From Aquiluna sp. (GTDB lineage: Bacteria > Actinomycetota > Actinomycetes > Actinomycetales > Microbacteriaceae): a stretch of DNA of 64,000 nt. Positions 1 through 64,000 of the stretch are shown piece by piece. The stretch is taken from positions 58,046 through 122,045 of the forward strand of contig JAPKCK010000003.1 in NCBI GenBank assembly GCA_028822985.1, in the 5' to 3' direction. Made by a program: the position numbers and the translations under genes. Numbering within the stretch: the stretch's first letter is position 1; each line of letters opens with the position of its first letter. The notes below the pieces were generated by a model. That model was not told the origin of the DNA, ran no database searches, and saw only the letters and a program-made list of their open reading frames with translations.

Positions 1-99
1 GAAGAAATTGGGTCATTTGCCAGTGTCGAGCAGCTTCTGGAGGTTACGGGTATCGGCAGCAAATTGTTTGAAGACATCAGGGGCTCAATTACTTTGTGA
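1..99 (+). CDS. comEA: ComEA-like helix-hairpin-helix DNA-binding protein, C-terminal fragment (starts outside window)
   Basis: Frame 1 reads EEIGSFASVEQLLEVTGIGSKLFEDIRGSITL*, a typical HhH (VTGIG) C-terminus, directly upstream of comEC. Confidence 0.8.
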   Translation, partial: EEIGSFASVEQLLEVTGIGSKLFEDIRGSITL

Positions 100-1952
100 T
101 TATTTTCGTTGCGGTTGCCTACTGGATGATTCTTTGGGTTACCGCATTGCCTGGGTCCGTGTCTCAGATAAAACTTTCCTATCCACGAATCGAATTTATC
201 GAAGGGCTGAGGGCCGTTTTTCTTTTTCGTGCCCAGGGGGTAAGTCCAGACGCAAAGGCGCTAGTGGGTGGGCTTGCAATTGGTGAGCGAGAGCTCCTGT
301 CTCAAGAGATGGCAGAAAACATGAAAACTCTCTCACTGACTCATCTGGTGGCGGTATCTGGCGCAAATCTGGCCATAATCATGGGAGTCGTATATTTACT
401 TACGGCCACCTTTGGGCTCGCAAGAAACATTAGATTTATATCCGCTCTTTTGGTCATGGTCGCTTACGTTCTGGTGGTGGGTCCGGAGTCGAGTGTGCTG
501 AGGTCGGCCACAATGGCAACTTTTGTTGCAGTAGGTCTATGGCTTGGCAGGGGAACAAAGCCAATAATCTCATTGGCTTGGGCTGTTATTTTTTTGCTGG
601 CTGTCGATCCAGGCTTGGCGACGGATTTTGGCTTCGCGCTTTCGGCGATTGCTACGGTCGGGCTGTTGACGATGGCCGTCCCAATCTACAAATGGCTCAC
701 CAGCTTTATGCCTCGCCTAATCGCAATTGGCATTGCGGCAAGCTTTTCAGCCCAACTAGCAACGACGCCAGTTTTGTTGATGCTCCAACCGTCGATCCCA
801 ATTTATTCAGTGTTGGCAAATCTCATCGTCGAGCCAGTAGTGGCTCCGGTTACAATTCTCGGAATACTGGCCCTAATCCTTGCCTATCCGCTTCCATTTC
901 TGAGTTCTGCAGTGAGCTACTTGGCCTCGATTGGGACCTGGTGGATAACACTGGTGGCCAACGAAGTATCAGCATGGCCGGCCGCGAGAGTTCATTTTGT
1001 GGCGGGTCCGGCCGGCATCGTCTTGGCTGCGCTTATCGTGCTTTTATGTCTTGGGATTTACCAACCTCGGCTCGTGAAGTATCGAGCCAGCCTCGCTGCC
1101 TCACTGGCCGGGGTATTGCTCTTGTCTGCTTCCTGGTCGACCATCGATCAGATTCGGTTTCAGGGCTTTGACGGCGAGTGGGAGGTGGTCAACTGCGATG
1201 TTGGACAGGGCGATGCGCTCGTAATCAGAAGCCAGGGCGTTGTCGCCCTGATTGATGTCGGAAGGGAACCAGAGCCGTTAGGCGAGTGTCTGGATAATTT
1301 GAAAGTGACTCAGATTGACCTATTGGTCATCACCCACTTCGATGCTGATCACGCGGGTGGAATCTATGGTGCGCTAGATGGGAGAAAAGTAAAAACAGCC
1401 GTTATCTCAGGATTTACTGACGATCGCCCCTTGGTCTCCTTGGTTGCCTCCGCTCTTTCTCGGGCGCGGGTGGAGGTACTAACTGGCTTTGCTGGCATGG
1501 GCGGAAAGCTTGGCGAGCTCAACTGGAAAGTTCTGGCTCCAACTGCGAAGGCCACCGAAGCCAAGGACAGCAATGATGCATCGGTAATAGTGGCTTTCAC
1601 AGGTGAGAGGTATGGCGTACTCGCACTGGGTGACTTGGGGGCTGCCGGTCAAACACGCTTGATGAGGAATGCCGGCGGAGCCTTGAGCGAACTGGCGCAA
1701 TTGCCGCTTTTACTAAAGGTCGCTCACCATGGCTCCGCTGATCAATCAAGTCAACTATTTGAACTTCTTTCTGCTGATGTGGCCATCTTTTCAGTTGGGC
1801 AGAATCCCTACGGGCATCCGACTAAGAAAGCACTGGATCAAGCGACTCTCAGCGGGGCATTAGTAGTGAGAACTGATGAACTTGGCTCTGTCGCCTTTAG
1901 ATTCGAAGAGCAATCATGGAAGATTTCAAGCGCGGGTAAACTAACGGCGTGA
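96..1952 (+). CDS. comEC: ComEC/Rec2 family DNA uptake channel protein
   Basis: 618 aa; competence motif HLVAVSGANLAI and C-terminal metallo-beta-lactamase-like domain (DVGQGDALVI, THFDADHAGG, AHHGS). GTG start overlaps the comEA stop. Confidence 0.9.
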   Translation: MIIFVAVAYWMILWVTALPGSVSQIKLSYPRIEFIEGLRAVFLFRAQGVSPDAKALVGGLAIGERELLSQEMAENMKTLSLTHLVAVSGANLAIIMGVVYLLTATFGLARNIRFISALLVMVAYVLVVGPESSVLRSATMATFVAVGLWLGRGTKPIISLAWAVIFLLAVDPGLATDFGFALSAIATVGLLTMAVPIYKWLTSFMPRLIAIGIAASFSAQLATTPVLLMLQPSIPIYSVLANLIVEPVVAPVTILGILALILAYPLPFLSSAVSYLASIGTWWITLVANEVSAWPAARVHFVAGPAGIVLAALIVLLCLGIYQPRLVKYRASLAASLAGVLLLSASWSTIDQIRFQGFDGEWEVVNCDVGQGDALVIRSQGVVALIDVGREPEPLGECLDNLKVTQIDLLVITHFDADHAGGIYGALDGRKVKTAVISGFTDDRPLVSLVASALSRARVEVLTGFAGMGGKLGELNWKVLAPTAKATEAKDSNDASVIVAFTGERYGVLALGDLGAAGQTRLMRNAGGALSELAQLPLLLKVAHHGSADQSSQLFELLSADVAIFSVGQNPYGHPTKKALDQATLSGALVVRTDELGSVAFRFEEQSWKISSAGKLTA

Positions 1953-2911
1953 CTAATGGACGAACGGTTAGCTGGCATCAGGCCGAGCCTGCCAACCTTG
2001 TCTTGATATCCGGTCCTGAGTCCTACTTTGCATCGCGCGCAACCAGGTTGATAAAGGATAAGTTGCGAGCGAGTCACGAAAATTTAGAGGTAAACGAGGT
2101 TGCCGATGGAGAATATTCCCCAGGCTTGATTTTTAGCTTGGCTTCACCCTCACTGTTTAATGAGCCGCGCCTTGTAATCATTAGCGCCGCCTCCGAGGGC
2201 TTGGCCGAAGATTTAGGGCAGCTGCTAACAGATCCTGCGGAAAATTGCACGATAGTGGTCCGTATTCCTAACCTTGTTGGCCACAATGGCAAACTTAAAA
2301 AGCAACTTTCTGCATCCGCCCTAAACATTTCCTGCGAAGAAGTGAAAAAAGACGCCGATCGGATCGATTTTATAAAGCGAGAATTTCAGAGATTTCAGAC
2401 TCCAGTTGACCAGCCGGCCATTAGGGCTCTGGTGGCTGCCTTCGGTTCAGATATGGGTGAGCTAGGCGCCGCTTGTGATCAATTGGCAAATTCAGGGGCT
2501 TCGAAAGTCTCGCTCGTTGAAGTGGAGCGAACTTTTCAAGGCAGGGTGGAGACAAACGCGTTCAAAATTGCCGATGCTGCGCTGGCGGGTAATGCGGGTG
2601 AGGCTATAAGGCTATTTCGACACGGGTCTGCAACCGGCATTGACAGTGTTGCCCTCACCGCAGCACTTTCTATGAAGATCCGACAGCTAGCCAGGCTTTT
2701 TAATGACAGGAATGCCCCTGCTGCCGCAATTGGAATGCAACCATGGCAGCAGGATCGGGCGATAAAGGAACTAGCCGGCTGGAGCGAGCCTCAACTAATC
2801 GAGCTTGTGCAGCTGGCAGCCCAAACTGATTTCGATGTAAAGGGCGCGAGCAGAGATCCGGAATACTCAATAGAAATGCTCTTATTGGCGATGGCTAAAT
2901 CTGGGCAATAA
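1949..2911 (+). CDS. holA: DNA polymerase III subunit delta
   Basis: Size, position after comEC and before rpsT, and HolA-like sequence (LISGPESYFASRATRLIKDKL). Confidence 0.85.
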   Translation: MTNGRTVSWHQAEPANLVLISGPESYFASRATRLIKDKLRASHENLEVNEVADGEYSPGLIFSLASPSLFNEPRLVIISAASEGLAEDLGQLLTDPAENCTIVVRIPNLVGHNGKLKKQLSASALNISCEEVKKDADRIDFIKREFQRFQTPVDQPAIRALVAAFGSDMGELGAACDQLANSGASKVSLVEVERTFQGRVETNAFKIADAALAGNAGEAIRLFRHGSATGIDSVALTAALSMKIRQLARLFNDRNAPAAAIGMQPWQQDRAIKELAGWSEPQLIELVQLAAQTDFDVKGASRDPEYSIEMLLLAMAKSGQ

Positions 2912-2938
2912 AAAACCGGGCCATCAGCCCGGTTTTTT
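2910..2938. terminator. Bidirectional intrinsic terminator between convergent holA and rpsT
   Basis: Stem ACCGGGC (2915-2921) / GCCCGGT (2927-2933), A-tract on the left and T-tract on the right. Confidence 0.85.
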
Positions 2939-2949
2939 GAAAAAGCTTT

Positions 2950-3210
2950 TTAGAGGCTATTTACCTTCTTGGCAATAGCTGACTTGCGGTTGGCTGCCTG
3001 GTTCTTGTGAATGACACCCTTGCTGACCGCCTTATCAATCTTCTTGTTGGCCCCAACGAGTGCAGCTGCAGCTGCAGCCTTGTCGCCGGCTGTGCTTGCA
3101 TCGCGCACTGCACGGATTGCGGACTTGACTTCGGTCTTAACAGCCTTGTTGCGGTCCTCGGACTTCTGGTTAGTTCCGATGCGCTTTATCTTGGACTTGA
3201 TGTTTGCCAT
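2950..3210 (-). CDS. rpsT: 30S ribosomal protein S20
   Basis: 86 aa [33 protein letters not shown]..., clear bS20. Confidence 0.97.
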
Positions 3211-3345
3211 GTTCTACTTTCTCTGGCCAAAAAATTTTGCGGAGTAAATCTCCGCGAACAAGGCAAAACTCTATCAGTTTGGCTCCTGTCGAGCAAGCAT
3301 CATGGGAGAATGACTTAGTTACATTCATTCATAAACGAGGTTTAT

Positions 3346-5202
3346 TTGTCTCCACGCGCACGGTCTGCTCTCGAGCCGTCTCTCACCGACCAGGATCAAA
3401 TACGCAATTTCTGCATAATTGCCCACATTGATCACGGTAAATCGACCCTTGCAGATCGGATGCTTCAGCTGACTGGAATAGTTGAAGACCGTCAAATGCG
3501 GGCGCAATATTTGGACCGCATGGACATTGAGCGAGAGCGCGGAATCACGATTAAGTCTCAAGCCGTTCGGCTGCCATGGGAGTTTAATAATGAGACTTTC
3601 GCACTAAACATGATTGACACACCCGGCCACGTGGACTTCACCTACGAGGTTTCTAGGTCCTTGGCCGCCTGCGAGGGTGCAGTTTTGCTTGTGGACGCGG
3701 CTCAAGGGATAGAAGCACAGACGCTGGCCAATCTTTACCTAGCGATGGAAAACGACCTGGAGATCATTCCGGTTCTAAATAAAATTGACCTTCCAGCAGC
3801 TCAAACTGAGAAATACGCGGAGGAACTTGCCAACCTGATTGGTGGATCCCCAGATGACTGCTTGAGAGTTTCGGGTAAAACCGGTGTTGGAGTGGAAGAG
3901 CTTCTTGACCGAATCGTTCAGCGAGTGCCTGCGCCAAAGGGTGACATCAATGCTCCTGCCCGAGCAATGATCTTCGATTCTGTTTATGACAGCTACCGCG
4001 GTGTAGTCACCTACGTCAGAATGATTGACGGTCGACTGTCCTCTCGGGAGCAGATCCAGATGATGTCAACCAGGGCAGTGCACGAGCTGTTGGAGATAGG
4101 CGTCATTAGCCCAGAACCAGTAGTCACGAAGGGCTTATCCGCCGGCGAGGTGGGTTATTTGATAACCGGAGTTAAGGACGTGAGGCTGTCAAAGGTCGGC
4201 GACACTGTGACTACTAAAGATAAGCCCGCAACTGCTTCCCTGAAGGGTTATGCCGAGCCAAAGCCCATGGTTTTTTCTGGTATTTATCCCATTGATGGCA
4301 GCGATTACCCAAATCTAAGAGAGGCACTGGACAAGCTCCGTCTCTCCGATGCCTCACTGGTCTACGAGCCGGAAACATCGGCCGCGCTTGGATTTGGCTT
4401 TCGCTGTGGCTTTTTGGGGCTATTGCACCTCGAGATAATTACCGAGCGACTTGAGCGAGAATTCAACCTCTCTCTAATTGCGACGGCTCCATCGGTGGTT
4501 TATCAGGTCACTCGCGAGGACAACACCGAGTTCATAGTCACTAACCCGTCTGAGTTTCCCGAGGGAAAAATAAAGGTAGTGAAAGAGCCGATTGTAAAGG
4601 CCACAATTTTGAGCCCAAAGGACTACGTGGGCACAATCATGGATCTGTGTCAAACCCGTCGCGGGACGATGATTGACATGCAATACCTAGGTGAAGACCG
4701 AGTTCAACTCCGCTATCAGCTTCCGCTAGCTGAAATCGTTTTTGACTTTTTTGACCAGCTAAAAAGCAAGACTCAGGGTTACGGCTCTTTGGACTATGAA
4801 GAAGCCGGCTATCTTCCAGGCGATTTGGTAAAGGTAGATTTGCTACTTCAGGGCGAAAAAGTAGATGCCTTCAGCTCAATTGTTCACAAGGACAAAGCGT
4901 ATGGCCACGGGACAAAAATCACGGCGAAGCTCCGCGAGCTAATACCGAGACAGCAGTTTGAGGTTCCAATTCAAGCGGCGGTGGGCTCAAGAATCATTGC
5001 CCGTGAGAGCGTTCGTGCTGTCAGGAAAGATGTGTTGGCTAAATGCTACGGCGGCGACATAAGCAGAAAACGAAAGCTTCTTGAAAAGCAAAAAGAGGGC
5101 AAGAAGCGAATGAAGATGGTGGGCCGAGTAGAAGTGCCGCAGGACGCGTTTATAAAAGCACTTTCCTCGGACGAGACCTCGAGCACGGAAAAGAAAAAGT
5201 AG
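3346..5202 (+). CDS. lepA: Elongation factor 4 (LepA)
   Basis: 618 aa; [43 protein letters not shown], LepA C-terminal domain. TTG start. Confidence 0.97.
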
Positions 5203-6401
5203 TGTCGGCTAGCTTGCCGCTGGGGCTGCCGTGGCCAGAGTCGAACCTGATACCTCCAAGGTTCGATGAGTCGAAATCCTTTCACGCCTATGTTCACATT
5301 CCGTTTTGCGAATTTAGGTGCGGCTATTGTGATTTCAATACCTACACCGCGAAGGAAATCGGCGGGCTATCCCAGTCAAGTTTCCACGAGTCCCTAATTA
5401 CCGAAATAGATGCCAGTGCGAAGATTCTAAAAAACTCTGGTTATCCGAAGCGAGGTCTTTCGACCCTGTTTTTCGGTGGCGGAACACCATCACTTTTTAC
5501 CAGTAATCAAATTGAGCGCATCATGGCAAGCCTGAGAAATCATTATGGTTTTTTACCGGACATCGAAATAACACTGGAGGCTAACCCCGAATCGGCAAGT
5601 CCTCAGTATTTAGAGCAACTGGCCGCCATAGGAGTAAACAGAATCAGCCTGGGGGTTCAGAGCTTCGATCCAAAGGTTCTAGAGACACTAGAGCGAGTTC
5701 ATGATCCCGACAAGGTTGCCCCAATCTTGAAAGCCGCGGCCGCACTGGGGTTAGAAAGCAGTCTCGATTTGATTTACGGGGCTCCAAACGAGTCTCTTGA
5801 TTCTTGGAAAAATACCGTTGAAATCGCCGCGTCGATGGGCACCAAGCATGTATCTGCCTACTCCCTGATTGTTGAACCGGGAACAAAGCTTGCCAGGCAA
5901 ATCAAGGTCGGCGAATTGCCTGAAACAGATGATGACTTGGACGCGGAGAAGTTTGAAATTGCGGATGAAATCTTTCAGGCCAGTGGTCTTCCTTGGTATG
6001 AGGTTGCCAACTGGGGTAAGCCTTCGAAGCACAACCACGCTTATTGGAGCAGCGCCGATTGGTGGGGCTTTGGTCCGGGAGCCCATTCGCACTTGAGCGG
6101 GAATCGATTTTGGAACACCAAGCATCCCCTCAGTTATCAAAAACAGCTTGCGAACGGCTCGCCAGTTGCAGGAATTGAATACATTGATGCGCGGACGAAC
6201 CTTGAGGAGCGTTTGATGCTTGAACTTCGAACCAGTACTGGGATTCCTACAAAAGTACTGGCCGAACTCGGTATTTTGGACAGCACTATTAATCCGTTTA
6301 TTTTGGACGGAAGCTTGAAAATTGATAACCAAAATCTTGCAGTTACGGCTGCAGGCAGGCTTTTTGTTGATCGCATAGTTCTTCAGCTGCTGACGAACTA
6401 G
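5202..6401 (+). CDS. hemW: Radical SAM coproporphyrinogen III oxidase-like protein / heme chaperone HemW
   Basis: HIPFCEFRCGYCDFNTY radical SAM motif and FFGGGTPSLF. Confidence 0.92.
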   Translation: MSASLPLGLPWPESNLIPPRFDESKSFHAYVHIPFCEFRCGYCDFNTYTAKEIGGLSQSSFHESLITEIDASAKILKNSGYPKRGLSTLFFGGGTPSLFTSNQIERIMASLRNHYGFLPDIEITLEANPESASPQYLEQLAAIGVNRISLGVQSFDPKVLETLERVHDPDKVAPILKAAAALGLESSLDLIYGAPNESLDSWKNTVEIAASMGTKHVSAYSLIVEPGTKLARQIKVGELPETDDDLDAEKFEIADEIFQASGLPWYEVANWGKPSKHNHAYWSSADWWGFGPGAHSHLSGNRFWNTKHPLSYQKQLANGSPVAGIEYIDARTNLEERLMLELRTSTGIPTKVLAELGILDSTINPFILDGSLKIDNQNLAVTAAGRLFVDRIVLQLLTN

Positions 6402-6417
6402 TACTTATTGAATAGAC

Positions 6418-6444
6418 TTGGCACTCATGATAGGTCAGTGCTAA
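6418..6444 (+). promoter_or_regulatory. CIRCE-like operator (HrcA binding site) at the hrcA start
   Basis: TTGGCACTC-N9-CAGTGCTAA, against canonical TTAGCACTC-N9-GAGTGCTAA (two mismatches). Confidence 0.85.
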
Positions 6445-7469
6445 TGATTCCCAACAGATCCCTGGAAGTTCTGCGGGCAATTGTTGAGGATTACATCGCC
6501 TCGAACCAGCCTGTCGGTTCTAAGTCTCTTCTTGACAGACACCCCCTGGGAGTCTCGGCTGCCACAATCCGGAATGACATGGCGCTTTTAGAAGAAGAGG
6601 AGCTAATCACTGCTCCACATACTTCCAGCGGAAGAATTCCGACCGAAAAGGGCTATCGACTGTTCGTGGACAAGCTCGGTGAGATAAAGCCACTTTCGCA
6701 CTCAGAGCGCAGCGCGATAGAGACTTTCTTGGAAGGGGCTACTGACCTGGACGAGATTGTAGAAAGAACTGCTAGATCGCTGTCGACGCTCACAAACACT
6801 TTGGCGCTGGTTCAGTATCCGACCCTTGGCAAGGCCAAGGTTCGCCATGTCGAGCTAATACCTATTGCCGAGCTGAGGCTTCTCGTGATGCTCATTTCTG
6901 ACAAGGGTAGGGTTCAACAAGTTCAGGTGGAACTGAGTGCTCCGGCCGACTTGGATCTTGTTACCGAGTTGCGCGGACGTCTAAACGGAATGCTGGTCGG
7001 CGCAAACTTCACTGATGTTAAGGTGATTTTGGACAAGCTCCCAGCTGAGTTTGCGCCGAGTCGACGAGACTTTGTTGGCAGAGTTGTTTCTCAGCTTCAG
7101 TCTTTGATCGACGCCAATAGAGAAGAACGGCTGGTCTTGTCCGGTACTGCCAATCTAGCCAAACACGATGAAGACTTTGGTGGCGAACTCTCGAGTGTCC
7201 TTGAGGCTATCGAGGAACAAGTTGTGATGCTTCGTTTGATGCAAGAAATGCAGACCGATCAATATGGTGTCGGCCTTAGGATCGGTTCCGAGCTTGGGGT
7301 TGCTGGCGTCCAACATGCGGCAATGATGGCCATCGGTTACGAAAACTCGGGAACCGAATTGGCAAAAATTGGCGTCCTCGGGCCGACGAGAATGAACTAT
7401 TCGGGGAACATAGCGTCGGTTAGAGCCGTCGCAAAATATCTAAGCAATGTACTGGAGGCAAATTCTTGA
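6444..7469 (+). CDS. hrcA: Heat-inducible transcriptional repressor HrcA
   Basis: [58 protein letters not shown] at 6444 fits HrcA N-termini better than the upstream TTG at 6408. Confidence 0.95.
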
Positions 7470-8518
7470 GCGATCACTATGAAGTTCTCGGAGTCGCAAG
7501 AGATGCGACCGAGGATCAAATCAAGAAGGCATATCGCAAACTGGCAAGAGAGTTGCACCCTGACATCAACCCTGCCAAGGAAGCCCAGGAGCGCTTCAAG
7601 CTAGTCACGCACGCCTACGAGGTGTTAATTGACAGCGACAGCCGCGCAAGCTACGACGGACGCGGTGCCGAAGGGGTAGGCATCGGAGACATTTTTGATA
7701 GTTTCTTCGGTGGCGGAGGTCAGCGCGGACCTCAGTCCAGGTCGCAAAGGGGTCAAGATGCGCTCTTACGAGTAGACCTAGATCTGAAAGAGGCAGTTTT
7801 TGGTGCCAACAAATTACTGACCATCGACACAGCAATCCTCTGCGAGGTATGCAAGGGCAGCTGCTGCCGCCCGGGAACAAGCGCTCAGACCTGCGATATC
7901 TGCAGAGGATCGGGCCAGATTCAACGTCGGGTGCAGTCATTCATGGGAGCCATGGTCACCACCGCACCATGCGGAACTTGCCGTGGAACCGGCCAAGTGA
8001 TTCCAGATCCCTGCGTAGAGTGCCGAGCCCAGGGCAGAGTCAGAGCCTCAAGAGATCTAGACCTCGATATCCCAGCGGGGGTTTCGGACGGCTTGCGTCT
8101 ACACCTGCCTGGTCAGGGTGAAGTCGGCTTTGGCGGGGGACCAAGTGGGGATATTTACCTTGAAGTTTCAGTCCGTGCAGACCCTACTTTTGGACGGGAC
8201 GGGGATAATTTAGTGGCCGTACTAGAAGTTCCGATTGCAGATGCGGCTCTTGGTTTCGAGACCGAGATTGAGACATTGGATGGGCCTTCGCTAGTTGCAG
8301 TGAAGGCGGGAGCTCAGCATGGTGATGTAATAACCCTCAAGGGTCTTGGGTCAAATAAGCTGCGCGGCCGCGGCCGCGGGGACCTTTTGCTGCAGTTGAA
8401 GGTTTTGACCCCAAACCGAATAGACGGAAAACAAAAAGATCTTTTCAAAAAGCTCAAAGCGCTCCACAAGGATGACTCACCCAGACTGGGCAGCCGTCGG
8501 GCCAGGGGCAGGTTCTAG
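7466..8518 (+). CDS. dnaJ: Molecular chaperone DnaJ
   Basis: J domain [34 protein letters not shown], CxxC zinc-finger repeats, C-terminal domain; directly after hrcA. Confidence 0.95.
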
Positions 8519-9210
8519 TGCATTGGTTTTATGACCCGAGCATTACCGAGGCATCATCGGCTATCACGGCTTCTGAGCTTGAACACTTCAAGAGTCTTCG
8601 GATAAGAGAGGGGGAGGAGATAGCGGTAACTAATGGCGTCGGGGGAGTGCTCACAGCTACGGTTTCCAACGCTTCAAGCGGCCAGCTAGAACCGAAATCT
8701 TTCCAAATATTATCTAGGCCCACTCCTTCGATACATCTTGTGCAATCTCTTGCTAAGGCAGGCAGGGACGAAGCTGCTCTTCAGACCGCTGTCGAATTAG
8801 GCGCGGCGAGCATAACGCCGCTGCAAGCATCGAGGTCTGTGGTCGAGTGGGGAGCCAAGGCATCAAGAAATCAAGAGCGTTGGAACCAAATCGCTATTTC
8901 CGCAATGAAGCAATCCCAGCAAGCCTTTAGGGCAGAAGTAAAGGTCCTCTCTACCGTCAAGCAACTAAGCCCTATCGGTACAGGTCTTGTGCTTGACCCA
9001 CAGGCTCCAACAAGCATGGTTGGTCTGGAACTAAAGAATGAAGTGACCATCGTCGTGGGACCAGAGGGCGGGTTCGCCAAGCAAGAAATTGACAGCCTTG
9101 GGGCACAGGGATTCTTGGGTGTTCGGCTTGGTGGAACGATACTGCGAACCTCAAGCGCCGGGCCTGCCGCTATTGCAGCAGTGATGGCCCTTTCTGGACA
9201 ATGGAGCTAG
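8518..9210 (+). CDS. rsmE: 16S rRNA (uracil1498-N3)-methyltransferase
   Basis: RsmE signature VGPEGGFAKQEID and LGGTILRTSSAGPAAIAAVMA; follows dnaJ. Confidence 0.92.
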   Translation: MHWFYDPSITEASSAITASELEHFKSLRIREGEEIAVTNGVGGVLTATVSNASSGQLEPKSFQILSRPTPSIHLVQSLAKAGRDEAALQTAVELGAASITPLQASRSVVEWGAKASRNQERWNQIAISAMKQSQQAFRAEVKVLSTVKQLSPIGTGLVLDPQAPTSMVGLELKNEVTIVVGPEGGFAKQEIDSLGAQGFLGVRLGGTILRTSSAGPAAIAAVMALSGQWS

Positions 9211-9218
9211 TGGCTAAA

Positions 9219-9551
9219 ATGAAGACGGAGGAAAACTTGGACTGTATTTTTTGCAAGATAGTCAATGGCGAGATTCCGTCGGAGCTAATTGGTGAGAATG
9301 AGCACGCCATAGCCTTCCTGGACCTCTATCCAAAAGCCCCGGTTCATATTTTGGTGGTTCCCAAGATTCACAGTGAAAATATTCTCCAGTTAGAAAGTTC
9401 TTCTAGCCTCACCGGTCTTTTCGAGCTAATTCGCGAGGTGGCAGCAACGAAAACCGACGGCCAGTTCAAGCTTCAATTCAATACTGGAGAGCGTGAAGGG
9501 CAATCGGTTTTTCACACCCATGCACATGTTCTTAGTCAGCAGTCCGAATAG
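9219..9551 (+). CDS. HIT domain (HINT-like) nucleotide hydrolase
   Basis: CIFCKIVNGEIPSE and HTHAHV histidine-triad motif. Confidence 0.9.
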   Translation: MKTEENLDCIFCKIVNGEIPSELIGENEHAIAFLDLYPKAPVHILVVPKIHSENILQLESSSSLTGLFELIREVAATKTDGQFKLQFNTGEREGQSVFHTHAHVLSQQSE

Positions 9552-10498
9552 TGGCTAAAACGAGCTTTGAAATAAACGGAGTAGCACTCCTGGATCTCTT
9601 GGGCGCACAAGACAAGAACCTAAGGCGAATCGAAGCCGAGCTCCCGGGCTTGGTTATCCAAAATCGGGGAAATGTTTTTAATCTCACGGGCGATCAAGCC
9701 CAGCTGGAGCTCGCCATTGAGGTACTTGATCAGTTGGCGGAAATGATAAAGCAGGGACTGAGCCCAGATCCTCGGGGTGTTACCGAGACGATACGAATTA
9801 TTCAGGAAAATAAAGAACAACCGGCGGCAAAAATACTCGCGGCAAGCACAATAAGCACGCCGGCTAAGACGGTAAGGGCCAAGACCGCGGGTCAAAAGGA
9901 GTACCTAGATGCCATTGATGAAAACACAATCACTTTTGGGATTGGACCCGCGGGCACTGGAAAAACTTATTTGGCGGTAGCAAAGGCCGTTGAGGCTCTC
10001 TACAGAAAAGAAGTTAGTCGGATAATCCTTACTAGGCCAGCTGTTGAGGCCGGAGAAAGGCTTGGTTTCTTGCCTGGGACACTAAGTGAGAAAATCGACC
10101 CCTATCTAAGGCCCTTGTTTGATTCACTTCAGGAGATGCTCGAGCCCGATGTGACAGCGAAGCTCATGGAGGCCGGAGTTATTGAGGTTGCACCCCTCGC
10201 GTATATGCGCGGCAGGACACTAAATGACAGTTTTATTATTCTTGATGAGGCGCAAAACACCACCGGTGAGCAAATGAAAATGTTCCTGACGCGACTGGGC
10301 TTTAATTCCAAGATGGTAGTAACCGGGGACGTGACTCAGGTCGATCTTCCCGGAGGAAAATCTGGTCTCGGAATTGCCCAGACGGTACTGGCCGATGTTG
10401 AGGGTCTTCACGTTCATAAGCTAACCAGCAGAGACGTAGTAAGGCATGAACTCGTAACAAGAATCGTTGAGGCATATGACAGGGCGGCAATCAAGTGA
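9551..10498 (+). CDS. phoH: PhoH family ATPase
   Basis: GPAGTGKTYLAVAKAV, IILTRPAVEAGERLGFLPG, ILDEAQNTT. Confidence 0.93.
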   Translation: MAKTSFEINGVALLDLLGAQDKNLRRIEAELPGLVIQNRGNVFNLTGDQAQLELAIEVLDQLAEMIKQGLSPDPRGVTETIRIIQENKEQPAAKILAASTISTPAKTVRAKTAGQKEYLDAIDENTITFGIGPAGTGKTYLAVAKAVEALYRKEVSRIILTRPAVEAGERLGFLPGTLSEKIDPYLRPLFDSLQEMLEPDVTAKLMEAGVIEVAPLAYMRGRTLNDSFIILDEAQNTTGEQMKMFLTRLGFNSKMVVTGDVTQVDLPGGKSGLGIAQTVLADVEGLHVHKLTSRDVVRHELVTRIVEAYDRAAIK

Positions 10499-10953
10499 GC
10501 GTTGAAATAGCAAATGAATCCGAAATCACCGTCGACACCGAACGAGTACTTGAGCTGGCATATTTTGTTCGGGGAGCACTTAAGCTTCACGAATTAGTTG
10601 ACCTAGGAATTACTTTCGTTGATGAAGGACCTATGACTGACCTTCATATGAAGTGGATGGATGAATCAGGGCCAACTGATGTCCTGAGTTTCCCAATGGA
10701 CGAATTACGTCCCGGTACCGACCGAAACGCTTCACCCGAAGGGGTTTTGGGCGACATAGTCGTTTGCCCGCAGGTTGCCATTACGCAGGCTAAATCGGCT
10801 GGACATGAAGCAATCAATGAAATTTTGCTGCTGGTAACACACGGCATGCTTCATCTAGTCGGATTTGATCACGCAGAGCCGGACGAAGAAAAAGAAATGT
10901 TTGATCTTCAAAAAAGCTTGCTGGCCGATTTCTACGCATTGGAAACTTCTTGA
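10495..10953 (+). CDS. ybeY: Endoribonuclease YbeY (rRNA maturation)
   Basis: HGMLHLVGFDH metal-binding motif; between phoH and corC-like genes. Confidence 0.93.
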   Translation: MSVEIANESEITVDTERVLELAYFVRGALKLHELVDLGITFVDEGPMTDLHMKWMDESGPTDVLSFPMDELRPGTDRNASPEGVLGDIVVCPQVAITQAKSAGHEAINEILLLVTHGMLHLVGFDHAEPDEEKEMFDLQKSLLADFYALETS

Positions 10954-12023
10954 TCTTCATAATTTCGGGTTTAGCGGTCGCTTCTTTGCTTGTAATGCTG
11001 GCAGCCATCCAGACCACGCTTGAAATTGCTGAGGATGCCCGGGCCGGAGCCCTGTCAATAGCCAGGGCGCTATTGATTGGAGCCTTAGGGGCTCTTTGGT
11101 TGGTTTTCGCAGTTGATGCTGGCAACCTTGGTTACATCCTGGCATTTTGCTTACTTGCTCTTTGGTTCTCACAGCAGCTCATTGGTCGAATACTGGGCAG
11201 AGCTAAATTTGCCGAAAAGCTATCCGGCAACGTCAATGGGCCTGTCACTTGGTGGAGCAAATTGGTTGCACCAATTCGGCTTGTAACGCCTGAGGTGGCC
11301 GAAGAGTATGAACAAGAACTTTTGGACTCAGTTGAAGAATTTGGCGAGACGGTGGTTCGAGAGGTGATGGTCCCCCGGGTAGACGTGGAGGTAGTGGACA
11401 GCGATGCGCTTCTAGAAGATGCATTGAGCACGTTTATGGCCACTGGGTTTTCGAGGCTACCTGTTGTAGGGGAGAGCGTGGACGATGTGGTTGGTGTGCT
11501 GTACCTGAAGGATCTTGCCAGGGTGGTTCATCAGGATCCGGGGCTGCTTTCAGTAAAAAAAGCCATTGATGCGGCCAGGCAGGCGCTCTTTACTCCAGAA
11601 TCCAAGTCGGTTGCCGAGCTGCTCCAGGAAATGCAGAGTGCGAAAACTCAAATCGCAATTGTCGTTGATGAGTATGGCGGAGTTGCCGGAATCGTCACCG
11701 TTGAAGATTTGATTGAGGAACTCGTCGGTGAGATTGGGGACGAGTACGATCGTGAGGTCGTCGGGATAGAGAAACTTTCTGAAACAACTTTCAGGTGTCA
11801 ACCAAGAACACCGTTGGACGAAATAGCCGAAATTTTCGAGATCGACCTTGAGGACGATGATGTTGACACAATTGGCGGCCTTTTGGTCAAGGCAATCGGA
11901 GCGCTTCCCGTTGGCGGGGAAACAGTCGAGGTGCAGGGCTTGATGCTAACTGCAGAGCGCGTAGTTGCCAAGAAAGGGCAACTTCTTAGCGTATTAGTTC
12001 GTAAGCTCGTGATAGATGAGTGA
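10950..12023 (+). CDS. Hemolysin C/CorC family protein (DUF21-CBS pair-CorC_HlyC)
   Basis: N-terminal TM segments, [14 protein letters not shown] repeats, [25 protein letters not shown]. Confidence 0.9.
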
Positions 12024-12900
12024 ATTTAGATCTGGATTTGTAAGCTTTGTCGGGCGACCGAACGTTGGTAAGTCAACGCTCACAAATGCCATTGCGGGCG
12101 AGAAGGTCGCCATTACTAGCTCTAAACCACAGACGACTAGGCGTGCCATTAGGGCAGTCAAGACCACGGAGACTGGCCAACTGATTATGGTTGACACCCC
12201 CGGTCTTCATCGGCCAAGAACGCTTTTGGGACAAAGATTAAATGATCTTGTGAGCTCGACTTTGCACGAGGTGGATGTAATTGTCTTTTGCACTCCGGCC
12301 AATGAGGAAATTGGGCCGGGGGACCGAAAAATTGTTGCGGACATTGCAAAATATGGTCGCGCCAAGAAGATAGCCATTGTTACCAAGTGCGAAACCGTTT
12401 CCAAGCAAAAGCTCGCTCACCATTTGATGGCAGTCTCAGAGCTTCACGACTGGAAGGAGATTGTTCCGGTATCAGCCGCCACCATGGAGCAGGTTGACCT
12501 TCTAGAGACACTGCTGATTGGTTACTTACCGGTCGGTCCATTGTTTTACGAAAAAGATGTCGTCAGTGAAGAACCACTTGAGGATCGGATCTGCGAACTA
12601 GTTCGAGAAGCGGCCCTGGAGTTAGTAAACGATGAACTGCCCCATTCTCTTGCCGTCACTCTGGATGAGATTCTCTACGATTCAAAAAAACCAACCGTTC
12701 ACGTTTCGGTTTGGGTCGAACGCGATTCCCAGAAGGGGATCATTATCGGCAAGGGCGGCTCGATGTTGAAAACAATTGGCCAGAAGGCTAGGCGCGAAAT
12801 TGAGGCGCTTATGGACGAGCCTATTCACCTGGCAATTCAAGTCAGGATTGCACAAAACTGGCAGAGAAACGCCAAACAGCTTGGAAAACTAGGGTTCTAG
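12016..12900 (+). CDS. era: GTPase Era
   Basis: FVGRPNVGKSTLTNAIAGEKVAITSSKPQTTRRAIRAV and KH domain GIIIGKGGSMLKTIG. Confidence 0.97.
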   Translation: MSEFRSGFVSFVGRPNVGKSTLTNAIAGEKVAITSSKPQTTRRAIRAVKTTETGQLIMVDTPGLHRPRTLLGQRLNDLVSSTLHEVDVIVFCTPANEEIGPGDRKIVADIAKYGRAKKIAIVTKCETVSKQKLAHHLMAVSELHDWKEIVPVSAATMEQVDLLETLLIGYLPVGPLFYEKDVVSEEPLEDRICELVREAALELVNDELPHSLAVTLDEILYDSKKPTVHVSVWVERDSQKGIIIGKGGSMLKTIGQKARREIEALMDEPIHLAIQVRIAQNWQRNAKQLGKLGF

Positions 12901-12932
12901 CGCAACCGGTCCTCAAGTGCTAACCTGAGGAC

Positions 12933-12958
12933 ATGAGTTTTAGCCTCCTCCTTATTAG

Positions 12959-12974
<16 letters not shown>
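12933..12974 (+). CDS. leuL: Putative leucine-rich leader peptide (MSFSLLLISRDEA*) for leuA attenuation
   Basis: 13-codon ORF with three consecutive Leu codons (CTC CTC CTT), followed by a perfect 10-bp hairpin and then leuA. Confidence 0.7.
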
Positions 12975-14777
<1,803 letters not shown>

Positions 14778-14804
14778 ACCCGCAATTATTGCGATACTTG
14801 TCTT

Positions 14805-15527
14805 ATGCCGCATTACCGAGATGAAGCCGTCGTCATCCGAACCCACAAGCTTGGGGAAGTCGATCGCATTGTGACTCTGTTGACAAAAAATCATGGTCAA
14901 ATTCGAGCGGTTGCAAAGGGAGTCAGAAAAACTAGCAGCAGAATCGGTGCAAGGTTAGAGCCTTTTAATGTGGTGGATTTGCAACTTTACGAAGGCAGAA
15001 ATCTAGACACTGTTTCTCAAGTAGAGCAACTGGCTAACTACGGCTCCGTGATCGTAGCGGATTACGCCAGATACACAGCCGCCAGCGCAGTTGTCGAGGC
15101 TGCCGAACGCTTTACGCGCGAGGATTCCTCTTCGCAGCACTACATGCTTGTTATTGGTGCTCTCAGAGCTCTCTCACTGAAAGAGCACTCCTCTGATCAG
15201 ATTCTAGACTCTTACCTTTTGCGGGCATTGGCAATCTCAGGTTGGATTACCAATATTGACCAATGCCAGGGTTGCGCCTCAACCGAAACTGTTTCGTTTT
15301 CCGTTCACTCTGGATCTGTTAGTTGCCAATCTTGCACTATGCCCGGGTCGGTACGTCTTGGGGTCGATGGTATTTCGCACATTAGTGCATTGCTTATAGG
15401 TGATTGGCCAAGCGTTGGCCGGGCCAACTTGTCAACGCGTGCCGCCGTGAGCGGCGTTGTCGCTGGCTATTTACAGTGGCAGCTTGAAAGAGGACTCAGG
15501 TCTTTGGAGCACGTGGAGCGAAGTTGA
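14805..15527 (+). CDS. recO: DNA repair protein RecO
   Basis: YRDEAVVIRTHKLGEVDRIVTLLTKNHGQIRAVAKGVRKTSSRIGARLEPFN plus Cys motif CQGCAST. Confidence 0.94.
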   Translation: MPHYRDEAVVIRTHKLGEVDRIVTLLTKNHGQIRAVAKGVRKTSSRIGARLEPFNVVDLQLYEGRNLDTVSQVEQLANYGSVIVADYARYTAASAVVEAAERFTREDSSSQHYMLVIGALRALSLKEHSSDQILDSYLLRALAISGWITNIDQCQGCASTETVSFSVHSGSVSCQSCTMPGSVRLGVDGISHISALLIGDWPSVGRANLSTRAAVSGVVAGYLQWQLERGLRSLEHVERS

Positions 15528-16282
15528 TCAAACTTAATGACCCGTCGAGACAAATACCTGGCTTCGGTGCTGTTCCGAAACACATCGCAATGGTGATGGA
15601 CGGGAATGGCAGGTGGGCCAATGAGCGCGGTCTTACTCGTACCGAAGGCCATCGAGCCGGCGAGGCGGCGCTACTGGAGGCGGTCGCGGGCGCTACCAGC
15701 GCCGGTGTCGAGAACCTGACTGCGTATGCGTTTTCGACGGAAAACTGGAAACGATCTACCGATGAGGTTAAGTTCCTTATGGGTTATAACAAAGACGTTT
15801 TGAGACGACGAAGAGATCTCCTGATGGACTGGAACGTTCGAATTCGATGGTCTGGGGAAGAGCGAAAGCTTTGGCCAAGCGTTGTGCGTGAGCTTCGTAT
15901 CGCCGAGGAAATGACCAAGAACAACACTGGATTGGTGCTAACCATGGCGGTCAACTACGGAGGTAGGCAGGAGATAGTAGCTGCGGTAAACAAGATTCTG
16001 CAAGAAATCAGAACTGGTGGCGCGGCGCCAAAATCCATCAATGAGAAGACGATTCAAAAAAGGCTTTACGTTCCGGAACTTCCGGACGTGGATATGTTCC
16101 TGCGCTCAAGCGGGGAGATGCGTATTTCTAACTTCATGCTTTGGCAATCGAGCTATGCGGAGATGATTTTCATGGACGTGCTCTGGCCGGATTTCACTCG
16201 AGAGTCGTTGTGGGAGGCTATCAGTGAGTTTGGGAGAAGGCAGCGCCGCTTCGGTGGTGCCTCCGATGCCCCACTAAACTAG
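15524..16282 (+). CDS. uppS: Isoprenyl transferase (cis-prenyltransferase)
   Basis: PKHIAMVMDGNGRWANERGLTRTEGHRAGEAALLE, AYAFSTENWKRS, LRSSGEMRISNFMLWQSSYAEMIF. Confidence 0.95.
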   Translation: MIKLNDPSRQIPGFGAVPKHIAMVMDGNGRWANERGLTRTEGHRAGEAALLEAVAGATSAGVENLTAYAFSTENWKRSTDEVKFLMGYNKDVLRRRRDLLMDWNVRIRWSGEERKLWPSVVRELRIAEEMTKNNTGLVLTMAVNYGGRQEIVAAVNKILQEIRTGGAAPKSINEKTIQKRLYVPELPDVDMFLRSSGEMRISNFMLWQSSYAEMIFMDVLWPDFTRESLWEAISEFGRRQRRFGGASDAPLN

Positions 16283-16321
16283 GAATTCACTAGAAACCCA
16301 AAAAATAATCCCCGGAGAATA

Positions 16322-17695
16322 ATGGCCAATCAGAAGCTCGACCAGGTAATTTCGCTTGCAAAACGCAGAGGCTTTGTGTTTCAGGCTGGCGAGATTTATG
16401 GTGGTTCGAGATCGGCCTGGGACTACGGCCCACTCGGAGTTGAGCTAAAGGAAAACATCAAGCGTCAGTGGTGGCAGTCCGTGGTGTCTGGAAGAGATGA
16501 CGTTGTTGGACTTGATAGCTCAATTATTTTGCCGACGAAGGTTTGGGAGTCTTCTGGTCACGTTGAGGCATTTGTCGACCCACTGATTGAGTGCACTAGC
16601 TGCCACAAGCGCTTTCGTCAGGATCATCTCGAGGAGGCCTTTGAAGAAAAGAAGTCTAGGGCTCCCAAATCAATGGCAGAAATAGCCTGCCCAAACTGTG
16701 GAGTCAAAGAATCCTGGACTGAGCCAAAGAGCTTCAACGGCCTTTTGAAGACTTCGCTAGGTCCAGTCGATGATGACACCGGTATGCACTACCTGCGACC
16801 TGAGACTGCTCAGGGAATATTCGTGAATTTCAACAACGTTCTAAATGTTTCTAGGATGAAGCCTCCATTTGGAATTGGTCAAATGGGAAAGAGCTTCCGC
16901 AACGAAATCACCCCGGGTAACTTCATCTTTCGAACTCGTGAGTTTGAGCAGATGGAGATGGAGTTTTTTGTAAAGCCCGGCGAGGATGAAAAGTGGCACG
17001 AATACTGGATCGAGCAGCGACATAACTGGTATCTGGACCTTGGAATCAATCCGGATAACCTTCGACTGTTTGACCACCCGAAGGAAAAGCTGTCCCACTA
17101 CTCCAAACGGACCGTTGATATCGAGTACCGCTTTGGATTTCAGGGCGGAGAGTTTGGGGAGCTTGAGGGCATTGCAAATCGAACCGATTTTGACCTAAAG
17201 ACTCACTCAGCTTCTTCCGGTGTTGACTTGAGCTACTTTGACCAAACCGAGGAAAAGCGGTGGACTCCATTCGTTATTGAGCCAGCGGCGGGACTCACCA
17301 GGTCTCTTATGGCGTTCATGGTCGATGCGTACTCCGAGGACGAGGCGCCTAACGCGAAGGGCGGCGTTGATACCAGAACCGTGCTTCGACTCGATTATCG
17401 ACTTTCGCCTGTAAAGGCAGCCGTTTTGCCGCTGAGCAGGAACGAGGCTCTAAATCCGATTGCCAAGTCTTTGGCGGCTGAGCTCCGCAAGAACTGGAAT
17501 ATTGACTTCGATGACTCGGGTGCCATTGGGCGCAGGTACCGCAGACAGGATGAGATTGGAACTCCTTTTTGCATAACGATCGACTTTGAGACAGCCGATG
17601 ACCAGTCCGTGACCATTCGTGAGCGCGATTCGATGGCTCAGGAGCGGGTGTCTCTGGACAAGGTTGCAAGCTACCTATTTGAGAGACTCAGTTAG
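16322..17695 (+). CDS. glyS: Glycyl-tRNA synthetase (dimeric type)
   Basis: [57 protein letters not shown]. Confidence 0.95.
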
Positions 17696-17699
17696 CTAA

Positions 17700-18854
17700 T
17701 TGGGACTAACGTACGGAACTAAGACCTTTGAGGTGCCAGTCGTGCTGGCACCAATGGCTGGTATTACTAACACTGCGTTCAGGAGGCTCTGTCGCGAGTT
17801 CGGCAACGGCCTATTTGTCTCGGAGATGGTTACCTCCAGAGCTCTAGTTGAAAGAACCGAGGAGTCGATGCGCCTTATCGGGCATCATGAGTCGGAGGAG
17901 TTTCGGTCAGTCCAGTTGTACGGAGTTGACCCCACAACAATTTCTCGAGCCATTGAAATGCTCGTGCAAGAAGACCGGGCGGATCATATCGACTTGAACT
18001 TCGGTTGCCCAGTTGCCAAAGTTACCCGAAAGGGTGGGGGAGCAGCCTTACCTTGGAAATCAGAGCTGTTTGAGGCCATTGTTCAATCTGCCGTAAAGGC
18101 GGCTGGAACTATCCCCGTGACAGTCAAAATGCGTAAGGGTATAGATCAAGATCACCTGACTTTTTTGGACGCTGGGAAGGCTGCTCGGGACGCGGGAGTT
18201 ACTGCTGTGGCGTTGCATGGGCGAACCGCGGAGGACTTCTACTCTGGGAGAGCAGACTGGGACGCCATCGCTGAACTTCGAGCATCATTGCCAGATGTTC
18301 AAGTACTAGGTAATGGCGATATCTGGTCTGCACAAGACGCGGTGTCAATGATGGATAAAACCGGGGTCGATGGAATTGTTGTTGGCAGAGGCTGCCTCGG
18401 AAGGCCATGGCTTTTCCAGGATCTTGAACGGGCAATAGCGGGCTATCTAGCCGGTGACAAGAATCCAAAAGTAGACGAGGTAATGCCTTCACTTGGTGAG
18501 GTGGCGGACGCGTTTTATCGCCACGCCGAACTACTGACTGAGTTCTTCGAGGAGGAAGGCCGGGCTTGCCGAGACATTAGGAAACACGTTGCCTGGTATT
18601 TCAAGGGCTACCCGGTTGGCGGAGAGTTTAGGGCAGATCTTGCAAGAGTCGAGTCTTTGCAGCAGGCATCCGATTTGTTGGGTTCTCTGGAACGAGATAC
18701 GCCTTACCCAGGAGAAGAAGCTGAGGGCCCTCGGGGTAGGCTCGGCTCCCTAAAAAAGTGTTCAGTGCCAGAGGGCTGGCTGGATTCTAGGGAACTTAGC
18801 GACACTCACCGATCTCAGCTGGAGTTCGCGGAACTTTCAGTCTCAGGGGGATAG
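17700..18854 (+). CDS. dusB: tRNA-dihydrouridine synthase (DusB-like)
   Basis: VVLAPMAGITNTAFRRLCREFG, HIDLNFGCPVAKVTRKGGGAAL, LHGRTAEDFYSGRADWD. TTG start. Confidence 0.92.
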   Translation: MGLTYGTKTFEVPVVLAPMAGITNTAFRRLCREFGNGLFVSEMVTSRALVERTEESMRLIGHHESEEFRSVQLYGVDPTTISRAIEMLVQEDRADHIDLNFGCPVAKVTRKGGGAALPWKSELFEAIVQSAVKAAGTIPVTVKMRKGIDQDHLTFLDAGKAARDAGVTAVALHGRTAEDFYSGRADWDAIAELRASLPDVQVLGNGDIWSAQDAVSMMDKTGVDGIVVGRGCLGRPWLFQDLERAIAGYLAGDKNPKVDEVMPSLGEVADAFYRHAELLTEFFEEEGRACRDIRKHVAWYFKGYPVGGEFRADLARVESLQQASDLLGSLERDTPYPGEEAEGPRGRLGSLKKCSVPEGWLDSRELSDTHRSQLEFAELSVSGG

Positions 18855-18856
18855 GG

Positions 18857-20110
18857 ATGGTCGCCAACACGGAAAGCGGCTATGAACCTCGAGACCTCGA
18901 GCGATTTGTGGGTCAACCCGGATCTCAAATGGAAGGCCGCGGAGAATTTGCGCGGGACCGAGCGAGAGTTTTGCACTCGGCGGCGTTCCGGAAGCTGAGC
19001 GCGAAGACTCAAGTTCTATCCCCAAGCTCGGGGGATTTTGCGAGAACAAGGCTCACTCATTCGCTCGAGGTTGCTCAGGTCGGCAGGGAGCTGGCTACGG
19101 CGCTGGGAGTGAACCCAGATCTAGTGGACATGGGTTGCCTAGCTCACGATCTTGGTCATCCACCTTTCGGCCACAATGGCGAGTCTGCCCTGAACTTCTG
19201 GGCCGCCGACATTGGAGGCTTTGAGGGGAACGCACAAACATTCAGAATTCTGTCGAGGCTGGAGCCAAAAATCTACGACGATAGAGGTTTCTCGAGGGGC
19301 TTGAATCTCACGAGGGCTTCTATGGACGCGGCGACAAAGTATCCCTGGCCCCTGGCTAGAGCGACCGAGTTCGACAGCGTAGCAAAATTCGGCGTGTATG
19401 ACGACGATGCAGAAGTCTTTGATTGGATGAGGCAGCAAGCTCCCGAAGGAGTGAAGTGTGTCGAGGCCCAAATTATGGACTTTGCCGACGATGTTGCATA
19501 CTCTGTGCATGATTTTGAGGATTCAATAGTGGAGGGGTTTGTAAATCCCACTCTAATCTCGGTGTCCAGCTCGAAAGACGCCTTAATCGAGGACATAAGC
19601 AAGTGGTCTGAGGGCACTTATTCAAAATCCGAGCTAGAGGAAGCCCTTTTATCTCTGCAATCCTCCAGTCATTGGCTTGAATCATTTGACGGATCGCCGA
19701 GACACTTGTCACGCCTCAAGAATCTAGCCAGCGACCTTATTGGCTCTTTTGTGTCCCGAACTACCAGTGCCGTCTTGGAAGAGTCAAAAAAGGGCACCTT
19801 GAGTCGATTTAGTGCCAGCGTTAGCGTTCCGAGCCGCGTGAAGAGCGAGATTGCCGTGCTAAAAGGAATCGTTGCTTCTTCAGTGATGACGGAGAATTCG
19901 CGGCAGCCTTACTATGAGGACCAACGGACTTTACTCGTGGAGCTCGCCGAAACCTTGCTGTCCAAAAACGGTGCGGGTCTAGACTCGACCGGTTCTGAGG
20001 CATGGGTGGCCGCAGAGGACCACAAAGCTCAGAAACGCGCCATCGTGGATTACGTGGCATCGCTTACTGACCCTGCAGCTGTCGCTCTTCACCGCAGCAC
20101 AAGAGCATAG
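18857..20110 (+). CDS. dgt: Deoxyguanosinetriphosphate triphosphohydrolase-like protein
   Basis: HD motifs TRLTHSLEVAQVGREL, CLAHDLGHPPFGHNGE, EAQIMDFADDVAYSVHDFED. Confidence 0.94.
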   Translation: MVANTESGYEPRDLERFVGQPGSQMEGRGEFARDRARVLHSAAFRKLSAKTQVLSPSSGDFARTRLTHSLEVAQVGRELATALGVNPDLVDMGCLAHDLGHPPFGHNGESALNFWAADIGGFEGNAQTFRILSRLEPKIYDDRGFSRGLNLTRASMDAATKYPWPLARATEFDSVAKFGVYDDDAEVFDWMRQQAPEGVKCVEAQIMDFADDVAYSVHDFEDSIVEGFVNPTLISVSSSKDALIEDISKWSEGTYSKSELEEALLSLQSSSHWLESFDGSPRHLSRLKNLASDLIGSFVSRTTSAVLEESKKGTLSRFSASVSVPSRVKSEIAVLKGIVASSVMTENSRQPYYEDQRTLLVELAETLLSKNGAGLDSTGSEAWVAAEDHKAQKRAIVDYVASLTDPAAVALHRSTRA

Positions 20111-20119
20111 AATTCAGGT

Positions 20120-21937
20120 ATGGCTGGTCGAGTATCCCAAGGGGACATTGAGGAGCTAAAAGAGCGTGCCGACATCGTGGAGATTGTTGGCGGTTACGTC
20201 TCACTTAGGGCGGCGAGTTCGGGCTCTTTCAAGGGTTTGTGTCCATTTCATGATGAGAAATCACCCAGCTTCAACGTCCGAGCTAATCCTGCGTTTTATC
20301 ACTGCTTCGGCTGTGGAGTTGGCGGAGATATTTATAAGTTCATTCAAGAGATCGAGTCGGTCAGTTTTTCCGATGCCGTCCAGCGTTTGGCCGACAAGGT
20401 CGGCTATCAGCTGAAGTTTGAGGAGGGAAGCGACGAGGGCTCAACAAGGTCCAGGCTGCTGGCTCTAAATAAATTTGCGGCGGATTATTACCAAGGGCAA
20501 TTGCAATCGGCGGAAGGGCAAGCTGCTCAGGACTTTCTCCTGTCTCGAGGATTCGAATTGGCAAGCTTTTCAACTTTCGGTATTGGCTATGCCCCCAAGG
20601 GTTGGCAAAACTTGATCGAGGCAGCAACGGCTGCCGGTTATCAAATGCAGGAGCTTGTATCTGCGGGTTTGGCGATGGAGAGCGATAAGGGTGGTTACGA
20701 TCGCTTTCGAGGGCGAGTGCTGTGGCCGATCCGAGACGCAAACTCGCAAGTTCTTGGGTTCGGTGCCAGAAAACTTTATGAAGATGACCAGGGTCCGAAG
20801 TATCTAAACACCCCAGAGACCCCCGTCTATCACAAGTCGAGCGTTCTTTATGGACTTGATTTAGCTCGCAAAGCCATTGTCAAGTCAAGGCAGATCGTTG
20901 TTGTAGAAGGCTATACCGATGTTATGGCCTGTCATCTAGCCGGGGTTGAGACTGCGGTCGCGACCTGTGGCACGGCGTTTGGCGAAGAGCACATTCGCAT
21001 AATCAATCGATTATTGGGTCAAACAAGCGATCCGGCCGAGGTGATTTTCACTTTTGATCCAGATGCTGCTGGCGAGAAGGCTGCACTTCGGGTTTACGGA
21101 GACAGCTCAAAGTTCAATGCCTTGACCTTTGTCGCGAGTGGGCCAGAAGGTCTTGATCCGGCTGACCTTCGCCAGAAAATGGGCGACGGGGCGATATCGA
21201 AAATGCTTGGATCAAAGAAGCCACTGTTTGAGTTCGTAATTCGCCATCGAATAAGCCAATTTTCTCTTGGAGATCTTGATTCAAGGGTCGCCGCCGCGAG
21301 GGCAGCAGCGCCAGTTGTCGCCGAGATTACGGATCCTGCGCTCAAGTCAGGATATGTAAAAGCTCTAGCGGACTGGGTGTCTCTGGACTCCTCCGAAGTA
21401 GAGCAAATGGTTCGGGCTGGGGTCACCAGGCAGGTTCAGCAGCGAGTAGAGCCAATGAGACAGAACGGTATTCCTGCTCCCGAGGTAATTACTCCTCAGG
21501 CTCGAATGGAGAGGCAAATACTAGAGGTCTTGGTGCAAGCCCCCGGTGCTTTTAGTCCCGAGCAGCTTCGCCGCATGTTGGCTTCGGGTTTTTCCGTCTC
21601 TCAGCACCATCGAATTCTCGAGGTGGCGAACATAAACTCTATGCATTTAACTAAGGACGGCTTCGCGAATCTTTTGGCTACCCAGGTTTTGCCAGAGGAC
21701 TTGGAAGTTATTCGGTCTCTTGCTCTTGCTAACCTCCCTGTCGCTAACGAGGCCGCACTTACCAAATACGCAGTTGGTGTAGTGAGGACCGCGATGCTCA
21801 ATACCTTGGCTCGAGAGAAAGCCGATTTAATGGCGGCGCTACGACGAATCGACTCGACCGCGAGCCCAGAGCAATTGGCTCAAGTCCAGCAGGAATTGGT
21901 GGCTTTGGAATCAGAACGTCGCGAGTTGATGAAATAG
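20120..21937 (+). CDS. dnaG: DNA primase
   Basis: Zinc finger FKGLCPFHDEKSPSFNVRANPAFYHCFGCGVGGDIYKFIQE and TOPRIM VVEGYTDVMACH. Confidence 0.97.
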   Translation: MAGRVSQGDIEELKERADIVEIVGGYVSLRAASSGSFKGLCPFHDEKSPSFNVRANPAFYHCFGCGVGGDIYKFIQEIESVSFSDAVQRLADKVGYQLKFEEGSDEGSTRSRLLALNKFAADYYQGQLQSAEGQAAQDFLLSRGFELASFSTFGIGYAPKGWQNLIEAATAAGYQMQELVSAGLAMESDKGGYDRFRGRVLWPIRDANSQVLGFGARKLYEDDQGPKYLNTPETPVYHKSSVLYGLDLARKAIVKSRQIVVVEGYTDVMACHLAGVETAVATCGTAFGEEHIRIINRLLGQTSDPAEVIFTFDPDAAGEKAALRVYGDSSKFNALTFVASGPEGLDPADLRQKMGDGAISKMLGSKKPLFEFVIRHRISQFSLGDLDSRVAAARAAAPVVAEITDPALKSGYVKALADWVSLDSSEVEQMVRAGVTRQVQQRVEPMRQNGIPAPEVITPQARMERQILEVLVQAPGAFSPEQLRRMLASGFSVSQHHRILEVANINSMHLTKDGFANLLATQVLPEDLEVIRSLALANLPVANEAALTKYAVGVVRTAMLNTLAREKADLMAALRRIDSTASPEQLAQVQQELVALESERRELMK

Positions 21938-21980
21938 CTCGCGAATCTGCTAATGTTGTGCCGTGTCTCTAGGGATGCAT

Positions 21981-22056
21981 TCCTCGGTAGCTCAATTGGC
22001 AGAGCAATCGACTGTTAATCGATAGGTTCTTGGTTCGAGTCCAAGCCGAGGAGCCA
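21981..22056 (+). tRNA. tRNA-Asn (GTT)
   Basis: Cloverleaf TCCTCGG...CTGTTAA...GGTTCGAGTCC...CCGAGGA-G-CCA; CCA is encoded. Confidence 0.95.
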
Positions 22057-22075
22057 TACTTTTCCTGGAGAAGGC

Positions 22076-22720
22076 ATGAGCAGGCAAGTAGTTTCCACGT
22101 CACTTTCCGTAGGCCTAGCCACTGGCCTTTACGGCCTTTCCTTTGGTGCTATTGGGTCAGCCGCTGGCCTAGGGGTTCCGGCAGTCATGTTGCTGAGCCT
22201 TTTGATGTTTTCTGGCGCGAGTCAATTTGCATTTGTTGGAATCATCGCGGCTGGGGGAGCACCACTCACCGCAATTTCGTCGGCTTGGCTAATGGGTGTC
22301 CGAAACTCCTTTTATGGACTTCGATTGAATACCGTAATTGGCCCTAGGGGGCTTTGGCGCCTGCTAGCAGCGCAGTTGACGGTAGACGAGTCAAACGCCG
22401 TTTCCGCGGCCCAAGTGAGCCCGCGCGATCAGAAACTCGGCTTTTGGCTGACTGGCGGGGCGGTATTTATTTTTTGGAACACAGCGACTTTGATGGGGGC
22501 GTTGGCTGGAAACCTTTTTGGGTCAGTTGAGACCTGGGGCTTGGATGGTGCAGCAGCAGCGGCTTTCCTAGGGCTGTTGTGGCCCAGATTGAAAAATAAC
22601 CTAGCTTTGGCCGGCGTTGGCGCACTGGTTGCACTGGTGGCAATTCCCCTCACCCCTGCCGGTGTCCCCGTCTTGTTGGCGGCCGTTGTCGCTTTGCTCC
22701 CAGTAGGGGGTAAAAAATGA
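22076..22720 (+). CDS. azlC: AzlC family branched-chain amino acid exporter, large subunit
   Basis: VGLATGLYGLSFGAIGSAAGL, MFSGASQFAFVGIIAAGG, RNSFYGL; followed by AzlD-like protein. Confidence 0.9.
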   Translation: MSRQVVSTSLSVGLATGLYGLSFGAIGSAAGLGVPAVMLLSLLMFSGASQFAFVGIIAAGGAPLTAISSAWLMGVRNSFYGLRLNTVIGPRGLWRLLAAQLTVDESNAVSAAQVSPRDQKLGFWLTGGAVFIFWNTATLMGALAGNLFGSVETWGLDGAAAAAFLGLLWPRLKNNLALAGVGALVALVAIPLTPAGVPVLLAAVVALLPVGGKK

Positions 22721-23016
22721 TCAGCACGGTAATTTTTGCTTCTTTGGCCGTCTACAGCTGGAAAATTCTAGGTTTCTTGATTCCTGATCGGCTTATTGGT
22801 AGACGTGGAAGGCTGATTGCCGAGCGCATGACTGTTTCTCTTCTAGCAGCACTTGTAGTACTTCAAGGGTTTTCGTCTCAGAGCGTTCTTGTGCTTGACG
22901 CTCGAGCGGCTGCTCTAATTGTGGCTGGAGCTCTTTTGGCTATGCGTGTCCCATATATTTTCGTTGTGCTAGCCGGCGCGTTCGTAGCTGCTGGGGTGAG
23001 ATTTTTAGGGTTCTAG
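22717..23016 (+). CDS. azlD: AzlD family branched-chain amino acid exporter, small subunit
   Basis: 99 aa membrane protein overlapping azlC. Confidence 0.85.
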   Translation: MISTVIFASLAVYSWKILGFLIPDRLIGRRGRLIAERMTVSLLAALVVLQGFSSQSVLVLDARAAALIVAGALLAMRVPYIFVVLAGAFVAAGVRFLGF

Positions 23017-23568
23017 GTAGTCTTCGCCTGGCAACCACGACAATGCAGGTATGCCCCATTCATTTTCTTTTATGGCTTTTTTCATGAGCCTCTTATGGGG
23101 CCTCACTAGCCGGTCCGCATAGAGCATTCCCTCTAGATGGTCGAACTCATGCTGAAAGATTCGAGCAAGCCAGCCCTCGGCTTCTATTTGGTAACCCTGG
23201 CCCTCTAAGTCAGTAGCCATCAACAAGGCGCGGTTCGCTCGCTTGAGGGGGAACCTCTCGCCGGGAATCGATAAACAACCCTCGGCATCAGCCTCCTCGT
23301 CCAGTGGCTCGTCGGAAAACTCTGAGATGGAAAGCTGGGGATTGATCGCGACGCCACGTATTTCCTCATCGTCAGTGCTGTACGAATAAACAAAAATTCT
23401 GAGTCCGACTCCAATTTGAGTGGCAGCTAGTCCTACGCCGGGCGCCGCATCCATGGTCTCAAACATGTCGGCGACCAACTCGCGGATGTAGTCATCTATC
23501 GCGAGGACTTCCAGAGCTCGTGTATGGAGCGCTGGGTCGCCGGTTATTCGAATTCTATACAAGGTCAC
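23005..23568 (-). CDS. def: Peptide deformylase
   Basis: GVGLAATQIGVGLRIFVY, EGCLSIPGERF, FQHEFDHLEGMLYADRL. Confidence 0.96.
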   Translation of the reverse strand: MTLYRIRITGDPALHTRALEVLAIDDYIRELVADMFETMDAAPGVGLAATQIGVGLRIFVYSYSTDDEEIRGVAINPQLSISEFSDEPLDEEADAEGCLSIPGERFPLKRANRALLMATDLEGQGYQIEAEGWLARIFQHEFDHLEGMLYADRLVRPHKRLMKKAIKENEWGIPALSWLPGEDYLEP

Positions 23569-23652
23569 GTCCTCATTTTACTGAATCTGACGGAGGAATT
23601 TCAGCTGGGTGGTCTAGGCTTTTAGGGCTTCCAGTCCGACAGGAGAAAAGGT

Positions 23653-24561
23653 TTGTTTTCACCCGAGATTGTTAGGGCATTTGCTATTGGCCTTGCTGTT
23701 ATCGGAGCGATTTTTCTCTCACTTGGTGCCCAGTTTCAAAATGACGCAGTTACTAAACATCACGCGCCAAGCCGGCCAAGGCCGGGATCTTTGAGTCTCA
23801 AGCAGATCGCTGATCTTCTGAGAAGACCAAGATGGTTGACTGGGACAAGCTTCTTGGTTCTGGCGATTCTTTTTCAGCTTTCAGCGCTGGCGCTGGCGCC
23901 TCTAATCGTGGTTCAGCCGATCGGCGCAGTCGCGCTTATTATGACGTCTCTGCTAAATGCCAGGATCTATAGGGTTCGACTTAATAAGAGCACCTTTATT
24001 GCCATAGCTCTCACGACAATTGGCGTGGGCGGATTTGTTGCAGTCGCAGCTTCTAGCGCTGTGGCTGTAGAAATGAGCAACGAAAAACTACTTCAGGTAG
24101 TTGGCATACTCTTTGTCTTGCTTCTAATGTTTGGTCTGTTGTTTTGGCGATCTAAGGGCAAAGTGAGCGCACTCCAGTACATTTTTGGAGCGGGGGTGCT
24201 CTACGGTTTCGTGGCATCGCTCGCGAAGGTTGTGATTCAGCGAATCCTGCAAGAGGACTACGACCTGCTCACCCTGCTTGCTCTGATTTCCCTCGTCGGC
24301 GCGACGGTGTTGGGTGGTTGGTTCGTTCAAAACGCTTACGCATCTGGACCTCCGGATTTGGTCATTGCGGGGCTGACCGTGATCGATCCTGCGGTTGCGG
24401 TGATGATCGGCATCGCAATTCTTGGCGAAGCCGAAGCGTCAAGTGTCGGACAAATATTTAGTTACGCCCTGGCGGGTACTATTGCTGTATCTGGGGTGCT
24501 TGCTTTGAACAGATTCCACCCGCAGTTGACCGAGAAGGGTAACAGTGAGCCAACCGATTAG
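23653..24561 (+). CDS. DMT-superfamily membrane transporter (NIPA/EamA-like)
   Basis: About 9-10 TM segments in a DMT-like pattern. Confidence 0.65.
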   Translation: MFSPEIVRAFAIGLAVIGAIFLSLGAQFQNDAVTKHHAPSRPRPGSLSLKQIADLLRRPRWLTGTSFLVLAILFQLSALALAPLIVVQPIGAVALIMTSLLNARIYRVRLNKSTFIAIALTTIGVGGFVAVAASSAVAVEMSNEKLLQVVGILFVLLLMFGLLFWRSKGKVSALQYIFGAGVLYGFVASLAKVVIQRILQEDYDLLTLLALISLVGATVLGGWFVQNAYASGPPDLVIAGLTVIDPAVAVMIGIAILGEAEASSVGQIFSYALAGTIAVSGVLALNRFHPQLTEKGNSEPTD

Positions 24562-25993
24562 GGTTCTCATCGCTTGCGACACGTTTGCACCGGACATTAA
24601 CGGAGCGGCCAAGTTTGCTGAGCGATTAGCCGGTGGTCTTGTGAGAAACGGCAACGAAGTGGCGATTATTGCTCCCAGTCTCGACGGTTGGTCTGGCACA
24701 AGGGTGGAAGAACACGACGGCGCCAAAATGACCGTGCACCGACTCAAGAGTCATAAGATGCCAAACCATAAGAGTCAGCGGTTTACGTCTCCCTTTGGGC
24801 TATCCAGGGAGTTGGAGAGAATTATTCTCGAGCAGAGGCCGGACGCTCTTCACATACAGTCACACCTGATGGTTGGACGATTTGCCATGCGTGCGACTCG
24901 AGGAATGTCGCTCCGGAGGATTGCCACTAATCACACGATGCCTGAGAATCTTCTCAAATATTCCTTCGTGCCAAAATTTATGCACCCGATTGCCATCAAG
25001 TTTCTTTGGTGGGATGCAGGCCGGGTTTTGCGGAAGATGGATGCTTTGACTACACCCACAAGACGCGCCGCCGATCTTCTAGAGAACTCGGCTCGCGTAG
25101 AGGGTGTTCTGGCGATTAGCTGCGGAATAGACGCGACAAAGTTCGCCAACCGAACTCCAACTCAGAATAAAGAGCCGGTAGCTCTTTTCGTTGGCCGATT
25201 GGACAACGAGAAGAGAATCAATATTTTGCTAAACGCGATAAGCAAATTGGATAAATTTCCAAATCTAAAACTGCGCCTGGTGGGTGATGGGGGCGAGCGC
25301 GAGCGCCTGCAGCGTCAGGCCGCTTTGCTGGGCATTTCGGACCGGGTTGAGTTTTTGGGGCATGTTACTGACCAAGAGCTACCGGGGATTTATGAGGACT
25401 GTACTGTTTTTGTCATGCCCTCTATAGCTGAGTTGCAGTCCATTGCGACAATGGAAGCAATGGCTTCCGGACGCCCAGTCATAGCCGCGGACGCTATGGC
25501 CCTTCCTCACTTGGTTCACGACCGAGATAACGGTTACTTATTTTCTCCGGATGACGCGGATGCTTTGAGGGATCGCTTGGAACTCGTGCTTTCGGCTGAC
25601 GAGAAAGAGCTCGCGAGGCTCAGTGAGAACTCTTTGCATTTGATTCAGTCGCATGACATTGCAACAACCATCAGCATTTTCGAGGATCTCTATCGCGGCA
25701 CTGGGGCCGATGTTCCGACTACAGCCGATAATCAGCCCGAATACCTTCTTCCAATTGGTCGCTTATCGGCTTCCCTTAGGAAGCGCGTAGAGGAGTTTAG
25801 AGTCGAGGCCCTAAACCTTAGACGCCGCGCAGAGGGTGCATCAGAGAGCGCGCGAGGAAGATTTACCGGTGCGGCCGATGAGGCCAGGGAAAGACTAAGC
25901 GAGGTGCGTGAAGAGGTGAGGGAGCAACTATCCGAGTTTCGGAGCGAGCTAGGCGATGCTGCAAAGAAGTTTCGACGCAAGCGCGACGACTAA
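24545..25993 (+). CDS. GT4-family glycosyltransferase with long charged C-terminal helical tail
   Basis: RVLIACDTFAPDINGAAKFAERL, LFVGRLDNEKRINILLNA, PSIAELQSIATMEAMASGRPVIA. Confidence 0.88.
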   Translation: MSQPIRVLIACDTFAPDINGAAKFAERLAGGLVRNGNEVAIIAPSLDGWSGTRVEEHDGAKMTVHRLKSHKMPNHKSQRFTSPFGLSRELERIILEQRPDALHIQSHLMVGRFAMRATRGMSLRRIATNHTMPENLLKYSFVPKFMHPIAIKFLWWDAGRVLRKMDALTTPTRRAADLLENSARVEGVLAISCGIDATKFANRTPTQNKEPVALFVGRLDNEKRINILLNAISKLDKFPNLKLRLVGDGGERERLQRQAALLGISDRVEFLGHVTDQELPGIYEDCTVFVMPSIAELQSIATMEAMASGRPVIAADAMALPHLVHDRDNGYLFSPDDADALRDRLELVLSADEKELARLSENSLHLIQSHDIATTISIFEDLYRGTGADVPTTADNQPEYLLPIGRLSASLRKRVEEFRVEALNLRRRAEGASESARGRFTGAADEARERLSEVREEVREQLSEFRSELGDAAKKFRRKRDD

Positions 25994-26154
25994 TTGGCGC
26001 AGTCCCTAAATTAAAGTTCGGGTTGGTCTGAATTTAATTTTCGTCAGGCAGGTTGAAAGCTCGATAAAATTAGCGAAAAACTAATTAGTATTGAGGTAAC
26101 TCTCCAGCGCCGGGGCCTTTGTCCCGAAGCTGGCAACTTAGGCGAAGGGCTTTC

Positions 26155-27888
26155 ATGTCAAAGCACGCATGGCTAAACCACTATCCGTCGGACGTGCCTC
26201 ACGAGTTAGAGGCTCACTCTTTCCGTAACCTCCCGGATTTACTGGCAGTCGCGACAAAAAAGTACTCAAAGACAATTGCTTTTACGCAGTGCATGCCCAA
26301 TGGCATGAACGGTTCCTTGACCTTCGAGCAGGTTGACAAGCTCAGCGATGACTTTGCCTCTTATCTTCGTGAGGAAGCGGGGCTCAAATCTGGTGAGCGC
26401 GTTGCGGTTCAAATGCCGAATTGTTTGAGCTATCCAATAGTGGCATTTGGTGTCTTGAAGGCCGGGTGCGTGCTAGTGAACACGAACCCTCTTTACACGC
26501 AAACAGAGATGTTGTATCAGTTCTCTGATTCCGGAGCCACTGCATTAGTCGTAGTCGACATGTTCGCCGATAGGTTGACCGGGATCATCGAGAAGACCAA
26601 GATAAAAAGCGTTGTCACCGTTAGTGTGAGCGAGTTCTTCCCCGGACCCGTTGCCGGGATCATCAAGCTGACTCAGAAGTATTGGAGTAAGACGCTCCCA
26701 AAAATCAAGGTAGAGCACACTAGCTTCAGGGACGCTCTGAAACTCGGAAAGAAAGCTTCAGCCATCGACAAGCTGTCTGGATACCTTGAGAATGTTGGGC
26801 CCGATACAGTTGCCGCTCTTCAATACACCGGCGGCACAACTGGTGTTTCAAAGGGTGCAATGTTGACGCATGGAAACTTAGTCAATAACACTCTTCAGAT
26901 GATTTCTATGTGCGGCTCGTACATGAGGCCAGGGGCGGAAATCGTTCTAACTGCTCTTCCGCTATATCACATTTTTGCTTTCACGGTAAATCTCCTGGGT
27001 TTCTACCACCTAGGGGCCCGGAACATCCTGGTTCCATCGCCACGACCACCTAGCAACCTAAAACGTGCATTTGAGAACTATCGGGTGACTTGGCTATCAG
27101 GTGTAAACACACTTTTTAGCGCGCTATTGAATGAGCGCTGGTTTACGGACAGCTCGCCAAAGTATTTGAGGGCATCTGCGGCCGGCGGAATGGCTCTGCA
27201 TGAATCAGTTGCTAAGCGTTGGAGAGAGGTAACTGGAACACCGATCGTCGAAGGCTATGGCCTTACTGAATCTTCTCCAGTCTTGACTTTTAATCCTCTC
27301 GGTGGACTGCAGAAAGACGGCACCATCGGGATTCCAGTTCCCTCGACGGAGGTCCGCTGTGTGGACGAAGAGGGCAATGATGTTCAAATTGGGCAACCCG
27401 GTGAACTTATTGCAAAGGGCCCACAGATCATGCAGGGCTACTGGCAGCGAGCTGACGAAAGCTCCTTAGCACTGCGAGATGGATGGCTCCAAACTGGCGA
27501 CATAGCCCAAGTCGATAGCGATGGTTATTTCACCATAGTTGATCGCAAGAAAGACATGATTCTGGTGAGCGGCTTCAACGTCTACCCGAACGAAGTCGAA
27601 GAGCGAATTGCAAATGTTAGCGGCGTCCGTGAGGTCGGAGTTATAGGCATTCCAGACCAGAACAGCGGTGAAAGGGTTTGGGCCTATGTCGTGGTCTCAC
27701 AGCCCGCACCTTCCACTGAAGATATCGTCTCTCATTGCCGGGAGCACATGGCAGCATATAAGGTTCCGCACCACATTATCTTCGTAGACGAGCTTCCTAA
27801 GAGTCCAATCGGAAAGATTTTGCGCAGAGAACTTAGAGACGGAGCACTCGCTTCCGCATCTTCATCTAACGACGGCAAGGGAGCATAG
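26155..27888 (+). CDS. fadD: Long-chain fatty acid-CoA ligase-like AMP-binding enzyme (FadD-like)
   Basis: LQYTGGTTGVSKGAMLTHGNLVNN, EGYGLTESSPV, GWLQTGDIAQVDSDGYFTIVDRKKDMILVSGFNVYPNEVEE. Confidence 0.9.
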   Translation: MSKHAWLNHYPSDVPHELEAHSFRNLPDLLAVATKKYSKTIAFTQCMPNGMNGSLTFEQVDKLSDDFASYLREEAGLKSGERVAVQMPNCLSYPIVAFGVLKAGCVLVNTNPLYTQTEMLYQFSDSGATALVVVDMFADRLTGIIEKTKIKSVVTVSVSEFFPGPVAGIIKLTQKYWSKTLPKIKVEHTSFRDALKLGKKASAIDKLSGYLENVGPDTVAALQYTGGTTGVSKGAMLTHGNLVNNTLQMISMCGSYMRPGAEIVLTALPLYHIFAFTVNLLGFYHLGARNILVPSPRPPSNLKRAFENYRVTWLSGVNTLFSALLNERWFTDSSPKYLRASAAGGMALHESVAKRWREVTGTPIVEGYGLTESSPVLTFNPLGGLQKDGTIGIPVPSTEVRCVDEEGNDVQIGQPGELIAKGPQIMQGYWQRADESSLALRDGWLQTGDIAQVDSDGYFTIVDRKKDMILVSGFNVYPNEVEERIANVSGVREVGVIGIPDQNSGERVWAYVVVSQPAPSTEDIVSHCREHMAAYKVPHHIIFVDELPKSPIGKILRRELRDGALASASSSNDGKGA

Positions 27889-27890
27889 CC

Positions 27891-28853
27891 ATGAGAAATT
27901 TAATGATCCTGGCAGCGGAAGCGGCAAATGAGCCAACAGTCGTTAATGAGATGGAGCAGACTCTGCTGCGAGCGTTTGTTCTCATTATTATGTTCGGGCT
28001 TGGTGCTGGCCTTACTCCCAAGGACTTCGCACTTGCACTCAGACGCCCCTGGGGCCTAGTTATCGGCTGGATCACCCAGTTTGGCATCATGCCGCTTACT
28101 GCCTACGTTCTTATCGTGACCGTGCTGCTTCCCTTCTCTTCAACTGAGGGCATACTCTTGGTAGCTCTGGGAGCGCTAATCATGGGAAGCGTCCCGGCCG
28201 GCACTACCTCTAACCTCTTCACCTACTTCTCCAAGGGTAATCTTGCATTGAGCGTGACTATGACGGTGAATTCCACTCTCTGGGCGTTCGTGATGACACC
28301 TGCGGTGCTTTTCATCTACTCAAACTTCTTGGGTCTGGACGAGTCTCTAAGCGTTGAGTTCGGCGAGCTCGCATTAGTCATCTTCGGACTCATCGTCCCG
28401 GTTGGCCTGGGGATGTTAGTGCGCCGCTTGAGTGCCAACGTGGGCGCTGTTCTGGAGCTGATAGGTGGAGTGTTTGGGCTTATCTTCATCCCGTTCCTTA
28501 TCATTATCTGGGTTCCACGCAACTGGGAGCTGCTCATGACAACCGAGTGGCCAACCTACGTAGTGGCGATTGGAATGGGTCTTGTCGGGATCACAGTGGC
28601 GTACTACTTCGCAAAGCTGATTCGAGTGCACCCAATGAACGCGAGAACCATTTCTCTGGAGACTGGAATCAACAACGGGCCGCTAGCAATCGCTGTAATC
28701 GTCGCCGTATACATCGACAATCCTGGAGTAGACCAAATTCTGCTTGTTCCCGCGCTCTACTCTTTGTTCATCGTGTTGATTTCAACCGGGGTTACTCTCG
28801 TGTTTAGAAGGGCCAATCTAGCTGCCGAGCAGAAGATCCCGAATCTGCTGTAG
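27891..28853 (+). CDS. Bile acid:Na+ symporter (BASS) family transporter
   Basis: FGLGAGLTPKDFALALRRP, GSVPAGTTSNLFTYFSKGNLALSVTMT, ETGINNGPLAIAV; multi-TM. Confidence 0.85.
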   Translation: MRNLMILAAEAANEPTVVNEMEQTLLRAFVLIIMFGLGAGLTPKDFALALRRPWGLVIGWITQFGIMPLTAYVLIVTVLLPFSSTEGILLVALGALIMGSVPAGTTSNLFTYFSKGNLALSVTMTVNSTLWAFVMTPAVLFIYSNFLGLDESLSVEFGELALVIFGLIVPVGLGMLVRRLSANVGAVLELIGGVFGLIFIPFLIIIWVPRNWELLMTTEWPTYVVAIGMGLVGITVAYYFAKLIRVHPMNARTISLETGINNGPLAIAVIVAVYIDNPGVDQILLVPALYSLFIVLISTGVTLVFRRANLAAEQKIPNLL

Positions 28854-28920
28854 CATTTTGGGCTTGATGGCGCACTTTGCCTGCTTCATTGCAGTTGGGT
28901 GACTAAGCTTTAGTGGGTTG

Positions 28921-28994
28921 GGGGCGTTAGCTCAGCTGGTTAGAGCAAACGACTCATAATCGTTCGGTCGCGGGTTCAAGTCCCGCACGCCCCA
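28921..28994 (+). tRNA. tRNA-Met (CAT); a tRNA-Ile2 precursor cannot be excluded by eye
   Basis: GGGGCGT...CTCATAAT...GGTTCAAGTCC...ACGCCCC-A; CCA not encoded. Confidence 0.9.
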
Positions 28995-29099
28995 CTCATC
29001 GGATTCCTAGCAGGGTATTGGGATAAGTTTCGATGGCCTCCGACTTAGTTGCATGTCTCTCGCCTGGTTACACTTGAACTTGTAGATTGGAGGGTGTGA

Positions 29100-30155
29100 A
29101 TGACGGCAGTGATCATTCAGGTCAAAACTTCCCTGCCTGAGCATGTTCATTCTCAATCTGAGGTAACTTCCGCGTTGGCACCCAGGCTCGCACCCACTGA
29201 CGGAACTAGAGCCGTCTTAGAGCGCCTTCATAGCAATTCCAAGATCGAACAGCGTCACTTTGTTTTACCCATTTCGGAATATACGGATATCGATTCGTTC
29301 ACGAGTGCTAATGGACTTTTTGCCGAACATGCCCTAGCGCTGGTGGAGGACTGCACTAAAAGGGCGCTTGATGAAACCGGGCTAAATGCCGACGAAGTTG
29401 ATCATCTTTTCTTCACCACGGTAACCGGTGTCGGCGCTCCTGCACTGGATGTATTGCTTGCCGCCCGAATGGGTTTCCGGTCAGACCTCAAGAGGATTCC
29501 CAGCTTTGGCCTTGGCTGTGCTGGGGGTGCTGCGGGAATAGCTAGAGTCGCTGATTATCTATTGGGTAACCCAAAGGCGGTGGCGCTAGTAGTCTCCGTG
29601 GAGCTGTGTTCATTGACTATCCAGTGGGAGGATCGATCGATGGCCAACTACGTTGGCACGGGAATCTTCGGTGACGGCGCAGCTGCCGTCGTGATGGTGG
29701 GTGGTGAGCACCCTAAGGCCCTGAATGGGATTTCGGTCAAAGACAGCAGAAGCACTTTGTACTCTGATACTGAATCTTTGATTGGCTGGAAGGTTGGCGG
29801 CAGCGGGCTTTCGTTGATGCTTGAGGCCGGTGTACCAGAGATGATAACTGAAAACTTCGCAGCTGAGGTGGATGTCCTTCTTGGTCAACATGGGCTGTCT
29901 CGCAACGACATAGACGTTTGGATAGCGCATCCGGGGGGTCCCAAAATTCTTGAGGCATTTGCTTCATCGCTTGATTTAGCCGACTCCGACTTGTCCGCTA
30001 GCTGGGATGTTATGGCCAGAGCGGGAAACATGTCCTCAGCCGCAGTTCTTCATGTCTTGAACGATCTTTCTGAGCAACCTTCGGCGACAATCGGCTTGCT
30101 GTTTGCGGTTGGCCCCGGAGTCTCTCTTGAGCTTGTCTTGTTGGAGTGGACATGA
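29100..30155 (+). CDS. Type III polyketide synthase (chalcone/stilbene synthase superfamily)
   Basis: Candidate catalytic triad: Cys in FGLGCAGGAAG, His in IAHPGGPKILEA, Asn in RAGNMSSAAVLHVL. Confidence 0.92.
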   Translation: MTAVIIQVKTSLPEHVHSQSEVTSALAPRLAPTDGTRAVLERLHSNSKIEQRHFVLPISEYTDIDSFTSANGLFAEHALALVEDCTKRALDETGLNADEVDHLFFTTVTGVGAPALDVLLAARMGFRSDLKRIPSFGLGCAGGAAGIARVADYLLGNPKAVALVVSVELCSLTIQWEDRSMANYVGTGIFGDGAAAVVMVGGEHPKALNGISVKDSRSTLYSDTESLIGWKVGGSGLSLMLEAGVPEMITENFAAEVDVLLGQHGLSRNDIDVWIAHPGGPKILEAFASSLDLADSDLSASWDVMARAGNMSSAAVLHVLNDLSEQPSATIGLLFAVGPGVSLELVLLEWT

Positions 30156-30688
30156 TCTTTACTGTCAGTGTGATGCTATTCATCGGTCTTATTTTGGCAA
30201 CGGGTGCAGAGCGGATTTACGAACTTGTTGTTTCGACTAGAAATGCAAAACTAGCTTTTACAACAGGTGGTATCGAATATGGTCGCGGTCATTTGCCCTT
30301 CATGATTGCCCTGCACACCGGTCTACTAGGAGGAGCCATAATCGAAGTTGTTCTTTTTGACCGCCAATTTCTTGGTTCTCCGGGCTGGGGATTCCTTGCG
30401 ATTGCCATCGGATGTCAAGCGGCGAGGTATTGGTTTATTTGGGCACTTGGGTCCCAGTGGAATACCAGGGTGATCGTGATTCCAGGTGCGCAGCTTGTGA
30501 GAAAAGGTCCATATTCGCTGCCTTGGCTTCGTCACCCCAACTATTGGGTCGTAGCAATTGAGGGTATCGCCTTGCCCATGGTTCACTCGGCTTGGATTAC
30601 AGCAATCATGTTCACTGTTCTCAACGCTGTATTGCTTCTTGTACTCAGGATCCCCACCGAAAACAAGGCTTTGAAGGGCTTGAGATGA
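30152..30688 (+). CDS. Isoprenylcysteine carboxyl methyltransferase (ICMT) family protein
   Basis: Multi-TM with C-terminal LVRKGPYSLPWLRHPNYWVVAIEGIALP motif; ATGA overlap with the PKS. Confidence 0.85.
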   Translation: MIFTVSVMLFIGLILATGAERIYELVVSTRNAKLAFTTGGIEYGRGHLPFMIALHTGLLGGAIIEVVLFDRQFLGSPGWGFLAIAIGCQAARYWFIWALGSQWNTRVIVIPGAQLVRKGPYSLPWLRHPNYWVVAIEGIALPMVHSAWITAIMFTVLNAVLLLVLRIPTENKALKGLR

Positions 30689-31728
30689 ACAACTACGACG
30701 TAATAGTCGTCGGGGGAGGCCCGGTGGGCATGGCAGCGGCCATTGAGGCTCGTTTGAGCGGCCTATTGGCTGTAGTTGTCGAACCGCGCAGTGGAATAAT
30801 TGACAAGGCTTGTGGTGAGGGCCTAATGCCCGGTGCAATTCCGTTATTAGCCAGGTTGGGTGTTTTTCCCAAGGGGCGTGATCTTGCCGGAGTCACATAC
30901 AGAAGTGGTGGGCACGCTGTGTCTCATCGATTTTCGAGTGGTGTAGGAAAAGGCGTTAGGCGCACTGAGCTTCACGGTAGCCTTAGGTCTCGCTCAGAAG
31001 AACTTGGAGTGGTTTTTGTCGAGGCATCCGTCGGCTCCGTGACGGAAACCGAAAGTGGTTTGGTTGCATCGTGTTCAAATGGTCTGAGCATTTCAGGTCG
31101 GTACTTAATCGCCGCGGACGGCTTGCATTCTGTTATTGCAAAGGCTGCTGGACTAGTGAAGGTGCTTTCGCCCAGGCGGTCAAAACGCTTTGGAATAAGG
31201 CAGCATTTCCACGTTGAGCCCTGGTCCGAATTCATTGAAGTCTTTTACACCAAGACCGCCGAGGTCTACATAACCCCGGTATCAGAAGATCAAGTCGGCG
31301 TTGCAGTCCTAGGACCAAAGTCGACAGACTTTGAGCAAACCATAGCCAGCATCCCAGAGCTCGCGGGAAGGCTAAGAGGTGCCTCACCGGCGTCGCAGCG
31401 TAGTGGAGCGGGCTCATTTCCTCAGCTAACCACTGCACGCACCAAGGGTCGCATCCTTTTGGTTGGCGACGCGTCCGGATATGTGGATGCAATTACTGGT
31501 GAAGGCTTGAGGCTTGGTTTCGCTCAAGCACGAGTGGCGATTGAATGCATTTTGAGTGACAAGCCAGCAAGTTATGAAAAAGCTTGGCGCCGAGTAAGTA
31601 GAGACTTTCGGGTTCTGACTCAAGGTCTAATTTTAGCGGCGAATTCCCCTATCAGAATGGCCATTGTGCCGCTGGCCAGCAGGCTTCCGTGGGTCTTTGG
31701 TTCGGTTGTCAATCGCTTGGCTCGCTAA
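30685..31728 (+). CDS. FAD-dependent oxidoreductase (geranylgeranyl-reductase-/monooxygenase-like)
   Basis: NYDVIVVGGGPVGMAAAIEARLSG, DKACGEGLMP, LLVGDASGYVDAITGEGLRLGFAQA; ATGA overlap with ICMT gene. Confidence 0.9.
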   Translation: MNNYDVIVVGGGPVGMAAAIEARLSGLLAVVVEPRSGIIDKACGEGLMPGAIPLLARLGVFPKGRDLAGVTYRSGGHAVSHRFSSGVGKGVRRTELHGSLRSRSEELGVVFVEASVGSVTETESGLVASCSNGLSISGRYLIAADGLHSVIAKAAGLVKVLSPRRSKRFGIRQHFHVEPWSEFIEVFYTKTAEVYITPVSEDQVGVAVLGPKSTDFEQTIASIPELAGRLRGASPASQRSGAGSFPQLTTARTKGRILLVGDASGYVDAITGEGLRLGFAQARVAIECILSDKPASYEKAWRRVSRDFRVLTQGLILAANSPIRMAIVPLASRLPWVFGSVVNRLAR

Positions 31729-31730
31729 TT

Positions 31731-32567
31731 ATGGTTGCAAACAGACTTAGTTTTCTTCTCAAATCCACCCACCCAATGCCCTCGTTCGCAGTGGCGCTCT
31801 TCGCCACTCTATTTGCTGTTGGTATTGGGCTTGAGGCTCAAAGGGTCGCATTAGTGGGGCTCGCAGTGTTGTTGCAGCAGTTCTCGGTGGGGTTATCAAA
31901 CGACTGGCTGGACCACAAGCGAGATCGCGCTGCCGGACGCACCGACAAGCCTGTGGCACGGGGCTCGTTAGGCGTTTCGCTGGTTAGAAATTCTTCTTTT
32001 GCGTCAGGTGTCCTGGCGCTCGTCGTCTCGGTTTTGCTCGGCTGGGAGAGCGTTGGTTGGATGGTACTTATGCTGATTGCCGGCTGGGGCTACAACCTAG
32101 GGCTCAAAGCAACTGTTTTCTCAGTTCTTCCCTATATGGTTGGCTTTGGTATTTTGCCGGTCTTTGTGACATTGAGCCTCGAGCAGAGCCGGGTCCCTCC
32201 GGCATGGGTTGTGGTTGTTGCAGCCCTGCTGGGAGTCTCCGCGCACTTTGCGAACACTCTGCCGGACTTGCTGCAGGACAGAGCGACCGGAGTCAGAGCG
32301 CTTCCGCACATTGTCGGCCAGAGGGTTTCCGCACTAGTAATTGCTGCTACAGCAATTCTTGCCTCAAGCATTGCTGTGTTTCAAAGCGACACCTTGGCAA
32401 TCTTTATCGGCACAGTTGGCCTGCTGGCTACAGTCTTGTTGGCTGGCACTGCTTCTTGGCTAAGCCTTAGGCCGACCCCACCAAGGGTAATTTTTCCACT
32501 GCTGGTCCTGGCAAGTTTGGTGAACGCAATATTGCTTATGCTCGGTGTTGGGCCGATTGGGGTTTAG
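31731..32567 (+). CDS. UbiA-family prenyltransferase
   Basis: Multi-TM with LSNDWLDHKRDRAAGRTDKPVARG (NDxxDxxxD-like) and second motif region HFANTLPDLLQDRATGVRALP. Confidence 0.88.
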   Translation: MVANRLSFLLKSTHPMPSFAVALFATLFAVGIGLEAQRVALVGLAVLLQQFSVGLSNDWLDHKRDRAAGRTDKPVARGSLGVSLVRNSSFASGVLALVVSVLLGWESVGWMVLMLIAGWGYNLGLKATVFSVLPYMVGFGILPVFVTLSLEQSRVPPAWVVVVAALLGVSAHFANTLPDLLQDRATGVRALPHIVGQRVSALVIAATAILASSIAVFQSDTLAIFIGTVGLLATVLLAGTASWLSLRPTPPRVIFPLLVLASLVNAILLMLGVGPIGV

Positions 32568-32580
32568 ACCATATTGCCGA

Positions 32581-33648
32581 TTAGGCCTGAGGCCCAAACT
32601 CTGCCGAGCTAGCCGGAATGGCCTTTTCGTCCCCGAACAGAAAATGCCGGCTCATGTCGGGGGAGTATTTAGATAAGTAAGTCTCTCTTCCAAGATACTC
32701 GGCCAGTTGTCGATGATGGATAACGCTTGCACCGCAGCAAAGACCGATGACCTTCACCCCGATGCCAAGCACAAATTCTCCAAACTCAGCGGTCTCATAT
32801 CGGTTGGAATTTTGAGCTTCCAGCGCGTCTGGAAAGGTTCTCTCATGCCGGAGAACTGCCGTGTTTAGTGGGTCGGGCAGATTAAATAGCGTTGGGTGTT
32901 TCGCGGTTGTGCGATACGTTGCCGGCATGGCGCAAACGTAATGCCCTCTGGTTGCCTCGACTATTGCTTCCACTATGGGTCGTATTGTTTGGGGACCGTG
33001 AAAACAGTTAGTTCCCACCACATCGGCTCCAGCTTCAGCCAGAGCTCTGCATGCATCCTGCGCTGAAACTCCATCCCGCAGCACACCCTTCGCGAAAATC
33101 GCAACATTGATGATTGAGGGCAGCCCTGCGAGCTGTATTTCTTCGAGCGCTATCTTTGCCTCTTCGAAGTAGTACATAGTCTCGGCCACAATAAGGTCGG
33201 CGCCCTCTTCCTTCGCCCAGCTAATCATCTCGCGATACATCATTCGGACTGCCGATTTCGAAGACTCATCAGCCGGGTCGAAGATGTTCGAATTTGAAAT
33301 GTTTCCTGCTACATAAATGTCTCGTGACTGAGCTGCTCGCTGTTCGTTAGCCGCCTCTACGGCGATTGCCATAGCAGCCCTGTTTAGTGGCTCAAGCAGA
33401 TCCTCCTGCCCTAAAAGCTTCATCTTTTCACGATGACCGTTATAGGTAAATGCGAGAGCGATGTCACTGCCTGCTCTGAGAAAGTCGGTCGTGATTTGCT
33501 TGAGAATTTCCGGATGCTCGAGTGCCACCATCGGAACAAATTCACCTGCGGTTAGGTATCCGCGCCTCTCAGCTTCAAACAGGTAGCCGCCGGAGAGGAT
33601 TATCGGCGGCGTCTCGAGTAAGCGATCCAGGAAATTGAGTTTGTTCAT
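32581..33648 (-). CDS. Homocysteine S-methyltransferase family protein (BHMT/MmuM-like)
   Basis: Zn-ligand motifs VVGTNCFHGP and IGLCCGASVIHHRQLAEYLG, Hcy-binding domain. Confidence 0.85.
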   Translation of the reverse strand: MNKLNFLDRLLETPPIILSGGYLFEAERRGYLTAGEFVPMVALEHPEILKQITTDFLRAGSDIALAFTYNGHREKMKLLGQEDLLEPLNRAAMAIAVEAANEQRAAQSRDIYVAGNISNSNIFDPADESSKSAVRMMYREMISWAKEEGADLIVAETMYYFEEAKIALEEIQLAGLPSIINVAIFAKGVLRDGVSAQDACRALAEAGADVVGTNCFHGPQTIRPIVEAIVEATRGHYVCAMPATYRTTAKHPTLFNLPDPLNTAVLRHERTFPDALEAQNSNRYETAEFGEFVLGIGVKVIGLCCGASVIHHRQLAEYLGRETYLSKYSPDMSRHFLFGDEKAIPASSAEFGPQA

Positions 33649-33721
33649 AATGAGCCTCCGTTATCAAGGCTTACAGATGACATTCTTTCAAGCAAATTGA
33701 GTGAAACTTGGCGTAGTCCCG

Positions 33722-34507
33722 CTACAGAATCTGCGAAAGAAACTTCTTGGTTCGCTCTTCTTTGGGGTTGTCAAATATCTCTGATGGCGTCCCCACTTCG
33801 ACTATTTCACCCTTGTCCATGAATACCACCCGGTCGGCAACTTCGCGGGCGAAGCCCATTTCATGGGTTACCACAATCATGGTCATCCCGTCTTGCGCGA
33901 GCTCCTTCATTGCGTCCAGAACCTCATTGATCATTTCTGGGTCGAGCGCGCTAGTGGGCTCATCAAAAAGCATCACCTTTGGCGTCATGGCTAAAGCTCT
34001 TGCTAGTGCCACGCGCTGCTGTTGACCTCCGGATAGTTGGGCGGGAAATTTGTCTGCCTGCTCGGGAATCTTAACTCTCGTTAGCAGTTCCATTGCGAGC
34101 TCCTCGGAAGCAGATTTGGATAGACCGCGAACCCTTCTGGGGCCGATTGCAACGTTTGTCAGGACCGTGAGATGAGGGAACAAGTTGAAGTTTTGGAAGA
34201 CCATACCGGTTTCTTTTCGAATTTCCTGAATGTTTCGAATGTCCGTTGTCAGCGCAGTGCCATCCACCAAGATGTGGCCGTCATCGTGTGCCTCGAGCCT
34301 GTTGATGCAACGTATTAGAGTCGATTTACCCGAGCCCGAAGGGCCAATAACTACGACAACCTCTCTACGCCCGACTTGCATGTTTATGTTCTTTAGGGCC
34401 TCAAATTCCTTGAAGCGCTTATAGACACCGTCTATGACGATAATGGCATCATCGGAATCGCGTCCACCCGACATCTTGGATGCATCCTTGAATACTTCAT
34501 TGCTCAT
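33722..34507 (-). CDS. Amino acid ABC transporter ATP-binding protein (AapP/GlnQ-like)
   Basis: Walker [19 protein letters not shown], signature [16 protein letters not shown], Walker [15 protein letters not shown]. Confidence 0.95.
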
Positions 34508-35688
34508 CGAATACCAACTCCTAGTTTCTTTTCTATTCTTTGGCTTTCCCTGCTCATTACATATGACCCAACCCAGAACAATAGGCCCACAAATGCGAGA
34601 GATTCATAGATCAGGCCCTGTCCGAGGTAATCATCCTGCTTGGTTATGGCTGTACCAACATTTAGCAGATCAAATACGCTAAGCGCGACGCCGGCAAGAG
34701 TGGTGTCCTTGAAAAGCGAGATGAATTGACCTATCTGGGCAGGTATAACGTTTCTAAGCGCCTGGGGGAGGGTAATCAGGAAGGTGATCTTGAACGTTGA
34801 AAGGCCGAGCGCCTTGCCGGCCTCAGCTTGACCTTTCGGAATCGACTGTAATCCGCCCCTTATTACTTCCGCCAAATACGCCGCGGTAAACAAGGTGAAG
34901 ACGGTTACCGCCCGGAAGATTGCATCGGGTGCGATGCTCGCCGGTATAAAGAACTCCAGTGCCACACCCGCTAGCAGCAGGAGCACAAAAAGTGGAGCGC
35001 CTCGGAGCAGCTCGATGTATGCGGTGCATAGCCAACGAAGAAGGGGCAGTGTAGATCTCCTACCAAGAGCCAAAAGCACGCCAAGAGGGAAACTTAGTGC
35101 GATGCTGACCACGGCGAGGTAGAAATTAATGAGGAATCCACCCCACTCTTCGAGCGCGGCCTGACCCATTGTCAGGAAAATTAGTACCAATGGCAATGTT
35201 GCATTGATTGTCACCCACAGCCATCCGGGTAACTTCCTGAGTGAAGCGTTGCGCCTGGCTCGGCCAAAAAGCCTTCCTCCGAGTATCGCAAGTAATACGT
35301 ATGCGCCAAACAGAATGGCATCAAGATCCCCAGCAAGTACGATCAGGAATGCTGATGTGGCAATAATCAGGCCAAAGCGCTGAAATAGCTCCCAGAGTCT
35401 GCCGGCAAGTCTTGGCGTGGTTTCGACCGTGCGAGAGACCCCCGAAGCTAGGCTCGCTATCGAGAAGCAGGTCGCCAAAATCGAGAAACCAACAAGGAAC
35501 ATCATGTCCTCGGGAAAGCGACCAACCAGAAGAATTTTTAGGTTGACCTGAATAATTTCCCAGCGCCCAGTGATGAATACGAATTGAAATACCTGAAGGA
35601 CAACGAAACCGAGGATGCTGGCCGAGACTACTGTGAGTATCGAGTCGGTAATCGACCTAAAAAGGTTTCTTCTAATCCAAGTAATCAT
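34504..35688 (-). CDS. Amino acid ABC transporter permease (AapM-like)
   Basis: [43 protein letters not shown] permease motifs; long N-terminal extension. Confidence 0.9.
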
Positions 35689-36848
35689 CGTTCCACCAGT
35701 GCAAGTCTTCTGTTGAAAAAGTTCACGACGAGGCTAGTTACTAGCGAAATTGCAAGATAAACAAGCAATGTTAGAGAGAAAGCGGGCACCGCAGGGGAGC
35801 CATTACCCACCGTAATTTGGGCGATCTGGGTCAGCTCAAAGTAACTGATGGTTGCTCCCAGCGATGAATTCTTAATAAGGTTCAGGTATTGGTTTCCAAG
35901 CGCCGGCATGGCTATACGGAATGCCTGAGGAAGAATGATCAGTCTCATTTTTTGAGAGCCGCTTAGTGCAATGGCATCCGCGGCTTCCCCTTGACCTTTG
36001 GACACAGCAAGAATCGAACCACGCACAATCTCTGCGATGTGGCTGCTTGTGTAAATAACCAGAGACGCAACCAGAGCAAAGAATGATGGGTCCAGTCTTA
36101 GTCCGCCGGTGGTTCCCCTGCCATCAACGTAAGGCAGTTCCCAGCCGTATCCAAAAAGCAGCCAAATCAGAACCACCAAGACCAGGAACGAGATTATTCC
36201 AAAAAGCCATGCTCGGTCTTGCTTTCCACTCTTATCAGCCTGCCTGATTCGAACTCGTGCTACCACGAACGCAATCAGTGCAGCACTAACGACTCCAATT
36301 GCCAGTTGAGCGGGGGAGCCGATGAACCAAGGGATAGCGATGCCGCGGTTGGAGATGACAAATAGATCAAGTGGTAACCACGCATTTTCAATTCTGGGGA
36401 AGGCCTGCAAAACGACTGCAAGGTTCATGAACGTCAGCAGCAGAAGCAGTGGCAGGTTTCGAACCAACTCAACATAGACAGTGCCGAGCGTTCTGACCAT
36501 AAAGTTTTTAGAGAGCCTGGCTATACCAATCAAGGTGCCCAGAATTGTGGCCAGCACGACTCCTATAAATGCGACGCGGAGGGTATTTAGAAAACCCTCG
36601 ACGAAGGCGTCTCGAACAGGTTGCGATTGGTCTAGGTCGTTTCCTGGAATCGTAAAGTTTGCGGGATTGTCAAGAAAGCGAAGATCGGTTTGAATGCTGC
36701 TCTTAGCTACATTCTCTTGATAATTGCCATAGAGCCAGTAGAGCAAAGCGAACACCGCGAAAAGGGCAAGTAATTGCAGTACCCATTTGAGGGTTCTTAT
36801 GTCTCTAAAAAATGGAGCTTTTGAAGGTGTGCTCAATTGAGGGCTCAT
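35685..36848 (-). CDS. Amino acid ABC transporter permease (AapQ-like)
   Basis: YVELVRNLPLLLLLTFMNL, EIVRGSILAVSKGQGEAADAIALSGSQKMRLIILPQAFR. Confidence 0.9.
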   Translation of the reverse strand: MSPQLSTPSKAPFFRDIRTLKWVLQLLALFAVFALLYWLYGNYQENVAKSSIQTDLRFLDNPANFTIPGNDLDQSQPVRDAFVEGFLNTLRVAFIGVVLATILGTLIGIARLSKNFMVRTLGTVYVELVRNLPLLLLLTFMNLAVVLQAFPRIENAWLPLDLFVISNRGIAIPWFIGSPAQLAIGVVSAALIAFVVARVRIRQADKSGKQDRAWLFGIISFLVLVVLIWLLFGYGWELPYVDGRGTTGGLRLDPSFFALVASLVIYTSSHIAEIVRGSILAVSKGQGEAADAIALSGSQKMRLIILPQAFRIAMPALGNQYLNLIKNSSLGATISYFELTQIAQITVGNGSPAVPAFSLTLLVYLAISLVTSLVVNFFNRRLALVER

Positions 36849-36898
36849 TTTACCGAGCCCTCAATTGAGTTACCTGTTGTCGTAATGACGGTGTTTAT

Positions 36899-38005
36899 TT
36901 AACGGTAAGGAGGTGCGTAGAGAATGCCACCATCGTTCCACAATGAGTTCAGACCGCGGTCTAGTCCCAGTGGGGTTAGGTGACGAGCAAATATCTCTCC
37001 GTAGTTTCCGACTTGCTTGACTACTTGGTAAGCAAAGTCAGTAGGCAATGAAAGGTTCGGATCTAGAACAGCCGCTCCGTCGCTACCTGGAACGTCAGCT
37101 CCAAGGAAGCGAAGTATTCCGACGTCCTCTGTTGTGTCGCGAATGCTGTCAACGTTTGCACTGGTGATTCCAAACTCTTCAGCCTGGATTGTAGCCAGTA
37201 TTGCCCAGTTGACTGCCTGAGCCCAAGCAGTGTCACCGTCAAGGACGGCTGGTGCTAGTGGCTCCTTTGAGAACACCTCTGGAAGGATCATGAGAGATTC
37301 GCTTCCGTCTGGGTAAGCAGAACGAAGCCCGGTTAGCTGGCTAACATCTGATGACCAACCGTCACACTGACCGGCAAGGAAAGCCTCCAGAATTAGGTCG
37401 GTCTCGTCAAATGAACGAATTTCCCAATCTAGACCTAGGCGAGACGACTCAAGAGCGGCGTTGCCCTCCGTAGTTGTGCCCTTGGCTACACAGATGATGG
37501 CGCCATCCATTTCGCTGATCTTCATGTAACCACTGTCCGAGGTCACCATCATTCCTTGGCCATCGTAGAAGGTTGGCTGAAGGAAGTTTGCACCCTCGCT
37601 ACCATCCCTTGTCGCAGTCCAGGTGGTGTTTCGGACTAGAACGTCGATCGCGCCGCTCTGAAGAGCAGTGAAGCGGTCTGCAGTTTCTAGGTCGATCATT
37701 TCAACCGCAGTGGCATCTCCTAGGACAGCTGCGGCAATTACGCGACAGAAGTCAGAGTCGAACCCAACATGCTCACCGGCGTCGTTTAGAACTGCAAAGC
37801 CCGGAAGGGCGTCGCGAGTTCCACAACGTACTGAGCCTGCAGCGATAACGCTATCTAGCAGTGAACCTGCGGCCTCAGTAGTAGTAGTAGTTGTTGTCTC
37901 TGTTGCAGCAGGGGTTGTCGTCTCAGCCTCGGTGCTGGCACAACCTGCCAAAAATAGTCCCGCAGCTGAAGCAACTGCAAGAACTGATAATGATTTGCTT
38001 TTCAC
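36899..38005 (-). CDS. Amino acid ABC transporter substrate-binding lipoprotein (AapJ/BztA-like)
   Basis: GTG at 38005 with upstream GGAGAC; lipobox LAGC; VRCGTRDALPGFAVLN, GFDSDFCRVIAAAVLGD, DRFTALQSGAIDVLVRNTTWT. Confidence 0.92.
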   Translation of the reverse strand: MKSKSLSVLAVASAAGLFLAGCASTEAETTTPAATETTTTTTTEAAGSLLDSVIAAGSVRCGTRDALPGFAVLNDAGEHVGFDSDFCRVIAAAVLGDATAVEMIDLETADRFTALQSGAIDVLVRNTTWTATRDGSEGANFLQPTFYDGQGMMVTSDSGYMKISEMDGAIICVAKGTTTEGNAALESSRLGLDWEIRSFDETDLILEAFLAGQCDGWSSDVSQLTGLRSAYPDGSESLMILPEVFSKEPLAPAVLDGDTAWAQAVNWAILATIQAEEFGITSANVDSIRDTTEDVGILRFLGADVPGSDGAAVLDPNLSLPTDFAYQVVKQVGNYGEIFARHLTPLGLDRGLNSLWNDGGILYAPPYR

Positions 38006-38148
38006 GTGTCTCCTTTCAATGGAGAACCATCGCGCTCCGAAAATTCTTCGAGAGCGGCAAGCCCCAATTGGGTTTGTAAGCAAAGACTATTCCCGGTCCT
38101 GCTGGTACCCCATCGGCGAGGGCTGATTGTTACCGAAGCGTGACGGAC

Positions 38149-38742
38149 CTACAGAGTCTTTTCGAGGTAGCAATTTGCACAAAGAGACTCGTAGGTAACT
38201 TGGTCACCGTCAATAGCGACCTGCTCACCATCGAAGATAAATACCCCATTTAGTAGGCGGCCGTTGAACATGGCCTTGCGACCGCAGCGGCATATCGTCT
38301 TTAGTTCTTCTAGGCTGTGCGAAATCTCGAGAAGCCTTTTGCTCCCCGGAAAGCTAAGGGTCTTAAAGTCGGTGCGAATTCCGTAGGCCAATACCGGTAC
38401 TCCATCAAGCACCGCAATCTCGAGACACTGATCTACTTGTTCGGGGGTCAGAAATTGGGCCTCATCTAAAAGCAAGCACGCTATTTTCTTGTTCTCAGCT
38501 CGGTTCAAGGACTCTGCTTCGCTTGAAAACTTTTCGCGCAGGTTCTGGGTCGGGGTAATCAGGAAATCAACGTCTCTAGATACGCCCAGTCTGCTAACGA
38601 TGGACTTATCGCCCTTGGAGTCAACGGATGGCTTAGCAATCAGAACGTGCTGAGCTCGTTCCTCGTAGTTGTAGGCAGCCTGAAGCAGGGCGGTGGACTT
38701 GCCGGAATTCATGGCCCCGTAGCGAAAATAAAGTTTGCTCAT
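38149..38742 (-). CDS. tdk: Thymidine kinase
   Basis: YFRYGAMNSGKSTALLQAAYNYEERAQ, LLLDEAQFLTPEQV, CRCGRKAMFNGRL. Confidence 0.95.
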   Translation of the reverse strand: MSKLYFRYGAMNSGKSTALLQAAYNYEERAQHVLIAKPSVDSKGDKSIVSRLGVSRDVDFLITPTQNLREKFSSEAESLNRAENKKIACLLLDEAQFLTPEQVDQCLEIAVLDGVPVLAYGIRTDFKTLSFPGSKRLLEISHSLEELKTICRCGRKAMFNGRLLNGVFIFDGEQVAIDGDQVTYESLCANCYLEKTL

Positions 38743-38809
38743 AACTTCTAGATGTTATCGGCAGAAACCTTCCTAGGCTCCCGCTGTTGGCAAGTGGCTC
38801 AAAAACACT

Positions 38810-38839
38810 TTGACTTTTCTAGACGTGGAGGTTTATCCT
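38810..38839 (+). promoter_or_regulatory. Sigma70-type promoter for the DUF3145-like gene
   Basis: TTGACT (38810-38815) - 18 nt - TATCCT (38834-38839). Confidence 0.5.
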
Positions 38840-38910
38840 CAAGGCAACGATTCAGGACATTGGGGAAGATGTTTATCTGAATCGGAGGTAGAAAACTGGA
38901 CAACTGTCTA

Positions 38911-39360
38911 TTGTGGGTTCTTTCTTGCCCGCAAGATAAGTGCAAGGAAATAGATGAAATCCTTGCGCGATTTTCTACGTCCAGAGCATGGTTTGCTCAG
39001 CCAGCATTACCGTCGACCTATCAACTCCAGACAAGATTAAGGTGCCCCCCTGGCGCTTGTGCCGATCTGGCCTCTGAGTTTTTCAAGCAGGGTATTATTT
39101 GCGAAATTGAAAGCCGGGGGACTGAGGATGAGCGCTATTTAGTCCACCCGAGGCTAGGCATTCATCGACAAGGCATTGACGCATCTGGAGAGCCAGTTAT
39201 CAGAATCGGGCAAATCCAAAGTTTTCTCACTCAGTCTCAGGGCAACATGGCTGAATTTGCTAGGCAGCTAAGGATTGCTGAGGGCCAAGCCTGGTTTGAT
39301 ATCTTTGAACCATTGAGGCTGTTCCCTGAAGGTGTGCGGCTGTTACCAAAAGCCGTTTAG
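38911..39360 (+). CDS. DUF3145-like protein of unknown function (start may be upstream at 38896)
   Basis: WFAQPALPSTYQLQTRLRCPPGACADLASEF and RYLVHPRLGIHRQGIDASGEPVI resemble actinobacterial DUF3145 proteins encoded near fab genes. Confidence 0.7.
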   Translation: MWVLSCPQDKCKEIDEILARFSTSRAWFAQPALPSTYQLQTRLRCPPGACADLASEFFKQGIICEIESRGTEDERYLVHPRLGIHRQGIDASGEPVIRIGQIQSFLTQSQGNMAEFARQLRIAEGQAWFDIFEPLRLFPEGVRLLPKAV

Positions 39361-40589
39361 ACGTTACGGAATGCCAGAACAGCGTTGTGACCCCCAAAGC
39401 CGAAGCTGTTGGATATCGCTATTGCTTCTGGCCTTTGTAGTCGTGCGACAGACCTTGGAACGTTCAACGGAATTGCCGGATCTTGGTTGTCAAGATTGAT
39501 AGTTGGAGGTACCTGCTGCTGCTTTAGCGCCAAAATCGTAAAGATGGCCTCGATTGCTCCGGCGCCGCCAAGCAGGTGTCCGGTGGAAGCCTTGGTAGCG
39601 GCTATCACCAGGTTGTCCGTGTGTGCTCCAAAAACTCTATTTATAGCCGTGTACTCGGCAATGTCCCCGACTGGCGTAGATGTTGCGTGGGCATTGACGT
39701 GTTCGACATCTGAAATTGACGCGTCTGCCTGTTTCAAAGCGTCTAACATTGCTCTCGCCGCGCCAGCACCCTCGGGATCTGGCGCCGTGATGTGATAAGA
39801 ATCACTTGTTACGGAGCCACCGACGATTTCGCAGTAGATTTTTGCTCCCCGAGACTGTGCGGACTCCAGTGACTCTAGAACTAGAGCGCCTGCGCCCTCA
39901 CCCATCACGAATCCGTCTCGGTCAGTGTCGTAGGGCCTAGATGCCGCCTCAGGCGTGTCATTTTTCTTGCTCAACGCATGCATGGCAGCGAAGGCCGCTA
40001 TCGGAAGCGGATGGATGGCTGCTTCGGCACCGCCGGCAACTACAACATCGGCCTCGCCTCGTTGAATTCTATGGAAAGCGTTGGCGATTGCCTCGTTTCC
40101 TGATGCACATGCGCTAACAGCTGTTCTTGCTCCACCCTTAGCGCCCAGCGCCATACCGATTGCTGCCGCTGGTCCGTTCGGCATAAGCATCGGAACAGTC
40201 ATAGGCAGCACTCGTCTTGGCCCACGCTCTTGGAGAGTACTCCACGCGTCCAGAAGAGTCTGTACTCCGCCAATGCCTGTGGCAAAGTCGACTGCCAGTC
40301 GCTCCGGGTCCACTTCTGGATTTCCGGCGTCTGCCCAGGCCTCTCTGGCCGAAATCAAAGCGAATTGGCTGGAGGGATCCAGTCTTTTGGCTTCTTGCGG
40401 GCTGAGAACAGTGCTGGCAGCTATCATCGCTTGACCGGCGAATGTTACTGGCAGTTCGTACTTAGCAACCCAGTCCTGCTCTAGCGTAGATACTCCACTT
40501 TCCCCCCGCAAGAGCGCTTCCCAAGTTGCCATGGCGTCACCGGCAAGGGGAGTTGTCGCCCCCATGCCTGTAACAACTACGCGCCGCAT
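39357..40589 (-). CDS. fabF: 3-oxoacyl-[ACP] synthase II
   Basis: VVVTGMGATTPLAGD, TAVSACASGNEAIANAF, VNAHATSTPVGDIAE, GHLLGGAGAIEAIFT, NSFGFGGHNAVLAF. Confidence 0.96.
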   Translation of the reverse strand: MRRVVVTGMGATTPLAGDAMATWEALLRGESGVSTLEQDWVAKYELPVTFAGQAMIAASTVLSPQEAKRLDPSSQFALISAREAWADAGNPEVDPERLAVDFATGIGGVQTLLDAWSTLQERGPRRVLPMTVPMLMPNGPAAAIGMALGAKGGARTAVSACASGNEAIANAFHRIQRGEADVVVAGGAEAAIHPLPIAAFAAMHALSKKNDTPEAASRPYDTDRDGFVMGEGAGALVLESLESAQSRGAKIYCEIVGGSVTSDSYHITAPDPEGAGAARAMLDALKQADASISDVEHVNAHATSTPVGDIAEYTAINRVFGAHTDNLVIAATKASTGHLLGGAGAIEAIFTILALKQQQVPPTINLDNQDPAIPLNVPRSVARLQRPEAIAISNSFGFGGHNAVLAFRNV

Positions 40590-40590
40590 T

Positions 40591-40839
40591 TTAGTCTTGA
40601 TTCGCCGTTATGTAGCTCACCGCGTCGCCCACAGTGATTAGGTTCTTTACTTCTTCATCTGGGATTTTTACGCTGAACTTGTCTTCGGCGTTGACCACGA
40701 TAGTCATCATCGATATCGAATCGATGTCTAAGTCGTCGGTGAACGACTTCTCCATTTGAACAGCTTCTGCTGCGATACCAGTCTCGTCGTTGACGAGCTC
40801 GGCTAGTCCAGCTAGTACCTCTTGCTGTGTATGTGCCAT
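40591..40839 (-). CDS. acpP: Acyl carrier protein
   Basis: 82 aa with phosphopantetheine site DDLDIDSISMMTIV. Confidence 0.95.
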   Translation of the reverse strand: MAHTQQEVLAGLAELVNDETGIAAEAVQMEKSFTDDLDIDSISMMTIVVNAEDKFSVKIPDEEVKNLITVGDAVSYITANQD

Positions 40840-40879
40840 GTGGGTTTCTCCTAATTGCTTCGTTAGTAACTGAATTATC

Positions 40880-41878
40880 TTATGGGAGTTCTACAACTTG
40901 GGCCGCGAAGGTGAGCCCCGCGCCGAAACCAATTTGCAGCGCATATCCTCCACTCGCTACCTTTTTCTCTTCGAGAATCCGGTGCATTGCGAGCGGAACG
41001 GAGGCAGCGGAGGTGTTTCCAGTCTCCACAATGTCCTTGGCGATAACCACGGAATCTGGAAGCTTCATCTGTTTTGCGAACTCGTCTATGATTCTCAAGT
41101 TTGCTTGGTGCATGACCAGAGCACTTAGATCGCTTGCTTCGATACCTGCAGCGTCAAGGGCCTCTTTGGCCACCTTGGACATTTCCCAAACGGCCCAGCG
41201 AAATACGGTCTGGCCTTCTTGAGTAAGGGTTGGCCATGGAGTTTTGCCGTCTCGGAAGTCCAAGATAGATCCGGTCATGCCGACTTTGTCCCAGCTTGAA
41301 CCGTCAGCACCCCAAATCGTCTTAGAAATTCCAGGGTGATCGCTAGCGCCAACTATTGCGGCGCCAGCACCGTCTCCAAGAAGGAAACTTATGGTTCTGT
41401 CAGTTGGTGAGATAAAGTCTGAAAGCTTCTCGGCACCGACTACCAGTACGTATTTGCACAATCCAGAACGAACTAAAGCATCCGCCTGGGCTATGCCGTA
41501 GCAATAACCTGCGCAGGCTGCGGAAATGTCATAGGCCGCCGCATCGTGAGCTCCAACCAGCTCCGACAGTAACGAGGCGCCAGAGGGGGTTTGGTAGGGA
41601 AACGAAATGGTGGCCAGGATGACCGCACCTATTTCGTTTGGGTCAACGCCAGATTTTGCTATTGCCTCTTTTGATGCCTCCACAGCCAGGTCCATCAGGG
41701 ACTGATCTTCGGCGGCTCTGGTCCGTGTTGCCACTCCGGTCCGCTGCTTAATCCACTCGTCAGAAGAATCAATCGGGCCAGCTATATCATCGTTGGTCAC
41801 AACCTGATTTCCTCTTGCGGCGCCCAGAGCATAAATGCGGGTGTGGGCCACCGGAATGGATTCTTGGAGCTGTTTCAT
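40880..41878 (-). CDS. fabH: 3-oxoacyl-[ACP] synthase III
   Basis: AYDISAACAGYCYGIAQADALV, LVMHQANLRIIDEFAKQ, ETGNTSAASVPLAM. Confidence 0.95.
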   Translation of the reverse strand: MKQLQESIPVAHTRIYALGAARGNQVVTNDDIAGPIDSSDEWIKQRTGVATRTRAAEDQSLMDLAVEASKEAIAKSGVDPNEIGAVILATISFPYQTPSGASLLSELVGAHDAAAYDISAACAGYCYGIAQADALVRSGLCKYVLVVGAEKLSDFISPTDRTISFLLGDGAGAAIVGASDHPGISKTIWGADGSSWDKVGMTGSILDFRDGKTPWPTLTQEGQTVFRWAVWEMSKVAKEALDAAGIEASDLSALVMHQANLRIIDEFAKQMKLPDSVVIAKDIVETGNTSAASVPLAMHRILEEKKVASGGYALQIGFGAGLTFAAQVVELP

Positions 41879-42774
41879 TTAATAACCCTCTCGAAATCAG
41901 TTGGCACCTTCAAGGCTATCGGGTTCGCATTGGGGACCGCTCTTTTTACTAGTCCCGTGAGTGCTCCGGCAGGAGGTAATTCAACAAAATCGAACTGCTC
42001 TTCTGGAAGGTTGGCCATGCACAAGTCCCAACGAACAGGCGCTGTTACCTGGCTGACAAGAGAGTCAATAAATTTTTGTCCACTGCCACAGAGTTGACCA
42101 TCGACGTTGCTCCAAAGCTTCATTATCGGATCCGATACAGCGACTTCGCGAACTGCCTCGGCCAACTCCAGGCGAGCTGAATCCATGTAGCTGGTGTGGA
42201 AGGCACCTGCCACTTTAAGCTCAATAACTCGAGTTTTGGTTGGTGGTGAAGCAATTAGGAGAGCTATCTTGCCTTTGTCTCCTGCAGCAACCAGTTGGCC
42301 GGCACCATTGTGATTGGCTATCTCAAGACCTATTTCTCGAACCGCAAGCATTACTTCAGTGGAGTCTCCGCCAAGGATTGCCGCCATGCTTGTTGGCTGC
42401 TCGGCAGCAGCCTTAGCCATTGCTCGGGCACGGATAGCCACAAGCCTGATAGCTTCCTCGTCCGAAATAACTCCGGTTATTGCGGCAGCTGCAAATTCGC
42501 CAACCGAGTGACCGAGAACTCCCGCGACGGGGGAGTCGCGAAACAATGTCCTGTAGGCGGCAATTGAAGAGGCCACGATAAGCGGCTGAGCAATCGCCGT
42601 GTCCTTAATTTGGGCGTCGTCCGCTGTGGTTCCCAGGCTCACAAGGTCAAGGCCGCTGGCCGATGAAAGTTTTTCCAACTCGGACCGGAACCCTTGGACT
42701 TCTGTAAGCCATGGGCCAAGAAAACCGGCTGACTGGGAGCCTTGACCTGGGCACGCGGCGATCCACATTGTCAT
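41875..42774 (-). CDS. fabD: Malonyl-CoA:ACP malonyltransferase
   Basis: CPGQGSQSAGFLGPWL, VLGHSVGEFAAAAITG, GAFHTSYMDSA. Confidence 0.95.
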   Translation of the reverse strand: MTMWIAACPGQGSQSAGFLGPWLTEVQGFRSELEKLSSASGLDLVSLGTTADDAQIKDTAIAQPLIVASSIAAYRTLFRDSPVAGVLGHSVGEFAAAAITGVISDEEAIRLVAIRARAMAKAAAEQPTSMAAILGGDSTEVMLAVREIGLEIANHNGAGQLVAAGDKGKIALLIASPPTKTRVIELKVAGAFHTSYMDSARLELAEAVREVAVSDPIMKLWSNVDGQLCGSGQKFIDSLVSQVTAPVRWDLCMANLPEEQFDFVELPPAGALTGLVKRAVPNANPIALKVPTDFERVIK

Positions 42775-43931
42775 CTTCTAAGTCCCGATTCGCTATCGCT
42801 TATTGCACCTAGCGCAAGGGCTATTTGCAGCATAAAGGCAGATCTAGGGGCAGTTGGGTCTTCGATAATAATTTCCTGTATTCGTTTTAGTCGATATCTA
42901 ACTGTGTTCGCGTGAACAAATAGCTGCTTGGAAGTTGCCTCCAAAGACCGACCGCATTCAAGATAAGCCCGGAGAGTGGAGAGCAAGTCAGATTGAGAAT
43001 CTGCGAGGGGCACGTAAAACTTATCCATCATTGACTGCTTAGCTAACGGGTCGCCCGCTAGAGCTCTTTCCGGCAGTAGCTTGTCAGCCGGGATTGGGCG
43101 GGTGCTCGAGCCAACAGTTGGGGCGACGGCGAGGGCTGATAGAGCAGCTTTAGCCGACTTTGATGCATCGGAGACGCTCAGTACCGTTGGACCTAGCACA
43201 AGCGGCCCAGCCCCAAAGTATTGCTCTAGCGCCTCGGCCGTTTCATATATCTTTATTTCTGCATCAGTTGTTGGCTCCATGAGTCCAACTACGACGACTT
43301 GCCGTCTACCTTGAATTCCAACCAGGACGTCGGCGGAAAGTTTCCTAGCTGTCTTGCGGACGCCATCGGGGTCTTCGCTTGAGGGTGTGGAACCGAGCAA
43401 TACCGCCACGGCCCCGTCCGCCTGCCAGCCGAGCGCAGCGACGCGTGAGCTAATTTCCTGGGATGTTTCACCGCTAATAATCGAATCGACAACCAGGGCT
43501 TCCAGTCTGGCATCCCAGAGTCCACGAGCCTCAGCGGCACGTGCGTAAACGTCTGCGGCGCTGAAGGCCAAGTCCCTCGAGTATTTAAGAACCGCGTTGT
43601 GAAGGTCAGGGTGCTCCTTGAGGACCGTCTCCTCAACCATCTCCACTACAACTTGAATAACCTGGAGGGTTTCTTGGAGTGAAATGGAACGTAGAAGTTC
43701 TCTTGGAGCACTACCAAATACGTCCGCAGCTACCCAGGGCTGGGCCTTCGGATCTTTATACCAACTGATAAAACTGGTGATACCCGTCTGGGCAACACCG
43801 CCTATCGCTGCTCTTCGAACGGGCGGCATGCTTCGATACCAGGGCAGCGTTTCGTCGAGCCGAATAAGAGTCGCGGTGGCCAACTCCCCGGCAATGGAGT
43901 TCAGCCACGCAAGATGCTTAGGAGTCTCCAC
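42771..43931 (-). CDS. fasR: PucR/CdaR-type HTH regulator, FasR-like activator of fatty acid synthesis
   Basis: C-terminal Puc[39 protein letters not shown]; directly upstream of fabD. GTG at 43931 assigned as start. Confidence 0.82.
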
Positions 43932-46641
43932 CGGCTGTCCCGCTTGTTCCGGCCGCAACATCGTGCAAGCGATACTTGTCAATCGCTAACTGAGGAATTG
44001 ACGAGTCAATTTTCTGCTCGGCAACTAACTGCTCCAGCACTCTAACTGCGATCGAGGGTCCGTCAATTTTGAAGTACCGTCGTGCAGCTGCTCTGGTATC
44101 GGAGAATCCAAAGCCATCGGCTCCTAAGGTGGCGTAGTCTCCGGAAATCCATGGTCTGATCATGTCTGCGACCGAGTGCATAAAGTCGGTGACACCAAGA
44201 GTTGGGCCTTCGGAGTCCGCTAACTTACCTGTTAGGTACGGCATCGTTGAGTCTTGATTCGGGTACAGGAATCTTTTTTCATCCGAGGCTAGTCCGTCTT
44301 TTCTCAGCTCAGTCCAGCTGGTGACCGACCAAACATCAGCGGAGACCCCCCACTCGAGCAATAGCTGTTGCGCCTCAAGTGCCCATGGAATGGCTACTCC
44401 AGATGCAAGAATCTTTGCCTTGTGACCTGATGCTGCATTTTTGCCTACGAGGTGTATCCCTCTAATGATCCCGTCAACATCGACTTCCTCAGGCTCTGCT
44501 GGCTGCAGAGCGGGCTCGTTGTAAACGGTTAGGTAGTACATGACGTTTGGATCCGGGTGTTCGCCACCGTACATGCGTTCAATTCCAGTTCGAACTATGT
44601 GCCCTATTTCGTAGCCGTAAGCAGGGTCGTAGCTGATAACGGCGGGGTTTGTGCTTGCCAAAACAGGGGAGTGGCCATCGGCGTGTTGCAGGCCTTCGCC
44701 AGTCAGAGTGGTACGCCCGGCAGTGGCTCCTATCAGGAAGCCTCTGACCATCTGGTCGCCGGCTAGCCACATGGCGTCCGCTGTCCGCTGGAATCCAAAC
44801 ATTGAGTAGAAGACGTAGAACGGAATAATCGGCTGTCCGTGAGTCGAGTAACTGGAACCAGCCGCGGTAAATGCGGCAAGTGAGCCGGCCTCATTGATTC
44901 CGGTGTGAAGTATTTGTCCGTTCGTCGCTTCTTTGTAGCTCAGGAGCTGCTCTCGGTCGACTGATAGATAGTTCTGACCGTTTGGATTGTAAATTTTTGC
45001 CGTCGGGAAGAAGGCGTCCATTCCAAAAGTTCGGGCCTCGTCCGGGATGATCATCGATATGCGCTCGCCGAAGCCTTCAGATTTTAGAAGATCCTTGAGC
45101 ATTCTCACGAAAGACATAGTTGTTGCTATCTCCTGGCTGCCGGAGCCCTTGCGAGGTGAGGCGTAAGCCTTATCGGTTGGGAGCTCGAAGCTTACGTACT
45201 TGCTTCTTCGTTCAGGGAGGTAACCCCCAAGCTCTTTGCGACGCTCGTGCATGTACTGAATTTCCGGGGCATCTCTGCCGGGGTGGTAGTAAGGCGGCTG
45301 GTATGGATCCGATTCCAGTTGTGCATCGGTTATCGGCACGCGCATTTCGTCTCGGAAATCTTTTAGATTCTGGAGAGTGAGCTTTTTCATCTGGTGGGTG
45401 GCATTGCGACCTTCAAAGCTCTTACCCAGACCATAGCCCTTTACGGTTTTGGTTATTATTACTGTTGGCTGGCCCTTATGCTCTGTCGCGGCCTTGTAGG
45501 CGGCATAGATTTTCTTATAATCGTGCCCTCCGCGCTTGAGGCCCCAAATTTGGTCGTCAGTCATGGATCCCACCATGTTGGCTGTTCTGGGGTCTCTGCC
45601 GAAGAAGTTTTCTCTTACGAAGGCTCCGGATTCGGCCTTATAAGTCTGATAGTCGCCATCTGGAGTTCGGTTCATAAGGTCAACCAGTGCACCGTCAGCA
45701 TCCTGCTGTAGTAAAGGATCCCATTCCCTGCCCCAGATGACTTTTATTACGTTCCAGCCGGCACCTCGGAAGAAACTTTCTAGCTCTTGGATTATTTTGC
45801 CATTACCTCGAACAGGTCCATCCAGACGCTGCAGGTTGGCGTTAACTACGAACGTCAGATTATCTAAGCTGTCATTCGCAGCAAGCTGCAAGGCGCCCCT
45901 TGATTCAACCTCGTCGAGCTCGCCGTCCCCCAGGAATGCCCAAACGTGCTGCTCGCTGGTGTCCTTGAAACCACGTCCCTGAAGGTAGCGATTAAATTGC
46001 GCTTGGTAAATCGCATTGATAGGACCCAGCCCCATTGACACCGTCGGGAATTCCCAGAATTCCGGAAGCAGTCTTGGGTGAGGGTATGAGGGCAGCCCGC
46101 CTCCGGGTTGAGACTTCTCTTGCCGGAAGGCGTCCAGCTTTTCTGCACTGAGTCTGTCTTCCAAGTAGGCCCGAGCGTATGGGCCTGGTGATGCGTGACC
46201 CTGAATGAAAATTTGATCCGCCCCAGCCGGGTGATCATGCCCCTTAAAAAAGTGGTTGAAACCGACTTCGTAGAGCGAAGCGCTCGAAGCAAACGAGGAG
46301 ATGTGCCCGCCGACGGCAATACCGGGTCGCTGGGCTCGGTGCACCATGATGGCCGAGTTCCAGCGCATCCAAGCACGGTAGGTACGTTCTATTTGTTCGT
46401 CGCCGGGGAAATCCGGCTCGTCTTCTGGAGAAATGGTGTTTATGTAATCAGTAGTAGGTATTAGGGGCACATTCAGCTGAAGATCGTGAGATCTACGCAG
46501 GAGCGACTGCATAATTTCTCTTGCGCGACCACGACCGTGGGCTTTCGCAAGGGCGTCAAGTGATTCAAGCCATTCCGCCGTCTCTTGTGGATCGCGGTCC
46601 GGGGATGGCGGGACGTATGCATCTTGGTTGTTGTGCGACAC
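43918..46641 (-). CDS. aceE: Pyruvate dehydrogenase E1 component (homodimeric type)
   Basis: 907 aa; [61 protein letters not shown]-type C-terminal region ([44 protein letters not shown]). Confidence 0.96.
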
Positions 46642-46776
46642 TGAAGCCTCTTTTCGTGGCCTGGATTCCTTATGCTCTTGTGTGAGCCTCTAAAGTCTAC
46701 ATAGGACTTAGAAATCTGTCCGACACCCTGTCGGTTTTTCAGGGTAGATAATCTCAAATATGTAAAGGGAGAATAT

Positions 46777-47235
46777 ATGTCAATTTCTGTCGGGGACAAA
46801 GCCCCAGATTTCTCTCTCACCAATCAGTTTGGTGAGGTCGTAACGCTAAGTGATTTCGAGGGTAAAAAACCGGTAGTTCTCGTTTTTTATCCGCTGTCTT
46901 TTTCGGGCACTTGCACCGAAGAGCTATGTGAACTCAGAGACAATCTCTCCACTTTTGAGTCGGCGGAGGTCGAGCTGCTTGCCATTTCAGTCGACAATAA
47001 GTTCACTCAAGCAAAGTTCGCTGAAGATCAGGGGTATGGGTTCCAGCTACTGGCAGATTTTTGGCCGCACGGTCTCGTAACCAAGTTGTACGACGTATTC
47101 CTTGAGGACCGCGGGCATGCCACTCGAGGTACCTTTGTAATCGCCAAGTCCGGCGAACTAGTGGCGAAGTTCATCACCTCTCCAGGGGAGCCCCGAGATC
47201 TTGATTCCTACAAAAAGGCGCTTGAGCTTCTATAA
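46777..47235 (+). CDS. Peroxiredoxin (AhpE-like)
   Basis: GDKAPDFSLTNQFGEVVTLSDFEGKKPVVLVFYPLSFSGTCTEELCELRD. Confidence 0.93.
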   Translation: MSISVGDKAPDFSLTNQFGEVVTLSDFEGKKPVVLVFYPLSFSGTCTEELCELRDNLSTFESAEVELLAISVDNKFTQAKFAEDQGYGFQLLADFWPHGLVTKLYDVFLEDRGHATRGTFVIAKSGELVAKFITSPGEPRDLDSYKKALELL

Positions 47236-47265
47236 GCTAACAGTTTGGTAGTAAGATTTCGCGAG

Positions 47266-47338
47266 GGGCCTTTAGCTCAGTTGGTAGAGCGCCACGTTTA
47301 CACCGTGGATGTCATCGGTTCGAGCCCGGTAGGGCCCA
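47266..47338 (+). tRNA. tRNA-Val (TAC)
   Basis: GGGCCTTTAGCTCAGTTGGTAGAGC...GTTTACACC...GGTTCGAGCCC...AGGGCCC-A; CCA not encoded. Confidence 0.95.
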
Positions 47339-47412
47339 CTCGAACGGCTTGGTCGTTATTTAGCGAATCCATAAGCCTGAAATGCGGCACAAATCACGAA
47401 GCACTAATTTGA

Positions 47413-48228
47413 TTGGCTGAAGACATGGAAAAGTTATCCTCTCTTGTCAACCACTTCAATTTGCTTTGGCCTGAGTCAGAAGTTGCGGACTGGGACAGGT
47501 CCGGGTTGATGATCGGGGACCTATCCTCTGAAGTGCATACGGTCGTTCTAAGCGTTGATGTGACAGTAGATGTTCTGGCGCACGCCAAGGACCTCGGAGC
47601 GAACCTTATTTTGTCGCATCACCCGATGTTCCTAAGGGGCACGCATACTCTTCGTGAGGATTCGGCGAAGGGCTCAGAGGCAGCATTCGCAATCAAGAAC
47701 GACCTGGCGGTTTTCTCGGCTCACACGAATGCTGATTTTGTCCCCAATGGCGTCTCGCAGACCCTAGCGAAGAATCTTGGCCTGATTTCACTCGATTTCC
47801 TGGATTCCGAGACTAAGCAGGGGGTTGTTGGGACCCTTAAAGAGCCAGTCACGCTATTGGACTTTGCTCGAGCGGCAGCCAAAGTGCTTCCTTCAGTTGC
47901 GCAGGGGCTCAGGGTTGCGGGGGACCCTAATCGTATGATTTCCAAGGTTGGCTTGGTTGCTGGAGCGGGCGACAGCTATTTGAACCTTGCTCAAGGGGCA
48001 AATCTTGATCTTTTCATCACCTCTGATCTAAGGCACCACCCATCTCAAGATTTTGTCGAGCAGACCAAGTTGACAAATGGCCCCGCGCTAATGGACATCG
48101 CCCACTGGGCGGCGGAGTGGCTATGGCTTGAGGTCGCTCAGGAACAGCTCAGTGATAAGTTTGATTCTGTTAGTTTTATCGTCAGTGATTTGTCGACCGA
48201 CCCTTGGAATTTTGTGGTGATGCAATGA
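47413..48228 (+). CDS. Nif3-like dinuclear metal centre protein
   Basis: DRSGLMIGD, LILSHHPMFLRGT, FSAHTNADFVPNGVSQTLA, TSDLRHHPSQDF. Confidence 0.9.
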   Translation: MAEDMEKLSSLVNHFNLLWPESEVADWDRSGLMIGDLSSEVHTVVLSVDVTVDVLAHAKDLGANLILSHHPMFLRGTHTLREDSAKGSEAAFAIKNDLAVFSAHTNADFVPNGVSQTLAKNLGLISLDFLDSETKQGVVGTLKEPVTLLDFARAAAKVLPSVAQGLRVAGDPNRMISKVGLVAGAGDSYLNLAQGANLDLFITSDLRHHPSQDFVEQTKLTNGPALMDIAHWAAEWLWLEVAQEQLSDKFDSVSFIVSDLSTDPWNFVVMQ

Positions 48229-48941
48229 AAATAGATCCGAGGCAACTACCTGTTCTGATGATTTTTAATCAGCAAGTATTTCAAATTCGCAAGCTCGAAG
48301 CCCAAGCAGAAAAGATTGCTGCGGGGGAAGAATCTGAGAGCATTCGCGAAGCACTTCTGCTGTTGAGCTCTCAAGCCAGCCAGATGCTAAGTAACCATGA
48401 AGAAATAGAACGAGACTTACGCCGCTCGGAGGCTGATCTTGAGTTAGTCGAGGCTCGAATTGCTAGGGACGAGCAGCGACTGACTCAATCCGCGGATGCT
48501 AGGACAATTACGGGCATCCAGCACGAGCTAGTGACACTTGGAAAGCGTAAGGGCGAGCTTGAGGAAGCCCAGTTGCTGCAGATGGAGCGTGTGGAAGATT
48601 CTAAGGCCGTGCAGAATGAAACTCAGTTAGGCCGCGAAGCGCTTCAGGAAGACCTAAAAATGGCGACTGATGATGCGAATAGATCTTTGGCAAGAGTGAC
48701 CCTCGAGCTGTCAGGACTTAGGGGACTTACGGAGAAAAACCGATCTTCGATAGATTCCGCTCTTGTCGAGTTGTTTGAAAGGTTGAGTAAGCGAGGATCT
48801 GCCATTGGGTCGCTGCGTGGCTCGACCTGCGGGGCTTGCAACATGAACCTGACTTCAACGGCCCTCGGCGCGATTCGAGCAATCGCTCATGACGAGCTTG
48901 CAACCTGCCCGGAGTGCAGCGCAATCTTGGTGCGAGAGTGA
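48225..48941 (+). CDS. C4-type zinc-ribbon coiled-coil protein
   Basis: Coiled coil followed by CGACNMNLT...LATCPECSAIL zinc ribbon; between Nif3-like and RNase H genes. Confidence 0.85.
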   Translation: MKIDPRQLPVLMIFNQQVFQIRKLEAQAEKIAAGEESESIREALLLLSSQASQMLSNHEEIERDLRRSEADLELVEARIARDEQRLTQSADARTITGIQHELVTLGKRKGELEEAQLLQMERVEDSKAVQNETQLGREALQEDLKMATDDANRSLARVTLELSGLRGLTEKNRSSIDSALVELFERLSKRGSAIGSLRGSTCGACNMNLTSTALGAIRAIAHDELATCPECSAILVRE

Positions 48942-48955
48942 CCTGAGGCTCCACA

Positions 48956-50065
48956 ATGATTTTTGTTTACTGCGATGGAGCGTCGAGGGGAAACCCAGGA
49001 CCAGCATCCTATGGCGTCCACATTCAGGATCAGGCTGGTAGCACAATTGCCGATTTCGGAGAGGGCTTAGGAAGCCAGACAAATAACTACGCTGAGTATC
49101 AGGGTGTAATTGCTGCACTCAGGTTTTTAACTACAACTGAGCACCGTTTGGTTACCATCAGACTCGATTCAAAATTAGTCGTTGAACAGCTAAGTGGTCG
49201 CTGGAAGGTCAAGAGCCCGGAGATCAGGGAATTAGTTTTTGAGGCCAGTCAATTATTGGGGGCCTTCGACGTGAAGCTCGAGTGGATCCCAAGAGATAAA
49301 AACACCCTCGCAGACGCTAATGCCAACAGGGCACTAGACCAGGGTGACTTTCATAGCGAGGAGTCAGCTCTTCCGTTTTCGGCCATTCAGCCAAGAAGCA
49401 TTCGGGCACCGAGGCAAAAAATAGAACCCACAACTCTTGTGGTCGTCAGGCACGGTAGCACGAAGAGCACCTCGGCCAATGTGATTGCCGGGGGCGACGG
49501 GGAAGACATGGGGCTGAATGAAAAAGGCCTCAAAGAAGCAATGCTGGCCGCCGCCGCCGTTTCACCTCTGCTGAGCTTTTTTGACCTTCCACCCGTGGCA
49601 TCAATAATCAACTCTCCCATGAAGCGGACTTCTCAAACTGCCGAGGCTCTTTCTGGAGCCGAAGGAGTAGCTGGAAAGCCTGACGAGCGGCTAAGGGAGA
49701 TTGCCTTTGGGGACTGGGATGGCATGTCCATGAACGCAATGGAGATTGAGTCAACCGAGGAAGTTGCAAAGTGGCGCGCCTCGATGAGTCAACGACCTCC
49801 AGGCGGAGAGTCGATACTGGATCTTGAAGAGCGAGTTTCCGAACTAGTGTCTGAGGTAGTGCGTTCGAATCAGGGCAATACCGTGATACTGGTGACGCAC
49901 ATGATGCCATCTAGGGTGATTGCGAAGTTAGCCCAGCGGTCAGCAGAGTCAAGCTACTGGAACATAAACTTTGCCCCCGGCGGGATCAGTATTTACCGGT
50001 TCTTCGGGACCGGTTTCATAGAAACATTCACCATCAACTCTTGCGCCCATCTGATTCAGGGCTAG
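48956..50065 (+). CDS. Bifunctional RNase H / phosphoglycerate-mutase-like acid phosphatase
   Basis: N-terminal RNase HI (YCDGASRGNPGPASYGV, NNYAEYQGVIAAL) fused to histidine phosphatase (VVRHGSTKS, LREIAFGDWDGM, VILVTHMMPSR). Confidence 0.92.
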   Translation: MIFVYCDGASRGNPGPASYGVHIQDQAGSTIADFGEGLGSQTNNYAEYQGVIAALRFLTTTEHRLVTIRLDSKLVVEQLSGRWKVKSPEIRELVFEASQLLGAFDVKLEWIPRDKNTLADANANRALDQGDFHSEESALPFSAIQPRSIRAPRQKIEPTTLVVVRHGSTKSTSANVIAGGDGEDMGLNEKGLKEAMLAAAAVSPLLSFFDLPPVASIINSPMKRTSQTAEALSGAEGVAGKPDERLREIAFGDWDGMSMNAMEIESTEEVAKWRASMSQRPPGGESILDLEERVSELVSEVVRSNQGNTVILVTHMMPSRVIAKLAQRSAESSYWNINFAPGGISIYRFFGTGFIETFTINSCAHLIQG

Positions 50066-50075
50066 TCTTGGTGAC

Positions 50076-50422
50076 GAGATGGGTCGGCTGGACGGTCGCG
50101 GCATTGCCGAGGAACGTCCGGGCTCCAAAGAGCACGGTGGTGGGTAACGCCCACCTGGGGTAACCCAAGAGATAGTGCAACAGAAAGTAAACCGCCCCTT
50201 AGGGGGTAAGGGTGAAACGGTGGTGTAAGAGACCACCAGCGAATTAGGAGACTAGTTCGGCTAGGTAAACCTCACCGGGAGCAAGACCAAGTAAGAAGAC
50301 GCTAAGGACTGCTCGTTTAGTCTTCGGGTAGGTCGCTAGAGCCACTTAGCAATTTGTGGCCGAGATAGATGGCCGTCAGTGCTTAGGCATTACAGAACCC
50401 GGCGTATCGGCCGGCCCATCTC
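50076..50422 (+). ncRNA. rnpB: RNase P RNA (bacterial class A)
   Basis: GAGATGGGTCGGC...GAGGAACGTCCGGGCTCC...AGGGTGAAACGGTGGTGTAAGAGACCACC...GCCGTCAGTGCTTAGGCATTACAGAACCCGGCGTATCGGCCGGCCCATCTC; termini pair. Confidence 0.95.
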
Positions 50423-50427
50423 ACCTC

Positions 50428-51180
50428 TTATAAGTACTGCACTGCCATAGTTGCAGCGCCGATGATACCGGCCGCATTCTTCGTGCCAGCAGGGACAATT
50501 GCAGTCTTGATCTTGATAAATGGAAAAAACTCTTCGTGGGACTTGCTGGCTCCACCGCCGACTATAAACAAATCAGGGCTAAATAGCTTTTCTAAGTGCG
50601 CGAAGAACTTCTCCAGTCGCTGGCCCCATTGTTCTGGTGAGATCTGGTCACGGTCGTAGGCACCGTATGATGCATAGCTTTCAATGTCTAAGTATTCACC
50701 AATGTCCAGGTGTCCAAACTCAGTATTCGGGACCAGCGCCTTCTCTATAAAAAGTGCTGAACCAATACCTGTTCCGAGAGTGGCCATAATTGTGACGCCG
50801 CTTGCATTTCGTCCGGCACCGTAGGTCATTTCGGCGACTCCGGCCGCGTCGGCATCGTTTAGCACGTGGACCTTACGCCCGAGTGCAGCTGTAAGTAGAT
50901 CTTCGGCACTCAAGTCGATCCAGCTATCGCTAATGTTGGCGGCCGATCTTGTAATGCCATGTGTGACAACTGCCGGAAGACACACACCGACCAAGGCATT
51001 TAAGGGAGCCTCGAGTTGGCTTATAAGTTCTTTGCAAATTTGTGCAACAGCATCGGGCTCTGCGCCGTCGGGCGTCGGAATTCTAATTCTTGATGAGGCC
51101 AGCTCTCCAGTTGAGGTGTCAACCAGTGCTGCCTTAATCCCGGTTCCACCTACGTCAATACCGATTGAAATGCTTGTCAT
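50428..51180 (-). CDS. ppgK: Polyphosphate glucokinase (ROK family)
   Basis: SIGIDVGGTGIKAALVDTSTGEL, VLNDADAAGVAEMTYGAG, TLGTGIGSALF, NTEFGHLDI. Confidence 0.93.
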   Translation of the reverse strand: MTSISIGIDVGGTGIKAALVDTSTGELASSRIRIPTPDGAEPDAVAQICKELISQLEAPLNALVGVCLPAVVTHGITRSAANISDSWIDLSAEDLLTAALGRKVHVLNDADAAGVAEMTYGAGRNASGVTIMATLGTGIGSALFIEKALVPNTEFGHLDIGEYLDIESYASYGAYDRDQISPEQWGQRLEKFFAHLEKLFSPDLFIVGGGASKSHEEFFPFIKIKTAIVPAGTKNAAGIIGAATMAVQYL

Positions 51181-52044
51181 CTAGGCCTCCGTAAGTATTT
51201 CTGGGCCGGTTTCGGTTATCAAGATCGTGTGCTCAAATTGCGCGGAGTATTTTTTGTCTTTGGTCGTGATGGTCCAACCATCGTCCCACATGTCCCAATC
51301 TTGGGATCCGAGCGTAAGCATGGGTTCAATCGTGAACACCATCCCGGGCTCTATTAGATCCCTGTAAGCCGGTTCGTCGTAGTGTGGAATTATCAGGCCG
51401 GTGTGGAAGCTAGTTCCAACGCCATGGCCGGTGAAGTCACGAACGACTCCGTAGTTGAAGCGCTTCGCATAGCTCTCAATAGCTCGCCCGATAATGTTGA
51501 CCTCTCTACCGGGAATTGCGGCTTTTATGCCTCGCATCATCGCTTCTTGAGTGCGCTCCACTAACAGCTTGATTTCTTCTGACGCTTCTCCTGCAATCAC
51601 AGTTCCGTTGTTATCTCCGTGGACTCCGTTGAGAAAAGCGGTTATGTCAATGTTTACAAGGTCACCCTCTTCGATAATTGTGTCATCCGGTATGCCATGG
51701 CAAATCACTTCATTCAAAGAGCTACAGAGAGACTTTGGGAACCCCCGATAGCCAAGCGTTGAGGGATAGGCTCCGTGGTCTACAAGGAATTCGTGCCCTA
51801 TCTGGTCCAGCCGATCTGTGGTTACGCCTGGTTTTACTGCTGCGAGAACAACTTCGAGGGCTTGTGCGGCGAGCTTGCTTGCTACGCGAATTTTTTGAAT
51901 AGTCTCTTTGTCGTACTTGTCTCCACCTTTGTGCTTGGCGGGTGCGCTCTTTCCAACATACTCTGGTCTAGCTATGTTTGAAGGTACGATTCGCGGTATT
52001 GATATTTTCCCGGGGATAAGACTGGAATTGTGAGCTTTTGGCAT
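51181..52044 (-). CDS. map: Methionine aminopeptidase, type I
   Basis: [65 protein letters not shown]. Confidence 0.96.
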
Positions 52045-52084
52045 GGCATTAGTCTATTTTTGATTTCGTAATACAGGAGGCACA

Positions 52085-52270
52085 TTGTCCGACAAGCCTG
52101 AATTCTGGTTTAACATAAAAACTCAACTTGTAGAGAGCGGACCGCAGTCTCTTTCGCTAGATCGCATCGGGCCGTTTCCGGATTTTGAGAGCGCGAAGGC
52201 TGGCCCAGAGACCTTAATAGCAAGGGCAAAAGCGCTTCGAGAAGAAGATGAAAAGAAGTGGGAAGACTAA
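52085..52270 (+). CDS. Small SPOR-like conserved hypothetical protein
   Basis: 61 aa EFWFNIKTQLVESGPQSLSLDRIGPFPDFESAKAGPETL; RBS AGGAGG upstream of TTG start. Confidence 0.65.
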   Translation: MSDKPEFWFNIKTQLVESGPQSLSLDRIGPFPDFESAKAGPETLIARAKALREEDEKKWED

Positions 52271-53052
52271 AACTGCTGGTCAATTGTAGGAAAGCTGCCA
52301 TTCTGCACTTCGGATCGGTACTCCATTGCGGCAGTCCGCAGCGATTCACTGAGGTTGAGGTATTTCTTCGCAAACTTTGGCGATCTTTCGCCTAATCCTG
52401 CAAAGTCTTGCCAGACCAGTATTTGGCCGTCGCATTCCGATCCAGCGCCGATCCCGATCGTTGGTATCTCTAGCGCGATAGAGATGTCTCTAGCCAAGGC
52501 TGCGGGGATCATCTCCAACACGATTGCGAAGGCTCCGGCTTTTTGAATCGCCAGGCACTCAGCCATAAGGCGATCTGCATTTTCCTGATCTCTGCCTTGG
52601 ACCTTGTAGCCAGCCAGTCCGTGCAGTGTCTGAGGGGTGAAGCCGACGTGACCCATTACGGGGATACCGTTATCCACAATTCTTGAAATTTGATCAATCT
52701 TTGCCCCCTCGAGTTTTACAGCTGCCGCGCCAGTGTCCTTCATGGCTCGGATAGAAGTTATTAGTGCTTGTTCAGCACTGACTTCGTAGCTACCGAAGGG
52801 CAAATCGAAGACCACAAGTGAGTTTTTAGCGCTTCTTGCTACCGCCCTTCCAAAGGGGATCATTTCGTCAAGAGTGATCGGGGAGGTGCCTTGATTGGCC
52901 AGGACATTGTCGCTCGCTGAATCACCAACCAATAAAACTTCTATCCCAGCGGAATCAAAGATGCTGGCCGTATGCATGTCGTAGCTGGTTAGCGCCGCAA
53001 ATCGAATGCCTTTGGTCTTAAGCTCAGAAAGAGTGCTTGTCCTGATTTTCAT
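52267..53052 (-). CDS. panB: 3-methyl-2-oxobutanoate hydroxymethyltransferase
   Basis: MKIRTSTLSELKTKGIRFAALTSYDMHTASIFDSAGIEVLLVGDSASDN, MGHVGFTPQTLHGLAGYKVQGRD. Confidence 0.95.
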   Translation of the reverse strand: MKIRTSTLSELKTKGIRFAALTSYDMHTASIFDSAGIEVLLVGDSASDNVLANQGTSPITLDEMIPFGRAVARSAKNSLVVFDLPFGSYEVSAEQALITSIRAMKDTGAAAVKLEGAKIDQISRIVDNGIPVMGHVGFTPQTLHGLAGYKVQGRDQENADRLMAECLAIQKAGAFAIVLEMIPAALARDISIALEIPTIGIGAGSECDGQILVWQDFAGLGERSPKFAKKYLNLSESLRTAAMEYRSEVQNGSFPTIDQQF

Positions 53053-54668
53053 AGTTCGGTAAACCTCGTCGTGATAGGAACCCTGCGTCCGAAGCCGAAT
53101 GCAATCGCCGTAGTTTTCGTTCCGATGGCGCCTTGAGAACGTTTCCATTCTGAGGCCCTGACCATACCTTCGATTTTTTCAGCCAGCTGTCTGGGGTGAC
53201 CGCTGTCAATTACTTGGTCAATCGTTGCGGATTGTTCAATGAGAAGCGCTAGGACTTGATCGAGAATCTTGTAGTCGGGAAGTGAATCGGTGTCAATCTG
53301 ATCGGGTCGTAGTTCTGCACTAGGCTCCTTGGTTATCGAGTTCTCAGGAATCAACTCGCTGTTGCCGCGATTGTTTAGCCAGGAAGAAACTCTCCAAACA
53401 TCTGATTTAAAGAGGTCCTTTATAGGCGCAAATCCGCCCGCGCTGTCGCCGTACATGGTCGAATACCCAACCGCGATCTCTGACTTGTTGCCTGTCGATA
53501 GAAGAAGAGCATTATCAGTGTTGGAGATACCCATGAGTAGTACTGCTCGGATTCTTGCCTGTAGGTTTTCTCCGGCCAAGTCGCTGAAGTCCAGGGAAGA
53601 CTCAAAGGCCTTATGCACCGTATCAATAGGGATCTCCCGAAGTTCAATTGAGAGGTTTGCCGCTAGCTTTTTCGCATCCGTTACGGAATGATCCGACGAA
53701 TAGCGAGAGGGCAAGGCGACGCCTATTACATTCGCGGCACCAACGGCCTCGACCGCAATTGCCGCGGACAGTGCCGAGTCAATACCGCCACTTAGACCTA
53801 GAACCAATTTCGTTTGGTTAGTCTTTCTGCAGTAGTCGCGTAACCCTGTAACTAAGGCTTTCCATAGTGTGGACAGATCGTCGTCTACCACCGGTTGTAG
53901 GTCGTTGGTGGTTTCATAGAAGCAACCCTCTTCAAAGGGAGCTCTTTGAACTTCCGTGCCGCTTGAGTCAAGTAAGAAGCTCCCGCCGTCAAAAACTAGT
54001 TCGTCTTGCCCGCCGGACAGGTTGGCGTAAGCAACGGCGAAATTATCTTGAAACTTCCTGGCCGCTACGCGCCTCTCGGATGACTTTTCGCGAGTATAAG
54101 GAGAACCGTTTGGAACAATTAGCAGTTCAACGCCCGCTTTTCTGAGTGCTGCTGGTCGGGTCGAGCTCAGATCCCATATGTCTTCGCAAATGGCTACTGC
54201 GCATTTGGTTCCGCGCACCTCAAAAATTAGTTCTTGGTTACCAGGAACAAAGTTTCGCCAATCATCGAACACGTCATAGTTGGGCAAAACCTGCTTGTGA
54301 TAAGTACCTATGAGCTTGCCCCCGTGAATTACGCTGGCCGAATTGTGGGCTATTGCCCTGGAGGACTGAATGTGCGTGAACTTGGAAGCGGCTAGCGTGG
54401 CATGACCGACGACAAAGTACAGGTCTGAAAACATAGGTGCGTTAGACGCGTCAACCAGCTTTTGCAGGGCTTTTTCTGAACGATGAATCACGTCTTCGCG
54501 GTAACTCAGGTCTCCCAGCGGATAGCCCGACATCGCAAGCTCTCCTGAGACCAGCACATCGGCCTTGCCTGCAGCTAGTTCGGCATATTTCAGGAGTTGT
54601 TCGAGGTTATGGGCAACGTCGCCCACCACTGGGTTTGTCTGGGCAAATGCTACTTTTATTGACGTCAC
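53049..54668 (-). CDS. nadE: Glutamine-dependent NAD+ synthetase
   Basis: Nitrilase domain (VSGELAMSGYPLGDL, CAVAICEDIWD) plus synthetase domain (LGLSGGIDSALSAAIAVEA, STGNKSEIAVGYSTMYGD). GTG start at 54668. Confidence 0.94.
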   Translation of the reverse strand: MTSIKVAFAQTNPVVGDVAHNLEQLLKYAELAAGKADVLVSGELAMSGYPLGDLSYREDVIHRSEKALQKLVDASNAPMFSDLYFVVGHATLAASKFTHIQSSRAIAHNSASVIHGGKLIGTYHKQVLPNYDVFDDWRNFVPGNQELIFEVRGTKCAVAICEDIWDLSSTRPAALRKAGVELLIVPNGSPYTREKSSERRVAARKFQDNFAVAYANLSGGQDELVFDGGSFLLDSSGTEVQRAPFEEGCFYETTNDLQPVVDDDLSTLWKALVTGLRDYCRKTNQTKLVLGLSGGIDSALSAAIAVEAVGAANVIGVALPSRYSSDHSVTDAKKLAANLSIELREIPIDTVHKAFESSLDFSDLAGENLQARIRAVLLMGISNTDNALLLSTGNKSEIAVGYSTMYGDSAGGFAPIKDLFKSDVWRVSSWLNNRGNSELIPENSITKEPSAELRPDQIDTDSLPDYKILDQVLALLIEQSATIDQVIDSGHPRQLAEKIEGMVRASEWKRSQGAIGTKTTAIAFGFGRRVPITTRFTEL

Positions 54669-54702
54669 AACCGATAGCCTATTACCAGTGTCAGGAGGAA
54701 AT

Positions 54703-56043
54703 ATGGACAAGCAGCAAGAGTTTGTGTTAAGAACCATTGAAGAGCGCGGTGTTAAGTTCATCAGGCTCTGGTTTACGGACGTTGCCGGGTCTCTGAAATC
54801 GGTGGCTGTTGCCCCCGCAGAGATAGAGGGTGCCTTCGCAGAGGGCATAGGTTTTGATGGTTCCTCCATAGAGGGGCTTGCCAGAAACTCTGAAGCGGAC
54901 ATGCTGGCCATCCCAGATCCGGCGACCTTCCAGATTCTTCCTTGGAGGGGCACAGTTGATCCCGCGGCAAGGATGTTCTGCGACATTGCAACCCCCGATG
55001 GACAGCCTGCAGCTGCCGATCCACGAAATGTTTTGCGTAGGACGCTGGCAAAAGCAGCATCCATGGGTTTTAGTTTTTACGTTCACCCTGAAATTGAGTT
55101 TTACCTGTTGAAGTCGAGTAGTGTCGACGCCTCTGGAGAACCAGTTCCAGTCGATAACGCGGGCTATTTTGACAATGTGCCTGGGGGCACGGCTCATGAC
55201 TTTAGAAGAAGAGCCGTGACAATGCTCGAGCAGTTGGGCATCTCGGTTGAGTTCTCGCATCACGAGGGCGGTCCTGGACAAAACGAAATCGACTTGAGAT
55301 ATGCCGATGCGCTGACAATGGCAGACAACATAATGACTTTTCGGACAGTAATCAAAGAGGTGGCAATCGAGCAGGGTGTTTATGCAACCTTCATGCCAAA
55401 ACCTTTCACTAACCACCCCGGCTCAGGAATGCACACTCATTTCTCTTTATTTGAAGGGGACAAGAATGCATTCTTTGACCCTGCCGCAAAGTACCACCTG
55501 TCAAACACGGCCAGGCAGTTCATGGCGGGCATTCTTCGCCACGCTCCCGAGATAACTCTGGTTACGAATCAGTATGTGAACAGCTATAAAAGGCTGTGGG
55601 GTGGTGGTGAGGCTCCTAGCTACGTCAGCTGGGGACACAACAATAGAAGTGCACTAGTCCGCGTTCCACTTCACAAGCCTGAAAAGTCCCAAAGCACGAG
55701 AATTGAATATCGAGCAATGGACTCGGCAGCTAACCCATATCTGGCTTATTCTTTGCTGTTGGCCGCGGGGCTCAAGGGCATAGAGAATGAATATCAGCTT
55801 GAGGATGAGACTGAGCAGGACGTTTGGACGCTGTCTTATCAGGAGCGGCGTGCAATGGGCATTGAGGCGCTACCTCAGTCTCTAGACCACGCCATTAAGA
55901 AGCTTGAGGGCTCCGAGCTTGCCGCCGAGGTATTGGGGGAGTCAGTTTTCAACTTCGTGCTTGCTAACAAGCGCAACGAATGGGCGGATTATCGCGCTCA
56001 GGTGACTCCGTATGAGATTGATCAAAACTTAAAAACTCTCTAA
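54703..56043 (+). CDS. glnA: Glutamine synthetase type I (GlnA2-like)
   Basis: VKFIRLWFTDVAGSLKSVAVAPAEIEGAFAEGIGFDGSSIEGLA, GPGQNEIDLRY, KPFTNHPGSGMHTHFSLFEG. Confidence 0.95.
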   Translation: MDKQQEFVLRTIEERGVKFIRLWFTDVAGSLKSVAVAPAEIEGAFAEGIGFDGSSIEGLARNSEADMLAIPDPATFQILPWRGTVDPAARMFCDIATPDGQPAAADPRNVLRRTLAKAASMGFSFYVHPEIEFYLLKSSSVDASGEPVPVDNAGYFDNVPGGTAHDFRRRAVTMLEQLGISVEFSHHEGGPGQNEIDLRYADALTMADNIMTFRTVIKEVAIEQGVYATFMPKPFTNHPGSGMHTHFSLFEGDKNAFFDPAAKYHLSNTARQFMAGILRHAPEITLVTNQYVNSYKRLWGGGEAPSYVSWGHNNRSALVRVPLHKPEKSQSTRIEYRAMDSAANPYLAYSLLLAAGLKGIENEYQLEDETEQDVWTLSYQERRAMGIEALPQSLDHAIKKLEGSELAAEVLGESVFNFVLANKRNEWADYRAQVTPYEIDQNLKTL

Positions 56044-58929
56044 ATGGTTATCGGTAGAGTCACGTCACTAAGTGACATAGTTCGATTAGGTTTTGAGTCG
56101 CTGAGCGTTGCCAGGGAAAACTTGGGGGAGCTAGAGAAGCTTCTTGGCTCAAGCTACCAGCGGTGCGAATCTGCCTTTGAAACTTCGGCCTCTCCGGACA
56201 GGGCTCTGACACAACTCCTGGAGCTTTCAAGGAACCACCCGAAACTAATTCATAAGGCGCTTGCTGGGTCGTCAGGTCCGAGGCGCTTGATAGCAATCCT
56301 CGGAGCATCCGACGGTTTGGCCGAGTATCTGACGCGTCATCCTTCGGAACTATCACTGTTTAGTCAGACTCAATCACTGCCATCAACCTTTACTCTCAAT
56401 TGCGAATCAAGACTCGATCTTCGTGTTTCATATCGCAGCATGCTTCTGGCAATAGCCGACTGGGACTTGGCGCAGTCAAATCCTTCTGACGGTGTCGTTG
56501 TTGTTACACAGGCCCTGAGTAGGCTCGCTGATGCGGCCCTGGATGCCGGGTTGACCGTGGCAAGGTCGGAATTACTGGCAGACGGGAGGATTTCCCAAGA
56601 AAAATCCGAGAATACTAAATTATCGATTATCGCGATGGGCAAAACTGGTGCAGACGAACTGAACTATGTGAGTGACGTCGATGTCATTTATGTTGCCGCT
56701 GGTCCAGATGAATATGCGATTCCAACAGCAACTCAATTGGCGCAGAGGTTGGGTCTGGTTATCAACGAGGCTGCGGTGGAGCCCGGGCTTTGGGAGGTTG
56801 ATCCGAATCTTAGGCCAGAAGGCAAAAATGGTGCGCTTGTCAGAACGGTTGCCGCTCATGCCGCGCACTACAAGAAATGGGCTGAACCTTGGGAGTTCCA
56901 AGCGCTACTAAAAGCCAGGTTTGCAGCTGGTGACCAAGGGCTTGGAGAGCAATACCTTTTGGAGGTCAAGTCCCAAATTTGGGGCGACAGAGAACGTTCA
57001 AATTTGGTGCAGCACGCCAGGCAAATGCGCAAGCGCGTTATCGAGCAAATCCCGTCGGAGGAGAAAGAGCTCAACATAAAATTGGGCCGTGGGGGACTTC
57101 GTGATGTCGAATTCACCGTTCAGCTTCTTCAGCTGGTTCACGGCGTTGTCGACGAGACCCTCCGAGACTCAGGCACATTCCCTGCAATTGACGCTCTAGC
57201 CGAGGCTGGGCTTTTGGGTCGAGATGACGCGCTGGAGCTGCAGAGCCAATATCGCTTGCTACGGGTTATCGAGCACAGGCTCCAGCTGGTGAAGCTTCGA
57301 AGGGCTCATTTGGTTCCAACCGATTCTTCGGATCTAAGAAGAATTGCGCGCGGTGTCAATCCTCGTCATAGCGCTGACGATCTGCGAGAGATTTGGGCAA
57401 ATAGTCGCCAGGAGATTGCTGGTCTTCACGATACGATCTTTTTCCGACCATTGTTGGCGGCTACGGCCGCCCTTTCACCGGGTGAAATTTCGCTAACGGC
57501 AAGTGAGACTGAGAGCCGACTAGTTTCCCTCGGGTTTACAGACCCCAAGGGCGCCATGCGCCACTTAAAGGCGCTCAGTCTTGGGATGTCACGTGGCGCT
57601 ACAATTCAGCGCTCCCTTCTTCCGGTTCTGCTGCGCTGGATGGCCGAAGGCATGAATCCAGATGGAGCGTTACTGAGCTTCAGAAGGCTCAGCGAATTGT
57701 TGGGTGATAAGCACTGGTTTCTAAAGATGCTTCGAGACTCGTCGGGCGCCGCGGAGCGACTTATGCAGGCGCTGTCCAACTCCGTCTACATTTCACGACT
57801 GCTTGAGTACACTCCAGAATCAACGGCTTGGTTTGCTGACGAATCCAAGCTTCGGCCCACTGACAGGAGTGCCTTGGAGGCCGAGGTGAGATCATTTTTG
57901 GCCAGGAACTTAGGTTTTGAAAAAGCGGCCGAAGGACTGAAGTTCATTCGCCGAAGGGAAGTCCTAAGGATTGCCATTGGCTCCACTCTTGGCAATCTCA
58001 AGGTCCGTCAAGTGGCGATGGCTCTTAGTGAGGTCACGGAGATTTATCTAGGGTCAATGCTTGTTATTGCGGGGCGCAAGTCTGACATCAACTTGGACGT
58101 GTGCATCGTGGCCATGGGTCGTCTTGGAGGTCAGGAGATTGGCTTTGGTTCAGATGCTGACGTGATGCTCGTCTATCGGGACGATGGTCCGAATGCTCAG
58201 AGTATGGCCGAGCTCCTCACTGGGGAGTTCATAGGGCTCGTCAAGGACCCAATTTTGGAGTTTGAGCTAGATCTTGATTTGCGCCCCGAAGGAAAAAATG
58301 GCCCGCGCATCAAATCGCTCAACGCCTACGAGGGTTACTACCAAAAGTGGGCGGAGACCTGGGAGCTTCAGGCTCTTCTTCGAGCACGTCCCATGTTCGG
58401 ATCCCAGGACCTTAGGGATGCATTCACAAATCTCATCGACAGCTATCGCTATCCCGAAGAGCTATCAGATAAACAACTCGTATCTGTGCGTGTGGTTAAG
58501 GCAAGAGTCGAAAACGAAAGGCTTCCAAAAGGCATCGACGCGAATAGACACCTGAAGCTTGGCCCCGGGGCTATAAGTGATGTGGAATGGCTAATCCAGT
58601 TGATGCAGCTTAGATACGCCGGAAGCAATCCTGAGCTGCGGAGTCTCACGACACTCGACACTTTGGCATCTTTAGTCAAGCTCGGACACATTGACGACGC
58701 TGATTCACACGTGCTGGAGGACGCGTGGATTCTGGCGAGTCGAGTGCGCAGTGCGCAAGTTCTTGCCTTGGATAAGGCATCCGACGAGCTTCCGATTGAC
58801 AGGAAGAAGCTTGAGGCGATAGCACGAATTTTGGAGTTTGAGCCTGGCTCGGCCACCGAGCTGGAGGAACGCTACCTTGCTGTTACGAGGCGATCTAGAG
58901 CAGTTTTTCAGAAGTTATTCCTGGAATAG
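56044..58929 (+). CDS. glnE: Bifunctional glutamine synthetase adenylyltransferase/deadenylase
   Basis: 961 aa; two nucleotidyltransferase domains (AMGKTGADELNYVSDVDVIYVA and AMGRLGGQEIGFGSDADVMLVY), each with DLRPEGKNG. Confidence 0.96.
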   Translation: MVIGRVTSLSDIVRLGFESLSVARENLGELEKLLGSSYQRCESAFETSASPDRALTQLLELSRNHPKLIHKALAGSSGPRRLIAILGASDGLAEYLTRHPSELSLFSQTQSLPSTFTLNCESRLDLRVSYRSMLLAIADWDLAQSNPSDGVVVVTQALSRLADAALDAGLTVARSELLADGRISQEKSENTKLSIIAMGKTGADELNYVSDVDVIYVAAGPDEYAIPTATQLAQRLGLVINEAAVEPGLWEVDPNLRPEGKNGALVRTVAAHAAHYKKWAEPWEFQALLKARFAAGDQGLGEQYLLEVKSQIWGDRERSNLVQHARQMRKRVIEQIPSEEKELNIKLGRGGLRDVEFTVQLLQLVHGVVDETLRDSGTFPAIDALAEAGLLGRDDALELQSQYRLLRVIEHRLQLVKLRRAHLVPTDSSDLRRIARGVNPRHSADDLREIWANSRQEIAGLHDTIFFRPLLAATAALSPGEISLTASETESRLVSLGFTDPKGAMRHLKALSLGMSRGATIQRSLLPVLLRWMAEGMNPDGALLSFRRLSELLGDKHWFLKMLRDSSGAAERLMQALSNSVYISRLLEYTPESTAWFADESKLRPTDRSALEAEVRSFLARNLGFEKAAEGLKFIRRREVLRIAIGSTLGNLKVRQVAMALSEVTEIYLGSMLVIAGRKSDINLDVCIVAMGRLGGQEIGFGSDADVMLVYRDDGPNAQSMAELLTGEFIGLVKDPILEFELDLDLRPEGKNGPRIKSLNAYEGYYQKWAETWELQALLRARPMFGSQDLRDAFTNLIDSYRYPEELSDKQLVSVRVVKARVENERLPKGIDANRHLKLGPGAISDVEWLIQLMQLRYAGSNPELRSLTTLDTLASLVKLGHIDDADSHVLEDAWILASRVRSAQVLALDKASDELPIDRKKLEAIARILEFEPGSATELEERYLAVTRRSRAVFQKLFLE

Positions 58930-58963
58930 AAAAAGCCGAGTGGAAAATCCACCCGGCTTTTTC
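58930..58963. terminator. Bidirectional intrinsic terminator between convergent glnE and glnA
   Basis: AAAAAGCCG(A)GTGG-AAAAT-CCACCCGGCTTTTT. Confidence 0.85.
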
Positions 58964-58978
58964 TGATGCAGATAAGTC

Positions 58979-60403
58979 TTACACTCCGTAATAAAGCTCG
59001 AACTCGTAAGGGTGAGGTCGCTGCGCCATTGGCTTTATTTCCTTCTCGCGCTTGTAGTCGATCCAGTTCTCAATGAGGTCCTTTGTGAAGACGTTGCCTT
59101 CCATGAGGTAGTCGTGATCCGCCTCGAGTGCCTTCAGCACTGACTCTAGGTCCGCAGGAACTTGAGGGATCATCTTGGCTTCCTCTGGAGGTAGCTCGTA
59201 GAGATCTTTATCAACTGGCTCGTGCGGCTCGATACGGTTTTTAATTCCATCTAGGCCAGCCATAAGCTGAGCGGCGAAAGCCAAGTAAGGGTTTCCAGAG
59301 CTGTCTGGAGCCCTGAATTCGATTCGCTTAGCCTTCGGGTTCGAACCAGTCATCGGGATACGAATGGCGGCAGATCGGTTTCCAGCGGAGTAGACAAGGT
59401 TCACTGGAGCCTCAAAGCCGGGTACCAGGCGGTGGTAAGAGTTGATAGAAGGGTTTGTGAAGGCAAGCAAGCTTGGAGCGTGCTTCAAGATTCCACCGAT
59501 GTACCAACGGGCTAGATCGGAGAGGGAACCGTAGCCGGCCTCGTCATAGAACAACGGCTTGCCGTCTTTCCAGAGAGACTGGTGAACGTGCATGCCGGAA
59601 CCGTTGTCGTTAAACAATGGCTTTGGCATAAAGGTCGCTGTCTTACCGTACTGGTGGGCAACATTCTTCACGATGTACTTGAACTTGAGAAGGTCATCCG
59701 CGGACTTTACCAAAGTGTCAAAACGGTAGTTGATTTCACACTGCCCAGCTGTTCCTACCTCGTGGTGGCTTCGCTCAACGCTCAATCCAGCATCTTCCAG
59801 CTCAAGAACGATCGCGTCGCGTATGTCAGCCAAGTGGTCCACTGGGGAGACTGGGAAGTAGCCACCCTTGTAAGGTGTCTTGTTTCCAAGGTTCCCACCC
59901 TCTTCTTCCCTGGCGGAATTCCAGGCGCCTTCGATCGAGTCAACGATGTGGAAGGCGGTGTTTGACTTCACTTCGTAGCGAACGTCGTCGAAAATGAAGA
60001 ACTCAGCCTCAGGAGCGAAAAACGCGGTGTCGGCGATTCCGGTCGACTGTAGGTAGCGCTCGGCCTTGTGAGCTACCTGGCGGGGGTCGCGGTGGTACAG
60101 CTCACCATTACGAGGGTTGTAAATGTCAAAGTTCATGATCAGAGTTTTCTCAACTCGGAATGGGTCTTCCCACGCTGTCGTGACATCCGGAATCAGTTGC
60201 ATGTCACTCTCGTGAATGGAGGCGAACCCACGAATTGAGGAGGCATCAAATAGCTGTCCAATTGCGAAAAATTCTTCATCAATTTGCGAAACTGGCAGAT
60301 TGAAGTGCTGTTGCACACCGGGCATGTCAGTAAACCGAACGTCCACAAACTTGATGTTGTGTTCCTTGATGTACTGCAGCGCCTCTGAGGCTGTTTTGAA
60401 CAT
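58979..60403 (-). CDS. glnA: Glutamine synthetase type I (GlnA1-like)
   Basis: [94 protein letters not shown]. Confidence 0.97.
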
Positions 60404-60481
60404 TGAGGTACCTCTCTTGGGTAATTACGGGTATGACTACTTACTCAGCGATAAAGATAACGAGTCTATGTTTCAGAAATG

Positions 60482-61180
60482 TTAACCTTTGCGCTTTGGT
60501 GCTCTAACTCGATTGGGATCAATTCCTTTTGGAATGGGAACAGAGGCGTGTGCGCCCAGAGCGGCAAGCCTGTTTGATACGGCAGTTACTTCACCACGGC
60601 TCAGAGATTTGGGCAGCTTGTAAACATGTTTTAGCAGGCGATAAATTCTCACTCCGGAGTCGTCTACAGTCACCTTCACTTTGTGAACCGCTGCGCCGGG
60701 TACTGATCTGAGAACTTTTCTTGCTTCATCATCAAGCATTTGCTGCACTCGGGCTGATGACCCCTCTGAAATAAGAACCACACCAGGGCGACCTATCATG
60801 CGATAAATAGCTTCTCGTGTCTTGGCATTAACGGCTACCGGCATCGAGGAAGTTCTCCAGCCGCGCTTTATTTGTGAGTCCAGCACTGCACCAACGGCCC
60901 CAGCTTGACCTTCGATTTGCATGTAGGCGTTCTTTTCGGCCTTCTTGCTCATGACGATCATTGCCAAAAGTACCCCGGTTATAAATCCGGACAGTCCCCA
61001 CAGCACCAGCGTGAAAACGTTTCCATCGCCGGTCAAAACTCCAACACCTAGACCGACTGCCACGGACACCAGCAATGTCAGAACTGCGAGCCATGCCGAG
61101 GTTGGGTCAGATTTAGCCGTCGTTTTATAAACGCGCCACAGCTGTCGGAAGCGTCCTGGGGGTTTCTTGTCTTTAGCCAC
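60482..61180 (-). CDS. DUF4191-like membrane protein
   Basis: 232 aa with two TM segments (AWLAVLTLLVSVAVGLGVGVL, TLVLWGLSGFITGVLLAMIVMS); adjacent to lipA as in other actinobacteria. Confidence 0.75.
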   Translation of the reverse strand: MAKDKKPPGRFRQLWRVYKTTAKSDPTSAWLAVLTLLVSVAVGLGVGVLTGDGNVFTLVLWGLSGFITGVLLAMIVMSKKAEKNAYMQIEGQAGAVGAVLDSQIKRGWRTSSMPVAVNAKTREAIYRMIGRPGVVLISEGSSARVQQMLDDEARKVLRSVPGAAVHKVKVTVDDSGVRIYRLLKHVYKLPKSLSRGEVTAVSNRLAALGAHASVPIPKGIDPNRVRAPKRKG

Positions 61181-61194
61181 GGAGATTAGTTTAG

Positions 61195-62187
61195 TCAGGC
61201 AACTGCGCTTGCTTGCGCAAACTCGACTTTGTCGGCTAGATGCTCAAGTTCTTGGGGGATCTCGCGGCCCTTGGCCATCATCGACTTGGCCCAGAGCCTT
61301 CCGGCGCGGTAACTTGATCGAACCAATGGACCGGCAAGGACTCCTAGGTAGCCAATTTCTTCGGCGGCCTGTGAGAGCTCGACGAATTCCTGAGGCTTGA
61401 CCCAGCGCTCGACCGGATGATGCCTCGGAGAAGGCCTCAGGTACTGAGTGATGGTAATGATGTCTGTTCCTGCATCGTGTAAGTCCTGCAGGGCCTGAAG
61501 TACCTCTGGTATTTCCTCGCCCATACCCAGAATCAAGTTGGATTTGGTTACCATCCCGGCTTCTCTACCTTGACTTAGAACATCTAGAGATCGATCGTAG
61601 GTGAAAGCCGGCCTAATCCTCTTGAAGATCCGTGGCACTGTCTCGACGTTGTGAGCGAATACTTGTGGTTTGGTATCAAATACTTTCTGCAGAAGCTCTG
61701 GTCGACCTGAGAAGTCTGGAATGAGTATTTCAACTCCGGTGCCGGGTGACTGCTTCTTAATCTGTCGGATTGTCTCTGCGTACAGCCAAGCGCCCTCGTC
61801 GGGAAGGTCATCTCTAGCAACACCGGTGACGGTCGCATAACGGAGGTTCATCTGCTTCACTGAGGAGCCAACTCGACGTGGCTCATCCGCGTCGAAGGCG
61901 GCTGGCTTTCCTGTGTCAATTTGGCAGAAATCGCACCTTCTCGTGCACTGGCTTCCGCCAATGAGGAATGTCGCTTCTCGGTCTTCCCAACATTCGAAGA
62001 TATTTGGGCAACCGGCTTCTTGACAAACAGTGTGGAGTTCTTTTTCCTTCACAAGGCTTTGCAGTTTTTGATACTCAGGCCCCATTTTGGCTGTGGTTCT
62101 AATCCAATCGGGTTTTCTCTCGATGGGAACCTCACTGTTACGAACTTCCAGTCGGAGCAGTTTTCGCTCTGGTTTAGCTTCTGACAT
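61195..62187 (-). CDS. lipA: Lipoyl synthase
   Basis: [60 protein letters not shown]. Confidence 0.97.
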
Positions 62188-62824
62188 TCGGTATTTCTCC
62201 CATCTGCTGCTCTACAAGCGTAGCTGCTTGTGCTGGCGTGATATCGATTCCAGCAAGTTTGGACAAAGTTGTGGCCTTCGCGTCGTCAATTCCGCAAGCA
62301 ATAATGTGATCGAAGGGGTCCAGTGAGTTATTGCAGTTGAGGGCAAAGCCGTGCATGGTTACTTTTTCGCTAACTCGAATCCCGATGGCCGCGAGCTTCT
62401 GGAAGCCCCCTTCAGTGTTTACCCAGACTCCTGTTCGGCCTTCAACGCGCTCTCCTGTAACCCCGAATTCGGCAGCGACTTTTATTAGCACGCTCTCCAG
62501 CCATCGGACGTATCCAACGACATCGATTGGCTGGGGGAGATGCATAATTGGGTAACCAATAAGCTGCCCTGGGCCGTGCCAGGTTATTTTTCCGCCACGG
62601 TTCGTCTCGATAAATTCGGAACCATCATTCGGCAGCTCGTGTTTCTCGGTTCGTTTACCCGCTGTGTAGACGCTCTTGTGCTCGAGTAGGAGGACTGTGT
62701 TCGGCCTCATGTTTGCCGCAACTTCGGCATGGGTTTTGAGCTGCATCTCCATGCCCGAGCGATAGTCCACGAAGTCGGGGTCGAGTCCAACTCTTTTAAA
62801 ATCAGGCATTACTAAGGAGTTCAA
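62174..62824 (-). CDS. lipB: Octanoyltransferase LipB
   Basis: [50 protein letters not shown]. Confidence 0.96.
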
Positions 62825-62834
62825 CCATCTTCAT

Positions 62835-64000
62835 CTAGATGCCGAGATTGGCTTCGAAATTGCCAGCCTCAAGCCTCGACTTGACCTGCATTAGGTAGCG
62901 CGACGCGTCAGCTCCGTCGATGATCCTGTGGTCATAGCTCAGGGCCAAGAAGACCATTGAGCGTATGCCAATAGCATCATTGCCGTCAGCATCTTTGATC
63001 ACCGCTGCACGCTTTGTTACGACGCCGGTGCCCAAGATAGCTGACTGGGGCAAGAAAACAACCGGTGTGTCAAACAGTGCTCCGCGGCTACCAGTATTTG
63101 TCAATGTGAAGGTTCCGCCGGAGAGTTCGTCTGGTGTGAGCTTGTTGGTTCTCGTGCGCTCGGCCATGTCCGCAATCACCTTCGCCATTGTGGCGATCGA
63201 CATGGTAGCTGCGTCCTTTATCACCGGCGTTAGAAGTCCTCTTTCGGTGTCGACAGCAAATGCGATGTGGTCCGAACCGTGATACACAATGTTGGTATCT
63301 TCGACGGTCGCATTAATTATTGGGTTAGCCGCTAGCGCCTCGGCAGCCGCAAGAGTGAAGAACGGCATAAAGGAAAGCTTTGTCCCGGCCTTCTGAGTGA
63401 AGTCAGCCTGGACACGTTGTCTCATTTCAGCGATTTTAGTAACGTCAACTTCAACCACGGATGTCAGTTGAGCGCTCTGCTGCATCGAGGCGACTGCACG
63501 CTCGGAAAGTACTTTCCTGAGTCGCGACATAGGTACTGTAGTTCCCCTAAGCGGTGATGCCTCGGCCATCGAGTGAGCAGCAGCGGGCGCGGCCTTTGGA
63601 GTTGGCGCAGTTAGGTCTTCTTTCCTGATTCGACCGCCCACGCCGGAACCCTTAATGGTTCTAAGGTCAATTCCCAGCTCTGATGCAAGCTTCCGGACGA
63701 TTGGAGTGACGTAATTTGGGTCGCTGGAAGCATCTTCCGTTCCAGTTCCCGCGTACGGAGACACCGGGGCAACAGGCGCAGCAGCTACCGGCGCAGCAGG
63801 TGCAGCAGGAGCAACAGGCGCAGCAGCTACCGGAGCAACAGGTGCAGCAGGGGCAACAGGTGCAGCCACCGGAGCAACAGGCGCGGCAGCAACAGGTGCA
63901 GCAGCTACCGGAGCAACTGGAGCAACTGGAGCAACTGGAGCAACTGGAGCAACTGGAGCAACTGGAGCGGCGGGCGCCGCAACCTCAGGGGCTGAAGGGG
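62835..64000 (-). CDS. 2-oxo acid dehydrogenase E2 (dihydrolipoamide acyltransferase); 5' end outside window
   Basis: E3-binding motif VTPIVRKLASELGIDLRTIKGSGVGGRIRKEDL; catalytic LALSYDHRIIDGADASRYL; Ala/Pro/Val linker continues in-frame to 64000. Confidence 0.93.
   Translation of the reverse strand, partial: PSAPEVAAPAAPVAPVAPVAPVAPVAPVAPVAAAPVAAAPVAPVAAPVAPAAPVAPVAAAPVAPAAPAAPVAAAPVAPVSPYAGTGTEDASSDPNYVTPIVRKLASELGIDLRTIKGSGVGGRIRKEDLTAPTPKAAPAAAHSMAEASPLRGTTVPMSRLRKVLSERAVASMQQSAQLTSVVEVDVTKIAEMRQRVQADFTQKAGTKLSFMPFFTLAAAEALAANPIINATVEDTNIVYHGSDHIAFAVDTERGLLTPVIKDAATMSIATMAKVIADMAERTRTNKLTPDELSGGTFTLTNTGSRGALFDTPVVFLPQSAILGTGVVTKRAAVIKDADGNDAIGIRSMVFLALSYDHRIIDGADASRYLMQVKSRLEAGNFEANLGI
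63910..63963. repeat. 9-bp tandem repeat (GGAGCAACT x6) in the E2 linker
   Basis: Six perfect head-to-tail copies, encoding (A-P-V)n on the minus strand. Confidence 0.9.

Follow-up and report, generated by a model that had tools for sequence, protein, structure and literature searches.

A predicted prenylated phenolic-lipid operon of the srsABC type in a streamlined Aquiluna genome

We analyze a four-gene operon encoding a type III polyketide synthase (PKS), an ICMT-family methyltransferase, an FAD-binding flavoprotein and a UbiA-superfamily prenyltransferase, located in a window of 64,000 nucleotides from Aquiluna sp. (assembly GCA_028822985.1, contig JAPKCK010000003.1), and conclude that it probably makes a methylated, prenyl-bearing phenolic or quinone membrane lipid through four predicted steps. 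Judged by their sequences, the first three genes are the counterpart of Streptomyces griseus srsABC, by proxy of the copy found in Marisediminicola antarctica. On the best reading, the product would resemble the Actinoplanes alkyl-O-dihydrogeranyl-methoxyhydroquinones, compared here by published description of the agq cluster, except that its prenyl group would be unreduced. The gene set occurs widely among actinobacteria, where it is in part understood already, and does not constitute a new kind of pathway; modestly new are the class-wide association with UbiA, the occurrence of this UbiA with two PKS modules, the distinction between hydroxylase and reductase, and the retention of the operon in some streamlined genomes. 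For an orphan operon occurring across actinobacteria, the analysis provides a product prediction that can be tested, and its main interest lies in the retention of the operon in a streamlined 1.28-Mb genome and in a probable oversight in the Pontimonas genome paper.

The operon comprises the following genes:

29100..30155, + strand: type III PKS of the SrsA/Pks11 type (Pfam Chal_sti_synt_N/C; best PDB match Mycobacterium tuberculosis Pks11)
30152..30688, + strand: ICMT-family membrane methyltransferase of the SrsB type (Pfam ICMT, 83.9 bits; RHPNY motif at residue 127)
30685..31728, + strand: group-A flavoprotein monooxygenase of the SrsC type (Pfam FAD_binding_3; profile and fold matches)
31731..32567, + strand: UbiA-superfamily membrane prenyltransferase (Pfam UbiA, 78 bits; NDxxDxxxD at residue 57, DxxxD at residue 179)

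The layout given in the original prediction was confirmed in full, with four co-directional open reading frames (ORFs) at these coordinates, both ATGA overlaps exact and the UbiA ATG lying 2 nt past the stop codon of the FAD gene. The same gene junctions are found in most close congeners. Comparison with four of these yields dN/dS ratios of 0.06-0.08 for the PKS, 0.10-0.21 for the ICMT, 0.06-0.12 for the FAD protein and 0.11-0.16 for UbiA; ratios of 0.06-0.21 across all four genes imply that the proteins are indeed encoded and subject to purifying selection. A scan for promoters and terminators returned no signal clearly exceeding chance. Downstream of the operon lie a homocysteine-methyltransferase-like gene and an amino-acid ABC transporter, in an arrangement that is largely syntenic in the four close congeners. 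The host is a streamlined member of the Microbacteriaceae, with a genome of 1.28 Mb in 26 contigs that is 98% complete. The operon PKS is kept in 6 of the 14 good genomes of the genus and absent from the other 8. Its retention in a genome of this size suggests that some streamlined planktonic cells genuinely benefit from the lipid, even though many relatives have lost it.

The PKS aligns with M. tuberculosis Pks11 with an E-value of 3e-88 and 44% identity, and the catalytic triad proposed for it was borne out, Cys140/His277/Asn310 aligning with Cys138/His277/Asn310 of Pks11. It belongs to the same clade as Pks10 and Pks11 and shares their catalytic triad, but the four-gene operon context is different. 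Among 147 Microbacteriaceae genomes, 59 carry an orthologue of the operon PKS and 47 only a distant (~30%) type III PKS, and no genome in this set has both. Homologues of the operon genes co-occur strongly in relatives, as the original prediction required: PKS, ICMT and FAD genes adjoin in all 20 Microbacteriaceae orthologue loci examined, elsewhere in the class they stay together at 38 of 39 loci with an orthologue, and the pattern recurs in most of a set of 82 loci from named genomes or the plasmid collection. Named carriers include Jiangella, Nocardioides, Georgenia, Janibacter, Knoellia and Streptomyces; the contig scan of named genomes returned Jiangella, Nocardioides and others, and Actinoplanes was not among them.

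This gene triad has a published type. In S. griseus, SrsA makes alkylresorcinols, SrsB methylates them and SrsC hydroxylates them, and a copy in M. antarctica, also a member of the Microbacteriaceae, has been annotated as srsABC with 51-63% identity to the S. griseus genes (PMC6669644). The PKS, ICMT and FAD proteins of the window are 49, 64 and 54% identical, respectively, to those of M. antarctica, and through this copy they can be likened to the S. griseus system in gene order (PKS, ICMT, monooxygenase), enzyme families and tight spacing; the UbiA gene joined to the operon sets the window apart from that system. The original prediction of a distinctive cluster of unknown product was not supported, the triad being class-wide with srsABC as its published type. 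It had also been allowed that a product might already be assigned to such a cluster, and this proves largely true of the triad, through srsABC, and only partly true of the prenylated version, through agq. As described in a later source (Awakawa 2011 via PMC10896814), the agq cluster of Actinoplanes missouriensis yields prenylated, hydroxylated alkylresorcinols, the alkyl-O-dihydrogeranyl-methoxyhydroquinones. By that description, both systems build on a type III PKS whose product undergoes methylation, hydroxylation and prenylation, as a prediction in the case of the window, but the geranyl group of the agq product is reduced (dihydro), whereas a search of the window's genome revealed no GGR-type reductase. 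In the los cluster of Micromonospora endolithica (loseolamycins) a type III PKS likewise stands by a UbiA-family prenyltransferase and a methyltransferase, by annotation, with an acyl-CoA dehydrogenase annotated where the window has an SrsC-type monooxygenase. Overall, the analysis supports the type of pathway first proposed, a phenolic-lipid or quinone route akin to SrsABC but extended by prenylation.

The flavoprotein had initially been described as GGR-like, pointing to a reduced product, but this reading was not sustained: the resemblance is at superfamily level only, and the protein fails tests of both motif and cut-off. Against the GG-reductase (GGR) superfamily model TIGR02032 it scores 103.9 bits, missing the cut-off of 158.8. 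The GGR catalytic motif is PxxYxWxFP (PMC10821996), and YxWxF occurs in none of 153 orthologues of the FAD protein, all of which have YxTP at that place. Its best profile matches are polyketide hydroxylases/monooxygenases and halogenases, and in fold its AlphaFold model (pLDDT 88.5) most resembles aromatic hydroxylases and flavin-dependent halogenases, a GGR-like structure ranking 12th among the matches. The fold by itself cannot tell a hydroxylase from a GGR; the motif and the cut-off, as features of the sequence, can. Because the motif is absent and the cut-off missed, the FAD protein is best read as a predicted ring hydroxylase. Many relatives encode a GGR-type reductase separately, in a fifth gene, a second flavoprotein lying near UbiA; YxWxF...GxG is present in 57 of 61 such ORFs, and the one that was scanned against the GGR model scored above its cut-off. 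In this way the ring hydroxylase and the prenyl reductase can be told apart, although superfamily models merge these two flavoproteins. When the host genome (98% complete) was searched with the second flavoprotein, the sole match was the operon FAD protein, at 30%, and no separate GGR-type reductase was found. Since no dedicated prenyl reductase was detected in the genome, we predict an unreduced prenyl chain.

Five UbiA-family proteins are encoded in the host genome: one that its high Pfam score suggests to be CtaB-like, the MenA of the men locus, two by carotenoid-type genes and the operon copy. The two near carotenoid-type genes lie on separate contigs (L241 on G000:C22 and L242 on G000:C16). 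The operon UbiA was considered as a MenA, CtaB or carotenoid elongase and rejected as such, separate paralogues being present, and the profile of its family matches, among the genome's own UbiA loci, only the operon copy. Across the Microbacteriaceae, this family is present in 57 of 59 genomes with an orthologous PKS and in 25 of the 88 others (Fisher 2.5e-18, with counts that ignore phylogeny), leaving two PKS-bearing genomes without an operon-type UbiA. The gene lies inside the operon in small genomes retaining the PKS; in larger Microbacteriaceae it is unlinked to the triad (0 of 16 loci linked) and frequently faces an MFS transporter gene in convergent orientation. Beyond the Microbacteriaceae, 24 of 39 class loci and 73 of 82 named or plasmid-collection loci have it near the triad. 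Among the 20 genomes with the second PKS type that carry this UbiA, 17 have it within 4 kb of a second, non-orthologous PKS module, made up of a type III PKS, a class I methyltransferase and a FAD_binding_3 protein. In a tree of the family, the linked, unlinked and second-module Microbacteriaceae UbiAs cluster together, with a weakly supported split from the class-wide copies. The best reason to think that this UbiA acts on the phenolic-lipid product is that two non-orthologous modules share it, and the pairing of one UbiA family with two unrelated modules suggests that prenylated phenolic lipids are a common trait among actinobacteria. The family also occurs without either PKS type in three congeners and five other family genomes, and may therefore have another role. 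The three congeners (L243, L244 and L245) retain the UbiA at 54-56% identity, and in L244 a carotenoid-type UbiA and a desaturase lie ~4 kb from it. Against PDB profiles the operon UbiA gives weak matches; the top one is to digeranylgeranylglyceryl phosphate synthase, which is an O-prenyltransferase, and we treat this as a lead only.

In the proposed pathway, the PKS would elongate a fatty acyl starter with malonyl-CoA, possibly also methylmalonyl-CoA, to an alkylresorcinol, on whose ring the ICMT-family enzyme would O-methylate one hydroxyl. The flavin monooxygenase would then hydroxylate the ring to give a 2-methoxy-6-alkyl-hydroquinone, oxidizable to the quinone, and UbiA would add a prenyl group, probably to a phenolic oxygen, with a chain predicted to be unsaturated. 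We infer the PKS, ICMT and FAD steps from the published SrsABC chemistry, and the prenylation step from association in genomes together with the precedent set by agq; a role of the product as a membrane or antioxidant lipid is conjecture. We also offer, tentatively and as a rather doubtful proposal, a more specific account in which streamlined aquatic Microbacteriaceae have joined the four genes into an operon for an alkyl-methoxyhydroquinone with an unsaturated long prenyl chain (e.g. geranylgeranyl), a structural variant not yet isolated that would be kept under genome reduction as an auxiliary redox-active membrane lipid.

The triad could yield an SrsABC-type methoxy-alkylquinone, with UbiA a passenger in the same transcript that serves another isoprenoid pathway, and both its unlinked position in most Microbacteriaceae and its presence without a PKS in a few genomes agree with this, as does the description of srsABC alone as sufficient in S. 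griseus (PMC6669644). We regard a passenger UbiA as unlikely, given its near-constant co-occurrence with the PKS, its linkage in many families and to the second, non-orthologous module as well, and the fact that the genome already has separate MenA, CtaB-like and carotenoid-linked UbiAs.

Turning to the ring itself, Pks11, the nearest solved structure, is a methylated alkylpyrone synthase (PMC6274091), and sequence therefore does not separate resorcinol from pyrone cyclization. It is nevertheless improbable that the operon PKS makes (methylated) alkylpyrones that are later methylated, oxidized or prenylated: a conserved ring monooxygenase and O-methyltransferase suit a phenol, the published cluster with the same layout is of the alkylresorcinol type (PMC6669644), and the clade shared by SrsA, PKS10 and PKS11 spans both outcomes. 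A prenylated quinol-like lipid, the product class put forward here, might also suggest a respiratory quinone pathway that replaces or supplements menaquinone. Such a function is rejected as very improbable because a menaquinone locus is present in the same genome, with MenC, B, E, A, D, F and G and polyprenyl synthase genes, and the lack of the operon PKS in most good genomes of the genus also speaks against it.

Several observations concern neighboring genes and other genomes. A FadD acyl-CoA ligase (26119-27888) and a BASS-type transporter lie upstream of the operon (26119-28853); of four close congeners, one has them at this position. They were rejected as cluster members because the other three lack them here and a FadD homologue was found near only 1 of 19 other family loci; their distribution suggests that they were inserted recently or have been lost repeatedly. 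About 7 kb downstream (39357-42774) lies a cluster probably devoted to fatty-acid synthesis, judged by its FabF-like and FabH-like ORFs and by a match of 25% to the PKS. For the second PKS type of Microbacteriaceae (loci L032-L051), the one locus scanned holds a class I methyltransferase and another FAD protein. The genome paper of Pontimonas salivibrio reports no polyketide synthases (PMC6106888), which is likely an oversight, and the second FabH listed for this species (C3B54_11450) may be, we infer, a misannotated operon PKS. P. salivibrio CL-TW6 carries the full PKS-ICMT-FAD-UbiA operon (L056, G030:C1:410000-422000).
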